NCBI GenBank assembly: GCA_021773835.1
Contig: JAJFJQ010000051.1
Span: 62,001 to 126,000, forward strand
Length of the DNA stretch: 64,000 nucleotides
Direction of reading: 5' to 3'
Origin: Gammaproteobacteria bacterium
GTDB taxonomy: Bacteria > Pseudomonadota > Gammaproteobacteria > Ga0077536
The stretch's first letter is position 1. Each line of letters begins with the position of its first letter. The notes beneath the pieces were generated by a model. That model saw only the letters and a program-made list of their open reading frames with translations. It made no database searches and had not been told where the DNA came from. This document shows, in pieces, positions 1 through 64,000 of this stretch. A program made the translations under genes and the position numbers.

Positions 1-1
1 G

Positions 2-682
2 GAGTCATTGAAATGGATGGATGGTCGCGCGGTTGTCGAATTGATCCGTTACGAGCATCCGCAAATCATTGCGATTGTGTTGTCGTATTTGGACAGCGAT
101 CAGGCGGCTCAGGTTCTTGGCCTACTCCCAGAAAACACGCGCGCAGATCTATTAATGCGTATCGCGGCGATGGAGAGCGTGCAACCTGCGGCAATGCAGG
201 AACTCAATGATATTCTCGAGATGCAGCTCCGTGGCGGCACTCAAGGACAAGCGGCAAGTCTCGGCGGCATTAAGTGCGCAGCGGAAATCTTGAACTTCGT
301 CGACCGCAGTGCGGAGGCCGAGATAACCGAGAAAATCACCGATACCGATCCCGAACTTGCCGTACAAATCCAAGACTTGATGTTTACCTTCGAGAATCTG
401 GGTGACGTCGACGATCGCGGCATTCAAGCCCTGCTTCGCGAAGTGTCTACGGACAACTTGGTGCTTGCGCTTAAAGGTACGGATGACGCCATTCAAGAGA
501 AAATATTCAAGAACATGTCGAGCCGAGCGGCTGAAATGCTACGTGACGACCTCGAGGCGAAAGGACCAGTGAAGCTATCCGAAGTTGAAGCTGCACAAAA
601 AGAGATCTTAACGATTGCCCGAAGATTGGCAGACGAAGGTACGATAAGCCTCGGTGGTCCCGGCGGTGAGGAGATGGTTTGA
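2..682 (+). CDS. fliG: Flagellar motor switch protein FliG, 5' end off the window
   Basis: C-ring rotor protein that couples the MotA-type stator to rotation. The frame is open from the first bases of the window, so the N-terminal part lies upstream and the TTG at 8 is not the real start. Visible are the middle-domain EHPQ motif (EHPQIIAIVLSYL) and the C-terminal torque domain, with MSSRAAEMLRDDLE near residue 170, where the charged residues that contact the stator lie. The last codons overlap the fliH start by one base (TGATG), so translation is probably coupled. Confidence 0.96.
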   Translation, partial: ESLKWMDGRAVVELIRYEHPQIIAIVLSYLDSDQAAQVLGLLPENTRADLLMRIAAMESVQPAAMQELNDILEMQLRGGTQGQAASLGGIKCAAEILNFVDRSAEAEITEKITDTDPELAVQIQDLMFTFENLGDVDDRGIQALLREVSTDNLVLALKGTDDAIQEKIFKNMSSRAAEMLRDDLEAKGPVKLSEVEAAQKEILTIARRLADEGTISLGGPGGEEMV

Positions 683-1326
683 TGCGCGATAGCGCCGCTA
701 ACGAAACCGACCAGGCGGAAATCAAGCGCTTCGATCTGCCGTTGATGGAAGGCCTGGTGGTGACCGATGCCGGGGCGATCTCAAATGTCAGCATACCGAC
801 GGCAAGAAGCCTTGAAGCGCTACACCAAGAAGCCTATGCGGAAGGATTTGAACTCGGCCGTAATACGGGTCTCGCCCAAGGTGCGGCGGAGATCAAAGAA
901 CGTGCTGGAAAACTTTCGGAGCTGCTAGACGCGCTTGCAAACCCGTTTGCAATGCTCGATGACGCGGTCGTCAGTTCGCTCGCCGATCTTTCGATACTGA
1001 TCGCGAAGCTCGTCATTCGCCGCGAACTCAAGATCGATCCGGGTGAAATCGTCGCGGTCGTACGCGATACGATGCAACATCTGCCGGTGGCGGTGCGCAG
1101 CCCACAAATTCGCATGCATCCTGAAGACGTCGATATCGTTGCGCAGGCATTATCGATCGGTGAGGAGTCCCGCAGCTGGCACCTGCAACCCGATCCACTG
1201 ATTACTCGCGGTGGCTGCGTGGTCGAAACAGAATCATCGCGCATAGACGCCCAGGTTGAAGCGCGCATCTCCGCTATCGTAGCGAAAATGCTTGGTGGCG
1301 AACGAGAGGGCGATCGTGCCGATTGA
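682..1326 (+). CDS. fliH: Flagellar export ATPase regulator FliH
   Basis: Cytosolic stator-like partner that holds the FliI ATPase at the flagellar export gate. About 214 residues. It has the family layout: a variable N-terminus, an Ala/Glu-rich helical centre (EALHQEAYAEGFELGRNTG) and a C-terminal half related to V/F-ATPase peripheral-stalk subunits. ATG at 682 is preferred over TTG at 679 because it overlaps the fliG stop. Position between fliG and fliI is the usual one. Family assignment rests on both sequence and gene order. Confidence 0.9.
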   Translation: MRDSAANETDQAEIKRFDLPLMEGLVVTDAGAISNVSIPTARSLEALHQEAYAEGFELGRNTGLAQGAAEIKERAGKLSELLDALANPFAMLDDAVVSSLADLSILIAKLVIRRELKIDPGEIVAVVRDTMQHLPVAVRSPQIRMHPEDVDIVAQALSIGEESRSWHLQPDPLITRGGCVVETESSRIDAQVEARISAIVAKMLGGEREGDRAD

Positions 1327-2689
1327 TCCCAAACGCAGCAACCAATGGGTGCAACAAATGCAACCCTATTTTGCGGCCCTTGGAGAGTCGCCGCCGGTGG
1401 TGGTCGAAGGGAAATTGAGTCGCATGGTTGGTTTAACGCTCGAAGCAGTCGGGTGTCAGGCAGCGATCGGAGATCGTTGTGAAGTCTTCAATAATCGTGA
1501 TGAGCGACTGGAGACTGAAGTTGTCGGTTTTGCCGGTGACCGATTATTCCTCATGCCCACGGGTATTCCGCGTGGCCTAGCGCCAAATGCCCGCGTGATC
1601 CCAATCGGCGGGGCGGGCGATGTCGGGGTCGGTCCCGGTCTGCTTGGACGTGTTATTGACGGTGCCGGAGAACCGCTCGACGGTGGCGGCCCGCTACGCT
1701 TGGAAGGTCGTTGGCCGCTGTATGGTACGCCAACGAACCCACTCAGGCGTACACCGATCCGCGATCAGCTCGATGTTGGTGTCCGCTCGATCAACGCATT
1801 GTTGTGTGTCGGTCGAGGTCAACGCCTGGGTCTGTTCGCGCCAAGCGGTGTTGGAAAAAGTGTGTTGCTCGGGATGATGACGCGTTATACCGATGCGGAT
1901 GTCATCGTTGTTGGTTTGGTTGGCGAGCGGGGCCGTGAGGTCAAGGAATTTATCGACGATATTCTTGGCGCCGAGGGCTTGTCGCGCGCCGTCGTCGTTG
2001 CGACTCCAGCCGATAATCCACCATTGATGCGTCTGCACGGGGCGTCGATTGCAACTAGTATCGCGGAGTATTTTCGCGATCAAGGTAAGCACGTTTTGCT
2101 CCTGATGGATTCATTGACCCGTTATGCGCAAGCGCAGCGCGAGATCGCATTGACGATCGGGGAGCCACCGGCAACCCGCGGCTTCCCACCCTCGGTATTC
2201 GCGCGGATGCCTCAGCTCGTTGAACGTGCTGGTACCGGGATAGATGGGCGGGGTTCGATAACTGCGTTCTACACCGTGTTGACCGAGGAAGATGATAATA
2301 ACGATCCAGTGGCAGATGCTGCACGCGCGATCCTTGATGGACATATTGTATTGTCAAGAAATCTTGCGGAGCGTGGACTCTACCCGGCAATCGACATTGA
2401 GGCATCTATCAGTCGCACCATGGTGCAAGTCGCTAGAACCGAGCAACAAGAACTGGCCAAGCGCTTTAAGCATTTCTACGCACTGTACGAGCAAAATAGA
2501 GATCTATTTAATGTCGGCGCCTATCAACGTGGCGCCGATCAAGAACTTGACCGGGCGGTAGATCTACGCCCAAGCTTCGACGCGTTTCTCGGTCAGAATA
2601 TGCGTGAGGCGGTTGGTATCGACGTTGCTGGTGATACCCTGGCCGAGATACTGCGGACGCCGGAGCTAGCGAATGAGGTGACTGCATGA
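1316..2689 (+). CDS. fliI: Flagellum-specific ATPase FliI
   Basis: Hexameric ATPase that energises and unfolds substrates for flagellar type III export; related to the F1 beta subunit. Walker A is APSGVGKS, with VGLVGERGREVKEF and the Walker B region LLLMDSLTRYAQAQRE following. Length is about 457 residues, normal for the family. GTG at 1316 is chosen because a GAGAGGG ribosome-binding site lies six bases upstream; the longer frame from 1292 would lie largely over fliH. It overlaps fliH by 11 bases and fliJ by 4. Confidence 0.95.
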   Translation: MPIDPKRSNQWVQQMQPYFAALGESPPVVVEGKLSRMVGLTLEAVGCQAAIGDRCEVFNNRDERLETEVVGFAGDRLFLMPTGIPRGLAPNARVIPIGGAGDVGVGPGLLGRVIDGAGEPLDGGGPLRLEGRWPLYGTPTNPLRRTPIRDQLDVGVRSINALLCVGRGQRLGLFAPSGVGKSVLLGMMTRYTDADVIVVGLVGERGREVKEFIDDILGAEGLSRAVVVATPADNPPLMRLHGASIATSIAEYFRDQGKHVLLLMDSLTRYAQAQREIALTIGEPPATRGFPPSVFARMPQLVERAGTGIDGRGSITAFYTVLTEEDDNNDPVADAARAILDGHIVLSRNLAERGLYPAIDIEASISRTMVQVARTEQQELAKRFKHFYALYEQNRDLFNVGAYQRGADQELDRAVDLRPSFDAFLGQNMREAVGIDVAGDTLAEILRTPELANEVTA

Positions 2690-3120
2690 CGCGCTCGAAA
2701 CGGATTCAGCGCATCGTTGAAATATCCCGTAGGGTGGAACGAAGCGCCGCTCAAACACTCGCAGCGTCGCAACGTCAGCTAGCGCATTTCAAACAACAAC
2801 TCGGTGATCTGCAGTCATACCGTGAAGAGTATCGAACGCGCCTACGCAGCGGGTCGGCGACTCCAATGGATGGCTTCGAGGCACAAAAATTGAATGCCTT
2901 TATTGCGCAGATCGACCGCGTGATCGAGGGATTGGAACAGAAGATTGCTCAGGTCGCCCATGCGCATCAGCGAGATCGTGAGGTGTGGGCTGAAAAGCGC
3001 AGCCGTGTCGATGCGCTTGATCAGGTGGCGTTACGGACCCGTAAAGAAGAACGTCATGCCGAATTTGCGCGTGACCAGCAGGAAATCGATGACCGGGTAC
3101 CGGTTAAATCACTCGGATAA
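2686..3120 (+). CDS. fliJ: Flagellar export chaperone FliJ
   Basis: Small coiled-coil protein that sits in the FliI hexamer like a rotor stalk and escorts chaperones to the export gate. 144 residues, highly charged and almost wholly helical (Glu/Arg/Gln-rich heptads from about residue 10 to 135). The start overlaps the fliI stop as ATGA. It is the last gene of the fliG-J run; the next gene points the other way. Confidence 0.88.
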   Translation: MTRSKRIQRIVEISRRVERSAAQTLAASQRQLAHFKQQLGDLQSYREEYRTRLRSGSATPMDGFEAQKLNAFIAQIDRVIEGLEQKIAQVAHAHQRDREVWAEKRSRVDALDQVALRTRKEERHAEFARDQQEIDDRVPVKSLG

Positions 3121-3160
3121 TGCGCCGTTACTGGGTTCACTCGGGCCGGGGCCGGGAACA

Positions 3161-4240
3161 TCACCCATCCATATCTAACATCGATGCCGAACGAACATTA
3201 CTCGTGAGTTGATCCGTCGCGAGGTGATGAGTCAAGGGTGTGTTCAGTCCGATCTGCTGGGATTGCGCAACTTCATAGGCCGCGCGGTTGATTGCATGAC
3301 CCGCCTCGATCAAGCCGTAGATATTAGCTACCCAATAACACAGACGCCATTCAACCCCATGGTCACCCGTATTCCGGAGCTTCGCTACAGCAGGGCGCTC
3401 GGCATTGATGTTTTTGTCTCGTTCACAGGCTAGTTCCCAGATTGATTGGAACAATGCGTCTACCGTATTACTGTCGATACCATAGGCGAGTTTGAAGTCG
3501 GCGAATTGCATGAGGCCTTTGTTTGAGGTCTTACTCAAGATCTCGATCTTGCAATCCCGCAGCTTTGCATTCGGCACGACGATGATATGGCGGGTAGTGA
3601 GGTCGCGTAGGCGAGTCTGAGACAATGTTGTTTGGACAACGATGCCGAGCAGATCGAGTTCGTCAACGCGGATCACCGATCCCGGTTCAATATCGCCGTT
3701 GTAAAGCAAGATAAGCCCGTTGATATTGTCCGGTATCCAGACATCCTTGGTTGAAAATAGCACGATGGCAAGCCCGCCAAGGACGCTGGTTGTGCGTAAC
3801 CAGCCCGTCATGCCCCATATATTGATGAGAATAAGCACCACCGAAATAGTCGCGATGATCTTAATGAGCAGGCTGAAGATCTCCGATTGGTAGGTCTCAG
3901 TGCGATACTCAATGTCATCAATGGTACGGGTTCGGCCGTAGCGTCGTAGTATCAGCAGATCCAGGAAATGGCTGATGACAACGGCGAGCAGTAAGGTCAA
4001 CCCTGTTTCATAGAGCTGGATGGCAAACGCCGATATGAAAACGGCGCTGACGTAGAGCACCAACAAGATCACGTTGGCTGCGCGCAAGGTGTAGGCGCGA
4101 CTCGCGATGGCCCCCTCGTCGCTACTGCCGCGAGTGCGCCGCACGATCGCTGGGGCAAAGACAAACATCAGGAAATTAAGCGTCAAGATAGTGTAATCGA
4201 CGCCGTCAAATAAACTTAGACTCGCAATAATCTTGTCCAT
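3161..4240 (-). CDS. MscS-family small-conductance mechanosensitive channel
   Basis: Inner-membrane channel likely to open under hypo-osmotic tension. Several hydrophobic segments precede the MscS pore and beta domain (GGLAIVLFSTKDVW, then GDIEPGSVIRVDELDLLGIV and a conserved VVPNAKL turn). About 359 residues from ATG 4240, which has a GGGGGAG site 12 bases upstream. The frame stays open to a GTG at 4372, but that extension would cover the sigma54 promoter of fliK, so the shorter start is favoured. It is unusual in lying backwards inside the flagellar cluster. A flagellar role is not shown. Confidence 0.85.
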   Translation of the reverse strand: MDKIIASLSLFDGVDYTILTLNFLMFVFAPAIVRRTRGSSDEGAIASRAYTLRAANVILLVLYVSAVFISAFAIQLYETGLTLLLAVVISHFLDLLILRRYGRTRTIDDIEYRTETYQSEIFSLLIKIIATISVVLILINIWGMTGWLRTTSVLGGLAIVLFSTKDVWIPDNINGLILLYNGDIEPGSVIRVDELDLLGIVVQTTLSQTRLRDLTTRHIIVVPNAKLRDCKIEILSKTSNKGLMQFADFKLAYGIDSNTVDALFQSIWELACERDKNINAERPAVAKLRNTGDHGVEWRLCYWVANIYGLIEAGHAINRAAYEVAQSQQIGLNTPLTHHLATDQLTSNVRSASMLDMDG

Positions 4241-4347
4241 CGCTCGATGCCGCTCCCCCAGTGACGTCCACGGTACCGGAACTGATCGTCTATCGGCAAT
4301 GTCTACGTGCGCCGCGGTCAGCATCTCCTCCGCGACTACAGCGGAAT

Positions 4348-4363
4348 TGGCACGACGCTTGCA
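4348..4363 (+). promoter_or_regulatory. Sigma54 (-24/-12) promoter for fliK
   Basis: TGGCACGACGCTTGCA: the invariant GG and GC are separated by ten bases and the flanks match the consensus TGGCACG-N4-TTGC. It lies about 82 bases upstream of the fliK ATG on the same strand. This fits sigma54-dependent middle flagellar genes in the FleQ/FlrC style; the activator itself is not in the window. Confidence 0.85.
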
Positions 4364-4444
4364 AATCTCCACGGCATGATGATGTTCGACGGCACAAATT
4401 GCGGTGACCGAGGCGCTGATGATGGCTCGATGGATGCCTAGATC

Positions 4445-5476
4445 ATGAGCGTCACAGCTCCCTTAGCGGCTCTCCCGGCAGCGGTGAAACCCGCTGATTC
4501 CGCGGGTTTGCGGCTCGCGCCTGGTGGTGGACCGGCATTTCAGGCGGTCGTCGCCTCATTGGGGTATCAGTCGCTGCAAAGACCGGGGCAACTTGCGCTA
4601 GCGCCAGCGGCAAGCATCGGCCGTGACCCTAATGAAAGCGGCAATATTGTGCCGTTGCCCTACCTCCTGAATCTAGCGCAAATACCCGAAGCACGAGTGT
4701 CGACTCGAAGTGATGTCGGGCCGGCGGTAGCCTCGGCCTTCGGTGACTTACCTGCGGTAATCAACGGCGAGGCGTCGTTGCAGCCGGATGGTGCACAGCG
4801 GCGTACCAATCACGACCGGGTAATACCTGCAGACGATATATTGCAGCGTCGACCGCTAGAGAATATTGGCACGGCGCTCAAGGACTTAGACCCTTCAATC
4901 CTTGAGTCAGCGAGTGGCGCGGCGATGCAGCTCAAAGCGCAAAAACTTGCCCACGCTCTAAACGGTATCGACACGGGGGGCCAGATCCCAATCATCTCGG
5001 GTAATGTAACTAACACAGCAATAACGACCGGTAACGGCAGCCCGTTAAGCACTCAAGTACCCTTTGCTTTGAATGATCCGCGCTTTGCTGATGGATTTTC
5101 TCAGACCGTGAGCATCCTCGCCCGCGATGGAGTTCAACACGCGCGTATTAGTATCAACCCGCCAGAACTGGGGCCGGTAGAACTGCGCATCGTCGTGCGC
5201 AACGAAGAAGCAACGGTGCAGATGGCGTCGCAGGTCGGCGCTGTGCGTAGTGCACTCGAAGATGCATTACCGCGCTTGCGGGACAATTTTGAGCAAGCCG
5301 GCTTACGCCTCGCCGACAGCGAGGTCTTCAACGAATTGCCGGGTCGTGGCGATCAGCGTGATAGACCCGGCGACGACAACCTACCAGAGTCATGGGTTGG
5401 CGAGGTGGATGTCGCTGTAGCCGGTGAGCCAGCTACACACCGTCTTCAGCAGGGTTTTGTAGACGCCTACGTGTGA
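4445..5476 (+). CDS. fliK: Flagellar hook-length control protein FliK
   Basis: Secreted ruler that measures the hook and switches FlhB export specificity. 343 residues. The N-terminal two thirds are Ala/Pro/Gly-rich and poorly conserved, as usual. The C-terminal Flg_hook domain (about residues 210-300) shows the family signature: a stretch ending RISINPPELGPVELRI, then VQMASQVGAVRSALEDALPRL. It has its own sigma54 promoter and is separated from fliL by about 215 bases. Confidence 0.9.
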   Translation: MSVTAPLAALPAAVKPADSAGLRLAPGGGPAFQAVVASLGYQSLQRPGQLALAPAASIGRDPNESGNIVPLPYLLNLAQIPEARVSTRSDVGPAVASAFGDLPAVINGEASLQPDGAQRRTNHDRVIPADDILQRRPLENIGTALKDLDPSILESASGAAMQLKAQKLAHALNGIDTGGQIPIISGNVTNTAITTGNGSPLSTQVPFALNDPRFADGFSQTVSILARDGVQHARISINPPELGPVELRIVVRNEEATVQMASQVGAVRSALEDALPRLRDNFEQAGLRLADSEVFNELPGRGDQRDRPGDDNLPESWVGEVDVAVAGEPATHRLQQGFVDAYV

Positions 5477-5639
5477 GTCGGCCGGCACATTCCGGTAGGA
5501 ATTACGTTTCCGGGCACCTTTCCAATCTTCACAACTACCGTGACGGTACACCGCCGGATAACGGATAGCCGACGTCAAGAACTTGGCGTTTAGCCCAAGC
5601 GATTTCGCAAAGTGATTGATTCTAAACGCGTAGCGATGC

Positions 5640-5655
5640 TGGCATGCGGATTGCA
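5640..5655 (+). promoter_or_regulatory. Sigma54 (-24/-12) promoter for the fliL operon
   Basis: TGGCATGCGGATTGCA, with GG and GC exactly ten bases apart, about 37 bases before the fliL start. It would drive the long run fliLMNOPQR-flhB. The rest of the fliK-fliL gap (5477-5639) shows no gene. Confidence 0.82.
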
Positions 5656-5691
5656 ATATCCCTCAAGTAAACCTTACTGGGGGTGAAGATC

Positions 5692-6201
5692 GTGGCTGAA
5701 GAAACTGAAAACGACGATGCCGGAGCGGCCGGTGGCGGCAAAAAGAAAATTATCATCATCGCACTCGTAGCGGTTGTGTTACTCGGCGGCGGTGGCGCCG
5801 CTATGATGCTAATGGGTGGCGAAGAAGCAGAAGCTGCTGCAGGGGAAGCGGGAGCGGAGGCAGCACCGGCGGAAGAGCTTGACCCAATCTACATTCAACT
5901 CGATCCGCCGTTTGTCGTTAATTTTCAAGACAAGAACAACCGCACGAAATTTCTCAAAGCCGAACTCAACGTTGTTACCTTCGATGAAGACGTTGGCGAT
6001 GAGATCACCAAGCATATGCCAGCCATCCGTAACAACCTTATCTTGTTGTTCTCACGGCAGCTGTACGAGGATCTGGTGCCGCACGAGGGCAAGGAAGTCC
6101 TGCGTGCCGAAGCCCTGGCACAGGTGCAGACAGTCATCGAAAAGCAAACCGGCAAGCCCGGCGTCGATGACCTGTTTTTTACTAGCTTCGTCATGCAGTA
6201 G
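5692..6201 (+). CDS. fliL: Flagellar basal body-associated protein FliL
   Basis: Single-pass inner-membrane protein that surrounds the stator and tunes torque. A lysine-flanked transmembrane helix (IIIIALVAVVLL) near residue 25 is followed by an Ala/Glu linker and the periplasmic domain with YIQLDPPFVVNF, typical of FliL. GTG 5692 is preferred to GTG 5683 because CTGGGGGTGAAG sits just upstream as the ribosome-binding site. About 169 residues. Confidence 0.92.
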   Translation: MAEETENDDAGAAGGGKKKIIIIALVAVVLLGGGGAAMMLMGGEEAEAAAGEAGAEAAPAEELDPIYIQLDPPFVVNFQDKNNRTKFLKAELNVVTFDEDVGDEITKHMPAIRNNLILLFSRQLYEDLVPHEGKEVLRAEALAQVQTVIEKQTGKPGVDDLFFTSFVMQ

Positions 6202-6206
6202 ATACC

Positions 6207-7223
6207 ATGGCTAACTCTGATCTTCTTTCACAAGACGAAATTGATGCGCTGTTGTCCGGCGTTGATGAAGGTGATGTCGATACTGAATCGGATGAGCCCA
6301 CCGACCCGGACGCCATAAATACATATGACCTGGCAAGTCAGGACCGGATCGTCCGCGGGCGCATGCCAACCTTGGAGATGATTAACGAACGATTCGCTAG
6401 GAATTTCCGCATCAATGTATTCAACATTTTGCGTCTCTCCCCGGTCGTCTCCGTCGAAGGTATCCAGGTACTCAAATTCGGAGAGTACGTTCACACGCTG
6501 TTGATGCCTTCAAACATGAACATCATCAAGATCCCACCGCTACGCGGATCTGCGCTGGTGGTGTTCAACCCAAAGCTCGTTTTTTCAATGGTCGACTGCT
6601 TTTTTGGTGGTGACGGTCGTTTCCATACAAAAATTGAAGGACGCGATTTTACTAGCACGGAGATGCGTATCGTGCGGAAGGTCTTGGACGTGGCATTTGC
6701 AGGTTTGCAGGAAGCGTGGGAGCCGGTGCTGCCGATCGAATTCCAATTCATGAATTCTGAGATCAATCCACAGTTCGCCAACATCGTTACCCCGAGCGAG
6801 GTTGTCATCGTGTCTACCTTTCACGTTGACGTTGAAGCTGGCGCCGGGAATTTACAGATTGTAATGCCCTACTCGATGGTCGAGCCGATCCGTGACTTGC
6901 TCGACGCAGGTATTCAGAGCGACGTCACGGAAAAGGACACGCGTTGGAGCAGCCGATTGCAAGAAGAGATAAAAAGCGCACGAGTTAATTTGAACTCAAC
7001 GCTGAGCACAACGGAGTTGACCTTGCGTGAAATCGTCGAGATGAAACCTGGTGATGTGATTGGAATCGAAATGCCGGAAACCGTGCTGGCCAAGGTCAAG
7101 CAGGTACCCGTGTTTCGTGGCAAGTTCGGCGTCTCGCGTGGTAACTGCGCGCTAAAGGTTGTGGAGACGCTAAATCATGGCGCAGCCAATGGGACCGAAA
7201 ATGAATTGGGATTACCGCAATGA
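6207..7223 (+). CDS. fliM: Flagellar motor switch protein FliM
   Basis: Middle C-ring subunit that binds phosphorylated CheY. The N-terminus carries the CheY-docking peptide LLSQDEIDALLSGVD; the middle CheC-like domain follows, with the GGDGRFHTK region, and the C-terminal SpoA domain ends the protein. 338 residues, normal length. Its stop overlaps the fliN start as ATGA. The docking peptide matters here because a similar motif occurs twice in the STAS protein at 27789. Confidence 0.96.
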   Translation: MANSDLLSQDEIDALLSGVDEGDVDTESDEPTDPDAINTYDLASQDRIVRGRMPTLEMINERFARNFRINVFNILRLSPVVSVEGIQVLKFGEYVHTLLMPSNMNIIKIPPLRGSALVVFNPKLVFSMVDCFFGGDGRFHTKIEGRDFTSTEMRIVRKVLDVAFAGLQEAWEPVLPIEFQFMNSEINPQFANIVTPSEVVIVSTFHVDVEAGAGNLQIVMPYSMVEPIRDLLDAGIQSDVTEKDTRWSSRLQEEIKSARVNLNSTLSTTELTLREIVEMKPGDVIGIEMPETVLAKVKQVPVFRGKFGVSRGNCALKVVETLNHGAANGTENELGLPQ

Positions 7224-7648
7224 GTGAAGAAGTAACAGCTGAAGCAGAAGAGGTTGGTGATGACTGGGCCGCTGCCATGGATGAGCAGGCTGCGGCAACC
7301 AATGACGAGGCTAGCACCGATGAGGTAGTGCCGGCGCAAGTACCGATGGATGATCTGATGCCGGAATCAGTTTCTGGTGCGGGCGGTAGCGTCGATCTCG
7401 ACAGCGTGCTCGATATTCCAGTCACGGTTTCGGTCGAGATCGGACAAACGAGTTTAAGCATACGCAATTTGTTGCAGTTGAATCAGGGATCAGTAGTAGA
7501 GCTCGACCGTTTGGCCGGTGAAGCACTCGACGTACTCGTCAACGGGACCCTGGTCGCGCATGGAGAGGTTGTGGTGGTCAACGAGAAGTTCGGGATCCGA
7601 TTGACCGACGTCGTCAGTGCGCATGAAAGAGTTAAGAAACTCGCGTAG
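7220..7648 (+). CDS. fliN: Flagellar motor switch protein FliN
   Basis: Base subunit of the C-ring. 142 residues: an acidic, variable N-terminus of about 60 residues and a C-terminal SpoA (surface presentation of antigens) domain, with IPVTVSVEIGQTSLSIRNLL and VDLVVN-like VDVLVNGTLVAHGEVVVVN features that define FliN. It overlaps fliM by four bases. Confidence 0.93.
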   Translation: MSEEVTAEAEEVGDDWAAAMDEQAAATNDEASTDEVVPAQVPMDDLMPESVSGAGGSVDLDSVLDIPVTVSVEIGQTSLSIRNLLQLNQGSVVELDRLAGEALDVLVNGTLVAHGEVVVVNEKFGIRLTDVVSAHERVKKLA

Positions 7649-7669
7649 ATCTCCTGATCGGCGACACAT

Positions 7670-8083
7670 ATGAAAACGTCCCACGCCATTGCAATAGGAT
7701 GCGCGCTTCAGAGCTTCGCCATATCGACGGCAACGGCCGGCCCCCTCCAGGCAGAACCAATTGGGATTGGAGAGCTGCTCAAGGTTGGCGGGGGACTGCT
7801 AGTCGTTGTCACTGCCATCGTCGTGACGGCGGCGTTGTTGAAACGACTCAAGTCCATGCACAACGCCAACGGCGCACACATGCGTATTGTCGATGGAATA
7901 TCGCTAAGCACGCGCGATCGGATCATGTTGCTTGAGGTCAATCATCGACGTCTACTATTAGGGGTCTCGCCAGGTAAAATCGAGACGCTACATGTATTCG
8001 ACGCCGAGGGGGATCCGGCTCCGCCTTTTGTGGAAATGGTCGAACACGCCGCAGTCTCCGACGGCGGAGGAGTTCCCAGGTGA
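7670..8083 (+). CDS. fliO: Flagellar biosynthesis protein FliO
   Basis: Membrane factor that helps FliP assemble in the export gate. 137 residues with a signal-like N-terminus (about 1-24), one transmembrane helix ([18 protein letters not shown], about 40-58) and a small cytoplasmic domain with [19 protein letters not shown]. FliO is weakly conserved; the call is secured by its place between fliN and fliP, with a four-base overlap to fliP. Confidence 0.87.
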
Positions 8084-8817
8084 GTCGGCTACTTGTATTA
8101 CTCCTGTGCAGCACTTGTCCCATGCTGGTCCAAGCACAAGCAGGTTTCGATGCGTTCGCCGTGTCCACTGGTGAAGACGGAACCCAGACCTATACGCTGA
8201 CCCTTCAGATCCTAATATTGATGACGGCGTTGACGGTGTTGCCGGCGCTGGTACTCGCGATGACATCGTTCACTCGAATCATCATTGTGCTCGCGATCTT
8301 GCGCCAGGCGATCGGTACGGCACAAACGCCGTCGAGTCAGGTACTCATCGGGCTCGCGCTTTTTCTGACGATGTTCGTAATGACGCCGGTTCTAGATCAG
8401 GTTTTCGATGATGCAATCACTCCATTTGTCGCCGATGAAATCGACATCGCCGAGGCGATCAAACGCGGCGCGCCACCACTGCGTGAATTTATGCTCGGGC
8501 AAACGCGTGAATCGGATCTGACATTATTTAGCGAACTTAGCGCGATTGAACAACCTGACACGGTTGCGGGCTTGCCGATGTCGATATTAGTCCCCGCATT
8601 CGTGACAAGTGAGCTTAAAACCGCGTTTCAGATTGGTTTCCTTATTTTTATACCGTTTTTAATTATTGATTTGGTGGTCGCATCGGTGTTGATGTCAATG
8701 GGCATGATGATGCTCTCACCGCTGATCATCTCTCTGCCATTCAAGATCATGTTGTTCGTATTGGTTGATGGTTGGGCGTTGATTATAGGCACTTTGGCCG
8801 CGAGTTTTTATGTCTAG
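8080..8817 (+). CDS. fliP: Flagellar export gate protein FliP
   Basis: Core polytopic subunit of the flagellar type III export channel. It has a cleavable signal peptide (about 1-20), then the conserved blocks [18 protein letters not shown] and LTMFVMTPV, and C-terminal [22 protein letters not shown]-type membrane segments. 245 residues, standard. GTG start coupled to fliO. Confidence 0.95.
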
Positions 8818-8834
8818 TTCCAGCGTTTCGCATT

Positions 8835-9104
8835 ATGACTCCTGAAGTTGTAATTACGCTTGGGCAACGCGCATTGGAGATAACGTTATTGCTGATGTTG
8901 TTGCTATTGATACCAGCGCTAACGGTCGGTTTGATCATCAGTATGTTCCAGGCTGCGACGCAAATTAACGAAATGACATTGAGCTTTATTCCAAAACTTC
9001 TTGTGACGGTTGCCGTACTGATGTTCGGCGGACCATACATCATTCAACTACTAATGGATTACACCTTGCGACTTTATCAATCGATTCCAGGAATTATCGG
9101 ATAA
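8835..9104 (+). CDS. fliQ: Flagellar export gate protein FliQ
   Basis: Two-helix membrane subunit of the FliPQR export channel. 89 residues from ATG 8835; the frame is open upstream to 8772 but those residues do not resemble FliQ and would overlap fliP. It shows the family pattern: a hydrophobic hairpin, the polar turn FQAATQINEMTLSFIPKLL, and a second helix. Confidence 0.94.
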   Translation: MTPEVVITLGQRALEITLLLMLLLLIPALTVGLIISMFQAATQINEMTLSFIPKLLVTVAVLMFGGPYIIQLLMDYTLRLYQSIPGIIG

Positions 9105-9153
9105 ACAACTATTAGCAATAACGCTGGTTTAAAAAAACAATAACTAAGACAAA

Positions 9154-9933
9154 ATGCTTACTATCACCGAAGCTGAATTGATGCGATTGGTGGGGCAGTG
9201 GACATGGCCGTTTTTGCGCATTGCAGGATTGGTAATGACCGCCCCAGTGATCGGCACGCGCGCAGTACCGGGCCGCACCCGCATCATTTTGTCGTTGGCA
9301 CTATGCCTCGCGATAGTTCCACACGTTCCCGCACTGCCACCCGTGGCGCTATTAAGCGCTGGTGGTCTGGTCATTACCGTTCAGCAGCTCGTTATCGGTG
9401 CAGCAATAGGATTGGTCTTGCGGCTCGTTTTTGTCGTGGTTGAATTGGCCGGCCAGATCGTAGCGCAGCAAATGGGGCTTGGCTTCGCGTCGCTCGTCGA
9501 TCCCCAAACCGGTTTGCAAGTACCCGTGTTGAGCCAGTTCTACATCATTTTGACGACACTTATGTTTTTTTCACTTGACGGGCATCTGATTCTGATATCG
9601 ACACTCGTGGATAGCTTTACGATCTTGCCGATTGGTGTTGCCGGCATCGGTAGCGCGGGACTCGAGCTCGTACTCGAATGGTCGAGTACCTTGTTCTCAG
9701 GCGCGCTATCGATCGCATTGCCCATCATCGTGTCTTTGTTGGTAGTTAACCTCGCATTTGGTGTTATGGCGCGCTCCGCACCGCAACTCAATGTCTTTGC
9801 GGTTGGTTTCCCCGTCATGATCTTATTTGGGATCTTTATCATTTTTTTAAGCCTAGACACACTCGAAGTACATTTACGCTCCAACTTTGACGGCGCCTTT
9901 GCGGTCGCGCGACAAATTCTTAGGAGCCCGTAG
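9154..9933 (+). CDS. fliR: Flagellar export gate protein FliR
   Basis: Polytopic membrane subunit of the export channel, related to FliP-FliQ fused in fold. 259 residues with about six hydrophobic segments. Family features include FLRIAGLVMTAPVIGTRAVP near the N-terminus and QQMGLGFASLVDPQ in the middle. A 49-base AT-rich gap separates it from fliQ; flhB follows after three bases. Confidence 0.94.
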   Translation: MLTITEAELMRLVGQWTWPFLRIAGLVMTAPVIGTRAVPGRTRIILSLALCLAIVPHVPALPPVALLSAGGLVITVQQLVIGAAIGLVLRLVFVVVELAGQIVAQQMGLGFASLVDPQTGLQVPVLSQFYIILTTLMFFSLDGHLILISTLVDSFTILPIGVAGIGSAGLELVLEWSSTLFSGALSIALPIIVSLLVVNLAFGVMARSAPQLNVFAVGFPVMILFGIFIIFLSLDTLEVHLRSNFDGAFAVARQILRSP

Positions 9934-9936
9934 ATA

Positions 9937-11058
9937 ATGGCTGATAATCAGACCGGGCAAGAGCGTACAGAAGAGGCGACTCCAAAAAAACGTAGTGACG
10001 CGCGCGAGAAGGGGAATGTCCCGCGCTCGCGCGAGTTAACCACGGCAATGTTGTTGTTCACCGCTGTTATCGGGTTCTATTTAAGCTCCGATTGGTTCTT
10101 CAGCGAACTTGCGGTACTCCTGAAGGGTGGCTTCTCGCTTAGCCGGGGCCAAATTTTCGATCCAACCTACACCTACCACGCCACCGTGAACGCCGGCTTG
10201 ACCGGACTCAGTGCATTAACACCACTGCTAGTGTTGCTGACTATCGTTGCCGCGCTGGCTCCGATAGCGGTCGGTGGTTGGTCGTTCGATCCAAGTGCTA
10301 GCTCGGTTAAATTAAATCGACTAGATCCGATCGCAGGACTCAAAAAAGTCTTTGGTGCGCGCGGATTCATCGAAATGTTTAAGGCGCTGGCTAAATTCGC
10401 ATTGATTCTCGGCTTCGCCTTGATCGCGCTTTATGGCCAGTTCGATCATGTAAGCCGCATAGGCCTAATGGATACCGACACCGCGCTAGCCGATGCTGGG
10501 GTTATCGTGATGCAGATATTTACGATCAGCGCGTTGGCCACACTACTGATCGCCGCCATCGATGTGCCATTTCAGATATGGGACAACGGCCGCAAGCTGC
10601 GCATGACCCGTCAAGAAGTTAAGGATGAAACCAAGCAGCAAGAAGGGTCGCCCGAGATGCGGGGACGGATCCGAAACCTACAGCAGGAACTCGCTAATCG
10701 GCGAATGATGGAAGAAGTACCGAACGCCGATGTCGTGGTAACCAATCCGTCGCATTATGCCGTGGCATTGCGCTTCGATCCGGAGACCATGTCGGCCCCA
10801 CGGGTTATCGCGAAAGGCGCTGATCAAGTCGCATTACGGATCCGCGATTTGGCCGTTCTGTCAAACGTAACGATTCTGTCGGCACCACCGCTAGCGCGAT
10901 CCATCTATCACACGACGAAGCTGAACCGCGAGATCCCCGCAGGCTTGTACGTAGCCGCTGCACAGGTGCTGGCTTATGTCTTTCAATTGAAACGTAAAGA
11001 GCGGCCGGCTGCCGTGTCATTCGACGACCTCCCGATACCAACCGAGCTGCAATACTGA
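9937..11058 (+). CDS. flhB: Flagellar export switch protein FlhB
   Basis: Membrane protein whose self-cleaving cytoplasmic domain switches export from rod/hook to filament proteins. Four N-terminal membrane helices are followed by the cytosolic domain. The start region EERTEEATPKKR-like (GQERTEEATPKKRSDARE) is diagnostic. The autocleavage site reads N270-P-S-H instead of the usual NPTH; Asn and Pro, between which the bond breaks, are kept. 373 residues. Confidence 0.95.
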   Translation: MADNQTGQERTEEATPKKRSDAREKGNVPRSRELTTAMLLFTAVIGFYLSSDWFFSELAVLLKGGFSLSRGQIFDPTYTYHATVNAGLTGLSALTPLLVLLTIVAALAPIAVGGWSFDPSASSVKLNRLDPIAGLKKVFGARGFIEMFKALAKFALILGFALIALYGQFDHVSRIGLMDTDTALADAGVIVMQIFTISALATLLIAAIDVPFQIWDNGRKLRMTRQEVKDETKQQEGSPEMRGRIRNLQQELANRRMMEEVPNADVVVTNPSHYAVALRFDPETMSAPRVIAKGADQVALRIRDLAVLSNVTILSAPPLARSIYHTTKLNREIPAGLYVAAAQVLAYVFQLKRKERPAAVSFDDLPIPTELQY

Positions 11059-11063
11059 TCTAA

Positions 11064-13181
11064 ATGGCAAATACACCACAAAACTTGTTCAGTATCGCTG
11101 GGTTGAAGCAATTGTCGACGTCTGGTGTCGGCACACCTTTATTACTTTTGGCGATCATGACAATGATGGTCGTGCCGATGCCAACGTTCTTGTTGGATGT
11201 TTTTTTTACGTTCAACATTTCACTGTCGCTGGTGGTGTTGCTCGCTGGTATCTACTCGCGACGCCCACTCGATTTCGCCGCCTTCCCAACAGTGCTGCTA
11301 GTAGCGACGCTGCTGCGCTTGTCCCTGAATGTCGCGTCCACGCGAGTGGTTTTGCTTAACGGACACACCGGCACGGGCGCTGCCGGGGATGTGATCCAGG
11401 CATTTGGTGATTTTGTTGTCGGCGGCAACTATACGGTTGGGTTTGTTGTGTTCGCGATACTCGTCATTATCAATTTCGTGGTGGTGACTAAGGGCGCGGG
11501 ACGGATCTCGGAAGTTAGTGCACGCTTCACATTGGATGCCATGCCAGGTAAGCAGATGGCAATCGATGCGGATCTCAATACCGGGACCATCACTCAAGAA
11601 GAGGCTAAAGCGCGCCGCGAAGAAGTTGCACAAGAGGCAGACTTCTACGGCGCCATGGACGGTGCGAGCAAGTTCGTCCGCGGTGATGCCATCGCCGGAA
11701 TACTGATTTTGTTTATCAACATCGTCGGTGGGCTTGCGATCGGCGCGGCCCAACATGGTATGGCGATCAGCGAAGCCGTACGGGTCTTCACGCTATTGAC
11801 CATTGGTGACGGTCTGGTCGCGCAGATCCCGTCGCTGTTTCTGGCTACCGCAGCTGCGATTATGGTGACGCGTGTGTCCGCCGAGGAAGACGTTGGCGAC
11901 CAGGTCTTGACGCAATTGTTCGACGATCCCAAGGCCTTGACGGTGACCGCAGCACTAATGGGGCTGCTCGGCATCATTCCTGGGATGCCAAACATTGCAT
12001 TTTTATTGATCGCTGGTGCCGCAGGTGCGGGTGCCTATTGGCAGCGACAACGTATCGCTGAGCGTACGCGCGAGCAAGAGCTAACGCCACCACCACCACC
12101 GCCACCGGAAAATAAAGAGTTAACCTGGGATGACGTTGCGCCGCTCGATGCGATCGGACTAGAGGTTGGTTATCGATTGATTCCTTTGGTTGATCGGAAT
12201 CAAAACGGCCAGTTATTGAATCGCCTAAGGGGCGTACGGAAAAAGCTGTCACAGGAACTCGGATTTTTAGTTCCTGCCGTGCACATTCGAGACAACCTTG
12301 ATCTCGATCCAACCACCTACCGGATCACACTGCATGGCAGCACGATTGCGGAGGCAGCGATTTATCCAGATCAAGACTTGGCAATTAACCCGGGACAGGT
12401 ATATGGGGAGCTCAACGGAAACGCGGTAACCGATCCGGTGTTCAATCTTGAGGCGGTATGGATCGGCGAGGACCAGCGTGAACAGGCGCAGGCGTTCGGG
12501 TACACCGTGGTGGATGCGAGTACCGTCGTCGCAACACATTTGAGCCAGACGGTGCAAGAGCACGCGCACGAATTATTAGGACATGACGAAGTACAGCAAT
12601 TACTCGATGGTATGGCGAAGGTATCGCCGAAGCTGGTTGAAGAGCTTGTCCCAAATATTTTGCCATTCAGCACCGTGGTTAAGGTGATGCAAAACCTATT
12701 GGCTGAGCAGGTACCGGTACGTGACGTGCGCACGGTGCTCGAGGTGCTGTCGGAACACGGACTCAAGAGTCAAGACTCTGGCGCCTTAACCGGCTTGGTG
12801 CGCGCCGCACTCGGTCGTTCGATAGTCCAACAAATCAATGGTTTGGCGGAAGAGTTGCCGGTCATCACCCTGGATCCGTCGTTGGAACAGATATTGCAGC
12901 GCTCAATTGAAACGATGTCGGAGACGGGTGTGGCAATTGAACCAGGATTAGCAAACCGCATGCTGCAATCGCTAAACGAGGCGCATGGCAGGCAAGAACT
13001 TAGCGGTCATCCGTCGGTGTTACTCGTGCCGGACGGCTTGCGCGACTTTGTCTCCCGATTCGCCAGACACAGTATCAAGGCCTTGCATGTACTTGGCTAT
13101 AACGAAGTGCCCGGTACGACCCAGATAAGAATTGTGGCCACGGTTGGCGATGAGACAGGTGGTTTAGCGGGTGCGAGTTAA
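11064..13181 (+). CDS. flhA: Flagellar export gate ring protein FlhA
   Basis: Nonameric export gate component: an N-terminal membrane domain with about eight helices and a large cytoplasmic ring domain. 705 residues, standard. Conserved blocks visible: RRPLDFAAFPTVLL, DAMPGKQMAIDADLN (FHIPEP loop region) and FVRGDAIAGILI. A proline run links the membrane and cytosolic halves near residue 340. It starts five bases after flhB. Confidence 0.96.
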   Translation: MANTPQNLFSIAGLKQLSTSGVGTPLLLLAIMTMMVVPMPTFLLDVFFTFNISLSLVVLLAGIYSRRPLDFAAFPTVLLVATLLRLSLNVASTRVVLLNGHTGTGAAGDVIQAFGDFVVGGNYTVGFVVFAILVIINFVVVTKGAGRISEVSARFTLDAMPGKQMAIDADLNTGTITQEEAKARREEVAQEADFYGAMDGASKFVRGDAIAGILILFINIVGGLAIGAAQHGMAISEAVRVFTLLTIGDGLVAQIPSLFLATAAAIMVTRVSAEEDVGDQVLTQLFDDPKALTVTAALMGLLGIIPGMPNIAFLLIAGAAGAGAYWQRQRIAERTREQELTPPPPPPPENKELTWDDVAPLDAIGLEVGYRLIPLVDRNQNGQLLNRLRGVRKKLSQELGFLVPAVHIRDNLDLDPTTYRITLHGSTIAEAAIYPDQDLAINPGQVYGELNGNAVTDPVFNLEAVWIGEDQREQAQAFGYTVVDASTVVATHLSQTVQEHAHELLGHDEVQQLLDGMAKVSPKLVEELVPNILPFSTVVKVMQNLLAEQVPVRDVRTVLEVLSEHGLKSQDSGALTGLVRAALGRSIVQQINGLAEELPVITLDPSLEQILQRSIETMSETGVAIEPGLANRMLQSLNEAHGRQELSGHPSVLLVPDGLRDFVSRFARHSIKALHVLGYNEVPGTTQIRIVATVGDETGGLAGAS

Positions 13182-13220
13182 ACCGCAATCAACAATGACG
13201 ACTGTAAGGGAGATGTTGAC

Positions 13221-14465
13221 ATGAAGGTGCGCCGATACTTTGCCGCAAATATGCGCAGCGCGCTCGAAATGGTTCGCAATGAGCAAGGCCCCGACGTGCT
13301 GATTTTATCTAATCGCAAAGTTGAGGACGGCGTTGAATTGGTCACCGCAGAAGGGGCGATCGACGACGAATTGGTACAAAAATTTGCTGACCACGCGAAG
13401 GCTGAGGTCAGGGATCGGATCGCGGCGAGAGAGCCGGAGGCAAGCGAAGTCGCGGAGCTGTCGGAAGATCCTGTACCGACACCCAAGCCCGTAGCGCTAG
13501 TATCGGAGATGATTCAAGCAGAGGACGGCGCGAAACTTTGGAGCGATGGCCCGACGGTCAAACTCATGCAACGCGAATTAAGTGACTTACGCGGCTTGCT
13601 CGAACAGCAAATGTGCGGCTTGGCGTGGTCAGAATTTGGCGGTAAGCATCCCACCCGAGCGCGATTACTGCGTGTGTTATCGCGTGCCGGCATCGTACCG
13701 ACATTGGGGCGTGAACTGATCGCTGCCCTACCGGATAACGTCCAATTCGAACACGGCTGGAGATTGGTTTTGGGCGCATTTGAATCACGCCTTGAGGTAC
13801 TCGACGATCCGATCCTGAAGTTCGGAGGTCGAGTTAGCTTATGTGGACCGAGCGGCGTTGGGAAGACGCTTTTGGCATGCAAACTTGCTGCGCAATATGC
13901 GATCGATCACGGTCCCGACCGGGTTGCACTCATATCTACCGACGACCAACGACTAGGCGCTCAGCAACAGCTCAAGGTATTCGGCGGGCTTCTTGGTATT
14001 GCCGTTCACGCGACGCGCAATCTAGATGAGCTGACCGCCTGCCTCGATCGCCTCCAAGATAAGGGACTCGTCCTCATCGATACTGCCGGTGTTTCTGTCG
14101 ATGACATTCGCCTACGGGAGATGATCACCAAATTAGCCGTGCTCGACGAGCCGGCCAAGAACTATCTGGTAGTTGGGGCGACGACGGACTATCTAAGTTT
14201 AAACAAGGTCCTTGCTGCAACCGCCGACTTAGCCCTCGATGGCTGCGTGCTGACAAAACTTGACGAGGCGGCAGTACTGGGCCCAGCCCTATCGGCCATT
14301 ATCGAAGCGAACTTACCAGTGGCCTACCTGTGTGCTGGTCAGCAGGTTCCGGACGATCTCGAAGCACCGCTAGCGCGTAACTTAGTTGGTCGCACGATCG
14401 CATTGGCCGGTGAAACACCGTCACCTGAAGATCCAGCTCAACTGGAACGCGCATTTGTCGCCTAA
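13221..14465 (+). CDS. flhF: Flagellar placement SRP-type GTPase FlhF
   Basis: SRP54/FtsY-like GTPase that marks the pole for flagellar assembly. N-terminal MKVRRYFAANMRSALEMVR is typical of FlhF. The NG domain follows with P-loop GPSGVGKT, a second G-motif region with STDDQRLGAQQQL, and DTAG. 414 residues. FlhF with FlhG points to a polar flagellum. Confidence 0.94.
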   Translation: MKVRRYFAANMRSALEMVRNEQGPDVLILSNRKVEDGVELVTAEGAIDDELVQKFADHAKAEVRDRIAAREPEASEVAELSEDPVPTPKPVALVSEMIQAEDGAKLWSDGPTVKLMQRELSDLRGLLEQQMCGLAWSEFGGKHPTRARLLRVLSRAGIVPTLGRELIAALPDNVQFEHGWRLVLGAFESRLEVLDDPILKFGGRVSLCGPSGVGKTLLACKLAAQYAIDHGPDRVALISTDDQRLGAQQQLKVFGGLLGIAVHATRNLDELTACLDRLQDKGLVLIDTAGVSVDDIRLREMITKLAVLDEPAKNYLVVGATTDYLSLNKVLAATADLALDGCVLTKLDEAAVLGPALSAIIEANLPVAYLCAGQQVPDDLEAPLARNLVGRTIALAGETPSPEDPAQLERAFVA

Positions 14466-14526
14466 GCGCGGTGAATAATTCTATTACTAATACAAACAAA
14501 ACCGTGCATTTCAGGAACTACTCATC

Positions 14527-15387
14527 ATGTTAAATCCGATACCCGTCGACTCCACGCCAGGGCCGACTCATGTTATTGCGATCACGAGCGGGAAGGGCGG
14601 TGTTGGCAAGAGCACCGTCTCAATCAATCTCGCCGTGTCGCTCGCCGATCTTGGCCGCACCGTGACCCTACTCGATGCCGATTTGGGCTTGGCCAACATC
14701 GACGTGATGCTAGGGCTTAGTCCCGAACGCAATCTAATCGATGTCCTTGATGGACGCTGCGATTTAGATGAAATCTTGATCGCTGGGCCAAGCGGCATAC
14801 AACTCGTCCCGGCGGCCTCAGGCGTGCAGCGGATGGCTGAGCTTGCTGAGGCGGAACGCGCTGGTTTGCTCTATGCCTTCAGCCAATTGGAGCGACGCAC
14901 CGATGTCATGATTGTCGATACTGCGGCAGGGATCGCTGCCAATACCTTGCAATTTTGCGATGCCTCGCAGGAAGTCATCGTTGTTGTGTGCAACGACCCC
15001 GCGTCGGTAACCGACGCCTACGCGACGATTAAAGTACTCAATCAACGTACGGGCCGTAACCGGTTCCGGATCCTGGTCAATCAAGCCGTCAATAACGCCG
15101 AGGCTTTCGCCTTGTTCGGCAAGCTTACCGAGGTGACCTACCGCTTTCTCGATGTTTCGCTGGATTACGCGGGCGCAATACCCATTGATCGAAACGTCCG
15201 CACCGCGCTGAGGCGACGAATGGCGGTGGTTGAAAGCCATCCAAGCAGCCCGGCAGGGGTCGCATTCAAGAATTTGGCGGATACGGCCGATAGATGGCCT
15301 ACGCCGCTTTACGCGAGTGGTCAGCTCGAGTTTTTTGTCGAGCGGATGATTCAGGCAGATATGACTGGAGGGCATATCACGGCATGA
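14527..15387 (+). CDS. flhG: Flagellar number regulator FlhG (FleN), MinD-like ATPase
   Basis: MinD/ParA-type ATPase that limits flagellar number, acting against FlhF and, in known systems, against the master activator FleQ. Deviant Walker A GKGGVGKST, the LDADLGLANIDVMLGL block and DTAAGI (switch II) are clear. 286 residues. The stop overlaps fliA as ATGA. A 61-base AT-rich gap separates it from flhF. Confidence 0.93.
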   Translation: MLNPIPVDSTPGPTHVIAITSGKGGVGKSTVSINLAVSLADLGRTVTLLDADLGLANIDVMLGLSPERNLIDVLDGRCDLDEILIAGPSGIQLVPAASGVQRMAELAEAERAGLLYAFSQLERRTDVMIVDTAAGIAANTLQFCDASQEVIVVVCNDPASVTDAYATIKVLNQRTGRNRFRILVNQAVNNAEAFALFGKLTEVTYRFLDVSLDYAGAIPIDRNVRTALRRRMAVVESHPSSPAGVAFKNLADTADRWPTPLYASGQLEFFVERMIQADMTGGHITA

Positions 15388-16124
15388 ACCGAGCAGCAAA
15401 ATATAAAAAAGCCGCAAATTCGGATCTGAGTATCGCGAGCCAGACTGAATACGTCGAGCAATACGCCTCGTTGGTGAAACGCATTGCCTATCACTTAATG
15501 AGCCGTTTGCCGCCGACTGTACAGGTCGACGATTTGATTCAGTCCGGCATGATTGGCCTGTTGGAGGCCGCACGAAATTATGACGCGAGCCAAGGCGCGA
15601 GTTTCGAGACCTATGCGGGAATACGGATCCGAGGGTCGATGCTGGATGAGATCCGCAAAGGCGACTGGGCACCGCGCTCGTTGCATCGCAAGGTTCGCGA
15701 GATCACCCGTGCGGTCAGCCAGCTCGAAGCGGAACACGGACGCGACGCGCGCGACGCCGAAGTGGCTGAGCGGGTCGGGGTAAGTATCGATGAGTATTAT
15801 CGAACTTTGCAGGATGCCAGCGGATACCGGGTGTTTAGCTTCGAGGATCTACAGACCAAGGAAGAGGGCATGTCCGAAGGCCTCGCTGGCAAGATCCCGG
15901 AACCCATGGACGAAGTCGAAGATGATCAATTCAAGGCGGCATTGGCCGCGGAAATCGCGGGACTGCCGGAACGCGAGCGTCTTGTGATGTCCTTGTACTA
16001 CAAAGAGGAACTCAATTTGCGCGAGACCGGTGAAGTGCTCGGGGTTAGCGAGTCGCGCGTCTGCCAGATCCACTCGCAGGCGTTGATCCGGTTGAAGACC
16101 CGAATGTCGGAGTGGACCAGATGA
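15384..16124 (+). CDS. fliA: Flagellar sigma factor FliA (sigma28)
   Basis: RNA polymerase sigma factor for late flagellar and chemotaxis genes. Region 2 (HLMSRLPPTVQVDDLIQSGM, then TYAGIRIRGSMLDEIRKGDW), region 3 and region 4 (LPERERLVMSLYYKEELNL and GVSESRVCQIHSQAL) are all present. ATG 15384 overlaps the flhG stop; the open frame continues to 15294 only as read-through inside flhG. 246 residues. A matching sigma28 promoter lies at 18611. Confidence 0.96.
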   Translation: MNRAAKYKKAANSDLSIASQTEYVEQYASLVKRIAYHLMSRLPPTVQVDDLIQSGMIGLLEAARNYDASQGASFETYAGIRIRGSMLDEIRKGDWAPRSLHRKVREITRAVSQLEAEHGRDARDAEVAERVGVSIDEYYRTLQDASGYRVFSFEDLQTKEEGMSEGLAGKIPEPMDEVEDDQFKAALAAEIAGLPERERLVMSLYYKEELNLRETGEVLGVSESRVCQIHSQALIRLKTRMSEWTR

Positions 16125-16188
16125 AGAGTAACGAAAACACCGGCCGACCCCATGGAATCGGTCAAAGCAAAAATAATAGGAGGAAGGT

Positions 16189-16578
16189 GTGGATAAAAGT
16201 ATGAAGATTCTAGTCGTTGATGACTTTTCAACGATGCGCCGTATTGTTAAGAATCTACTGACGGAATTGGGTTTTACAAACATAGAAGAGGCAGATGATG
16301 GATTGACCGCACTGCCGATGTTGAAGACCGGAAAGTTCGACTTTCTCGTAACTGATTGGAATATGCCGGGGATGGAAGGAATTGATCTGTTGAAGGCTGT
16401 GAGAGCGGAACCGAGTATCGCTAACCTGCCGGCTCTGATGGTGACGGCCGAGGCACGTCGCGAACAAATTGTGCTCGCCGCTGAAGCGGGTGTGAACGGG
16501 TATGTGGTTAAACCTTTCACGGCTGCGACCTTGCAAGAAAAAATCGATAAAATTTTCGCGCGCCTAAAAGCGGCGTGA
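16189..16578 (+). CDS. cheY: Chemotaxis response regulator CheY
   Basis: Single-domain receiver that, when phosphorylated by CheA, binds FliM and changes motor direction. Acidic pair in [11 protein letters not shown], phospho-Asp in VTDWNMPGM, switch Thr in MVTAEA, and Lys in YVVKPF are all present, and the sequence is close to enteric CheY. GTG 16189 is chosen for its strong GGAGGAAGGT ribosome-binding site. 129 residues. A second very similar CheY is at 32010. Confidence 0.94.
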
Positions 16579-16627
16579 TGTTGATCGTGACTAGTAACCC
16601 CGACCTCAACCCAAATTGTGCAGGGAT

Positions 16628-17434
16628 ATGCCGGTGAAGGTGTGGACTGTGGCCGCGCAAAAAGGCGGTGTTGGTAAGACGACAACCGTCGTCAGTATCG
16701 CGGGATCGTTGGCGCGCCGCGGTTACAAGGTTTTATTGGTCGATCTCGATCCACACGGTTCACTGACAGGTTACTTCGGGTTCAACTGCGATGTTGTCGA
16801 GCCCAATGCCTATGGCTTGTTCGAGGCCGCAGCCAATCACGAGTATCGCGATGTACGCAGCTGCATCGTCGAGACCCAGGAGACGCCGGGCATTTCACTA
16901 GTACCGAGTTCAACCGCATTAGTGTCCTTAGATAGGCGCTATGGTCAACAGCGTGGCATGGGCGGCGTGCTGAAAAAATGTCTGGACGAGCTGGATCACG
17001 AATATGACTATTGTCTGATCGATTGCCCACCAATGCTGGGGATCCTAGTCGTAAATGCACTCGTCGCCTGTAGTTCGCTGATCGTGCCGGTACAAACAGA
17101 GTTTATGGCCGTGAGTTCCGTGGAACGCCTGCTGCGGACATTGGAGATGATCCAGCGGTCGTCCGGACTGGCTGTGCCCTATACCGTGGTCCCGACGATG
17201 TTCGACCGTCGCACGCGTGCCTCGCACGACAGCCTTGCGCGATTACGCGCCCGGCCCGATATCCAGCAATGGCCCGATGTCATTCCTGTTGATACCCAGT
17301 TTCGCGAAGCGAGTCGGATCGGGTTACCACTGACGTGTTGGCAGCCACGTGCTCGCGGCAGCCGCGCCTATGAAGAACTTCTAGATCACCTGAAAGGCTT
17401 TGATCAACCACAGGCATTGTTACGGGCAGGATGA
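16628..17434 (+). CDS. ParA/Soj-type ATPase of the chemotaxis cluster
   Basis: ParA-family ATPase; homologues in polar chemotaxis operons (ParC in Vibrio) position signalling arrays at the pole. Deviant Walker A QKGGVGKTTT, VDLDPHGSLTGYFG, and IDCPPMLGILVVNAL are seen. About 268 residues from ATG 16628; the frame also allows TTG 16616. A ParP-type CheW partner is not seen in the window. The arraying role is inferred from position next to cheY. Confidence 0.85.
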   Translation: MPVKVWTVAAQKGGVGKTTTVVSIAGSLARRGYKVLLVDLDPHGSLTGYFGFNCDVVEPNAYGLFEAAANHEYRDVRSCIVETQETPGISLVPSSTALVSLDRRYGQQRGMGGVLKKCLDELDHEYDYCLIDCPPMLGILVVNALVACSSLIVPVQTEFMAVSSVERLLRTLEMIQRSSGLAVPYTVVPTMFDRRTRASHDSLARLRARPDIQQWPDVIPVDTQFREASRIGLPLTCWQPRARGSRAYEELLDHLKGFDQPQALLRAG

Positions 17435-17514
17435 CGGTGCACTCAGCCGTCGATTTTTACAATTTTAATTCGGCTATCGATTTTACTGGTAGTTGAAAAA
17501 AGGAAGGTGCAGTC

Positions 17515-18423
17515 ATGGCAAGTCTTGCAATGATAAACCCAGATGAATTTGAGCAAGAGATAATCGATCGAGGCCGTCTGGCAGCAGATGTCCTGGACAA
17601 CATGTCCGGGTTCGTTTCTCCCCCGGAGGTCTATTTTAAAATAAATTCTCTGCTTAATTTGGACGATGCTTCCGCTACCGATTTCGCTACTGTGATGTCG
17701 AGTGATCCGAATCTAACTGCGCGACTTCTCCGGATCGTCAATAGCCCTTATTACGCACCGCGCTCCCCGATTGACACTGTTGTGCGCGCTATACCGGTAA
17801 TTGGTATGCGTGAACTGGCCAATTTAGTCTGTTCTGTATGCGCGGTGCAGTCGTTTTCGAAGATTTCCGCAAATGTTACTGACATGAAACGTTTCTGGCG
17901 TCATTCTGTCTATTGCGGGGTCGCTTCGAAAGTTCTCGCAACCGAGCTCAACCTCCCAGATTGTGAGCAAATATTCGTCACCGGCATTTTGCATGACGTT
18001 GGCACGCTTGTGATCAACGATCGCTTCCCAGAACTAGCAGAAAAATCAATTTTGGACGCTGCAGGTAACGAGTCAGTCTTGGCGGATACCGAACGCCGTT
18101 GGCTGGGTTTCAACCATGCGGAAATCGGCGCGATGATAATGCGCGGATGGGGCTTATCCGAGACCGTGTGTGACGCCATTCAGTACCACCATCAGCCGGA
18201 GGTTTCACAAACGGCACCGCTGCAGGCGGCGATAATTCAGGTCGGCGGTATTATGGCTGACCATGCTGGGTTCGGTGGGTTCGCGATATCCAGTGACGCA
18301 ATGCGGGAGGTCTCCGCGGACGTGTTAAAGATCCTTGGTCAGACCGATCCGCATTGGTATGCCGATCTAAGCGAAGAAGTTGGCACACATTTCTCTGAGG
18401 TAGAAGGTCTGCTCACCAGCTAG
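17515..18423 (+). CDS. HDOD-domain signalling protein
   Basis: 302 residues with a full HDOD domain, a degenerate HD-type fold without phosphodiesterase activity used in regulatory scaffolds. Visible: SSDPNLTARLLRIVNSPYY, the helix MRELANLVCSVCAVQSF, TGILHDVGTLVINDRFPELAE and the NHAEIGAMIMRGWGL helix. HD residues are partly kept (LHDVG), so weak metal binding cannot be excluded. A GGAAGGTG site precedes the ATG. The exact function is unknown; such genes are common near flagellar and chemotaxis loci. Confidence 0.85.
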   Translation: MASLAMINPDEFEQEIIDRGRLAADVLDNMSGFVSPPEVYFKINSLLNLDDASATDFATVMSSDPNLTARLLRIVNSPYYAPRSPIDTVVRAIPVIGMRELANLVCSVCAVQSFSKISANVTDMKRFWRHSVYCGVASKVLATELNLPDCEQIFVTGILHDVGTLVINDRFPELAEKSILDAAGNESVLADTERRWLGFNHAEIGAMIMRGWGLSETVCDAIQYHHQPEVSQTAPLQAAIIQVGGIMADHAGFGGFAISSDAMREVSADVLKILGQTDPHWYADLSEEVGTHFSEVEGLLTS

Positions 18424-18610
18424 CGTCCTTCACTAAGTATTTTCAAGTTCGCCGCCGAGTTTCGCTCAGGCGTAGATGACTTCTTTTCGCGTTTAACTGG
18501 GCCACCATCTGGGTGCAATTAGATTCAGCGCGAAAGCGGCGGACTGCCTGTGCAGCTTTCGCCTTCGTCACCATCTCCTCGTAAGTTCTCGATCGGTGTA
18601 AACGTCAGCC

Positions 18611-18637
18611 TAAAGTTGCGCATGATGCAGCCGAAAT
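18611..18637 (+). promoter_or_regulatory. Sigma28 (FliA) promoter upstream of cheZ-cheA
   Basis: TAAAGTTG, an 11-base spacer, then GCCGAAAT, against the FliA consensus TAAAGTTT-N11-GCCGATAA (7 of 8 and 6 of 8 matches with exact spacing). It lies in the 272-base gap before cheZ (18424-18695), about 59 bases from the TTG and 113 from the ATG candidates. Nothing else is recognised in that gap. Confidence 0.7.
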
Positions 18638-18695
18638 AGAATTGAAGCTCCGCCGTCGCAAATGCGCGTAGAGAACTCGGTGCCTAACGAATTAA

Positions 18696-19415
18696 TTGTC
18701 GATCACGAATGCAACCGTCGCCGACGGTTTAGACAGGACATTTCAAACAGCTATGCCGAACGGGGACAACGAATCTCAGCAATTGGATGGTGCAGCTGAC
18801 TCGACCGTTTTAGGTGAGCTACGTGAAATATCTGAAAAATTGCACTCCACTTTGCATCATCAGCCGCTTGATCCACAGGTTATTGCGGCAGCGCACGGCA
18901 AACTACCTGAGGCTATGAATGGCCTCGACTATGTGATCGAAAAAACAAACGAAGCAGCGAACAGAACCTTGGACCTCGTGGAAGATTCGATGCCGATTGC
19001 GGCGACACTTGGCACTCGGGCCAGGTCCTTGGGCGAGCAATGGGTGCGGTTTCGATGCCGCGAACTGGATTACGAGCAATTCAAGTCATTTTCGGATGGC
19101 CTAATGACGTTCCTGAATGACTTTGAAGTAAGCAACAAGAAACTCAGCGCCAATCTATCGGAAATCTTGCTAGCGCAGGAGTTCCAAGATTTAACCGGGC
19201 AGGTCATTCGTCGCGTGATGAACGACGTGAAATCGGTCGACGAGCAACTTTGTGCGATGGCAGGAGTAAAACCCAGTACGCCGACCGACACCGTCCCAGC
19301 CGAACACGGATCATCGTCTGCCGCGCGCGGACCAGTAGTTGAGAGCAGTCCTAATGAAACTTGCGCAGTTGACCAAACTGATGTTGACGACATTCTTTCG
19401 GAGTTGGATCTTTGA
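18696..19415 (+). CDS. cheZ: CheY-P phosphatase CheZ
   Basis: Dephosphorylates CheY-P to end the signal. The four-helix hairpin shows LPEAMNGLDYVIEKTNEAANR and the catalytic helix AQEFQDLTGQVI, with Asp165 and Gln169 matching the enteric catalytic pair DxxxQ. The C-terminal tail VDDILSELDL is the CheY-binding amphipathic peptide. 239 residues from TTG 18696; an in-frame ATG at 18750 with AGGA upstream is an equally possible start, since the N-terminus is not conserved. Confidence 0.93.
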   Translation: MSITNATVADGLDRTFQTAMPNGDNESQQLDGAADSTVLGELREISEKLHSTLHHQPLDPQVIAAAHGKLPEAMNGLDYVIEKTNEAANRTLDLVEDSMPIAATLGTRARSLGEQWVRFRCRELDYEQFKSFSDGLMTFLNDFEVSNKKLSANLSEILLAQEFQDLTGQVIRRVMNDVKSVDEQLCAMAGVKPSTPTDTVPAEHGSSSAARGPVVESSPNETCAVDQTDVDDILSELDL

Positions 19416-19476
19416 CCACAAAGACATTCCAGCTCGCCTCACCTACAAAGTCGCAAAGGTAGTGCGGGAGTAGCCG

Positions 19477-19839
19477 ATGGCGAAAATCTTAGCGGTGGAT
19501 GATTCCACATCGATGTTGCAGATGGTGTCTTTCATCTTACAGGAAGGGGGACACGAGGTCGTCGATGCATGTGACGGTGTTGAAGCTTTGGACCGTGCGC
19601 GCAACGAGCCGGTCGATCTGGTGCTAACGGACGTCAATATGCCGAATATGGACGGTATTACCTTGGTTAAAGAATTGCGCGCTTTGGCGACCTACAAGTT
19701 CATTCCAATGCTGATGTTAACGACCGAATCAAGCACAGAGAAAAAACAAGAAGGTAAGGCCGCCGGTGCGACCGGATGGATAGTAAAACCGTTTGAACCC
19801 GATCGTCTGTTGGCCACTGTCAACAAGGTACTCGGGTAA
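19477..19839 (+). CDS. CheY-like single-domain response regulator beside cheA
   Basis: 120-residue receiver with AVDDSTSM, phospho-Asp in LTDVNMPNMDG, Thr in LTTESS and WIVKPF. It differs clearly from the CheY at 16189 and resembles the CheY types paired with F-class CheA operons. It lies between cheZ and cheA, so it may be a phosphate sink or the output of this CheA; which one cannot be told from sequence. Confidence 0.9.
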   Translation: MAKILAVDDSTSMLQMVSFILQEGGHEVVDACDGVEALDRARNEPVDLVLTDVNMPNMDGITLVKELRALATYKFIPMLMLTTESSTEKKQEGKAAGATGWIVKPFEPDRLLATVNKVLG

Positions 19840-19857
19840 CGCATAGGACAGAGCACT

Positions 19858-21957
19858 ATGGCGCTAGATTTAGACGAATTCCACGGCATGTTCTTCGAAG
19901 AAAGTTTCGAGGCACTCGATGATATGGAAACTGGGCTGGTCAACCTTGATGTAAATGCTGATCCGGTTGACCTCGACGCGATTAATACGATTTTCCGTGG
20001 GGCGCACTCTGTAAAGGGCGGCGCCGGTATGTTTGGATTCACTGAGGTGGCCGGATTCACTCACGTGATGGAGACATTGCTCGACAAAATCCGAGACGGC
20101 GCGATGCGCCTAAGCCAACCGACCGTCGATGCGTTTTTACAAGCGGTAGATTGTTTGCGTGAAATGCTGCGGGCGACCCAAGCCGGTGAGACAGTCATGT
20201 CCGCACATGTTGAGCAAACCCAACGCAGCCTCGAATCGATCTTGGCGGCGGGCGATAGCGAGCCTGTAAAAGCTGCCGAGGTCGACGCGCCCGTGTCTGC
20301 AAGTACGGAATCGCCAGCGGACGGCGATCCTCAGGTGCAATTAGATACGCAGCGTTGGTCTATTAGTTTCAAGCCGCACGCAGAAATGCTCGCGACCGCC
20401 AACGATCCCTTGATTATTCTCCAAGAGCTGTCATTGCTCGGCGATTTGTCAGTGACGGTCGATATGGCGTCCATTCCGGGCCTGGGCGAGCTGGAATCCG
20501 AGAAAATTTACCTTGGTTGGCAGATGGAGCTGTCGACTAACGTAACTCGCGATGAAATCGTAACCGTATTCGAGTGGGTCGAAGGTGAGTGTGATCTTGA
20601 AATTAAAGAACTCAGCGCCGGTCGCGACCAAGGTGCTAAGTCCAGCAGCGAATACTCGGATATCGAGGTTGCCAAAACCGCTGACCCAGCACCACCAGCT
20701 GGCGCCGATAAGCAAAAGCCGGCGGTTCCCGCACGCGCAACAAATTCCGATGCCGGATCGATCAGAGTAGGCATCGATAAAGTCGATAGCGTTATAAATT
20801 TAGTTGGCGAACTCGTTATCACGCAATCAATGTTAAGTCGTTTTGGTGAGGACGAGGGCTTTCTCGATTTCGAAGGCTTGCGGCAAGGTTTAGTTCAGCT
20901 AGACAGGAATACCCGTGAGCTCCAACAGACGGTGATGCAAATTCGAATGCTGCCGATCAGTTTCTCCTTCAATCGATTTCCACGATTGGTACGAGACATC
21001 AGTGGTCAATTAAATAAAAAGATAGATCTGGTGATCGAAGGCGATCAAACCGAACTCGATAAGACTGTTCTTGAAAAAATCGGCGATCCTCTAATGCACC
21101 TTGTGCGGAACTCGCTCGATCACGGGATCGAAATGCCAGAAGACCGTCTTGCGGCAGGCAAGAGCGAAGTTGGTGTCTTGAAATTAAACGCCTATCACTC
21201 GGGAGGCAATATCGTAATTGAAGTCGGCGATGATGGACAGGGACTACCTAGAGCCAAACTGCTGCAGAAAGCCAGGGACCGCGGCCTTGTTGGCGCTAAT
21301 GAAGAACTATCGAATGATGAAATACATCACCTCATTTTTCATCCTGGATTCTCCACTGCTACAAACGTCAGCGAGATTTCCGGTCGCGGCGTTGGCATGG
21401 ATGTTGTGAGGCGAAACATTCAAGACCTTGGAGGGCATGTGGAATTGCAATCGGAAGAAGGTGCGGGGTGCACGTTCCGGATCCGGTTACCTCTAACGCT
21501 CGCCATCCTGGATGGTCAACTGCTACGAGTTGGAAAAGAGATCTTTGTAATTTCTCTGGTCTCGATAGTCGAATCCCTACAAGTTACGCTCGACAACGTA
21601 AATGCGATCGCGGGTCGGGCCGAACTCTTTAGGCTGCGCGATGAATACATCCCGATCGTACGGATGAACGAGTTATTTGGCATCGAGTCCGACTGCACCG
21701 AATTGGAAAAAGGCTTACTGGTGGTCGTGGAGTCTGATGGGATCCAAGTGGGATTGTTCATCGACGACCTTCTCGGTCAGCAACAGGTCGTGATCAAGAG
21801 TCTCGAAACGAATTTCCGCCAAACCGACGGGCTGTCAGGCGCGACGATTCTTGGTGACGGAACCGTTGCCCTGATTATTGATGTTCCGGGACTCATCAAT
21901 AAATGCTTGGCTAACGCGTTGGACAATGGTCGTTCGTTGGCAAGGACGGCTGCGTAG
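19858..21957 (+). CDS. cheA: Chemotaxis histidine kinase CheA
   Basis: Receptor-controlled kinase that phosphorylates CheY and CheB. Domains in order: HPt with phospho-His50 (FRGAHSVKGGAGMFGF), a P2-like regulatory domain at about 160-250 (WSISFKPHAEML start), a dimerisation helix pair (SVINLVGELVITQSML), the ATPase with N-box LVRNSLDHGIE and G-boxes VGDDGQGL and SGRGVGMDVV, and a C-terminal CheW-like domain. 699 residues, complete. Confidence 0.96.
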   Translation: MALDLDEFHGMFFEESFEALDDMETGLVNLDVNADPVDLDAINTIFRGAHSVKGGAGMFGFTEVAGFTHVMETLLDKIRDGAMRLSQPTVDAFLQAVDCLREMLRATQAGETVMSAHVEQTQRSLESILAAGDSEPVKAAEVDAPVSASTESPADGDPQVQLDTQRWSISFKPHAEMLATANDPLIILQELSLLGDLSVTVDMASIPGLGELESEKIYLGWQMELSTNVTRDEIVTVFEWVEGECDLEIKELSAGRDQGAKSSSEYSDIEVAKTADPAPPAGADKQKPAVPARATNSDAGSIRVGIDKVDSVINLVGELVITQSMLSRFGEDEGFLDFEGLRQGLVQLDRNTRELQQTVMQIRMLPISFSFNRFPRLVRDISGQLNKKIDLVIEGDQTELDKTVLEKIGDPLMHLVRNSLDHGIEMPEDRLAAGKSEVGVLKLNAYHSGGNIVIEVGDDGQGLPRAKLLQKARDRGLVGANEELSNDEIHHLIFHPGFSTATNVSEISGRGVGMDVVRRNIQDLGGHVELQSEEGAGCTFRIRLPLTLAILDGQLLRVGKEIFVISLVSIVESLQVTLDNVNAIAGRAELFRLRDEYIPIVRMNELFGIESDCTELEKGLLVVVESDGIQVGLFIDDLLGQQQVVIKSLETNFRQTDGLSGATILGDGTVALIIDVPGLINKCLANALDNGRSLARTAA

Positions 21958-22001
21958 CAACGTTTGGAATATAGAAACCGAAGTCTAAGAGGAACTAGTC
22001 G

Positions 22002-22547
22002 ATGACGACACTGAATGACCCAATCGAAGCAGCTGGTCTGGATTCGCACGGTGATACTGGGCAACACCTAACGTTCATTGTCGACGCTGAGGAATATGGT
22101 GTCGATATCCTTCGAGTGCAAGGGATCCAAGGATGGGATTCCGTGACTCCAATTCCGAACACACCGGCTTATGTATTAGGCGTAATTAATCTTCGCGGAT
22201 CAGTTGTACCTATCTATGACCTTCGCGGGCGCTTTGGACTCGATCAAATTGCGTTTGGCCCTACGACAGTCGTAATCGTTGTGCGGGTTGAAACCGACAG
22301 CGGTGAAAAAATTGTCGGAATGGTCGTTGATGCGGTTTCGGAGGTCTACATGATTGACGAAAACAATATCAAACCGCCGCCCGATTTCGGTTCATCAATC
22401 GATACTAAATTTGTACATGGATTGGCGACTGTGGAAGACAAAATGGTGATTTTGTTAAACATCGACGAATTGCTCCGAGAGCACAGCGCACCTGATGATG
22501 CGATTGTCCAAGATCCAATAGAGTCAGCGGAGCCGGTGGGCGCCTGA
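22002..22547 (+). CDS. cheW: Chemotaxis coupling protein CheW
   Basis: SH3-like adaptor that links receptors to CheA. 181 residues; the CheW fold runs from LTFIVDAEEYGVDILRV through PAYVLGVINLRGSVVPIYDL to MVILLNIDELL. There are short variable ends. It follows cheA by 44 bases with GAGGAAC upstream of the ATG. Confidence 0.95.
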   Translation: MTTLNDPIEAAGLDSHGDTGQHLTFIVDAEEYGVDILRVQGIQGWDSVTPIPNTPAYVLGVINLRGSVVPIYDLRGRFGLDQIAFGPTTVVIVVRVETDSGEKIVGMVVDAVSEVYMIDENNIKPPPDFGSSIDTKFVHGLATVEDKMVILLNIDELLREHSAPDDAIVQDPIESAEPVGA

Positions 22548-22636
22548 TGAGGATTACCACGCTGCCAACCTTCGTAGTCCGATAACGGATACTAATATTT
22601 CAGTGAGCAAAAGATTAGAAAAATTTGGATGTAGAG

Positions 22637-25600
22637 ATGAACCCATTCAATAGATTAGTAATCTTGAAATTCAGCCAAAAACTTATGCTTGCCATGGTCA
22701 TGGCCGGGTTAGTTCCAGCACTCATTACGGGAATGGTGGTAAATAAGATTGCCGGAGAGTCAATTACCGATCGCGTAGTCGCCCAGATGAGTTCTCTGAC
22801 CGTCGCTAAGAAAACACAGGTCGAGAGCTACTTCGGCACGATTCGAGATCAGGTTGTAACGCTATCCCAAAATAAGATGACCATCGACGCCGCTAAGGAA
22901 TTGGCGCCAGCGTTCAACGATGACACGCTCGACGCGGATACTGCGGCCCACATGCGATCAGCGATGGCTAAGTTTTATCAACATGAGTTCGCTAACGAAT
23001 TTAAAACTAGAAACAATGGTACGAGTGTTGAGATTCATTCGCTCGTTCCAAAATCGGCCGCTTCTATATCGGCGCAATACCGATATATTGCTGAAAACCC
23101 AAATCCATTAGGGGAGAAGCATCAACTCGACAATGCGCAGACAGGCTCACGTTACGACGAATTACATCGCATCTACCATCCGATCCTTCGAAGTTATCTC
23201 GAAAAGTTTGGGTATTACGATATCTTTATCCTCGATCCACGTACTGGGCACATCATTTATTCTGTATTTAAAGAGCTCGACTACGGTACGAGCTTGATCG
23301 ATGGTCCGTACGCGGATACGAATTTCGGCAAAGCCTTTCGCGAGGCCGTCAAACTTACCGGTGAAAATGATTTCGTCATTGCCGATTACGAACCCTATCG
23401 ACCGTCCTACGACGCGCCAGCATCATTTATTGCATCGCCAATTCTAGACTCAGGGGTTGTGGTTGGCGTTTTGATTTTTCAAATGCCCGTCGATCACATC
23501 AACCAAATCATGCACGAACGAGCCGGGTTGGGAGAATCCGGTGAAACTTATCTTGTTGGGTCGGATTTTTTGATGCGATCTCAGTCAGACCAAACCGAGG
23601 AGCCAACCCTGTTACGCCGCGAAGTCCGAACTGCCAGCACTGAGGCGATATTTAACGGTGGTTCGGGAACGGGTCAATATGCAAACTATCGCGGGACACA
23701 AGTCTTATCCTCCTATGTGCCACTTGCGCTTCCCGGGGGCCTTGAGTGGGGCGTGGTCGGTGAGATTAACGTCGATGAAGCGCTCAGTTCCTTGAGCAAT
23801 CTGCAACACGTCATCATTATTGTTGCGCTGGCTGCCGCGATTTTATGTTTCGCGTTTTCGTGGTGGTTTTCTCGCAGGGTTCTTGCGCAGCTTGGTGCCG
23901 ATCCGAAACGCTTATTAGACGTGGTGTCGGCCATTGCTGAGGGCGACCTTGAGATGGATCTAGAAACTGGCAAACGTCCAGTAGGCGTATTCGCCGGCAT
24001 GCAAACAATGCAGAAAAACCTACGCTCGCAGATAGAGTCGGATCGAAAAATTTCAGCAGAAAATAGTCGCGTGCGCCAAGCGCTTGATAAGGTCAACAGC
24101 AACGTGATGATGGCGGATGTCGATTTCAACATCATCTATATGAATGATTCCGTCCGAGACATGTTTGCTAACGCAGAGTCGGATCTGCGCAAGGACCTAC
24201 CGAACTTCGAGGCGAAGACATTGTTAGGTACCAATATGGATGTATTCCATCAGAATCCAGCGCATCAGCGAAGTCTGGTGGAAGGGCTGACCTCGACGCA
24301 TGAGGCCGAGTTGAAGATCGGTGGCAGGACGTTCGCGTTTGCGGCGAACCCTGTTGTGGGAGACAACGGCGATCGGCTAGGCACCGTTGTTGAGTGGGTG
24401 GATCGGACGGCTGAAGTGGCCATAGAGGTTGAAGTAGACAGTATCGTCGCGTCGGCGAAGAGCGGTGATCTCAGCAAACGAATAAGTCTGGACGGCAAAA
24501 GCGGGTTCTTTGAATCCCTGAGTACCGGGGTCAATGATTTGGTTGATGTCGCCGATCGCGTCATCGGTGATACCGTTAGGGTGCTCGGTGCATTGGCTGA
24601 GGGACATTTGACTGAAACTATCGAAGCGGATTACGACGGTATCTTTGGGTCCTTGAAAGAGAACGCGAACCATACCGTAGCGAAACTCACTGAAGTTGTT
24701 AATTCGATCCAGGCGACGGCTAATACCGTCTCAACGGGCGCCACGGAGCTCTCGCAAGGAAACGCGAATCTATCGCAACGCACCGAAGAGCAAGCCTCAA
24801 GTCTGGAAGAGACCGCCTCCAGCATGGAGGAGATGACGAGTACGACGACGCAAAACGCAGATAACGCGCGACAGGCCAACCAGCTCGCAACACAGGCTCG
24901 CGATCTAGCCGAGTCCGGTGGCGAAGTCGTCAATCACGCGGTGAAGGCGATGAATGATATCAATGAGTCGAGTAAGAAGATCTCGGACATTATCGGTGTC
25001 ATTGATGAGATTGCGTTTCAGACCAACCTACTTGCCTTGAATGCCTCGGTCGAAGCGGCGCGTGCCGGTGAACAAGGTCGGGGCTTCGCTGTCGTTGCAA
25101 GCGAGGTGCGGAACCTTGCTGGTCGAAGTGCGACCGCGGCGAAAGAGATAAAGGAATTGATCCAGGACAGCGGTACGAAGGTCGACGAGGGGTCGCGTTT
25201 GGTCAACGAGTCTGGTGAGACGTTAGAAGAGATCGTTGGTGCTGTTAAGAAAGTCACCGATATCGTTGCTGAGATAGCGGCGTCGAGTCAAGAGCAGAGC
25301 TCTGGGATTGAGCAGGTCAATAAGGCCGTCATGCAGATGGATGAGATGACTCAGCAGAATGCGGCCTTGGTCGAGCAGGCGGCAGCGGCGAGTAAGTCTA
25401 TCAGCGATCAATCGTCCAAGCTCGATGACATGATGGCTTTCTTTACGACGCAGTCCGATGCGGGTATGCCAGCGACAAATTCAGAAACAACCGTACCAAC
25501 CGAGCGCCGTAGTCAAGATCGCCCTTGGAGTGGTGATATCGAAAGTGGCGGGACAGAGACGCCAACTACACGAGAATCCGAGCCTGAGATGCCTCAAAAA

Positions 25601-25648
25601 CGTTCAGCGGTTGGTGGATCAACCGATAGTGAATGGGAGGAGTTTTGA
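22637..25648 (+). CDS. Transmembrane methyl-accepting chemotaxis receptor with Cache-like sensor and PAS
   Basis: About 1003 residues. A first membrane helix (about 16-36) and a second ([20 protein letters not shown]) flank a periplasmic region of about 350 residues with Cache-like features ([19 protein letters not shown]). Then come HAMP, a cytosolic PAS ([15 protein letters not shown]), a HAMP-like linker and the MCP signalling hairpin with tip [20 protein letters not shown]. It ends SEWEEF, a WxxF tether for CheR/CheB. ATG 22637 is preferred over TTG 22625. The ligand is unknown. Confidence 0.93.
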
Positions 25649-25762
25649 AGCATTCAAGCAAAGAACAAATTCCTCGAATGCTATGCATTGAACTTAAGCG
25701 AGTTGGTAAGGGCGATGTTTCGGAAGCAATACTAAGAACCGATGCAAAATTAGGAGTGTTCG

Positions 25763-27682
25763 ATGAGTAATGTCCACAAGAAATCACTTTGGTCATCTGT
25801 GATCCCTAGTGTTGGTAAAAAAATTCGATCTTTGGAAGCCGAATTGATCACCAATCGAAGCTATATCGATGCGATCGGAAAATCCCAGGCTGTAATCGAG
25901 TTTAACTTAGACGGCACGATCGTAACGGCAAATGAAAACTTCCTCGCGGCTGTTGGGTACAGTTTGGAAGAGATCCAAGGGCAGCATCATTCAATGTTCG
26001 TCGAAACGAGCCACCGCTCCAGCGCAGAATACAAAGAATTTTGGGCTAGCCTTAACCGCGGTGAGTTTCAGGCGGCGGAGTACAAACGGATTGGCAAAGG
26101 CGGCAAGGAAATTTGGATCCAGGCGTCGTATAACCCAATATTCGACGAACAGGGCAAAGCGATCAAGATCGTGAAATACGCCACCGACGTCTCCGCACAA
26201 AAACTGCAGGCGGCGGACTTTGCCGGCCAAATAGCGGCAATTAGTAAATCGCAAGCTGTGATCGAGTTTAACATGGATGGCAAGATCATCACGGCAAACG
26301 ATAATTTTCTTTCTGTTCTTGGTTATCGTTTGGAGGAGATCCAAGGACAACACCATTCGATGTTTGTTCTACCAGACTATCGTGAAAGCACTGAGTATAA
26401 GGAGTTTTGGTCCAGTTTAAATCGTGGCGAATACCAGTCCGCAGAATACAAGCGGATCGGGAAAGGCGGAAAGGAGATTTGGATACAAGCGTCCTATAAC
26501 CCGATCTTCGACCTGAATGGTAAGGCCTTTAAGGTGGTGAAGTACGCGACTGACGTTTCTGATCAGAAATCACTGGTCATGGCTCAGGAAAGAATTGTAG
26601 CCGACACGATCAGAGTATTTTCTGCATTAGCCGAGGGCAATTTGACGCAAAAAATTGAGGCGGCCTACGATGGCGACTTTGGTCGGCTTAGGGACGACGC
26701 GAATCGAACCGTTGCTAAGTTGACGGAAGTCGTTGGCTCAATCCAAAGTACCGCAAACGCAGTCTCTACGGGTGCATCAGAATTATCGCAAGGAAACGCA
26801 AACCTATCGCAAAGGACCGAAGAGCAAGCCTCTAGTCTAGAAGAGACGGCCTCCAGTATGGAGGAGATGACGAGTACAACCACTCAAAATGCGGACAACG
26901 CGCGGCAGGCCAATCAACTTGCAATCCAGGCTCGGGAACAAGCGGAATCTGGCGGGTCGGTGGTTAATGAGGCGGTTACCGCGATGAATGCAATCAACGA
27001 GTCGAGTAAGAAGATTTTCGACATCATCGGCGTTATCGACGAAATAGCCTTCCAGACGAACCTTTTGGCGCTCAATGCGTCAGTCGAAGCGGCGCGCGCC
27101 GGCGAACAAGGCCGCGGGTTTGCCGTCGTTGCAAGTGAAGTTAGAAATCTCGCAGGTCGCAGTGCTACGGCGGCCAAAGAAATCAAAGATCTCATCCAAG
27201 ACAGCGTCGTCAAAGTAGAAGACGGTTCGCGCCTGGTCAATGAGTCCGGTAGCACACTCGACGAGATTGTAAACGCCGTGAAAAAAGTCACCGACATCGT
27301 TGCCGAAATTGCAGCCGCGAGCCAGGAGCAAAGCGCCGGTATTGAGCAGGTAAACAAAGCGGTCACCCAAATGGATGAGATGACTCAGCAAAACGCGGCC
27401 CTTGTAGAAGAGGCCGCAGCGGCGAGCGCATCGATGAGTGATCAGTCCGCAAGGCTTAATCAAATGATGGCCTTTTTCACGACGAACGAAACTCACGATG
27501 AGGCAAGTCGACCGAGCCAAGTGACAGAAGCGACGCACGGTAGTGACCGACGGGGAATGGATCGTCCGTGGGGTAGTGAGGCGTCGAGTCGAAGCATCCC
27601 AGACGCAGTGGCGTTTGCTGATCCCCCTTCGAGTCGCGTTGTAGCCGGAGGTTCAAACGACAGCGAGTGGGAAGAATTCTAA
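25763..27682 (+). CDS. Soluble methyl-accepting receptor with tandem duplicated PAS domains
   Basis: 639 residues with no membrane segment, so a cytoplasmic receptor. Two PAS domains (about 41-147 and 163-269) are nearly identical to each other, both with SQAVIEFN, EEIQGQHHSMFV and RIGKGGKEIWIQASYNPIFD. This PAS type often binds haem or flavin in redox receptors; the cofactor is not determinable here. The HAMP-like linker and signalling domain match the preceding receptor closely, and the same SEWEEF tether ends it. GGAGTGTTCG precedes the ATG. Confidence 0.93.
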   Translation: MSNVHKKSLWSSVIPSVGKKIRSLEAELITNRSYIDAIGKSQAVIEFNLDGTIVTANENFLAAVGYSLEEIQGQHHSMFVETSHRSSAEYKEFWASLNRGEFQAAEYKRIGKGGKEIWIQASYNPIFDEQGKAIKIVKYATDVSAQKLQAADFAGQIAAISKSQAVIEFNMDGKIITANDNFLSVLGYRLEEIQGQHHSMFVLPDYRESTEYKEFWSSLNRGEYQSAEYKRIGKGGKEIWIQASYNPIFDLNGKAFKVVKYATDVSDQKSLVMAQERIVADTIRVFSALAEGNLTQKIEAAYDGDFGRLRDDANRTVAKLTEVVGSIQSTANAVSTGASELSQGNANLSQRTEEQASSLEETASSMEEMTSTTTQNADNARQANQLAIQAREQAESGGSVVNEAVTAMNAINESSKKIFDIIGVIDEIAFQTNLLALNASVEAARAGEQGRGFAVVASEVRNLAGRSATAAKEIKDLIQDSVVKVEDGSRLVNESGSTLDEIVNAVKKVTDIVAEIAAASQEQSAGIEQVNKAVTQMDEMTQQNAALVEEAAAASASMSDQSARLNQMMAFFTTNETHDEASRPSQVTEATHGSDRRGMDRPWGSEASSRSIPDAVAFADPPSSRVVAGGSNDSEWEEF

Positions 27683-27788
27683 AAAGATCAATATGCACAA
27701 GCCAAAACCCCGCGAACACGAGCGATGCCTGTGTTGCGATAACGATAAGGAAAAATGTATTGGCGTTCGGTCTTAAGCGAACGTCGAT

Positions 27789-28385
27789 ATGACGGAGAAC
27801 AAGACAGTGACAGAGAAGCCTGGCGACGACGAGATCACCGAGGAAGAATTCGATGCATTATTGGACGCGATTGACGCGCGCAAGGCGCCGCTCGATCAGG
27901 CAAGTCCAATGATCAGCGAGGCGACCGCAGCAGCCGGCGGCAATGACGAGATCACCGAGGAAGAATTCGACGCGGTTCTCGATCGTTTGGACGCGGAACG
28001 AAAAGCATCAAACGGCGGCGGGCATGAGCACGATGGTGTAACAAGCGCAGTCGTAGACGAATACCTCACCGATCTTTGTGATTCCTCGGGAGATATCGAC
28101 GTGCTCGAACTTTCGCCGAACATCGGGATTGCAGAGGCCGCAAACCTTCACTCGCAACTCATCGAGTTATCAAACTCAACGAAAGCGCTGCGCATTGAGG
28201 CGGCCCAGGTTGAAGCTATAGACACCGCAGTACTGCAGCTTTTTTGTGTTTTCATAAAAGAATTGTCCAAAAACGATCGTGAGGTGGTTTGGTCGGATCC
28301 ATCTGCGGCACTCCTGCGCAACGCTAGTGTGTTGGGATTGACGACACATCTCAATCTGCCTGAGATTGACTCGAAGGCAGCTTAG
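27789..28385 (+). CDS. STAS-domain chemotaxis protein with two FliM-like CheY-docking motifs
   Basis: 198 residues. The acidic N-terminal part carries two copies of an amphipathic motif, DEITEEEFDALLDAIDA (from residue 14) and DEITEEEFDAVLDRLDA (from residue 53), each followed by a flexible linker. They resemble the FliM CheY-binding peptide DEIDALLSGVD. The C-terminal half (about 95-195) is a STAS fold: VLELSPNIGIAEAANLHSQL, then ALRIEAAQVEAIDTAVLQLF. The motif-docking idea is inference; no function is established. It lies between two receptors and cheR, in the same direction. Confidence 0.75.
   Translation: MTENKTVTEKPGDDEITEEEFDALLDAIDARKAPLDQASPMISEATAAAGGNDEITEEEFDAVLDRLDAERKASNGGGHEHDGVTSAVVDEYLTDLCDSSGDIDVLELSPNIGIAEAANLHSQLIELSNSTKALRIEAAQVEAIDTAVLQLFCVFIKELSKNDREVVWSDPSAALLRNASVLGLTTHLNLPEIDSKAA
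27828..27970 (+). repeat. 26-bp direct repeat encoding the docking motif
   Basis: Two identical 26-base copies, 27828-27853 and 27945-27970, 117 bases (39 codons) apart and in frame. Flanking bases also match partly. The identity at DNA level suggests a recent internal duplication or strong conservation of the motif. Confidence 0.9.
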
Positions 28386-28389
28386 CATC

Positions 28390-28980
28390 ATGTCCAATTT
28401 AAGATCCCCCGCTATTGAGTCTGCGGAGCTTAGCGGTGAAGCGACCAGTGCGCCCGCGTCTTCGATTAAATCTGACTATCTTGCGGAAGTGATTTCGTTG
28501 TCGGCGGCGCAGCTCGAGGCCGCAATGAAATTCGCAACACACGAAGAGGCCAAATGCACCGACTCGTTGCTTCGCGGCATCGCCCACATCAATGACGCGC
28601 GGAGGGAACTAAACAAAAGCTTCGTCGACGCTGATGGTGTTGATAGATCTATCTTATCGAAGTTAGACGGAACGCTAGGGCACGTTTCCGAAGATGCGAA
28701 CGCAGCGATCACTGCGCTTCAATACGTCGATGCATTGTCGCAGCGTCTCTCGCATATTTTGTTCGAGCTAAATCAGGTCGCGAAGTTTGCCGACTCAGGT
28801 CGAAATCTGGATTCAATTGATGACTGGGCGGAACTGTTAAATAGGATCCGCACCATGTATTCAATACACGAAGAACGTGAAGTATTTGATGCGGCAATGG
28901 CGGACGCCGCAATTGGGGCGCTAATCGGCGCGAGGGACATCGATTCGGATTTTACCGATAACTCGGTGGACATTTTCTAA
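28390..28980 (+). CDS. Helical chemotaxis-cluster protein with CheZ-like DxxxQ motif
   Basis: 196 residues, almost all helix, with no membrane segment. It is not similar to CheZ overall, but the helix ALQYVDALSQRLSHIL holds Asp114 and Gln118 with the spacing and setting of the CheZ catalytic pair (DLTGQ). The preceding helix is rich in Asp/Ala. It starts four bases after the STAS gene. A second CheY-P phosphatase is possible but is inference from one motif and position; a structural or scaffolding role is the alternative. Confidence 0.6.
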   Translation: MSNLRSPAIESAELSGEATSAPASSIKSDYLAEVISLSAAQLEAAMKFATHEEAKCTDSLLRGIAHINDARRELNKSFVDADGVDRSILSKLDGTLGHVSEDANAAITALQYVDALSQRLSHILFELNQVAKFADSGRNLDSIDDWAELLNRIRTMYSIHEEREVFDAAMADAAIGALIGARDIDSDFTDNSVDIF

Positions 28981-29059
28981 TGTGTCGTCAGTTCTTGAGC
29001 GCTGGAACGCGAGGGTTAGTAACCTCCAATCAATTGGACCTTTACCAAGGACCAGGGGC

Positions 29060-29893
29060 ATGAGTCAGCGTGAGTACGCTTTTACTGACGCGGATTTCAA
29101 ACGTCTACGGCACCTGGTGTCGGAGCACACTGGGATCAGCCTATCAGAGGCGAAACGGGACTTGGTCTACGGACGTTTGTCGAAACGGCTTCGTGCACAT
29201 GGACTCAATAGTTTTTCGGCTTATACCGACTACCTTACGAGCAATCCGGATACCGAGTTTGAAGAATTTACCAATGCAATCACAACCAATTTAACTTCGT
29301 TTTTTAGGGAATCGCATCATTTTGACTACCTCCGCGAGAGTGTCTTACCAGAACTCAAGAACCGCAATCAGGGGAATCGCCGGATCAGGATCTGGTCGGC
29401 GGGATGTTCCACCGGAGAAGAGCCATATTCAATTGCAATAAGCCTCATGGAGTCGTTTCCGGAACTCGACAACTGGGACGTGAGAATTTTGGCCACCGAT
29501 CTGGATACAAATTGCCTTCAGCACGCAGCGGCTGGAATCTATGGGCTAGAGAGGGTTGAGACGATGTCGAAGGATCGCTTGCGTCGCTGGTTTCGCAAAG
29601 GCCGTGGAGAATTGGCGGACAAGGTTCAAGTCGACAATAAATTGAAGGAGCTAATCACCTTCAAGCAACTTAACCTGATGGGTGAGTGGCCAATGCGTGG
29701 CCCGTTTGACATTATTTTTTGCCGCAACGTTGTTATTTACTTTGACAAGCCCACCCAACGGGTGTTGTTCGACCGCTACGCAAAGCTTGCATCTGATGAC
29801 GCGCATTTGTTTCTCGGGCATTCGGAGAGCCTGTTTAATGTCACCGAAAAATTTAAGTTAATAGCAAAAACGGTTTACCGACGGTCAACGTGA
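29060..29893 (+). CDS. cheR: Chemotaxis receptor methyltransferase CheR
   Basis: S-adenosylmethionine-dependent methyltransferase that methylates receptor glutamates. N-terminal helical domain, then the SAM site RIWSAGCSTGEEPYSIAI and the FDIIFCRNVVIYFD block. ATG 29060 with AGGGGC upstream gives 277 residues, the usual length; a GTG at 28982 would add 26 unusual residues. It probably docks on the WEEF tails of the two receptors upstream. Confidence 0.95.
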   Translation: MSQREYAFTDADFKRLRHLVSEHTGISLSEAKRDLVYGRLSKRLRAHGLNSFSAYTDYLTSNPDTEFEEFTNAITTNLTSFFRESHHFDYLRESVLPELKNRNQGNRRIRIWSAGCSTGEEPYSIAISLMESFPELDNWDVRILATDLDTNCLQHAAAGIYGLERVETMSKDRLRRWFRKGRGELADKVQVDNKLKELITFKQLNLMGEWPMRGPFDIIFCRNVVIYFDKPTQRVLFDRYAKLASDDAHLFLGHSESLFNVTEKFKLIAKTVYRRST

Positions 29894-30549
29894 GCGCAGA
29901 GCTTCAAAAAAACAAGGAGTCGTGTGGTGATCAACCGCCAGCTATTGTTGGGTTTGAACACATTAATCGCTACTGGGATCCACAGAATAGCGTGTTCGCG
30001 GCGAAACTATTGCCCGGTGAGTACTACGTCAGTACAACCGGTGAAATGATCACCACGGTGCTGGGGTCCTGTATTTCCGCGTGCATTCGCGACAAGGTAT
30101 TTGGGATAGGCGGGATGAACCATTTTATGCTGCCTGACCACGCTGAGAACCAAAACGGATCATGGGAAAACACCAAGGTGAACGCAGCGACGCGTTATGG
30201 CAATTATGCAATGGAGCATTTAATCAACGACATTCTTAAGCAGGGTGGCCGACGCGACAATCTTGAAGTGAAACTATTCGGCGGCGGTCAGGTGCTGCGT
30301 ATCGCAACTAACATCGGTGGAAAGAATGCTCAATTCGCAGAATCCTACGTGCGTATGGAGGGCTTAACGCTCGCGGCGATCGATGTCGAAGGACCCTATC
30401 CGCGGAAAGTAAATTATTTTCCGGCCACCGGTAGGGTTCGCGTTAAAAAATTGGAACCGCTGCACAACGATACTGTTGTGAGTCGAGAAGAGAAGTATTT
30501 GCATAGCCTCGTTGAGACGCCGGTCGAGACTGAAATCGATTTGTTTTGA
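29890..30549 (+). CDS. cheD: Chemoreceptor glutamine deamidase CheD
   Basis: Deamidates receptor glutamines. Catalytic Cys in TTVLGSCISACI and His in GGMNHFMLP are present, along with FGGGQVL. 219 residues, slightly longer than typical because of a 25-residue N-terminal and a C-terminal extension. GTG start overlaps the cheR stop (GTGA). Confidence 0.93.
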   Translation: MSAELQKNKESCGDQPPAIVGFEHINRYWDPQNSVFAAKLLPGEYYVSTTGEMITTVLGSCISACIRDKVFGIGGMNHFMLPDHAENQNGSWENTKVNAATRYGNYAMEHLINDILKQGGRRDNLEVKLFGGGQVLRIATNIGGKNAQFAESYVRMEGLTLAAIDVEGPYPRKVNYFPATGRVRVKKLEPLHNDTVVSREEKYLHSLVETPVETEIDLF

Positions 30550-30602
30550 ATACAGCCCGAACGTAATGCGCTTTACATCGGTATTTGACTGGACGAAATA
30601 AG

Positions 30603-31703
30603 ATGACAGATAAAATTCGTGTACTTATCGTAGATGACTCTGCCTTGGTGCGCCAAACGTTGACGAAAATTCTGGATGCAGACAAAGACATCGAAGTTGT
30701 TGGCGCTGCGCCCGATCCACTGGTCGCACGTGAAAAGATAAAAAAATTGAATCCAGACGTCCTTACCTTAGACGTTGAAATGCCCAAGATGGATGGTGTT
30801 ACCTTTCTGCGTAATCTCATGCGTTTACGGCCGATGCCGGTGGTGATGGTATCTTCGTTAACTGAGAAAGGCGCGGAGATTACCCTAGAGGCGCTTGAAG
30901 TCGGGGCGGTCGATTTTGTTAGCAAACCGAAAATAGATCTCGCCAATACGCTCGAAGATTACGCAGAAGAAGTCACCGAAAAGGTTAAAGCCGCCGCGGG
31001 TGCGAAACTTTCGAAGCGAGGCGCCGATGCACGTATGATTGCACGCGGATCTCCGAATCCGCAGAAGATGGAGATCACAGAAAAGCACTCCGCCGATGTC
31101 GTGTTAGAGAAGCGTGCCGTACCTCAGCACTTTAAGACGACGGATAGAATCATCGCGATCGGTGCATCGACTGGCGGCACGGAGGCATTGAAGGTAGTCC
31201 TGGAGGCGATGCCGGCCGATTGCCCCGGGATCGTTATCTCGCAGCATATTCCACCCGTGTTCAGCACCTCATTTGCAAATCGCATGGATACGATTTGTGC
31301 AATGACGGTATTTGAAGCAGTCGATGGCCAACAGATATTACCTGGGCACGTATACATTGCTCCTGGCGATGCGCATTTGATGTTGGTTCGTGACGGTGCG
31401 CGTTATCGATGTAAGCTCAGTGACGCCCCGCCGGTCAATCGTCATCGACCATCGGTTGACGTGCTGTTCAGATCAGTCGCGCAGAACGCGGGTAAAAACG
31501 CGGTCGGCGCAATCTTGACCGGGATGGGGGACGACGGCGCCCGAGGATTAAAGGAAATGCTCGAAGCCGGCGCAAAAACCATGGCTCAAGACGAGAAGAC
31601 TAGTGTCGTTTGGGGTATGCCAGGCGAGGCGGTCCATATTGGCGCGACAGAACTAACATTACCGCTCGATGAGATTGCGCCGCGTATTTTGCAAATGATC
31701 TAA
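30603..31703 (+). CDS. cheB: Chemotaxis methylesterase CheB
   Basis: Receiver-controlled methylesterase/deamidase. Receiver phospho-Asp57 in [10 protein letters not shown]; the esterase domain has nucleophile Ser in [10 protein letters not shown], His in SQHIPPVFS and Asp in [13 protein letters not shown] 30603 gives 366 residues; the TTG at 30585 is less likely. The 54-base gap to cheD suggests the same operon. Confidence 0.95.
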
Positions 31704-32009
31704 CGCGCCTAGCTTGCCCACATTTAGGCAGTCCCGCTCTCCTGCCCTTGGGCATCGCGCTCCAATTTCAATCAAATCTGGATGGCCGGCGAAACGAACT
31801 GTGCGCCGACGGCAGTGATCGACTTCCGTATCTAGAATGACGCTAAGTTATTGTAATAATTGCACAATTAACTTAAATCTACGGGGTGCCAGAGCCGCAC
31901 TCAAGATTTCCAAAAATCGGTCGTTAAGCTAATACGGATACAGCTGCGCCATATAGCCTAGTGGTACCAGGCTGTGCGGCGTTAGGCCACTATGAAATTG
32001 GAGGCGTAC
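31704..32009. other. Gene-free stretch between cheB and cheY2
   Basis: Holds no credible ORF. A GCCTA/TAGGC hairpin of five base pairs lies just after cheB (near 31708-31730) and a near-palindrome AGCCTAGTGGTACCAGGCT lies near 31957. An AT-rich tract (31845-31880) could hold a promoter, but no sigma54 or sigma28 match is clear. Confidence 0.5.
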
Positions 32010-32399
32010 ATGAGACCGGATATCAATATTCTCGTCGTAGACGATTTTTCGATGATGCGCAGGATAATCCGAAAACTGCTTCGTGAGCTCGGTTACATGA
32101 ATGTCGCAGAGGCAGAAGATGGGAATACTGCGCTGCCGATGCTCGAATCAGGTGATTTCGATTTCTTGATAACCGATTGGGATATGCCTGGGATGGCAGG
32201 GATCGAACTGCTTCGTGCTGTACGTGACGACCCGGAGCTATCGGATCTGCCCGTTTTAATGGTCACCTCTGAGTCGCGTCGCGAATACGTACTTGCCGCC
32301 GAGGCGGCGGGCGTAGACGGCTATATGGTGAAACCATTTACGTTGGATGCATTGAGAGACCACGTTGACCGCGTATTCGGATCGCTTGCAGTCGCCTAG
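32010..32399 (+). CDS. cheY: Second CheY-type response regulator
   Basis: 129-residue receiver very like the CheY at 16189: VVDDFSMMRRIIRKLLRELG, TDWDMPGMAGIELLRAV, MVTSES and YMVKPF. ATG 32010 is chosen for the TTGGAGGCG site six bases upstream; ATG 31992 is in frame but lacks one. Two near-identical CheYs in one locus suggest a recent duplication, one perhaps acting as phosphate sink or on a different target. Confidence 0.92.
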   Translation: MRPDINILVVDDFSMMRRIIRKLLRELGYMNVAEAEDGNTALPMLESGDFDFLITDWDMPGMAGIELLRAVRDDPELSDLPVLMVTSESRREYVLAAEAAGVDGYMVKPFTLDALRDHVDRVFGSLAVA

Positions 32400-32537
32400 A
32401 GCGATCGATCTGCAAGGGATCTAAGTAACCACCGCTATTGCCAACTGTAGTATGAATAATTGTGCCTTGAACGTGCGGGACCATCAGCTCGAGTATGCGG
32501 TTGGGATCACCGACACGCCTTGTAGCGGTGGTTCTGA

Positions 32538-33278
32538 ATGGATTTTCTAAGCGTATTTGGGATCCTTCTAGCGATTGCGGCAATCGTCATCGGGCAGCAC
32601 CTAGAAGGTGGGAATCTCGGCATGCTCGTTAATGGGCCCGCTATCTTGATCGTCGTTGGTGGCAGCATCGGTGCAACAATGCTGCAGTCTCCGCTACCCG
32701 TCTTTATGCGATCGCTCAATTTACTAAAATGGATTTTCGTACCGCCGCCTCGTGAGTTTGCTAAAACCAAATCCGAATTAGTTCGCTGGAGCCGTATCGC
32801 GCGTAAAGACGGATTGCTCGGGCTTGAAAATGTCGTAAAGAAAGTCGCGAGCGACTATACGCGTAAGGGCTTGCAATTACTTATTGACGGTAACGATCCC
32901 GAAGTGATTCGAGAGACGCTCGAACACGATGCAGCCACCCGAGAGTCACGCGACATGCAGGCGGCCCGTGTCTATGACGGAATGGGCGGATATGCGCCAA
33001 CCTTGGGCATACTGGGCGCGGTTATCGGATTGATCCACGTCATGAGTAATCTTGCCGATCCGGCGCTATTGGGGCAAGGGATCGCGGTGGCGTTCGTTGC
33101 AACCATCTACGGCGTTGGTCTCGCGAATCTCATGTTCCTGCCAGCCGGGAATAAGTTGAAGGCGATTATTCGCGAAGAGACCCGAGAACAAGAGATGGTG
33201 ATCATCGGTTTAGTCGCGATCGCCGAGGGGGAAAATCCACGCGTTATCGAGTCGCGCCTGCAGGGGCTCGTATATTGA
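32538..33278 (+). CDS. motC: Flagellar stator protein MotC (MotA family)
   Basis: Four-helix ion-channel subunit of a flagellar stator. 246 residues; MDFLSVFGILLAIAAIVIGQ start, LEGGNLG, and the late helices YAPTLGILGAVIGLIHVMSN and IAVAFVATIYGVGLANL are typical. It resembles the shorter MotC of Pseudomonas rather than enteric MotA. The stop overlaps motD. Confidence 0.9.
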   Translation: MDFLSVFGILLAIAAIVIGQHLEGGNLGMLVNGPAILIVVGGSIGATMLQSPLPVFMRSLNLLKWIFVPPPREFAKTKSELVRWSRIARKDGLLGLENVVKKVASDYTRKGLQLLIDGNDPEVIRETLEHDAATRESRDMQAARVYDGMGGYAPTLGILGAVIGLIHVMSNLADPALLGQGIAVAFVATIYGVGLANLMFLPAGNKLKAIIREETREQEMVIIGLVAIAEGENPRVIESRLQGLVY

Positions 33279-34162
33279 GTCCATTGCGAAAATTGCGCGC
33301 CGAACAGCAGCAATCGCTCGACGGAAGTGACACTGCGCGGTGGGTGGTTTCCTACGCGGACTTCATCACATTGCTGTTTGCGTTTTTTGTCGTGATGTAT
33401 TCGATATCTTCTGTGAACGACGGTAAGTTTCGTGTTCTCTCAGACTCCATGGTAACCGTCTTTAACGAACCCTCTCACCGTCCTGTCCCGATTGACTTGG
33501 GCGGCTCGCCGGAGCCGGTTACATCGGCGACTGTCGACACCTTGGAAGAGGCCGCACTTGGAGAAGAGTCGGAATTTGACCCGGACATTAAGCCACTCGA
33601 CCTCGACGAGACGGTCTCTGTGCGGGAACGGGTAGATCGTGCGATGGCGCCATTTTTGGAAGACACCGAATTCACAGTTCGTGAAGGTGAACTTTGGGTC
33701 GAAGTCGAACTTCCCAGTGAGCTACTGTTTGCGAGCGGCCGTGCGGATTTATCGGCTGAGGCGCCACCATTTGTGCAACGCATGGCGGCGGCCTTGCGGG
33801 GGATCGAAATGCCGATCCGGGTTGAAGGCTTTACCGACAATGTGCCTTTGCGTGGTGGACGATTTGGCTCTAATTGGCAGCTCTCCGCGGCGCGTGCCGC
33901 GGCGTTGGTCGACCGCTTCACTACCGATGGGATCGACCCGACGGTGATGTCTGCCATCGGATTCGGTGAGTTCCATCCAATCGCCAGCAACGACAGCGAG
34001 CAAGGCCGACGCCAAAACCGCCGGGTCGTTGTGGCGATCGCCAAGCATCCGACAGTCGCCCTTGGCGGACCGGTTTCGAATTCGAACGTGGGCGCTGAAA
34101 CCCTGGCCCCCCAAACGCTTCAACGAGTGACCAAGCTGCCCGATCCGCTAGGAATTTTGTAG
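33275..34162 (+). CDS. motD: Flagellar stator protein MotD (MotB family)
   Basis: Peptidoglycan-anchored stator subunit. One N-terminal helix carries the essential ion-binding Asp in VVSYADFITLLFAFF, then a linker and an OmpA-like domain (LLFASGRADLS, VEGFTDNVPL, NWQLSAARAAALV, NRRVVVAI). 295 residues. TTG start overlaps the motC stop. The ion (H+ or Na+) is not certain from sequence. Confidence 0.92.
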   Translation: MSPLRKLRAEQQQSLDGSDTARWVVSYADFITLLFAFFVVMYSISSVNDGKFRVLSDSMVTVFNEPSHRPVPIDLGGSPEPVTSATVDTLEEAALGEESEFDPDIKPLDLDETVSVRERVDRAMAPFLEDTEFTVREGELWVEVELPSELLFASGRADLSAEAPPFVQRMAAALRGIEMPIRVEGFTDNVPLRGGRFGSNWQLSAARAAALVDRFTTDGIDPTVMSAIGFGEFHPIASNDSEQGRRQNRRVVVAIAKHPTVALGGPVSNSNVGAETLAPQTLQRVTKLPDPLGIL

Positions 34163-34174
34163 CTAATAGCTACT

Positions 34175-34190
34175 TGGCACGAAGAATGCT
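34175..34190 (+). promoter_or_regulatory. Sigma54 (-24/-12) promoter after motD
   Basis: TGGCACGAAGAATGCT, GG and GC ten bases apart. It lies 12 bases after the motD stop and about 155 bases before the small ORF at 34345, so it probably drives that ORF and the DUF2802 gene. A GGGTC/GACCC hairpin (34323-34335) lies between. Confidence 0.75.
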
Positions 34191-34344
34191 TATTCCTATA
34201 CATATGAGTAATTCCGTCAGTTTCTTGACGCTAGACCGCGCAGGGGAACGATAGACCAATGGACATCGTAGAACACGACAAACCGACGCAGCGAAGTGCA
34301 TTCCGAGGTAAGAATACATGCAGGGTCGGCGACCCTAGGCAACC

Positions 34345-34506
34345 ATGGATGTTAACCCGATAAAGCCGATCCCGGTGGTACAAAGACCACGTAAAGTGGA
34401 GCGTGAGCGCCAGCGTCGTGAACGCGACCAACGCCCCAATGTCCCGGCGGTAATCGAAAATGACGACGGCGATGATGGCAGTAAACGGATAGATACTTAT
34501 GCTTGA
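34345..34506 (+). CDS. Small basic/acidic hypothetical protein (53 residues)
   Basis: Starts MDVNPIKPIPVV, then a very Arg/Glu-rich stretch, an acidic run (ENDDGDD) and the end RIDTYA. It overlaps the next gene by eight bases and shares its direction. No family is assigned. Being flagellar or chemotaxis-linked is inferred only from the sigma54 promoter and neighbours. An uncharacterised short peptide is the alternative. Confidence 0.6.
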   Translation: MDVNPIKPIPVVQRPRKVERERQRRERDQRPNVPAVIENDDGDDGSKRIDTYA

Positions 34507-34906
34507 GATAACCGACTATTATTTTGAGATCATCGCGTGTCTCGCTCTCGCGGGTGTGTGCTACGCGAATTACTTGCAACGTAGCGCTTTAATTCGACTA
34601 CGCAAGATGATCCGCTGTGAGCGAGCCGATCGCCAAGCGCTCGAGAATGACGTACAGGCGCTATTAGCATGCTCTAAGAATATCGGCGAGCGGGTTTTGA
34701 CCCAGGACGCGGAACAACACAAGATGCTGAAAAAACTCGATGTCATCGACCTCTATCGTGATCCGAACCAAGGCACGTCCTATGATCAGGTACGCAAGAT
34801 GATCGAGCAGGGTATCGGTCTGGATGAAATTGCTGAAATTTGTGACCTACGACGCGGTGAGGTGGAATTGCTCAGCCACATCGCCAGTCATCGCAGCGCC
34901 GCTTAG
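34499..34906 (+). CDS. DUF2802 family protein
   Basis: 135 residues: one N-terminal membrane helix (about 8-25), a coiled-coil stretch rich in Arg/Glu/Leu, and a C-terminal helix-turn-helix-like end (IGLDEIAEICDLRRGEVELL). This matches the DUF2802 family, which lies beside cheW and flagellar genes in many gammaproteobacteria. The function is unknown. It is the last gene of the motility block. Confidence 0.78.
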   Translation: MLEITDYYFEIIACLALAGVCYANYLQRSALIRLRKMIRCERADRQALENDVQALLACSKNIGERVLTQDAEQHKMLKKLDVIDLYRDPNQGTSYDQVRKMIEQGIGLDEIAEICDLRRGEVELLSHIASHRSAA

Positions 34907-34912
34907 ATAGGC

Positions 34913-36211
34913 TTAGAATTTAATCTGCGCGAATGCCCAGTATTTGTTGACGTCGCGCGTGACCCCTGCATTGACGCCATTGTTGGCGAGATTCTCTGCG
35001 TTACGATCTGCATTGTAAGCCGAGAATTTGAGGCCGAAGGTGTAGTGCTTTTTGAATGTCGTACTAACCAATAAATCGATCTCTTCGCCATAATCGTAGG
35101 CGTGATTATCGGAATTGAGATCGTGGTAGACCGCTACGAGTTTCGCTTTCCAGAACGTCGCAGCGAGCGTAAAGTAAAAATCTTCGATGCCATCGCCTGG
35201 TGTGACCAGAAAACGATCGGCCCACCCTTGAAATGCATGATTTGTCCCTAGGATCGTTACAAATCGATCGGCGCCGCCGTCCCCTTCGAGAAGTTCATAA
35301 TCGAATTTTAGCGTCAACGATTTGATGAATGATCTAAATTTAAAAGCCGCGCCAAACTCACCTAAAAAGTAACCAGCGTCTACCTTATTGGGATTGTTAT
35401 CGAAATCACTTTGATGCGCATATTCCGCTGCATACAATGCCGATGCCGTTTCGTTGAGCTGATGCTTGCCGCCGAAACGGACACCGTAGGTCGCCGTCGA
35501 AAACGGCCGTGCGTTGTCGAAATCGAGCAAATAGGCGTAGGCCTCCACCTTCCCAAATGGCAGTCCTGAGTATTGGGCATTGATGAGGTGTGAGTTGCTA
35601 TCGAAATTAGCCAGTGCGCCCCGTGCATCTTCCCCGAAAATCCGGTTCACATTCCATATATAGGCGTAGCTTAATTTAGTGTGCGGTAGCGAGGTATTCT
35701 CAAGCGTTAGCGCATCTTGTGTTTGCCAGTTTTGGCGCCACAGAATCGTACCGGCGAAGCGGTGAAACGGTGCTTTCCGGTAAGTTACGTACTGACGTCC
35801 TGCTTTCACCTCAGTTTTGGCGAGACCCGCATATTTGATGTAGGCCTCGTCGATTTCAGTTTCCACGGGTTCGACTACGGTCGCGAATTGGGTCTTGCCG
35901 TTCGAGCCGTCGTTGTAGTCGTCAGCCCCTATCTCGGTGACGTTTTCAAAAAGTAGGCGCGCGGAGAAATCGTGGAGTGGTGCAGTGGTGAATCCAAGTG
36001 CCGTTCTTAACGTAGAAGCGTTAGCCTCGCGCAGTCGAGCGCCGTTGGCCCGGCGAAGATTATCGTCTACGTGTTCGTAACGATAGCGTAGATTGAGATC
36101 GAAGGTCCCGTCTCTTACAGCGGAAATTGGGTTGTCGTCGGCCGCGGCTACACCGACCCAGGTTTTTATTGGGATAACAATAAAAAAATAGATGACATTG
36201 ATTCGTTTCAT
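34913..36211 (-). CDS. Outer-membrane beta-barrel porin, alginate-export/OprE-like
   Basis: 432 residues with a signal peptide (MKRINVIYFFIVIPIKTWVG, cleaved near AAA-DD) and a long run of alternating hydrophobic/aromatic strands (FDLNLRYRYEHVDDNL, VKAGRQYVTYRKAPFHRFAG) ending in a terminal Phe (AQIKF), which marks barrel proteins. ATG 36211 is preferred over the longer frame from 36301 because of the signal peptide. The substrate is unknown. It converges on the DUF2802 gene seven bases away. Confidence 0.75.
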   Translation of the reverse strand: MKRINVIYFFIVIPIKTWVGVAAADDNPISAVRDGTFDLNLRYRYEHVDDNLRRANGARLREANASTLRTALGFTTAPLHDFSARLLFENVTEIGADDYNDGSNGKTQFATVVEPVETEIDEAYIKYAGLAKTEVKAGRQYVTYRKAPFHRFAGTILWRQNWQTQDALTLENTSLPHTKLSYAYIWNVNRIFGEDARGALANFDSNSHLINAQYSGLPFGKVEAYAYLLDFDNARPFSTATYGVRFGGKHQLNETASALYAAEYAHQSDFDNNPNKVDAGYFLGEFGAAFKFRSFIKSLTLKFDYELLEGDGGADRFVTILGTNHAFQGWADRFLVTPGDGIEDFYFTLAATFWKAKLVAVYHDLNSDNHAYDYGEEIDLLVSTTFKKHYTFGLKFSAYNADRNAENLANNGVNAGVTRDVNKYWAFAQIKF

Positions 36212-36506
36212 TCGAGAGATCCAAATTGCACACCGCCTGGGCGTGACTTTTCGAGAACCATTCCGAGCATTGAAGTTGGTGGTAGCGGCAGATAACCCCA
36301 CTGCTTAAGCGATTGAAGGAGAGGGACGGCTATCGTATCCGCCGGCCACAAGACAAATTCATGCCCCAATCGTTTTACAGTCGCGTGCTTCCAAAATATG
36401 TAATGCGCACCCGGCGGGGCCGTTTGGGGCTAAAGATATCCTGCCGAGCGCCGAAATATGCAGATGGGTGTATTTGAAGAATAAATGCAAGGACGGAGAC
36501 AAGATT

Positions 36507-37637
36507 GTGGTTGAAACAAGGTGCAAATTTTGGCGTGCTACCACCTTAGCGGCAGTATTATTTTTGCCAGTGTGGGTCCATGCCGAACGATCCATCGGTG
36601 ACATTTCAATTGTGGCGGGGCATCCGGGCTTACAAGAGTGGCTGCTTCCCGATAGGCCACCCTACCCGGAGGGAAACAAACCGAATGCGGCCAGGGTATC
36701 ACTTGGAAGAATGCTGTTCTTCGATCCGCGGCTTAGCGGTGACGGCAACATGTCCTGCGCAACCTGTCATAACCCAATGTTTGGCTGGTCGGACGGATTG
36801 CCGACAGCCCGGGGCTTTCAAAGCCAGGTGCTGGGCCGTGCAACGCCAACAATAATCAATACGGCCTACAACGAATTGCAGATGTGGGATGGTCGTAAAC
36901 ATTCGCTAGAAGATCAGGCGATGGGGCCGCTCGAGGCAGGGGTCGAGATGAATATGTTGGTCGACGAGCTAGTCGACTGGCTACAGGGTAACAAAGGATA
37001 TCGGTCCGCATTTGCGCTGGCCTACCCTGGCGAAGAAATCGATGGGACAACGGCGTCAAAAGCGATTGCGTCGTTTGAACGGACAATAGTTAGCCGAGAC
37101 TCTCTGTTTGACGCCTGGGTTCGCGGGGACCCGTCCGCCATGACGGCGGCCCAAGTCAACGGCTTCAAGGTTTTCTTAGATCCTGGAAAGGGCAACTGCG
37201 CTGCGTGTCACCAAGCGCCAAATTTTACTGATGACGGTTTCCACAATCTGGGATTGAGCTCTTCCTCTGATGAGGAAGCCGATCCGGGTCGATATGCACA
37301 GAAACCAATTCGATTGATGCAAGGAGCATTCAAAACGCCCACATTGCGCGATGTCGCTCGAACTGCGCCCTACTTTCATGATGGGTCGGCGGCGACGTTG
37401 GCAGAGGTCGTCGATCATTACGTTCGCGGAGGAGACGTCAAGGATAATCTTTCCCCGAATATGAAAGTGTTAAGTATTACAGATGAAGAGAAACACGACT
37501 TGATCGCGTTCTTACACGCATTGAATTCGCCGGAGCAAGCGACTGTTCTACCAACCTTACCGGAAGGTGGGCCAGTATCGTGGGCTGCATGGCGTCCGCA
37601 ACCTAAAAAGGATCGCGCTGTGGCGCATAACGAATGA
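36507..37637 (+). CDS. Di-haem cytochrome c peroxidase / MauG-family protein
   Basis: Periplasmic di-haem protein. The CXXCH haem sites are CATCH and CAACH, about 140 residues apart, with a conserved FDPRLSGDG and GAFKTPTLRDVARTAPYFHDG block near the second. 376 residues after GTG 36507, which has GGAG eight bases upstream; a signal peptide follows. A plain H2O2 peroxidase and a MauG-like modifying enzyme are both possible. The next two genes are also redox proteins. Confidence 0.88.
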   Translation: MVETRCKFWRATTLAAVLFLPVWVHAERSIGDISIVAGHPGLQEWLLPDRPPYPEGNKPNAARVSLGRMLFFDPRLSGDGNMSCATCHNPMFGWSDGLPTARGFQSQVLGRATPTIINTAYNELQMWDGRKHSLEDQAMGPLEAGVEMNMLVDELVDWLQGNKGYRSAFALAYPGEEIDGTTASKAIASFERTIVSRDSLFDAWVRGDPSAMTAAQVNGFKVFLDPGKGNCAACHQAPNFTDDGFHNLGLSSSSDEEADPGRYAQKPIRLMQGAFKTPTLRDVARTAPYFHDGSAATLAEVVDHYVRGGDVKDNLSPNMKVLSITDEEKHDLIAFLHALNSPEQATVLPTLPEGGPVSWAAWRPQPKKDRAVAHNE

Positions 37638-37645
37638 GGAGCTCA

Positions 37646-37975
37646 ATGATGAATGTGCTGCGAAATTTTATTTTACTAGTAACGACCGCTTCATGTTGCG
37701 TTATGACAGCTAAGGCCGATGAGCATGAGGTAGGTCAGCTTAATAAAGAGTTCACACAATCTACGTTAAAGATAAAGGTTGGAGACAGCGTAAAGTTCAA
37801 GAACGAAGACACCTTTTTTCATAACGTATTTAGCCTGTCTGATAGTAAAACATTCGACCTCGGCTCCTACCCGCAAGGTGAGAGCAAAACTGTTGTGTTT
37901 GACGCCTCAGGAGAAGTCGAAATTGAATGCGCCATTCACCCTAGTATGCAGATGGTTATTGAGGTAACGGATTAG
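37646..37975 (+). CDS. Periplasmic cupredoxin (plastocyanin-like)
   Basis: About 109 residues with a signal peptide. Copper ligands of the blue-copper fold are visible: His in FFHNVFSL, Cys in IECAIHPSM, His and Met in the same stretch. It is close in type to the cupredoxins beside methylamine-utilisation and peroxidase genes. GAGGAG lies just upstream. Likely an electron carrier for the peroxidase before it. Confidence 0.83.
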   Translation: MMNVLRNFILLVTTASCCVMTAKADEHEVGQLNKEFTQSTLKIKVGDSVKFKNEDTFFHNVFSLSDSKTFDLGSYPQGESKTVVFDASGEVEIECAIHPSMQMVIEVTD

Positions 37976-37984
37976 GGCAATGCT

Positions 37985-38677
37985 ATGGCGACCCGTATAG
38001 GTACGAAGCTTATTGCGCTTGGATCGTTATTAATGGCTATCCATTCCGCCAGTTCGAACGAGGGCCTCTACGCAAGCGCCTCGCACGGCGCAGAAGTATT
38101 CGCTAACCGGTGTTCGCTATGTCACGGGAGCGATGCGATGGGCGGTGGACTATTATCACTGACGATCGCCGACTACCCCGCAACGAATCTTCTCACCCCG
38201 AAATATGCAACCGACTTAGACAGTCTACGTGAGGCGATATTCTGGGGTGGCTCAGATGGGCGCATGAGCCATCTCTCTCCGCCATGGGGAAACGAATTGA
38301 CTTGTGTTGAGTTGGAGTCGGTTGTCCTATTTGTCCAAGAAATTCGGAAAAACGTGAAATCAGGACTGACTCTGCTCGGCGCGGTTGCAAGTGAACAGCA
38401 ACCGAGTATGAAACTCGGCCGTCTAGTCTACGACTCTAGATGTCAGTTATGCCATGGCGCTTCAGGCCACGGGGACGGTAAGTTGGCCAAAGTGATTAAG
38501 GACCCACCGCCCTTTGATTTAACGCAGAGCACCGTTCCTACGGCGTACTTACAGCGGATAATCGGAGAAGGCGGCGCTGCCGTCGGCCGCTCAGTAAAAA
38601 TGCCGCCATGGAAGGATGAGCTTAGCGAAGCCGAGTTTAGCTCTGTGATTGCCTATATCAAAGCGCTGCGAGAGTAG
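37985..38677 (+). CDS. Two-haem periplasmic cytochrome c
   Basis: 230 residues, signal peptide, and two CXXCH sites (CSLCHG, CQLCHG), each in a small c-type domain with matching distal motifs ([12 protein letters not shown] and [10 protein letters not shown]). It lies nine bases after the cupredoxin and is probably co-transcribed with it. It could be the electron donor or acceptor of the peroxidase. Confidence 0.88.
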
Positions 38678-38697
38678 GTATCGAGACAATAGGAAAA

Positions 38698-40926
38698 ATG
38701 ATGGCACTCTCCCAACTTTCAGCTAAGTTCAGCTGGCACACCAAAATTCTCGGCCTCGCGGCACTCCTGCTTTCGTTTGGCATCTTGGTCGGCGCGGGCG
38801 CTGGATATTTCATACTTGCCCAAGATGCGCGATTGCAATCGCTGATCAACGAATCACAAGAACGTGGTGATTTGGCAATGCAGGTTGGCGATTCCATCGT
38901 TGAAGTCGATCGCGCGCTACAGATTGTGATCGCTGCGTCAGGAAAAGCGAATACGCGCGCGGCGTCGATTGCCGCTATAGCAGCAACTTCATCTCTAGAC
39001 GAGCAAGTGCACAATTTAAAGAAGGCCTTTGGCGATTCGTCGGAGATTGACGAGCTCGCCGCACTACTAGAAAAGATCCGCCCGACACAAATGCAGGCGA
39101 TTAAAGCCGCTAGGCGGGACGAGGACACAGCGGCACTAGAGAAAATGCATGCGGTACTTGAGAATACAACCCGCGCAAAGAGCCTCTCGAACGAGCTGTC
39201 TGGATTTGAGCGCGATGGGCTTAATCGCGGATTACAAATAATTTCTGAGGCGAATCGGCATGTGCTGGTATTGATCGGTGCGATCCTATTGGCCGCTATC
39301 GTTGTTGGCGTTGGAATCAGTTTGTTCGCGGCGCGGCTCATCACAAAACCGCTTGACCGAGCGGTTGTGCTCGCCCGTCGCATAGGGAAGGGCGACTTGT
39401 CATCAACAATCGATGTCGTTGGGTCGGACGAAACGTCTCAACTATTTGAAGCCTTGTGTCGGATGCAAACCGAACTCAAGGAGCAAATCGAAGAAGAACG
39501 TATCGCGGCGCGCGAAAATGAGCGAATAAAAAGCGCACTAGACAACGTATCTGCCAACGTCATGATGGTTAACAGTAGCGGGAAGATTCGATACTTCAAC
39601 GAAATGATGACGGAAACCTTGATCGATCTTCCCGGCATCGATCCGGCGAACCTCATCGATGAAATGCTAATAGAAGTAGCGCCCGACTCGTTTACAGCGA
39701 ATATTCTCGAAAGCTTGGTTACGAACCAAGGATCGGCGGAAATTGAGATTGCTAATCGAATATTCGAATGTCGTGCTAATAAGGTTGTCGCTGGCGATGG
39801 TGACGTTCTTGGGACCGTTATTGAGTGGTCCGAATTGACCTTTGAGCGGGCCGCTGAGCAAGAGATAGACGCGATCGTCACTGCGGCACGTGCCGGTGAT
39901 TTGTCCAAACGGATCGATATCGCAGAGAAAGTAGGGTCGTCATTGACCCTCGGCACCGGCGTCAATGAACTTATCGATGTGGTGGAGGGTAGTTTGCAGG
40001 ATATCGCATCAGTCATGGACACCTTATCGCGTGGGGATCTAACCCATCACATCGATGCCGACTATGACGGAACCTTCGGTGAGGTTAAGGAAGACGTTAA
40101 TAATACCTTGGAGACTTTAGGGCGTATTGTGCGCCAGATCCGTTCTGCCTCTGGCCTAATTAGTAGTGCCTGCGGGAATATTGCAGCCAGTAGCGGAGAC
40201 GTGGCCCACCGGACGACACACCTAGCTCAGGAATTGACAGAGGCGGCCCAACAAATCGACGAAATGACTAAAACCGTTCGGGAAAATGCTGCTCAGGCGC
40301 GAGAGGCTGACGTGCTGGCGGCGAATGCGCGGACGCAGGCAGAACGAGGTGGTGAAATTGTCCATGAGGCAGTGGCCGCAATGGGCACCATCAACGAGTC
40401 TAGTGAGCAAATCACGAACATTATCGGCGTCATCGACGACATCGCATTTCAAACTAATTTGCTTGCATTGAATGCTGCAGTCGAGGCCGCTCGCGCAGGG
40501 GAACAAGGGCGGGGATTTGCTGTGGTTGCTTCTGAAGTGAGAAATCTTGCGCAGCGCAGCGCCGCAGCCGCTAAGGAAATCAACTCGCATATTTCCGAAA
40601 GTATGTCGAATGTGCGAAATGGCACACAATTGGTCGGAGACTCTGGGGAGGCGCTACGTAAGATCGTCGACGCGTCAAATCAAGTCAGCGGTATTGTCAA
40701 CGCCATAGCGACCGCGGGCGAAAAGCAAGCGTCGCGGATCGAAGCCGTTAGTGCGAACGTGATGGACATGGACGCTAGCGCGAGGGCTAGTGCAACGCTG
40801 GTCGAAAAGTCCGCGGAAGACAGCCAAGATATGAAGAGTAAGGCGCTCGATTTAGAAAAATTAGCGGACTACTTTACCGTCGATAAGCCACAGGCGGACT
40901 CCGCTCCTCGGATTGCAGCGGCCTAA
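38698..40926 (+). CDS. Transmembrane methyl-accepting chemotaxis receptor
   Basis: 742 residues. Two membrane helices (about 18-38 and 195-215) enclose a 4-helix-bundle-like periplasmic domain of about 155 residues; then HAMP, PAS ([17 protein letters not shown]), a HAMP-like linker and the signalling hairpin tip [20 protein letters not shown]. It lacks the C-terminal WxxF tether of the two earlier receptors. It lies 20 bases after the cytochrome gene, so it may sense the redox system there, by position only. Confidence 0.9.
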
Positions 40927-41106
40927 TCCGACCGACTAGTCTAAGCGGTGCTCGATCCTGGAATTGTGTCGTTGCCAAGAACCGCCAGTCCGCCCATTTT
41001 CCCGCTCCTACCTCGCGAGAAATATGAGAATCAGTCTCCGTTTTCGTAATCCATCCCTCTCTACAGCGTAAAAATCCAGAAAGCATTAGAATACGGCCTG
41101 AATATC

Positions 41107-41197
41107 GGAGAGGTGGCCGAGTGGTTGAAGGCGCACGCCTGGAAAGTGTGTATGCGGTATCCCCGTATCGAGGGTTCGAATCCCTCTCTCTCCGCCA
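41107..41197 (+). tRNA. tRNA-Ser (anticodon GGA)
   Basis: 91 bases with encoded CCA. GGAGAGG pairs with CTCTCC at the acceptor; the D-arm region reads GTGGCCGAGTGGTTGAAGGC; the anticodon loop is CTGGAAA; a long class II variable arm follows, then the T-loop GGTTCGAATCC. Only one tRNA is seen here. Confidence 0.97.
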
Positions 41198-41423
41198 AAT
41201 TAAATAGCCCGCAGATGCGGGCTATTTAATTTGTTGGTTCGAGCGGACTTGATGAGAGCCCTTAGGTTCGACTAACTCGCGCTAGCGAGTTGGGACGCGT
41301 GAGCGCAGCGAAGGCGCCCCGTAGGGGTGAGAAAACGAGTCTTCGTTTTCGAGTCTATCCCTCTCTCTCCGCCAAATTAAATAGCCCGCAGATGCGGGCT
41401 ATTTAATTTGTTGGTTCGAGCGG
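41180..41423 (+). repeat. 67-bp direct repeat of tRNA-Ser 3' end plus terminator, period 177 bp
   Basis: Copy 1 is 41180-41246 and copy 2 is 41357-41423, identical over 67 bases. Each starts in the tRNA T-arm/acceptor and includes the terminator hairpin (second copy 41374-41409). A further 35 bases after each copy match imperfectly. The spacer contains two more hairpins, AACTCGC/GCGAGTT and GAAAACGA/TCGTTTTC. It resembles the tRNA-3'-end tandem repeats after E. coli tyrT. Confidence 0.9.
41197..41232 (+). terminator. Perfect 17-bp hairpin after tRNA-Ser
   Basis: A perfect inverted repeat of 17 base pairs with a two-base loop (GA), 41197-41213 and 41216-41232, immediately after the CCA. It is GC-rich at the top and AT-rich at the base, with TTTAATTTG on the 3' side, so it could terminate in either direction. 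Confidence 0.8.
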
Positions 41424-41554
41424 GTCTGATAAGGAGCCTCAGGTTCGACCACCTCGCGAAAGCGTGCAACGCCTAAATGGGCACTCCCTGTCGTACTTGC
41501 ACATAACAGTTCATCATCAGAACATGTCGTTAATGAACAGCTTTCGGGTAAACG

Positions 41555-42721
41555 ATGGCAGTACTATTTGAACCGTTTCAGATCCGGGATTTTAAGCTGA
41601 AGAACCGCGTGTGCGTCTCTCCGATGAGTCAGTACGCAGCGATCGACGGGTATGCGAACGATTGGCACTTTGCACATCTCGCCCGATTCGCATTAGGCGG
41701 GTGTGGGCTCGTGTTTACCGAAGCGACGGGCGTATGTCGAGAGGGTCGGCGGACTCACGGGGATCTGGGTCTGTGGGAAAACGGACAAATTGAAGCGCTG
41801 CGGCGCATAACTAGGTTTATTCAATCACAAGGATCGGCGGCAGGGATTCAACTCGCCCACGCGGGCAGAAAAGCCAGCGAGCGGCGTCCTTGGCATGGCG
41901 AAACACCAGTTGACGCCGAAGACGTTCGCCTGCGCGATGAAAGTCCATGGCGTGCGATGGGGCCTACCAACGAGCCATACGGTGAAGCGTGGCCTGAACC
42001 ACAAGCGATGGCGGACGCAGACATCCGTGGTGTCATTTCGGCATTTGGAGCGGCCGCGGCGCGTGCCGACGCAGCAGGGTTCGATGTCATTGAAGTGTAC
42101 GCTGCCCACGGGTTTTTATTGCACCAATTCTACTCACCATTATCCAATACCCGGGATGACGCATGGGGTGGCGACTTCGATCGGCGTACGAAGTTACCGT
42201 TAGCGGTTGCGTCAGTAATCAGAGAACAATGGCCAGAACACAAAGCGTTATTCTTTCGTATCTCAGCAACCGATTGGATAGATGGCGGTTGGACCATCGA
42301 GGATAGCGTTCGCCTCGCCATTGCATTGAAAGCACGCGGCGTTGACGTGATCGATTGCTCAAGTGGTGGTCTCGGAGGGCCACATCCAGTACCACGATTT
42401 CCACTTGGCCCTGCTTTTCAGTCAGATTTGGCTGGCTCGGTTCGAGCAGGCGCAGATATTGCCACGATGTCAGTCGGTTTTATTTGGCAGGCGGAGGTTG
42501 CGAATACGGTCATCAAGTCAGGCCGGGCGGATCTCGTGGCACTCGCTAGAGAATTACTAAACGATCCAAATTGGGCACTCCGCGCCGCAGCAGAACTTGG
42601 CGACGATGAGAACTATTCCAAGTGGGCACCCGCGTTCGGATGGTGGTTGGACAAGCGCAATCGCGTTATGGCAAAACTTGGCCTAAGCGAAAATCTAGTA
42701 TCACCCACAATCAAGAAATAA
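41555..42721 (+). CDS. NADH:flavin oxidoreductase, Old Yellow Enzyme family (YqjM-like)
   Basis: FMN-dependent ene-reductase. TIM-barrel features: RDFKLKNRVCVSPMSQYA at the start (the Cys is typical of the YqjM subfamily), GIQLAHAGRKAS, the AAHGFLLHQFYSPLSN motif with substrate-binding His, and LVALARELLNDPNWALRAA at the end. 388 residues, complete. The substrate cannot be told; the neighbours give no clue. Confidence 0.92.
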   Translation: MAVLFEPFQIRDFKLKNRVCVSPMSQYAAIDGYANDWHFAHLARFALGGCGLVFTEATGVCREGRRTHGDLGLWENGQIEALRRITRFIQSQGSAAGIQLAHAGRKASERRPWHGETPVDAEDVRLRDESPWRAMGPTNEPYGEAWPEPQAMADADIRGVISAFGAAAARADAAGFDVIEVYAAHGFLLHQFYSPLSNTRDDAWGGDFDRRTKLPLAVASVIREQWPEHKALFFRISATDWIDGGWTIEDSVRLAIALKARGVDVIDCSSGGLGGPHPVPRFPLGPAFQSDLAGSVRAGADIATMSVGFIWQAEVANTVIKSGRADLVALARELLNDPNWALRAAAELGDDENYSKWAPAFGWWLDKRNRVMAKLGLSENLVSPTIKK

Positions 42722-43029
42722 TCGCTCGTAGCCGCGTGCGCTATGTGCACAAACGTTGGTGAGATATCGTTGAGTTCCAATACTCGTGATCGCGTGCAAG
42801 TTCACCACGATCATAGTGGACTACGTGGCGCATGTGTTCACTGCGGCGACTATTGAAGGGCAACCTTCTTGCCGAGGATCAATTCAAATACTACTCATGG
42901 CTTAGCGCGAAATACATAACGAACACGCGTGGTTAATTTTTGTAGACGCTCGGACAGTTTTACACAGGAACCCTATATCTCACCTCGTGTCTCATTATTT
43001 GAGATTAACAAATCCCGACGAGGAGAAGG
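42722..43029. other. Gene-free stretch after the OYE gene
   Basis: No ORF of note and no clear RNA gene. It carries a good ribosome-binding site (GACGAGGAGAAGG) just before the next ATG. A promoter for the small exported protein probably lies here but none is recognised. Confidence 0.5.
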
Positions 43030-43320
43030 ATGATGGGTCGCTACGTTGTTAAAAGAACTTTGGCCACGGCCACACTAGCCTTGGGCTTGGTCTTCGGTGC
43101 AATGTCAATATCCGAGCCGGTTCAAGCCGGAGTCTCAATTGGCTATGGCTACCATGGCTTGCATTTCAGCTATGGGCATAAACATCGTAATCACTACTAT
43201 GGCTATCGAAACAATCGCCGCCACTATAAAAATTACCAGCGCAACTATCGCGATAATCGCTACTATGGTCGCCACAATCGATATAAATATGGTTACCGCA
43301 ATCGTGGTTATCGGTATTAG
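43030..43320 (+). CDS. Exported Tyr/Arg/His-rich small protein
   Basis: 96 residues: a signal peptide (cleavage near VQA-GV) and a mature part of about 63 residues with about 16 Tyr and 12 Arg plus many His, Asn and Gly, and almost no acidic residues. Low complexity, in short units such as HYYGYR and NRYYGRHNR. The composition suggests metal, polyanion or cell-wall binding, or cross-linking through Tyr, but no family is recognised. The GAGGAGAAGG ribosome-binding site is strong. Confidence 0.8.
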   Translation: MMGRYVVKRTLATATLALGLVFGAMSISEPVQAGVSIGYGYHGLHFSYGHKHRNHYYGYRNNRRHYKNYQRNYRDNRYYGRHNRYKYGYRNRGYRY

Positions 43321-43332
43321 GCGACGCGGGCC

Positions 43333-43359
43333 CTTGGTCGAACAGTTTGTTTGACCAAG
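43333..43359. terminator. Hairpin between convergent genes
   Basis: CTTGGTC and GACCAAG (7 bp) flank a 13-base loop in the short gap between the small exported gene and the convergent KASIII gene. It could be a terminator serving both strands. Confidence 0.55.
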
Positions 43360-43362
43360 CAG

Positions 43363-44436
43363 CTAGTGGGTGTAGACGAATCCGCCATACAAATACTTGG
43401 TCGCTTCAGCGCCGAGAACCAACACACGATCGCCGCTAGCCAATGTACCACTGTGGCACAAATCATCCAGTGCTACCCATATTGCCGCAGACCCAAGATT
43501 CCCATAGCGGTGCGCCGTTACATGGATACGTTCTACCTCAACGTCTAAGTGCGCGGCCAGTGGAGCCGCAATGCGACCGTTCGCTTGATGCGGAATTATT
43601 CGTTTGAAATCTTTTATGGCGTAGCCACGACGCTGAACCGCAGCGACGCCCATTTCAAACAAGCGTGGACCAGACTTCCGCACCGTGTCAGCGTGATGAG
43701 AAAATGTCGGGAATCCTATATTGCACTCTGGTGTGCTTGAACCACCGCCGGCGATTGCCAGACCCGGTGAGACGCCGTTGCCAATATGTCCAACGAATAG
43801 GTCGCTAATAATGCCGCGGCCGGATCCGTCGTCAGGGCCTAAAATAACGGCGCCTGCGCCGTCCCCCATCTGCACATAATTCACAAGCTGCTCGGTGATC
43901 GTGAATTCTTCGTCAGCGCGGAAATACGCCGATCCAGTCTCGCTGCCCACAATAGCCAAACACTGCTGTCCATTTGCCTGGATCATGGCGCTCACGATTT
44001 GCAGTGCGTTAGCAAAACCGGTGCAAGCCTGCCTTAGCTCCATATACGGTGCCTGGTAATCCATCTCTTCGGCAACCCATGCAATATTGGGCGGCAGTAG
44101 GGTATGCGGCGAGGTTGTGTGTCCAACTAAATATTCGACATCCGCAATAGTGCGCCCCGATTGCTGAAGCGCTGCCACCAATGCGACTCGACACAGCTCC
44201 GGCGCACTCATTCCCGCTACTAAGCCAGCATCCGGTTTGCTAAGGTCGCGGCTTAGATGGCGATGCTCTATGCCCAAACGATGGGCGATGGCGCGCGCTC
44301 GGCGCACAGAGGGACGATCGCAAAACTGTTCGAGGCTCCTCAGTAGTTGCGCCGTAGAAACCGGATAGCCCGGCATACCGATACCGGATCCGAGCAGTTT
44401 GACCTTTGTGTCGGCGACAAATGTGCTCATCGGCAT
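43363..44436 (-). CDS. KASIII-like beta-ketoacyl-ACP synthase
   Basis: Thiolase-fold condensing enzyme, FabH family. Catalytic triad visible: Cys138 (RQACTGFANAL), His283 (IIPHQANGR) and Asn313 (RYGNLGSAA). 357 residues. It differs from housekeeping FabH and sits with a ferritin-like protein and an exporter, so it may start a secondary lipid or polyketide. The start overlaps the ferritin-like gene (ATG 44430 forms ATGA with the stop; ATG 44436 is also possible). Confidence 0.85.
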   Translation of the reverse strand: MPMSTFVADTKVKLLGSGIGMPGYPVSTAQLLRSLEQFCDRPSVRRARAIAHRLGIEHRHLSRDLSKPDAGLVAGMSAPELCRVALVAALQQSGRTIADVEYLVGHTTSPHTLLPPNIAWVAEEMDYQAPYMELRQACTGFANALQIVSAMIQANGQQCLAIVGSETGSAYFRADEEFTITEQLVNYVQMGDGAGAVILGPDDGSGRGIISDLFVGHIGNGVSPGLAIAGGGSSTPECNIGFPTFSHHADTVRKSGPRLFEMGVAAVQRRGYAIKDFKRIIPHQANGRIAAPLAAHLDVEVERIHVTAHRYGNLGSAAIWVALDDLCHSGTLASGDRVLVLGAEATKYLYGGFVYTH

Positions 44437-45152
44437 TCTTTCTTGTCAATACGTTTAAATAACGCTGCTGGGTCGATGCCAATTCCCTCAATGGCGTCGG
44501 CATTCGGCGTGAGTAGCGCGATTAGGCTGCTACGAACTTTCTCGCCCAGATCCGCATAACGCGCGCGTTCAATTCCAGCGGCAAACGCGTAATGCCTACT
44601 GACAGCAACGTGTCGAGCCTCGTCCTGTTTGACTTCGCGCGCTAAATCCGCGATGCGTTTATCGCGTGCGACATCGCTGCGCTCCAAATGCCACATGATG
44701 GTGCCAACGGCGCTATCTAAGTGCGCAATTTGGGCAAAATGTTCTGCAATGGACGGCGATCGACCGAGGCGGGCGAAAAATAATGCTGCTCGTCGTTTGA
44801 GCTGACGTAGATTTTGCGGATCGGGCAATTGTGCAAACAATGTCTGCCACGCAGCTTCGTGTACGATCTCGTCAGCTTCGATGCTGCTAAAAACGTGATG
44901 CAATGATCGAGCGACGGGACTGCCGTGCTGGCTTGCATCATTGAAAACAGTAATGGCGGATTGCTCACCGCAGATGAGTAGCGGTATCACCGACCCTAGC
45001 GCAGACTGCTGTCGCTCCTTGAGTTCAATTGGCCGTGATGCAATCTGTACGCATAAGTCGACGATCGGCGATTGTTTTCGCTGCATAGTTGGTCGATGCG
45101 CCTCGAGCGCTGAGCCTACGCAACGTATCTGTTGGGCGGGATTAAGGTGCAT
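44427..45152 (-). CDS. Ferritin-like di-iron protein
   Basis: 241 residues, helical. Ferritin-type metal motifs are seen: GEQSA, EADEIVHE (ExxH) and EVKQDEARHVAVSRH (ExxxDExxH), the pattern of di-iron oxygenases such as AurF-type N-oxygenases. ATG 45152 overlaps the MMPL stop by 11 bases. It is probably an oxidase or hydroxylase acting with the condensing enzyme. Function is not established. Confidence 0.6.
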   Translation of the reverse strand: MHLNPAQQIRCVGSALEAHRPTMQRKQSPIVDLCVQIASRPIELKERQQSALGSVIPLLICGEQSAITVFNDASQHGSPVARSLHHVFSSIEADEIVHEAAWQTLFAQLPDPQNLRQLKRRAALFFARLGRSPSIAEHFAQIAHLDSAVGTIMWHLERSDVARDKRIADLAREVKQDEARHVAVSRHYAFAAGIERARYADLGEKVRSSLIALLTPNADAIEGIGIDPAALFKRIDKKECR

Positions 45153-47397
45153 CACAGACCCGCAATAAGCACGGCAGCACAATGAGATCGACCATCAACG
45201 CGGTGAGAATCACGGCGATCGACAAAAAGCTCATCGTTGCGATTGGTGCGAAATCGGACAGCAATCCCGTTGCGAGCCCGGCAGCCAAGCATATGCTCGT
45301 GACAACTAGCGCTGGGCCAACGACGCGGACGGCATTTTGCGCAGGTGCTTGATGGTTTGCGTCGCGCAAGCGGCGATACTTTGTGAGCAGAAATAATGTG
45401 TCGTCTACGATGATACCCAGGATCATCCCGATGACCACGGCGCCGCCGATAGAAATCCGTCCGTCGCCCAATGCCCACGCCCCATAGACGACCAGAATTG
45501 GCGACAAATTACATACCAAGCCGATCCACACGCCATGCCATGTACGAAGGATCAATCCGCAGATAACGGATATGGCAATTAGTGCAATGCCGAGGGAGTA
45601 GACCATACTTCGTGCGTTGCGCTGACCTAGGTTGGCAAAAGCCAAACTCGTTCCGCCGGCACCGCGATAATGGTAGGGCGCGAGATTGTCTTTGAGCCAA
45701 TCTTGGGCGCGCCGATCAAATTTGCTGAGTGTGACAGCATCGAGATCGCGAAGGTAAACATGGACCGCAAGTGCACTAAATTCACTGTCGACGAGTTGTT
45801 CGATTCCAAGACCTGTCGTCGTGTGATCGCGCGCTAGATTTCGATATTGATTGACCACCGTGTCATTCGCCAGATCACCCAGGCGCTCCTTCACTGCAGG
45901 AACCTCGAGCAAGCTGACGACACGCTTGACTTCAACTTGGAGATTCAACCAGCTGGTAAAATCTCGAGCCTTATTTAGTAGTTCCCGATCGAACAGCCCG
46001 TAAGTCTCGTCCGAGTGAAGCGCAAATATTAATTTATTGACTCCTGAAAAACGGTCGGCTACAAACTCGGTATCGCGGCGTAGTTCATGGCCCGCTGGGA
46101 AATATTCGAACACGTTGTCGTTGATTTCATTGTTGCCAACCAGTAGCGCTGCTACCACTAGTAGGGTAGTGAAAGGTGCAAGGGTGCGAACCACGTCTAG
46201 GTTGCTTAAACGTCTAAGATAGCGATCGTAGCCGCTGGCGTTGAGCGGGCGACGCAATCTCTGCTTCGCGCCTCCGATCAGCGTTGGTAATACGGTAAAG
46301 TTAAATACCCAGGCGCTGACTACCCCAGCAGCAACGATAATGCCCATCGCGCGCACGGGCGGGGACGGACTCGCAGTGAGTGCTAAAAAACCGGCTGCAG
46401 TGGTAGCACTGGTTAATGTTAGCGCTAAACAGTTTTCCTGTAGGCTTGCCTCGAGCGCGTGAGACGGCGTGCAACCAAGAGCGGTAGCTTGTTGTAAACC
46501 TGAAATGACATGTACGCCTCCCGCAATAGCCAGACTTAAGATGATTACCGGCGCAAAAGCGTTAATTGCCGCAAGCTCGAGGCCTAACCACCCGGCAAAA
46601 CCAAAGCCGGAAAAAACGGCCAGTACGCCGATACCGAGCAAGCTAGCCGCCATTTTTGCGCTCGCTAGCAGAACGCTAAGAGTGAGGAACAGCAATGCGA
46701 TGAGACACGGCAGAAATAATTTTAGATCATGGCGCACGACGCGAATGTATGCTTCATTCAATACTAAGGCGCCGCTGTAGCGCACGTTGACATCGCGATT
46801 AGCGAGCGCGATTTGTTGCAGTACGGTGTGGCGCAAGGATTGCATAGTGTCGAGCAATGCGGCGGTGTCGGCGCCCTGAGGCAGCTCGTAGCTCACGTCA
46901 AACAATAGTGAATTCCCGTTTCGCCCAACAAAAAGGCCTTTGGCGCGGGGATCGCTTAGTAGTTTTTCGCGGTCTTGCACTAGGCCAGTTGACGATTCGA
47001 ATTCGTTCTCGAATAATTCTGCCAACAGTGGATCGCTCGACGGAGCACTGGGTTCTAGTGCTAAGAGATCGACAATCGAAGAGACTCGAACAACCGATGC
47101 GAGCTCTTCAAGTGCAAGCTCAAGTTGTACCGCGACCTCTAGCGCCGCGTCACTCAATGCACTCTCATCGGTGAACTCGAGGATGACGGTGACGCCGTCG
47201 AACTGCTGAAAATCCTCGGACAGTGCGCGATGGACTTGCAGAAACCCGTCATCGATATCGAAGTACGCGGTGTAATTTGCGTTGGGAGTAAGGCCGGGTA
47301 GTCCGAACGCTAAAGCGCAGCAAAGCAATAAGCTTGCGCCAAAAAATAGGCTTCGACGTCGCCCGATAATGAGTTGAATTGTTGGTAATGAAGACAT
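45142..47397 (-). CDS. MMPL/RND-family exporter
   Basis: About 751 residues, twelve hydrophobic segments in two RND-type halves, each preceded by a large periplasmic loop. Visible are a first helix (RRRSLFFGASLLLCCALAFG), the block of several helices around residue 240-390, and the second copy near 610-740 including IGMILGIIVDDTLFLLTKYR, a typical MMPL motif. ATG 47397 is preferred over TTG 47421. Likely exports a lipid made by the neighbours. Confidence 0.85.
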   Translation of the reverse strand: MSSLPTIQLIIGRRRSLFFGASLLLCCALAFGLPGLTPNANYTAYFDIDDGFLQVHRALSEDFQQFDGVTVILEFTDESALSDAALEVAVQLELALEELASVVRVSSIVDLLALEPSAPSSDPLLAELFENEFESSTGLVQDREKLLSDPRAKGLFVGRNGNSLLFDVSYELPQGADTAALLDTMQSLRHTVLQQIALANRDVNVRYSGALVLNEAYIRVVRHDLKLFLPCLIALLFLTLSVLLASAKMAASLLGIGVLAVFSGFGFAGWLGLELAAINAFAPVIILSLAIAGGVHVISGLQQATALGCTPSHALEASLQENCLALTLTSATTAAGFLALTASPSPPVRAMGIIVAAGVVSAWVFNFTVLPTLIGGAKQRLRRPLNASGYDRYLRRLSNLDVVRTLAPFTTLLVVAALLVGNNEINDNVFEYFPAGHELRRDTEFVADRFSGVNKLIFALHSDETYGLFDRELLNKARDFTSWLNLQVEVKRVVSLLEVPAVKERLGDLANDTVVNQYRNLARDHTTTGLGIEQLVDSEFSALAVHVYLRDLDAVTLSKFDRRAQDWLKDNLAPYHYRGAGGTSLAFANLGQRNARSMVYSLGIALIAISVICGLILRTWHGVWIGLVCNLSPILVVYGAWALGDGRISIGGAVVIGMILGIIVDDTLFLLTKYRRLRDANHQAPAQNAVRVVGPALVVTSICLAAGLATGLLSDFAPIATMSFLSIAVILTALMVDLIVLPCLLRVCDAP

Positions 47398-47424
47398 ATA
47401 GCGGGCTCGGTTTCTGGCCAAGTT

Positions 47425-47868
47425 TTAGCCGTCTGCCAGCTTCTTAGCCCAATGGCGGTTCGCTTTAACGATATAAGCTTCCTTTTTCTTCAACCATGTT
47501 TTTCGCACAGCGAGGCTATAGTTTAAGTAGAGCCGGTCTTCGTGTACGTGAAAAGCGTGTGGGTCGGTTTTAACGACGAAGCCCTTACTCATCGCATAGG
47601 CGCAATACCCACCATAGAGCGGCGCATAGCGTTTCGGATCCGCTTTGAATAATTTGCGATTCTCCTTGCTGGCGAAATGATAAGTGCCGCCATCATGTTT
47701 GGCGGTGATAGATTCGGTGCCCTTGACGGCGCGACCCTCGGTAAAATACGCCACAGGATCGTATCCTCGGATCGCTCCCTCTTCGGTCTCGAATGTGTGG
47801 TTTTCTAGACTGGCGCAAGCACTAGTTAGGGCCACGCCTAACAAGGTGATAACAAGGCGTAAACTCAT
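47425..47868 (-). CDS. Exported YHS-domain protein
   Basis: 147 residues: signal peptide with a possible lipobox (LTSAC) and a YHS-type domain (GAIRGYDPVAYFTEGRAV, then YAPLYGGYCAYAMSKG with a Cys). YHS domains bind metal in some proteins. It lies 27 bases before the MMPL start in the same direction. Function unknown; common in marine gammaproteobacteria. Confidence 0.78.
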   Translation of the reverse strand: MSLRLVITLLGVALTSACASLENHTFETEEGAIRGYDPVAYFTEGRAVKGTESITAKHDGGTYHFASKENRKLFKADPKRYAPLYGGYCAYAMSKGFVVKTDPHAFHVHEDRLYLNYSLAVRKTWLKKKEAYIVKANRHWAKKLADG

Positions 47869-47906
47869 CTGATTTTCCTTTTTAAGAACTACGGTAGAGG
47901 GTCAAA

Positions 47907-48866
47907 TTAGTATTTGGCTGCTTGAGCAAGCTCGCTGCGCATCGTTTTGGGCGATTTTCCAAAATGCCGTTGCAAGGCTCGAATTAGGGCGACGTCTGAG
48001 GAGTAACCAACCTCTTGGGCGATCTGACCAAGCAGTTTGTATGGATTACGTAGTAGCGATCGTGCTTTTTGCATACGCCAGGTGGTCAGGTAGGTTTTCG
48101 GTGGCATACCGACGAGTTTGTTGAATCGCGTTGCGAATGCTGATCGCGAGAGGCCGGCAACAGCGGCGAGATTGTCCAAGCCCCAAGGGTAGGCCGGCGC
48201 GCCGTGGATTTCTTTCAACACTCGGCTGATATGTGGATCATCCAAGGCGGCGACGAATCCGGCTGCCGGCCCGTCGGTTTCGAGCAGATGTCGTAGCAGT
48301 TGGATCAAAAACAACTCGCACACGCGATCCATCATCACCGCGATGCCGGGGCGCGCATGGACCATTTCGTCGTCCATAAAAGCGCCGGTGCGTCGCACCC
48401 ACTCAAGGCCGCCGCCACGCACGTTGCGAATAACGCCTAGCGTTGGTAGCGTCTCAAACAACGGGTGACGGATCTCGCGATCGAATCGGAACAATCCACA
48501 TAGCATGTGGCAGTCAGTGCGTGGTCCCTGAAATAAGGGGCGACCATTGGTATATGCCTCGCTCGCGTCGGCACTTGATACCTTCGGTGTTTCTGGATGG
48601 TCGGCGATCCAATGTGCCTCGCCGTCGCGCAGTAAAACCGCAGTACCAGCCTCCAATAACAGTGGTTCGGCCATGTTGGCCGAATGCAGCCAAGCGTTTC
48701 CGGCAAGCACGAGGTGGAAGCGAGGCTCGTGTGCAGAAGGAAGATCGATACCCCAAGGTGCCGTCATTTGCGAGCGAAAGAACACGCTGCCAGAAAGGCG
48801 CAGCGAGTCGAGAATTTCACTGAGGAGGTCTTGGGCGCTATCGTTACTGTCGCTGTTGTCGGTCAT
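47907..48866 (-). CDS. AraC-family transcription regulator with cupin domain
   Basis: 319 residues. N-terminal cupin-type sensor (about 20-200), C-terminal double helix-turn-helix with LAAVAGLSRSAFATRFNKLVGMP and VGYSSDVALIRALQRHFGKSP. It is the first gene of the minus-strand run, so it may regulate the YHS-MMPL-ferritin-KASIII genes downstream, but this is positional inference. Confidence 0.88.
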   Translation of the reverse strand: MTDNSDSNDSAQDLLSEILDSLRLSGSVFFRSQMTAPWGIDLPSAHEPRFHLVLAGNAWLHSANMAEPLLLEAGTAVLLRDGEAHWIADHPETPKVSSADASEAYTNGRPLFQGPRTDCHMLCGLFRFDREIRHPLFETLPTLGVIRNVRGGGLEWVRRTGAFMDDEMVHARPGIAVMMDRVCELFLIQLLRHLLETDGPAAGFVAALDDPHISRVLKEIHGAPAYPWGLDNLAAVAGLSRSAFATRFNKLVGMPPKTYLTTWRMQKARSLLRNPYKLLGQIAQEVGYSSDVALIRALQRHFGKSPKTMRSELAQAAKY

Positions 48867-49805
48867 GTTGCTTTTCTTACTCGTTGTGTTGGCGTTGCCC
48901 GTTTGAGACAGGAGGTCGAGATTGCACAGTACGACTGCGATTTACCCGGAGTGTTCCCGAGCTGGACGTTGGGTCAGTAATTCAGGACGCCGGGTTGGTT
49001 AGGTTCTTACGGGGGTGTTGCGTACGGAGGGTGGAAAAAGTTGCAAGGTAGCCAACGGGCTTTTCTGAGTTTCTGTTCAATCGGATCCGAGGACGCCCGA
49101 ATTCAGGTGGGCATTGGAAATTATTTGCCTACTTGATGTATCGATTTCGACCTTCGACGCGTATTGGAACTATGGGGGCGATCCCCAACGACTACTATTC
49201 GAGTGCGTTACTCAACATGTCAGCCCAACGGAATGCGCACCACGCTAAAAAATATAGGACACCCACGAAATTACTCGTGCACAAGAAGTAAAATTCCAGA
49301 TGAATAAGCTGAGTTATGTATTCATGACATGACGTTGGGAAAAATCGATTACCCGCTGCCACTATCCGCCGTGCATGAATATTTTAGTGGCTGTCCTATA
49401 GCTCGTTCCGCCGGGATTGGTTTATTGAACGCCTAGCGACCTTAGTCGGGGTGTTTACCATCGAGGTGACGGCCTTTGCGGTGATGAGCAATCATTGTTG
49501 CGATCGGCCGCTTTTGCAAGCTGCGGTCGTTCAAATTGGCATGAATGTATGGCCCCTCGGTCCGTTCCCGACCCATGAGGGACGTTCACGTCGCCGAAGT
49601 TAGCTTCTCGCGAACCCTAAAAAGATCACTCCCAGCGACGAACCTGAATCTACCGGAGGTCGCAAAATATTCAGCATAATTGCCTGTAGAACAAACTATC
49701 GAAACGGCATTAGATCACTGTGGCGCCGATGCTGTAGGATACTGTGACGGCGAGTGACATTGTTCCAATTCTGGATTGATGATTGTCTAGCCTGGGACAA
49801 TTACG
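48867..49805. other. Gene-free stretch between araC-type gene and repeat protein
   Basis: About 940 bases without a convincing ORF on either strand; short frames here are not gene-like. Promoters of the two divergent genes should lie in it. No tRNA, CRISPR or clear repeat is seen. Confidence 0.5.
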
Positions 49806-52766
49806 ATGCCAGCACATTTGTGGCTTGGGACCATTCTTCTCGTTTTATGCGTGTGGGCATCACCCATTGCAGCCCAGGTCTTCCCAGACAAGACCGTAAT
49901 CTTTAGCGATACCATTGGCAACGAATCGGTCATCTACCGAAAATTGGACGTTCTCGGCACCGGCTACCTAAGAATCAATAAGACCGGCAGAGTCACCGTG
50001 AAATCCCAATTCGCTGCTGGAAATAGCCGTTTCGCAGTGGCGAACGGCGGTCGAATTGGTATTTTCGGCGAGCTCTTATTCGAGTCACCCTATATTTTAC
50101 CTACGTTAGATTCCGAATCGTCGAACTATGGACGAATCAATGTAAACGAGGCCGGACGCTTGGTCCTCGACGGAATCTTCCGGAACGGATATGCCCTAAT
50201 AACTGGCGCCACCGGATTAGTCGATAATCAAAACGCCATTATTGTTAGGACCGATAACGCCGCGCCTTCCTGTAAAGAGGCTACTGAAGACTGCAATCCA
50301 GTCACTCGGGGTGCTTTCGTGAACGAAGGCCTTGTTACGAACCAATTAAACGGCCGAATACGCAGTAACTCACTTATTCTCAACGCCGGGAGCCTGGAAA
50401 ACGCAGGCTTGATAATCTCCGATTCGGATCATTTTTCTAATACGTTTGGTGACGCGAAACTATTTAATACCGGACTGCTCACGAATAAATCACAAGGTTT
50501 GATATCAAACAACGCACAGCTCGTAAATCTTGATACCGAGCGGGTACTAACCTGGAGCGGACTTGTGAGTTCTTCGAACGAAAGCGGACGCCTGTTCAAC
50601 CGCGGACGTATTGAAAATAACGATGGGGGTCTAATTATCAACCTCGGCACTCTGGAAACCGATATCAATGGCTCTATCGAGAATGACGGAACCTTGGTCA
50701 ACCTTGGAGAGCTAGCCTCACACGGGTCGAATATCGTTATTGATAATCTGTTGGATTTTAAACTTAAAAGCAACTTCCGCAGTGGAATATTTAACAATGA
50801 CGGCGAGCTTGTGAATAAAGGCACCGCAGTTAACTTTGGCACGCTTCGCAACCGCTCCTCGGGTTCTATAGAGAACGATTCTATATTGCTGAATTCATCA
50901 GGGGTGATCAGCGTAGACACCGATTTTAAATACCGCTTAGATCTTTCCAAGGCAACAGACGCCTTGATAGAAAACCGAAACTCAATGCGTAACACCAGCG
51001 GCGGCACGCTGTTGAACATGGCCGCGATTAACAATACTGGGTCGCAGAGCTCGTTGGAAAATGGCGGTATCACAATCAACATCGGGATCGTCTCGGTGTT
51101 CAGTGAATACGAAAATCTACTGGGAAACGCTGCTAAAGATTTCTCGATTAGCGGCTTGCCTATGCCGCGCGAAGGACAAATCACCGTTAGCAATGGTGCG
51201 TCGGTGATTAATAGCGCCAACGACAGCGGCGGCGGTATTTTATTAAGTTTTGGCAATATCGATGTTGATATGACCAGCCGCTTGGTGAACGAATCTTTAT
51301 TCGTTAATGGCAATGCGGCAATTATTGATATCTCGCAGAGAACGGACCTCACCACAATTGACGAAGACGGTGTGGTCCTCGACAAGCAAACGGGCTATGA
51401 CGACGACAAAAAGAAACCGGAAACCTGGACAAGTAATATAAGGATGAATATCGCCGCTAAGAATCGCGGTGAGGTGGTTAACCTCGGAGTTTTGGAAAAC
51501 AGCAGTGCCGGCGTGCTGCTGAACCTTGGCCAGATAGACAACAAGCTTGATGGAACGGTAAAAAACGACGGAGTAGTAATTAGTGGCGGTGGTGATACGA
51601 ACTACGAAACAACGACTGCTATCGACATAGAACAAACGCAAGATGCAGCGGGCAATATTGTCAAGAAAAACAACGGGAAGGTCGTTTTCACCAAAGCCGG
51701 AAAGCGAACAGCTTCGTTGTTAAATATTGAATTCGCACGTTCAGTGGGTACAAACTTAGACGGCTCAAACAACGTTGAATTGATAAACCGCGGCATAATC
51801 AATAACGGGGGTAGTGCCGGTGAAGGGGCCGTTATTATCAACCTGGGCGAACTTGAAAATGAGGCGACCGGAACAATCAACAACAAAGGGACTATCGTCA
51901 ACGGCCGCAGCCTCGCATCGATACCCCAACAGGTATTTGACGAACTACCCAACTTCCTCACCATTACCGAGCAACCCGGCCTGGTCGGCGAGCTGACAAA
52001 TAGAGGGACGATAGAAAATGAAGGGTTTATCACCAACGAGGGCGTCTTATCGAACCCCGGTCAAATCAACAACACGGACGCCGCGCTGATCCTAAATGCG
52101 CTGGAAGGCGAGATACAAAATACCGGTGACATGGTCTTCTCGGGCGCCAGCCAATTTATCAATGCCGGCTCGCTCATCAATAATGGGGACATTATATTTG
52201 AAAACAGCGGGCTGTCGCTGGCGACTGTCGCCCCGATTACCCGAACGCTTGGCGGCCGCATCGCCGGATTCGGTAAGGTCTCTGCGGACGAATTGACTTT
52301 CACCGGTACTGTGGCGCCAGGGAACTCTCTTGGGCTGCTAACCCTCGATGCTTCGGTAACTTTCAGCAACAGTTCAACCGTTGAGATTGAAATCGGCGGC
52401 CACACGGGACGCGGCGAAAACTACGATGCCATCGACGCGCAAAGCATACGTATTGGTCCAAGGGCGACTTTGGAAGTTCTCGCCGTTAATGGGTTTTTAC
52501 CCGAACTCGGCGATTACTATGACGTACTTGTCGCCGACGATATCAACGGTGATTTCCTCTTTTTTAACCTCGCTCAACTCGACGCGGGATTAGCCTGGTC
52601 GCGTGCCGTAATCGGCATCGATGGCGGAGCGGAGTCCTATAGGTTGACCGTAACCGCCACGGCAGTCCCATTGCCCGCTGCAATTTGGTTGTTCGGCTTT
52701 GCACTGTTTCCGCTTCTGAGCCGCCGCAAAAGGTGTACAGAAATCAACTGGGTCCGTATCCGCTAG
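49806..52766 (+). CDS. Large exported repeat-rich protein with VPLPA-type C-terminal sorting tail
   Basis: 986 residues. A signal peptide (MPAHLWLGTILLVLCVW, cleaved near IAAQ) precedes a long body made of short, irregular repeats of the type G-x-L-x-N-x-G-x-(I/V)-x-N, rich in Asn/Gly/Leu/Ile, as in beta-helix surface proteins. The tail TATAVPLPAAIWLFGFALF, followed by SRRKR, is a PEP-CTERM/VPLPA-type sorting signal read by an exosortase, although about ten extra residues follow. Likely a surface or biofilm protein. No exosortase is in the window. Confidence 0.85.
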   Translation: MPAHLWLGTILLVLCVWASPIAAQVFPDKTVIFSDTIGNESVIYRKLDVLGTGYLRINKTGRVTVKSQFAAGNSRFAVANGGRIGIFGELLFESPYILPTLDSESSNYGRINVNEAGRLVLDGIFRNGYALITGATGLVDNQNAIIVRTDNAAPSCKEATEDCNPVTRGAFVNEGLVTNQLNGRIRSNSLILNAGSLENAGLIISDSDHFSNTFGDAKLFNTGLLTNKSQGLISNNAQLVNLDTERVLTWSGLVSSSNESGRLFNRGRIENNDGGLIINLGTLETDINGSIENDGTLVNLGELASHGSNIVIDNLLDFKLKSNFRSGIFNNDGELVNKGTAVNFGTLRNRSSGSIENDSILLNSSGVISVDTDFKYRLDLSKATDALIENRNSMRNTSGGTLLNMAAINNTGSQSSLENGGITINIGIVSVFSEYENLLGNAAKDFSISGLPMPREGQITVSNGASVINSANDSGGGILLSFGNIDVDMTSRLVNESLFVNGNAAIIDISQRTDLTTIDEDGVVLDKQTGYDDDKKKPETWTSNIRMNIAAKNRGEVVNLGVLENSSAGVLLNLGQIDNKLDGTVKNDGVVISGGGDTNYETTTAIDIEQTQDAAGNIVKKNNGKVVFTKAGKRTASLLNIEFARSVGTNLDGSNNVELINRGIINNGGSAGEGAVIINLGELENEATGTINNKGTIVNGRSLASIPQQVFDELPNFLTITEQPGLVGELTNRGTIENEGFITNEGVLSNPGQINNTDAALILNALEGEIQNTGDMVFSGASQFINAGSLINNGDIIFENSGLSLATVAPITRTLGGRIAGFGKVSADELTFTGTVAPGNSLGLLTLDASVTFSNSSTVEIEIGGHTGRGENYDAIDAQSIRIGPRATLEVLAVNGFLPELGDYYDVLVADDINGDFLFFNLAQLDAGLAWSRAVIGIDGGAESYRLTVTATAVPLPAAIWLFGFALFPLLSRRKRCTEINWVRIR

Positions 52767-52841
52767 TTCCAATAACGCCGGCAACAAATCGAGACTAACT
52801 TTCTAGTAATACGCCCGCCCTCGCGGCAGAGTGTCCAATGA

Positions 52842-53429
52842 CTCACCGCCGTTCTAGTATGCCAAAAGTACGACAGCCCTGCCGGCGTCTCGCACGAGGT
52901 TGACTGCATCATTTTTGCCTCAGGCTTTGAAGTGGCCGAGCCTGTTAGCCGTATGGGTGCCTTTGACATGATAGGTACCGGCGGTACAACGCTGGATGAT
53001 GAATGGGCAAAAAGTGGGCGACGTGCACTTCACGGGATGTTCGTGCGCGATTTCCCGAATATGGCAATGATCGTGCAAGTTCGGCATGCCTCCACAACAT
53101 GGAACGTTCCTTATATGCTGAAGGCTCAGACTGAACATTTTACCGACGTTGTTAAGCATTGCCTCGACGAAGGCGTGGTGGGATTCGATGTCGCTAAACG
53201 GGCTGAAGACGAGTGGGTAAAACTGATGGCAGACAATCCTGGGGGCGATATTGAGTTCCTCGAAAATTGCACCCCTGGCTATTACAACAACGAGGGCGGG
53301 GATGCTAAAGGTGGGTTGTTTGCAAACACTTATTTCTTGGGGCCGCTTGCCTACATGGACCTGTTGAGTGACTGGATGGATGATGGTCTTAACAACGATC
53401 TTGAATTGATAAATGGCAAGGCGAGATAG
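52842..53429 (+). pseudogene. C-terminal fragment of a Baeyer-Villiger (flavin) monooxygenase
   Basis: The frame opens after a stop at 52839 and reads SHEVDCIIFASGFEVAEP, then FVRDFPNMAMI, an ending typical of BVMOs (after the FxGxxxHxxxWP region, which is missing). It then has the C-terminal FLENCTPGYYNNEG and GPLAYMDLLSDWM blocks. There is no start codon before GTG 52932, and the N-terminal two thirds are gone. A truncated relic is the best reading; what removed the front is not visible. Confidence 0.75.
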
Positions 53430-53432
53430 GGC

Positions 53433-53466
53433 GGGAGATTAAATCGCTCTGCTCGATTTAATCCCG
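53433..53466 (+). terminator. Hairpin after the monooxygenase fragment
   Basis: GATTAAATCG and CGATTTAATC pair over ten bases across a seven-base loop, extended by GGG/CCC with one bulge. It starts four bases after the stop, so it is probably the old gene's terminator, though no U-run follows. Confidence 0.55.
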
Positions 53467-54183
53467 TTCGTTGATGGATGGCTAAAGTATTAGCTACGAC
53501 GAGATACTCCCCTTGTCGACCAGGATACGAGTGGGTGGAATTATGAGCGCGATCGTTGGTAGTCGGGTTGGGTCACAATCGTGGAACACCAAATGAACGA
53601 CGTCGAAGGTTGTGGTGGCAAGCAACTTTCGATACATCTAGCGCCATAGCCGCGATTCATTGAAATTACGTGTTAGGCTTTGCTTTCTGCTCCGATTAGC
53701 CACATTTTCCTCCTGCTTTCGAGACATCCGCTATTGGCCGTTCTGCGTCTGTCCACGCATCATTTTTTTATCGATTGAATGTCCGTTCAGCGGTTGGGGG
53801 TTGAAGTGTTCTTGGCAATTTAATACCCCTCGAAACATTGCCGAAAATGGTAATTCTCGGTAATGCTTCGTGAGCGCAAAGCACTCGTGGCTCAAAATGT
53901 TGAAACCGCAGTGACCGGTGTTGGTCTAGGGCTATTTGCGCTTGCCTTTGGTTTCGTCCTGGCTCAGGACTGATGCTGCCAGAGACTTAGCTTCTTTTGG
54001 TATCGAGGTTTGCCGCCCAATCGACCCGGGTTTGCCAAGTGACTGTGCCACATATCGCTCCATGCGTTGTAGACCTATAATGCCGCACGTGGTCTTTGAG
54101 AACCAACCCCATGCGGGACTAGGTGAGTTTTATCGTACGATATCGTCGTGTTTTAACACGACGGAAGTGACGTCGATTTGTAG
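53467..54183. other. Gene-free stretch before the integron cassettes
   Basis: No convincing gene; the frames at 53660 and 53936 have unlike composition and no family features. It contains several hairpins, such as CGTCGTGTT/AACACGACG near 54150, within 35 bases of the cassette boundary at 54183, which might be part of a degenerate attC or attI. Confidence 0.45.
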
Positions 54184-55120
54184 TTAGGCGTCACTAGCGT
54201 TCATCAGGTCAGAGTTCAGCGGAGGGGATTCATGCGCGAGTGGTTCTACAAGTTGTTGCCATACGGTCTTGGTTCTGTTGTCGCGTATGTGGCGTTAAGC
54301 GCGTCGTCCTTCATATCGACCAGCGACTTCTTGAACCCGCTCTTGTTGGTTGCAATTCTCCTCGGAGGGACTCTCGTCGCAACGATCATCGCCCTCTCAA
54401 ACGGATTGCCGCGCGATGTAAGTATTCAGCCGGTCCCAGGTGAGGCTCCACCGCGGGACGCGAAGGAATGGATCGAGTCGTTTGAGTCTCTTGGTTTTGT
54501 ACCAGAGGGCGACCCACTGAGAATTGACCTGAGACCTTCAGCAACGCTCTGGCCCTTTGTTCATAGGGAGCTGCAATGCTCGGGGGCGGTCTTCTCAACG
54601 GGAACCCTGCCTCCGCGATCGAGTTTTGAAATCATCACCGGAGTCGAGGGCGATCGAGGTGCGCTTACGAGCGGACCCAATCCAGATGTCTTCGTCTTGC
54701 CGTGCGCGCGCGGATATTTCAGGCAGGTACTCCGTGGAGCGCCGCCCGCGCATCTACTGGCGCATCACTTGAAGGCGACCTCTTACTTGGCCGAGTGCAA
54801 TTTGGCCCTCACGAAGTCGGCTCCTGGTACGCCGGCGGAGCGCGTTCGGCAGTCAGTAGCGCGTCAGCGTCGGGCCGTGATGGCGAGCCCAGTTCGATCC
54901 GCTGCGATTGTCCTCTGGCGAGTCATCACCAAGCGGAACCCGTACGAGCTCCCGATTGCGAAACAGCGCAGTACGCCGTCTTCAATCGCCTACCTGAAGG
55001 GCTTGACTTCAGTCTAGTCCAGAGATGCGTGACGCCTAGCCATTCGTTGCACCGGACGCGCCCCTTGCCGCTCAGCGTGTGGGCGGCGATAGTGGGGCGC
55101 GCCGGTGAACTCAGGATCCG
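54184..55120 (+). mobile_element. Integron-type gene cassette 1
   Basis: The left boundary is G|TTAGGCGTCAC (cut after 54183) and the right is G|TTAGGGC (cut after 55120). The cassette's own first 12 bases GTTAGGCGTCAC are the reverse complement of GTGACGCCTAGC at 55029-55040 in 11 of 12 positions, as expected for a circular cassette with a complete attC. It holds one ORF. No integrase gene is seen in the window. Confidence 0.75.
54232..55017 (+). CDS. Cassette 1 ORF: membrane-anchored hypothetical protein
   Basis: 261 residues. Two hydrophobic segments near the N-terminus (about 10-30 and 36-56), then a mainly soluble part with PLRIDLRPSATLWPFVH and a basic C-terminal region. No recognised family. 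It starts 48 bases into the cassette after GCGGAGGGGATTC, a plausible ribosome-binding site. Typical of integron cassettes: one gene, same direction as the cassette, no known function. Confidence 0.65.
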   Translation: MREWFYKLLPYGLGSVVAYVALSASSFISTSDFLNPLLLVAILLGGTLVATIIALSNGLPRDVSIQPVPGEAPPRDAKEWIESFESLGFVPEGDPLRIDLRPSATLWPFVHRELQCSGAVFSTGTLPPRSSFEIITGVEGDRGALTSGPNPDVFVLPCARGYFRQVLRGAPPAHLLAHHLKATSYLAECNLALTKSAPGTPAERVRQSVARQRRAVMASPVRSAAIVLWRVITKRNPYELPIAKQRSTPSSIAYLKGLTSV

Positions 55121-55127
55121 TTAGGGC
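55029..55127 (+). other. attC recombination site of cassette 1
   Basis: Left R'' box GTGACGCCTAGC; left stem CACCGGACGCGCCCC (55050-55064) pairs with GGGGCGCGCCGGTG (55094-55107) with one extrahelical A at 55056, a hallmark of attC; an inner GCCGC/GCGGC pair; right side GAACTCAGGATCC and R' box GTTAGGGC. Length about 95 bases. The sequence around GAACTCAGG resembles known attC sites. Confidence 0.8.
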
Positions 55128-55132
55128 TCAGA

Positions 55133-55618
55133 TTGGCCACGGCTTTCAAAGCGAAGCATCCTCGCAATATTCCAGCGAGCTACCACAAGCCTGTTGGCCA
55201 GCTCGTCGTTCGCTGGAACGTGACTGAGCTGTATCTGCAGAGCATCATCTGGCATATCTGGCGAATCAAAGATCCGAAAGTTGCACGTCTTCTGACCTGG
55301 GATCTGAATGCCGTGTCGAAGGTCGAGCTGTTTAAACTTCTTGTGCCTCGCTGGATAACTGACCCGCACGATCAAGCGGAGCTGAAGGCAATCGTAAGAG
55401 AAGCCGATGGTCTAAGAACAAAGCGAAACCGCGTCGCACACGGGCTCTGGGGCTATAGACCTGGCGAACGAGAGAAGCTGCGTTTGTTCCAGATTAAGCG
55501 TGAAACACGTGTTCTGCCGAAGGCGGAACTCGTTTCAGTCTCTGAGTTGAAGAAGTGGGCGGAAGAGCTTGATCAATTGAACGTGAGACTTATCGAGACT
55601 GTAAATAATTCTGTGTAA
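55133..55618 (+). CDS. Cassette 2 ORF: HEPN-like protein, 3' end cut by an IS
   Basis: 161 codons from TTG 55133, 12 bases after the cassette boundary. Residues from about 154 on, and the stop, come from the IS left end (55595), so the true C-terminus is lost. It is helical and contains RNRVAHGLWG, with R-x4-H spacing as in HEPN-fold ribonucleases. A defence or toxin role is only a guess from that motif and the cassette setting. Its own attC is missing. Confidence 0.5.
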   Translation: MATAFKAKHPRNIPASYHKPVGQLVVRWNVTELYLQSIIWHIWRIKDPKVARLLTWDLNAVSKVELFKLLVPRWITDPHDQAELKAIVREADGLRTKRNRVAHGLWGYRPGEREKLRLFQIKRETRVLPKAELVSVSELKKWAEELDQLNVRLIETVNNSV

Positions 55619-56925
55619 CCGGCCATGGGTTGTTTTATAGATGAGTAGTAACGCGCTCACCAAATTCAATACTAAATCGATTCAATGCAAGCTTCCAATT
55701 TTGGATGGGCATGGTCCATTTCTTTGATGCTTCTCGGATCGCCAAGTAAGCAACTTTCATCGCCGATTGTTCATTCGGAAAGACCTTGCGTTTGCGTGTC
55801 GCCTTACGCAGGACACTGTTCAATGATTCGATCGCGTTGGTCGTGTAGATAGCCTTGCGGATGGCCGGCGGATAATCATAAATTGCGACGAGATTGGGCC
55901 AATTATCGCGCCAAGAGTTGGCAATCTGCGGATATTTATCGTTCCAGGTCTCGGCAAACGCATCGAGCGCCACCAGAGCTTCAGCTTCCGTCGCCGCCTG
56001 ATAAACTGTCTTCAGGTCGCGCGTGATGAACTTGTAATCTTTCCAAGGCACAAAACGCAGCGAGTTGCGGATCATGTGGACGATGCACAACTGGATCTTC
56101 GTGTCCGGATACTCAGCAGCGATGGCCTCTGGAAATCCTTTGAGGCCATCCACACAGGCAATCAAGATATCCTTAACGCCTCGGGTTTTGAGCTCTGTCA
56201 TGATGGTTAGCCAAAACTTGGCACCCTCCGTTTGCGCCAGCCATAACCCCAACAGTTCCTTGTGGCCATCGAGATTGACGCCCAAGGCCAAATACATTGA
56301 TTGATTAATGACTTGCTGATTGTGCCGTACCTTCAACACAATGCAGTCTAGATAAACAATCGGATACAGACCATCCAGAGGTCGATTCTGCCAAGCCGTT
56401 ACCTGTTCAATCACACGGTCGGTAACTTTCGATATCAAACTAGCTGAGACCTCCGCGTCGTACAATTCCTTGAACGCTGCGACGATGTCTCGGGTGCTCA
56501 TGCCTTTGGCATAGAGGTAAAGGATCTTATCGTCCATCTCGGTCAAGCGCGTTTGACCTTTGGCGACGAGTTGCGGATCGAAGCTACCGTTGCGATCTCG
56601 TGGGGTCTCTATCTCGACCTCGCCGTGATCTCCCTTGAGTCGTTTACGGCTTTTACCGTTGCGGCTGTTGTCGCTACCGCGGCCATCAACCCCATGCTTC
56701 TCGTAACCAAGGTGCTCATCGAGCTCGGCATTGAGGGCCGTTTCTATAAAGTTCTTCCGAAGCGCACGCGTCAGTTCGCTGAGGTCAGCTTCAGTTTTGA
56801 TGCCTTTTGCGATTTCTTCGGCTAATGCACGGACCTTTGATTTGTCCATCATTGCTTCCATGATTGTTCTCCTCTGATAGGATATTTAAAATCATGGTCG
56901 GTTACACAATTTCGTGGACAGTCTC
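55595..56925 (-). mobile_element. IS256-family insertion sequence
   Basis: 1331 bases, bounded by inverted repeats that start GAGACTGT and share TGTGTAACCG(G/A)CCATG (55595-55627 and 56893-56925 reversed), resembling the ends of IS256. It carries one complete transposase. Flanking 8-mers GACTTATC and CATCTATC do not match fully, so a normal target duplication is not seen, which suggests a later deletion or recombination at one side. Confidence 0.9.
55635..56861 (-). CDS. IS256-family transposase
   Basis: 408 residues, complete. DDE triad candidates: Asp in IVYLDCIVLKV, Asp in IACVDGLKGFPEAI, and Glu in TTNAIESLNSVLRK. CIVHMIRNSLRFV and the N-terminal basic region are typical of the family. 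No frameshift is seen, so it could be active. Confidence 0.95.
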   Translation of the reverse strand: MEAMMDKSKVRALAEEIAKGIKTEADLSELTRALRKNFIETALNAELDEHLGYEKHGVDGRGSDNSRNGKSRKRLKGDHGEVEIETPRDRNGSFDPQLVAKGQTRLTEMDDKILYLYAKGMSTRDIVAAFKELYDAEVSASLISKVTDRVIEQVTAWQNRPLDGLYPIVYLDCIVLKVRHNQQVINQSMYLALGVNLDGHKELLGLWLAQTEGAKFWLTIMTELKTRGVKDILIACVDGLKGFPEAIAAEYPDTKIQLCIVHMIRNSLRFVPWKDYKFITRDLKTVYQAATEAEALVALDAFAETWNDKYPQIANSWRDNWPNLVAIYDYPPAIRKAIYTTNAIESLNSVLRKATRKRKVFPNEQSAMKVAYLAIREASKKWTMPIQNWKLALNRFSIEFGERVTTHL

Positions 56926-57007
56926 CATCTATCCAGACCGTAATAGCCGGTGGTCGACAGATCGCCGTTGGTGTGACCGGCGATTGGGTCATTCACCAGG
57001 GTCCAGT

Positions 57008-57550
57008 CTAATTTGTAGAAAGTTCGACATCTTTCCACGATTCAATTCGAAATATATCCCACGCTTCATTTATGGGTACGGGAGGGTTGTCAGTGTCGCT
57101 GAGTCTTTCGTCTATAACGTCACTCAGTTTCGGTGGGAACGCGCCTCGCCCCGACTCTTCCCACCAAGCCCGCCCGCCTTTCCCCGCGACGAGACCAAGT
57201 GCGATTGTCTCCCAATGTTGGTAGCGTTCAGTGTCTAGCGAACCGTTTTGATACAGGTCTAAAACTATTTCAAAATGATTTAAATATTGGATAACCCAGA
57301 AAATTGCGTTGGCTCGCTCAATAACGTTAGTAGGTGTGTCACCATCTGCGAATAGAGCATAAGCCCGAACCAGAGCAGGATCTCGTAGCTGCTCGGCTAA
57401 TTTGTTCTGCCCCGTTTGGACAGACACAATTTCTTCGCGTTTTTGTTGAGAGTTGCTCTGCCGGATCTGCACGGCGAGATAGATGAGCGTGATAACTACC
57501 GCGAACGCGCCTACGGTCTCACTTATGGCTCCAATTGCGTCCCAATTCAT
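57008..57550 (-). CDS. Hypothetical protein with one membrane helix
   Basis: 180 residues. One N-terminal membrane helix (VGAFAVVITLIYLAVQIRQ, about 12-30), then a helical soluble part with WVIQYLNHFEIVLDLY and WWEESGRGAFP. It resembles conserved hypotheticals in marine proteobacteria but no family name is given with confidence. It opposes the cassettes in direction. Confidence 0.6.
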   Translation of the reverse strand: MNWDAIGAISETVGAFAVVITLIYLAVQIRQSNSQQKREEIVSVQTGQNKLAEQLRDPALVRAYALFADGDTPTNVIERANAIFWVIQYLNHFEIVLDLYQNGSLDTERYQHWETIALGLVAGKGGRAWWEESGRGAFPPKLSDVIDERLSDTDNPPVPINEAWDIFRIESWKDVELSTN

Positions 57551-57908
57551 CGTTCAATTCCCGCTAGAAAATCCAGCGAGCAGCATAGTCGAGAACATTA
57601 GTTGCGTGAACTTCCGTTGATGGCCGTTCGCGCTCGCTCCCGTCCCTAATGCGAAGGTCCGTTCTCTGGCGCTAAGGCGTCGCTCGATTGCGCGCGACAG
57701 GTGGTTCCGTGCCCAAACGCGGCGCCTAGCCAGGCGACTATACGCTGAAGTAATTCGATATATACCCTTCTCTGATCATGGGTGATTCTGCCCTTCGTTA
57801 GTAGTAGCCTCTCGTGGTGGCCGATAATTTTTCGCCACACACAACCGGGAGGAGTAAACGATAACGCCTCCACCGGATGAAAAACCAACTAATAAAAAGG
57901 ATAAAACC
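57551..57908. other. Gene-free stretch
   Basis: No ORF of note. An isolated GCGCCTAGCC resembles an attC R'' box but no partner R' box or stem is found. AAAGGAT near 57897 is the likely ribosome-binding site for the next gene. Confidence 0.4.
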
Positions 57909-58292
57909 ATGCCAGTCGGAAAAGAACTCGGAACATACACAGGAAAATTTTCATCGGTTCGTATATGCGAGATAAACGGTGACCAGCAAATTGCGGAAGG
58001 CTCGTATACGGCGAAAGTATCGGGTGAAATTAGCGGCACAGCCGTTGGCACTATGACGTTTGACGGAACCAATGAGCGGGGAACCTATACTGAGCTTGGT
58101 GTCGGGTATTTGGATTCAGGTGATGTTACAACATACAAAGCCCACGGCGTCTATTGGTTTGGGGGCAAGGGAAATGGTTGGCAGACTAGAGCTGCCGTCA
58201 TGATGGGTGACCAGACGCTTGTAGTAGAGGGTCAAATAAAAATGTCGGACGGGGTCTTCTCGCTAAGTGGCAAGGTAGCCGAACTAAAATGA
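57909..58292 (+). CDS. Hypothetical protein, beta-rich
   Basis: 127 residues, no signal peptide, with alternating Gly/Thr/Tyr strands (GTAVGTMTFDGTNERGTYTE, KAHGVYWFGGKGNGW). It looks like a small all-beta barrel. No family recognised. A terminator follows at 58381. Confidence 0.6.
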   Translation: MPVGKELGTYTGKFSSVRICEINGDQQIAEGSYTAKVSGEISGTAVGTMTFDGTNERGTYTELGVGYLDSGDVTTYKAHGVYWFGGKGNGWQTRAAVMMGDQTLVVEGQIKMSDGVFSLSGKVAELK

Positions 58293-58380
58293 TGCCCATT
58301 CAACTTACCCGTCCGCATCTCCGAGACACTTGCTCGCTGAGTCGTTTGGGTGGGTGAGTCGATTGAAGACGACCAGCAGG

Positions 58381-58405
58381 AACCCGCTTCGGCGGGTTTC
58401 TTTTT
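58381..58405 (+). terminator. Rho-independent terminator
   Basis: AACCCGC, loop TTCG, GCGGGTT and then TCTTTTT. It lies 88 bases after the hypothetical gene and just before the end of the convergent catabolic operon. Confidence 0.92.
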
Positions 58406-58419
58406 GACACATCAACGCG

Positions 58420-58851
58420 TTAGCTTAACGGAACCCGCACAACGCCGTGCGCCGTCGAAACCAATCGATCTGCGTTTTTTAGCGTTTGTTCAATCGTTAC
58501 CACGCCAACATCCGATCGGCGCACCGTGTCACTAACCGAGCCTTCGAGCAGCAGCAAATCCCCGGCGAACGCCATCGAGCGATAACTCACTGACAGCTTT
58601 TCGATAAACCCGCGGGGTCCAATCCAAGCGCCGATTTCACGTGCAAATATCGCGCCGAACATCTGGCCGTCGATAACCGGTTTTTCTAATCCGCGAGCAG
58701 CAACATAGTCTGCGTCGTAGTGCAGCCGGTGCCAGTCCCAGGTCGCCGCGCCGTAGGCCATGAGATCCGATGCATTAAAAGTTTTCTTTATTGTCGGCAG
58801 CGCATCGCCGACGTTTATCGCTTCGAATGATCGGGTGTCCGCAAGCTTCAT
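58420..58851 (-). CDS. MaoC-type (R)-enoyl-CoA hydratase, C-terminal type
   Basis: 143-residue hot-dog fold. Catalytic Asp/His are visible in TWDWHRLHYDADYVA, the hydratase-2 motif. The end overlaps the next gene by four bases, ATGA. It probably pairs with the adjacent MaoC protein to act on an enoyl-CoA intermediate. Confidence 0.85.
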   Translation of the reverse strand: MKLADTRSFEAINVGDALPTIKKTFNASDLMAYGAATWDWHRLHYDADYVAARGLEKPVIDGQMFGAIFAREIGAWIGPRGFIEKLSVSYRSMAFAGDLLLLEGSVSDTVRRSDVGVVTIEQTLKNADRLVSTAHGVVRVPLS

Positions 58852-59339
58852 GCTATCGGTTGATAGACTATCGTTTCGCGATTCGTCGCTAGTAGGGTGC
58901 GCTGTTGATCGTGGTACTGTGCGAACGATACAACGAACAGCTGCGTCCCACCTTTTGCGTACGAGCGTTCGTCGATGCTTTCCAATCTCCAGGTTACGGT
59001 CAAAACGCTATCGGGCACCGTCGGTTGGAAGAATTCGTAATCATTGCCGACGCGAATCAAGCGACAATTCGATAGCGGTAGATCCCAGGTATGGCCGACA
59101 TAACCGTGTTCGTCCGCCGCGGCGTCGATGTATTGGCAAGTCTCACAAATTAGCGTCGGCGGCGCGATTGCGCTGGCATACCCAGCTTCCCCCGCATATT
59201 CATCATTTCGATAAAGCGGATTATCATCACCGACGGCGGTTGCAAAATATCGAATTGAAGCGCGGCCGATTTCTTCCGGTGCGTGATAGGTTACTTCGCG
59301 GCCGATCCATGCGCGGATTTCATCGGTAAGCAGACCCAT
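58848..59339 (-). CDS. MaoC-type dehydratase, N-terminal (FAS1-like) type
   Basis: 163 residues. The hydratase motif reads GDDNPLYRNDEYA, with Tyr in place of the catalytic His, so it is probably a non-catalytic or partner subunit of the next MaoC protein (compare HadA/HadB-type heterodimers). It starts nine bases after the RidA-type gene. Confidence 0.82.
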   Translation of the reverse strand: MGLLTDEIRAWIGREVTYHAPEEIGRASIRYFATAVGDDNPLYRNDEYAGEAGYASAIAPPTLICETCQYIDAAADEHGYVGHTWDLPLSNCRLIRVGNDYEFFQPTVPDSVLTVTWRLESIDERSYAKGGTQLFVVSFAQYHDQQRTLLATNRETIVYQPIA

Positions 59340-59348
59340 CGCCTTAGC

Positions 59349-60515
59349 CTAGCCGTTCGATGGATCCAAAATCGCGAATGGATCAACTTCGAGTAGCATT
59401 TCCGATCGCAACAAAGCTTCGCAAACAAGCCCGGTTGAAGCAGGGTAGGGTTCGTTAAATACTCGGCTGCGCACGGCGCCAACGCCACGATAGTCCGGTA
59501 GGGCCTGACGTAGGACATATTCGATCGTCTTAATCAAATTTTCTGCGCTGCCGCCAGCATGTTCGATAAGCTTAATAATGTTAGCGTAGATGTATTCAGC
59601 TTGTGCGGCGATATTGCCTACATGCTCAACCACACCGGACTCGGGATTGATGGCACCTTGCCCCGAAAGGAAAAGTAAGCGGCCGGCCCGCATCCCGGGA
59701 CTGTAGGTTAATTTATCGAAGTGCGCCCAGCCGGGATTGATTGCCTCTGGCATTTCTCGACTGGCAACGAAGTCATATTGAATGAGTGCGTCATCGTGAC
59801 ATAGCCGCGGCATTAATATCCCGGTTGCGGCGGGATAGACTGGGCCTAGGTGCTCGCGCCGAACAGCGCCGGTATCGCGGTAGGCAGGTTGCGACTTCGG
59901 CATGAAATAATCTGCCGTTTTGACCACCGCGGAGAACGTGAGCCCCAGCGCGGCGAGTAAGGTCTCCGCTTTGGCGAAGATTGCCTCGGTTTGGGCACGG
60001 ATGTCACCCGGCGCGATAACCTTGTCGTGCTCGTCAGTTGGCAACACGCTCGGTAGAAACACTACGCCGGCGTCATGCGCGCTAGCCGCGGCGGACGCCG
60101 ATCGGCGCGCTGCGGTGACTTCAATTTCAATAAACGCATCCGGTCGCAACAGACTTTTCACCGGGACGGTATTGATTGTTGGCCGATGATCACCGAATAC
60201 GTCTTCGCGAACCGCGGACGCCTCGGCATATCGTTCAATTCCTTCGGGTCTTAAGTATTCAACAATGCGAACAACATCGGCGAAAGTTCGATTCGACGCG
60301 TTCAGTATTGCGCCAATCTTCTCGTATGCCGTGCGTACTTGCTGTGCCATGTCACCTCGCACAACGATACGTTTACTCTCAGCGTCGAATTCGGACGCGG
60401 TATGACCTGACAGGTAGGCGAACTCGCCGCAATCGAGCCCAAGTGAAAAGGAATAGCGTGAGTAATCGAACCACTTGAAGTGATCCGGTTTTATCGCAAT
60501 GGGTTTAATCGTCAA
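59349..60515 (-). CDS. Protein with three tandem RidA/YjgF domains
   Basis: 388 residues with three RidA-like domains (about 25-137, 148-256, 265-383). The RidA catalytic Arg region (PARSC in E. coli) reads PTINT, PAATG and PASTG in the three domains, so the usual imine-deaminase Arg is missing in all; this fits Rid subgroups of unknown activity. TTG start with GAGGCGA upstream. It may form an internal trimer-like ring. Confidence 0.82.
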   Translation of the reverse strand: MTIKPIAIKPDHFKWFDYSRYSFSLGLDCGEFAYLSGHTASEFDAESKRIVVRGDMAQQVRTAYEKIGAILNASNRTFADVVRIVEYLRPEGIERYAEASAVREDVFGDHRPTINTVPVKSLLRPDAFIEIEVTAARRSASAAASAHDAGVVFLPSVLPTDEHDKVIAPGDIRAQTEAIFAKAETLLAALGLTFSAVVKTADYFMPKSQPAYRDTGAVRREHLGPVYPAATGILMPRLCHDDALIQYDFVASREMPEAINPGWAHFDKLTYSPGMRAGRLLFLSGQGAINPESGVVEHVGNIAAQAEYIYANIIKLIEHAGGSAENLIKTIEYVLRQALPDYRGVGAVRSRVFNEPYPASTGLVCEALLRSEMLLEVDPFAILDPSNG

Positions 60516-60585
60516 TCGCCTCGTTGTTTTTTACTGGCTCGAGCAGACGATCACCATGTGCAACAGGACCGCGGCTAGGCTACGT

Positions 60586-61215
60586 TCAGGCAACCGCCGA
60601 TTCAGTGCCTCGCCATGCCGAAATTATCTCGCCCGTGTCGACGACCCAGCCGAATCGTGTGCCCATTGTCGTCAAGGCCCATTCATGACGCTCCGGTGCG
60701 ATCTCGCCGGTGGCGTCACGCATCACATAAGTCCGGAAGTCGCGCTGCGCCGCATCGCGTACAGTGGTTTCGACACAGATATTTGTCGTAACCCCGCACA
60801 CGACGAGATGGCGAATATCTTGCGTTGTCAGGACCGAATTCAGCGGTGTGCCGTAAAACGCGCTATAGCGGTTTTTGTCGACAATGAAATCCGCTGGCTG
60901 TGGTGCCATTTCGTCGATCAATTCCGCATCCCAGGTACCGGCGGCGCACATTTTCGCTTCCACCGCGCCCGGTAGAACCTCCTCCATGATGACGCCTGCG
61001 TCACGATAGTCGTCGCGCCACATGAGTCGGGTGAAGATGACCGGCACAGCGTGCGTGCGCGCTGCGGCAATGAGGTTGACACATGGTGCGATTGCGGCTT
61101 CGCACTGGGTGATATCGAATCCCGCGAGATCCGCCGATCCCTGTTTGCGACAAAAACCATTTTGCATGTCGACTACGATGACTGCAGTGCGATGAATTGG
61201 GGGCAGATTAGACAT
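60586..61215 (-). CDS. Isochorismatase-family cysteine hydrolase
   Basis: About 209 residues. The catalytic triad Asp (VVDMQNGF), Lys (VDKNRYSAFYGT) and Cys (GVTTNICVETT) is complete. The family includes amidases, N-carbamoylsarcosine hydrolases and peroxyureidoacrylate hydrolase (RutB). Beside a RidA protein and a Rieske oxygenase, an amide or N-acyl intermediate is likely. ATG 61215 is preferred over TTG 61227. Confidence 0.87.
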   Translation of the reverse strand: MSNLPPIHRTAVIVVDMQNGFCRKQGSADLAGFDITQCEAAIAPCVNLIAAARTHAVPVIFTRLMWRDDYRDAGVIMEEVLPGAVEAKMCAAGTWDAELIDEMAPQPADFIVDKNRYSAFYGTPLNSVLTTQDIRHLVVCGVTTNICVETTVRDAAQRDFRTYVMRDATGEIAPERHEWALTTMGTRFGWVVDTGEIISAWRGTESAVA

Positions 61216-61245
61216 AAAGTTGCTCAATCACGGACAGGTTGTAGG

Positions 61246-61608
61246 TTATTTATATTCGAAAGGGGTGTATAGGCCACCGGCGGCATGTTCATGAACTGGT
61301 ACAAAGCGTTCTGCTGGCAGGCCGTCATACTTGGATTCATCGGCGTCGAATTTTTCAACCGCAAAGGTCACTTCAGCCATGCTCAGTAATAAGGTCATTA
61401 GGTGCTGTTCGGGCTCGGGAAAGTCCTTCATTTCGAATTGGTTTAAATGATCGATAACGGCTTCCAAGCGCGGCACCATCATTTCGTAAAACATCCGCAG
61501 CTCCGCCGGTGAGCTTTTATGGCGTTTTTCTACCCGTTCGATTTCCGTGCCTAGACACCAGCCGTTGGTTGCAAGTGATTGCAGATCTTTGAAGGCTTCC
61601 GGTAACAA
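61246..61608 (-). CDS. Small helical protein of the Rieske cluster
   Basis: 120 residues, helical, with CLGTEIERVEKRHKS and an acidic middle; no cofactor motif. TTG start nine bases after the Rieske stop. No family recognised. It could be a small oxygenase subunit or adaptor, but the sequence gives no proof. Confidence 0.65.
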   Translation of the reverse strand: MLPEAFKDLQSLATNGWCLGTEIERVEKRHKSSPAELRMFYEMMVPRLEAVIDHLNQFEMKDFPEPEQHLMTLLLSMAEVTFAVEKFDADESKYDGLPAERFVPVHEHAAGGLYTPFEYK

Positions 61609-61617
61609 GATACGAAC

Positions 61618-62886
61618 CTACTTTATGTGCTCGCGCACACCATCGCGCCAATGTCGAATTTCCTGTTCTACGGCCCAGTAGTTGTGCCTTACAAACATCT
61701 CCTCGTCTTGCAACACGATCGAGTCGATCGCGCCCGACTCAAGTGCTTCCTGGGTGTGCTCATGCGTTGTGCCATCTTCGCGCAAGGCGTCGCGCAGCAA
61801 GATCCGTCCGTACTCCTCGGAAAATCGCTCGCCGGCATTGTGTGGTTCCGGCATGTGGATCTTGATCTCCCACAACATGCGGTTTTCCGACAGGGGCCAA
61901 AATTGGTGGGTATGCCATACCCCGCCGAGAATCAACACATTGGTATTAGGGAACAGATGCACGATGTCAAAGCCCCAGTCGGGGGCGTTCGAACTATTAA
62001 TGCCCGGCCCGGTGGGTTGGCTAACTTGGCCGAGTCGCGTTATTGAACTGTATTTCCCGAGCGCGAAGATCTCGACATCGCGCGGTTGATAGTGTGGGTT
62101 GCCCGGCCAGTTGCCATATCGATGGCGGTCGTAGAGTTGCATGTCGAACGATTCGACGTGCGGGCGATCCGGTCGATTGAACAAGTTCGGCCACGTTTGA
62201 CCATGTAAATACGGGACGTGGTAGACCTCCGATTGTGCATCGAGTGCGAGTTTCCAATTCGATCGCTGGAACGATTGGTAATGGTAGCGCTGTGGCAGGT
62301 TGTGGAACGGGTAATCGCCAAGGTGCGAGGCGATTGGTCCGAGATAGGTTTCTAGGGATTCGTCGGGTTCTTTTTGCAAATTGATAAAGATAAATCCGGC
62401 GCAGATCCCAAGCGCGACCGGCGGCAAATTCAGTTTGTGGCACAGCGGCTCTTTGAAATTCCCTTCTTCCGGCACAAATACGAGCTCGCCTTTGCCATCA
62501 TAGACGAAGCCGTGGAAACGGCAGGGCCAGGCACAACCGCGCCGATGCCCTTTGAAGTCCCACACGAGTTTGTTGCCGCGATGCCGGCAGACGTTGTGGA
62601 ACGCACGTACTTCGCCATCGCGGTCGCGAACAATAAGGATCGACGCGCCGGCAGCATGGATTTCGCGGACGATGTAGTCGCCCGGGTTCGGAATTTCATC
62701 GACCGTACCGACGTTCAACCAACAGCGCTTGAAAATACCGTCGCGTTCCCATTCGAACCATTGTCGCGACACCATCGATTCGATTGGCACGGGACCCGTC
62801 CCAATTTCTGGGAAGGTTTCGCGCCAGCGGCGACCGAGGTCGGCCGGTAATGGAGTGAGATCGGAGTGTATTGGATTTGTCGCCAT
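61618..62886 (-). CDS. Rieske aromatic-ring-hydroxylating oxygenase, alpha subunit
   Basis: 422 residues. Rieske [2Fe-2S] ligands CRH and CRFH (NVCRHRGNKLV, AWPCRFHGFVYD) are at about 100-125; the mononuclear iron site follows with ALDAQSEVYHVPYLHG. It acts with a separate reductase, not in the window. ATG 62886 is preferred over the longer frame to 62922. The substrate is unknown. Confidence 0.9.
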   Translation of the reverse strand: MATNPIHSDLTPLPADLGRRWRETFPEIGTGPVPIESMVSRQWFEWERDGIFKRCWLNVGTVDEIPNPGDYIVREIHAAGASILIVRDRDGEVRAFHNVCRHRGNKLVWDFKGHRRGCAWPCRFHGFVYDGKGELVFVPEEGNFKEPLCHKLNLPPVALGICAGFIFINLQKEPDESLETYLGPIASHLGDYPFHNLPQRYHYQSFQRSNWKLALDAQSEVYHVPYLHGQTWPNLFNRPDRPHVESFDMQLYDRHRYGNWPGNPHYQPRDVEIFALGKYSSITRLGQVSQPTGPGINSSNAPDWGFDIVHLFPNTNVLILGGVWHTHQFWPLSENRMLWEIKIHMPEPHNAGERFSEEYGRILLRDALREDGTTHEHTQEALESGAIDSIVLQDEEMFVRHNYWAVEQEIRHWRDGVREHIK

Positions 62887-62985
62887 ACGGCAGACGATGC
62901 CTCTGCCCGCCGCCAGAGTCAACGGTTTTCGGGCTTGCGTCGAAAGTTGCGCTAGTTGCGCTGCACCATTTATCGGTGGGGCGGT

Positions 62986-64000
62986 TTAGTCGATTTCGTC
63001 CCGCAGAACACGCCGCAAGAGTTTACCGGTGGGATTCCGCGGTACCGAGTCCACGATCCGATATTCCTTCGGTACTTTGAAGTTCGATAATTCGGCGCGG
63101 CAGTGCGCCTCTAGCGCGACGATGTCGATATCACCCTTACCGACGACGAATGCCACAACGCGCTCGCCCCAATGTGCATCCGGTGCACCGACGACAACGG
63201 CCTCAGTGACACCGGGTAGTCGTTCGAGCACGGTCTCGACTTCCTTTGGGTAGATATTAACGCCGCCCGAGATGATCATGTCCTTTGCGCGTCCCTCGAT
63301 GTAGAGAAAGCCTTCCTCATCCTGACGACCGAGATCCCCCGCCGTTACCCAATCCTCGTGCCAGGCCGCGGCCGTTTCCTCGGGATGATTCCAGTACCCA
63401 TTGAATAGATAGGGAGAGCGCGAATAAACCACGCCTTTATCGCCGGCTGCGACCGGGCAACCGTCGTCGCCGAGGATGGCGATCTCGGTTAAGGGGAACG
63501 GCAGGCCAACGGAATCTCGCTTTCGCAGCACGTCCCCTGGTCGAATATTCGACACAATGCACGCTTCGGTTGATCCATAACACTCGAACAATCGTCCTTC
63601 GCCGAAATATGCAACGAGTTGTTCTTTAGCCGATTGCGGCAGCGGCGCCGCATTTGAAATCACCGTCTTTAGATGTGGGTAACGGTAGCGTGCGCGTGTT
63701 GAATCGGGCAGCGAAAATAGCGCGCTAACGTGGGTCGGTACGACGAACACGCTGGTAGCACAGGTAGCCTCGAGTTCACTGAGTAACTGCTCCGGATCGA
63801 AGCTCGATAGAATCGTACAACAGCCGCCCGAGAACAAAGGCGCAACGCCAAAGGCGAAACCCCCGCCGTGATACAAGGGTGCCACCGCGAGGCCGTGATC
63901 CTCAGGTCCATAGCAGCCATATTCGGCGGCCATACCGAGAAACGTCAGTATGCGCGAGCGATGCGAGAGCATGATCCCTTTTGGTTTACCGGTGGTGCCA
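62986..64000 (-). CDS. AMP-dependent acyl-CoA ligase, 5' end off the window
   Basis: ANL-family enzyme that activates a carboxylate to its CoA thioester. The visible part starts with the end of the AMP-binding motif (GTTGKPKGIMLSHR at the right edge) and continues with FECYGSTEA, the domain-linker YIEGRAKDMIISGGVNIYP and the C-terminal catalytic Lys in NPTGKLLRRVL. It is the most upstream gene of the minus-strand catabolic run seen here. Confidence 0.92.
   Translation of the reverse strand, partial: GTTGKPKGIMLSHRSRILTFLGMAAEYGCYGPEDHGLAVAPLYHGGGFAFGVAPLFSGGCCTILSSFDPEQLLSELEATCATSVFVVPTHVSALFSLPDSTRARYRYPHLKTVISNAAPLPQSAKEQLVAYFGEGRLFECYGSTEACIVSNIRPGDVLRKRDSVGLPFPLTEIAILGDDGCPVAAGDKGVVYSRSPYLFNGYWNHPEETAAAWHEDWVTAGDLGRQDEEGFLYIEGRAKDMIISGGVNIYPKEVETVLERLPGVTEAVVVGAPDAHWGERVVAFVVGKGDIDIVALEAHCRAELSNFKVPKEYRIVDSVPRNPTGKLLRRVLRDEID

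Follow-up and report, generated by a model that had tools for sequence, protein, structure and literature searches.

The 198-residue STAS protein encoded at 27,789-28,385 on the forward strand of the 64,000-nucleotide stretch of DNA analysed here (the window) carries, on its acidic N-terminal arm, two copies of a short motif, and by sequence the closest relative of this motif is the repeat that lies between the Hpt and P3 domains of flagellar-locus CheAs, not the N-terminal peptide of FliM. The identity of the motif with these CheA linkers, a window CheA that is itself free of the motif, the order of the surrounding genes and the presence of a single CheA in the genome are what we observed, and they form the basis of a tentative proposal, to which we give close to an even chance, that the protein is a CheS-like partner of CheA which offers the FliM-binding CheYs their docking peptides in trans.

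The open reading frame starts with ATG and is placed before cheR as in the che clusters of relatives, and its STAS domain (aa 106-184, 28,104-28,340, forward strand) is matched by Pfam STAS_2 with an E-value of 8.9e-10, above the cut-off of the family. A first-pass annotation of the window had described two in-frame copies of DEITEEEFDA(L/V)LD in front of this domain, identical over 26 bases at the DNA level, and the description is exact. Copy 1, DEITEEEFDALLD, covers aa 14-26 (27,828-27,866) and copy 2, DEITEEEFDAVLD, covers aa 53-65 (27,945-27,983), both on the forward strand. The identical DNA comprises exactly 26 bases (27,828-27,853 and 27,945-27,970), and overall 39 of 60 bases agree between the copies. 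Under independent draws by local codon usage the chance that all 8 full codons agree is about 0.002, and it is therefore likely that the two copies arose by a fairly recent duplication. The arm that carries them is probably disordered.

The motif resembles the FliM peptide through a pattern hydrophobic-S/T-x-acid-E-F/I-acid-A-L-L. In the window, fliM lies at 6,207-7,223 (forward strand), and the N-terminus of its product, MANSDLLSQDEIDALLSGVD, contains the CheY-binding peptide LSQDEIDALL at 6,225-6,254; the EIDALL peptide of FliM is described as binding CheY-P (PMC9126983). When LSQDEIDALL was scored by BLOSUM62 against the 10-residue windows of the ORFs of the window (20,482 aa), FliM ranked first, the two STAS copies ranked second and fourth with scores of 30 and 27, and the sequence LSQPTVDAFL of CheA ranked third with 28. 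Among 1,984,300 shuffled windows only 3 and 13 reached the scores of the two STAS copies, and two such sites were seen in none of 20,000 shuffled arms; because shuffled windows reach these scores so seldom, the FliM-like pattern exceeds chance. The difference is that FliM holds a single copy at the N-terminus of a switch protein, whereas the STAS copies have F for I and T for S.

The FliM peptide was also scanned through 11 flagellar loci of relatives (217 proteins, 69,675 windows), with FliM present for 7 of the loci and with the CheAs of L168 and L170 dropped when non-overlapping ORFs were chosen. The windows with a score of 26 or above came from FliM (7), CheA linkers (11) and the C-terminus of CheZ (7). 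Other proteins, 60,361 aa in all, contributed no window at this score, three at 24 or above and seventeen at 20 or above. As FliM, CheA linkers and CheZ tails alone are recovered at the higher cut-off, we judge from sequence that the motif probably acts in CheY docking. The C-terminal tail of CheZ docks on CheY. The CheZ encoded in the window (18,696-19,415, forward strand; Pfam E 1e-48) ends in VDQTDVDDILSELDL and resembles other CheZ tails, so that the first-pass remark on a CheY-type tail nearby was sound. Such tails are acidic, with DDLL, and came up in the same FliM scan; they differ from the STAS copies in their C-terminal position, on a phosphatase. Compared with their own shuffles, seven of nine CheA linkers scored better against FliM than at least 998 of 1000 shuffles, and the two others did no better than shuffles (26 and 61 of 1000 reach their score). 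The likeness to FliM could in part reflect convergence through a helix-capping box.

Searching 58 relatives with the whole STAS protein returned mainly proteins of about 600-780 aa, in which the match lay in the arm and the STAS domain had no share. Genome contigs scanned with six short peptides of the STAS protein added 24 such loci, and the proteins concerned are CheAs. Four of the motif-bearing CheAs (L167, L005, L037 and L168) match the Hpt, H-kinase_dim, HATPase and CheW domains of Pfam and no P2 family. Their linkers between Hpt and H-kinase_dim contain one to four copies of a sequence resembling I-T/S-x-x-E-F-D/E-x-L-L-D, and 12 exact matches to the 10-mer ITEEEFDALL are spread over 9 CheAs. 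A profile of the 20-residue repeat, built from 115 copies in 43 CheAs with the window excluded, was run against the six-frame translation of the window and matched copies 1 and 2 of the STAS protein with 30.7 bits (E 4.3e-9) and 29.0 bits (E 1.5e-8), the next match having an E-value of 1.1. On FliM the profile gave 0.4 bits (E 14); its copies were chosen for a central E-F, a choice to the advantage of copies of this kind and to the disadvantage of FliM. The first-pass comparison with FliM thus pointed in the right direction and was incomplete: sequence scans do rank the copies near FliM, yet the motif, probably a CheY-docking one, belongs to the family of CheA-linker repeats. In these flagellar-locus CheAs, which we take to be F6-like from gene order, the motif is mostly present in two to four copies spaced by tens of residues, much as in the STAS protein, with the difference that it stands there in cis between Hpt and P3 and here on a STAS protein. 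We found no report of a FliM-like motif in CheA linkers in the titles, abstract starts and passages of the open-licence literature. In a search of plasmids the only motif match was a CheA of Aeromonas caviae with 3 copies (L189, 6,479-8,647); the record that carries it, pKAM479_3, is labelled a plasmid but has 4.9 Mb and is thus probably a chromosome. Pfam SHOCT passes its cut-off on the linker repeat of one CheA (L005, aa 210-226 of the ORF; 27.9 vs 27), so that automatic annotation may mislabel the repeat.

Among the CheAs compared, the distribution of the motif is complementary to that of a domain of 85-100 residues which is present in CheAs of the window type and for which we use the label P2-like. 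All 16 CheAs beside fliM in relatives have one to four motif copies and none has the P2-like domain; 15 of them were picked by position (on the same contig as fliM and within about 15 kb, among the 58 relatives), and the sixteenth, from G031, is cut by a contig end and known from its arm match alone. In a set of 71 CheA-like ORFs (116 minus repeats), which is biased because many were retrieved through the motif, 43 have the motif, 24 have the P2-like domain, none has both and 4 have neither, three of these four being truncated where the retrieved DNA ends. The mutual exclusion concerns this 85-100 residue domain, Pfam P2 being absent from both types of CheA: none of 7 CheAs scanned, of both types and including that of the window, gave a Pfam P2 or CheY-binding match. 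A majority of CheAs have no P2, and the part that leads from Hpt to the dimerization domain is described for them as extended and unstructured (PMC10782961; Berry et al., 2023).

The CheA of the window (19,858-21,957, forward strand) is without the motif and is the sole CheA found in the genome, whose two CheW-domain proteins are CheW and that same CheA. Its P2-like domain (aa 162-256, 20,341-20,625, forward strand) scores 118.6 bits against its own profile, a match by construction as the domain is the first sequence of the profile. The domain is modelled as a ferredoxin-like fold with a pLDDT of 85.5, and the P2 of Thermotoga maritima CheA (1u0s) aligns to the model with a Z of 7.4 and an rmsd of 2.7 over 74 residues, tied with unrelated ferredoxin-like folds. 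Foldseek likewise returned general ferredoxin-like matches, and comparison of the domain with the PDB by sequence gave no useful match.

Among STAS proteins the motif appears to be confined to the window. It was found in 1 of 51 STAS rows, that of the window, and in 0 of the 50 others, a count that covers ORFs of up to 400 aa and in which one gene is repeated at least three times; the ORFs were read from stop to stop, so that arm lengths are upper bounds. No second STAS protein with a motif arm turned up in the 58 relatives, in the genome-contig scan or in the order (36 genomes). A further search gave 69 STAS matches, 39 of them without a locus, of which 6 were read elsewhere and 33 lie outside the count. 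The plasmid search gave a single STAS match, whose gene adjoins cheY and cheA in Pseudoalteromonas piscicida. The arm is missing from the STAS homologues that occupy the corresponding position in the operon. Homologues lacking the motif were to speak against the first-pass reading, and the STAS homologues do lack it, but the motif is conserved elsewhere, in CheA. Being known from one genome, the arrangement of motif and STAS domain could be a local oddity. The arms of STAS proteins vary, from none to DPLAWL, Lys/Arg-rich or, in the window, the motif; an N-terminal DPLAW(L/M) peptide is seen on five other STAS proteins (L062, L065, L083, L084 and L085), with a stretch that looks globin-like by eye between peptide and STAS in L084.

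The window reads fliM ... flhG-fliA-cheY_a-parC-HDOD-cheZ and continues from cheZ with cheY_b-cheA-cheW-mcp-mcp-STAS-X-cheR-cheD-cheB-cheY_c-motA-motB-DUF2802. The cheR, cheD and cheB genes of the same operon span 28,982-31,703 (forward strand), with Pfam matches for cheD and cheB; relatives have homologues of the three genes arranged likewise. In G012, G016, G036 and similar relatives there are two separate che systems, one flagellar and one alternative. The flagellar system reads flhG-fliA-cheY_a-cheZ-cheA(motif)-[cheB]-motA-motB-[parC]-[parP]-cheW-DUF2802 (L166, L167, L168 and others), and the alternative cluster reads cheY_b-cheA(P2-like)-cheW-[mcp]-STAS-cheR-cheD-cheB (L149, L150, L151, L153, L155 and L159; also L152, L154 and L160), the STAS gene preceding cheY_b in L158, L161 and L190. 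Taken together, these gene orders and the single CheA indicate that in the window the alternative cluster occupies the place that the motif-bearing CheA has in the flagellar locus of relatives. Three genomes of the same genus give no comparison, since none of them has a CheA match; a STAS match was found in none of the three either, and FliM in one, in a genome that is 57% complete and on a 15.7 kb contig without a matched che gene. Both MCPs of the window (22,625-25,648 and 25,763-27,682) end in DSEWEEF, an ending that we take to resemble the CheR/CheB tether pentapeptide.

Three single-domain CheYs are encoded in the window, as noted in the first pass: cheY_a at 16,189-16,578, cheY_b at 19,477-19,839 and cheY_c at 31,992-32,399, all on the forward strand. 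In Escherichia coli the CheY residues given as contacts to FliM are A90, K91, K92, I95, A99, Y106, V108, K119 and K122 (PMC3774744), and these were mapped by hand on a CheY alignment. CheY_a, of flagellar type, keeps them, with A, R, R, I, A, Y, V, K and K (two K as R); CheY_c, also of flagellar type, keeps them partly, with S, R, R, V, E, Y, V, H and R; and in CheY_b, with S, S, T, K, K, W, V, T and K, they are mostly lost. The nearest PDB entries of CheY_b are 4h60/4hnr, presumably Vibrio cholerae CheY4, a protein reported as a non-binder of FliM. Because the contact residues are kept, partly kept and mostly lost in this order, the likely ligand of the motif would be CheY_a, with CheY_c possible and CheY_b unlikely.

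Five bases past the stop codon of the STAS gene begins gene X (28,390-28,980, forward strand), which may encode a CheT-like phosphatase and is at present a candidate on account of its D-x-x-x-Q sequence (within ALQYVDALSQR), its being a neighbour of STAS genes and its model. D-x-x-x-Q is given as the motif of CheT (PMC12654446). Relatives of X were sought with a pattern built on the ALQYVDALSQR motif, which demands D and Q/N, and this gave 7 rows besides that of the window, 5 of which adjoin STAS genes in other genomes; the rows in L037 and L178 proved to be unrelated proteins and were dropped. In an alignment of six sequences Q111, D114, Q118 and L127 are invariant, the D and Q/N partly by construction of the pattern, so that independent support comes from the place beside STAS, from L127 and in part from Q111. 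The model of X is a helical hairpin, with a modest pLDDT of 63.5; hhalign against CheZ gave a probability of 0.4%, and CheZ was not among the listed fold-search matches of the model. X ends in NSVDIF (28,960-28,977) and CheD in TEIDLF (30,529-30,546), and V/I-E/D-L-F stands near or at the C-terminus of 4 of 5 X relatives; the tail shared by X and CheD may bind a common partner.

We suggest that the STAS protein would be a CheS-like partner of the CheA of its operon, a kinase that has its own P2-like domain, and that it would have gained an acidic arm with the two docking peptides that flagellar-locus CheAs carry instead of that domain. As the alternative cluster inside the flagellar locus has the only CheA of the genome, the flagellar CheYs must depend on this CheA. 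STAS would bind CheA in the region of P1/P2, and the arm would use its two peptides to keep CheY_a, and perhaps CheY_c, beside the kinase by way of the alpha4-beta5-alpha5 face, the face used by FliM, so that CheY docking would be supplied to the kinase in trans; the arm would replace, and descend from, a lost CheA linker. A contact of STAS with CheA near P2 is supported by an ORF of G037 (L018, 1,456-3,198) in which STAS (10-92) and the P2-like domain of a CheA (104-200) follow each other directly in one fused protein; neither Pfam Hpt nor HATPase was matched in this fusion. A precedent is CheS of Sinorhizobium meliloti, a STAS protein that is described in a review as forming complexes with CheA and affecting the binding of CheY by CheA (PMC12654446, citing Dogra 2012). 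The two have in common a STAS domain encoded in a che operon and, with X as the candidate here, a CheT-like gene in the same cluster, and differ in that CheS, compared here by its description in the review alone (PMC12654446), is a single-domain protein without a docking arm.

The first-pass annotation had proposed that the protein could sequester CheY-P or present it to the STAS module. The docking part of this idea agrees with the sequence scans, and over the sequestering or presenting part we prefer a role as CheA partner, for which S. meliloti CheS sets a precedent among the STAS proteins of che operons. In its fuller form the idea is that a free STAS protein holds CheY-P away from FliM or passes it to X, with no need to bind CheA. 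Two peptides on one arm, the 5 bases between the STAS stop and the start of X, the resemblance of the D-x-x-x-Q of X to CheZ-type phosphatases and the X-like gene adjoining STAS in 5 other genomes all fit such a sink for CheY-P; however, in those 5 genomes the STAS protein is without the motif, so that the pairing of STAS and X is independent of it, and the usual home of the peptide is the kinase and not the phosphatase. We consider this explanation unlikely. The motif might instead correspond to the LID of CheA, which binds ParP for polar placement of the array, and the arm of the STAS protein would then bind ParP. In V. cholerae the LID is described as lying between P2 and P3 of CheA, binding ParP and occurring only in species with ParC/ParP (PMC7534058, PMC5706961). 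A parC-like gene is present in the flagellar locus of the window (16,616-17,434, forward strand), and parC accompanies 5 of 8 motif loci of relatives and 14 of 14 from the genome-contig scan (19 of 22 in total, counting loci examined far enough downstream), which fits the LID and equally a simply conserved gene order. Against it, no parP was found in the genome of the window, which is 98% complete: the best match has an E-value of 0.15 and an internal stop, whereas the same ParP protein search matches two genomes of the same family at 4.3e-12 and 4.3e-9. The absence rests on this search, as PF01584 alone is insensitive and missed the ParP of G012 and G020. Three of the 22 loci (L173, L174 and L179) contain the motif but matched neither parC nor parP, the absence of ParP being weaker for them because the search found the ParP-like gene of G056, from another family, at an E-value of 0.13. 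We regard this explanation as rather improbable; motif and LID, which were compared by description, may nevertheless overlap.

A SHOCT-like or generic helix-capping arm unrelated to CheY is about as improbable. PF09851 does match the STAS protein weakly (E 0.00098, 19.2 bits vs a cut-off of 27), and the one CheA linker mentioned above exceeds the cut-off at 27.9; yet the best stretch in the STAS protein spans 12 of 28 positions, the CheA linker is matched by LLD and the flanking residues with 29-31 bits, and the motif stands between Hpt and P3, which is the place of P2 in other CheAs. Finally, there is only a very slight chance that the protein is an anti-sigma-factor antagonist of the SpoIIAA type, as its TIGR00377 score is 14.5 bits against a cut-off of 53.45, Ala occupies what we presume to be the phosphoserine site of SpoIIAA (IDTAVLQ) and the gene lies in a che operon, even though the protein has a STAS domain and most small STAS-only proteins are said in a review to be anti-sigma antagonists (PMC12654446).

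Returning to docking in trans, it is possible, at somewhat short of even chances, that a modular array of FliM/CheZ-like docking peptides replaces P2 in flagellar-locus CheAs of Gammaproteobacteria and can move between scaffolds, and that it is met here, where another CheA would have taken over the flagellar locus, on a CheS-type STAS protein, which would provide the function of P2 in trans. If the linker repeats dock CheY, they would provide one answer to how kinases without P2 find CheY, and the window would in that case be an example of docking sites passing from a kinase to its partner protein as the flagellum of one che system is taken over by another.
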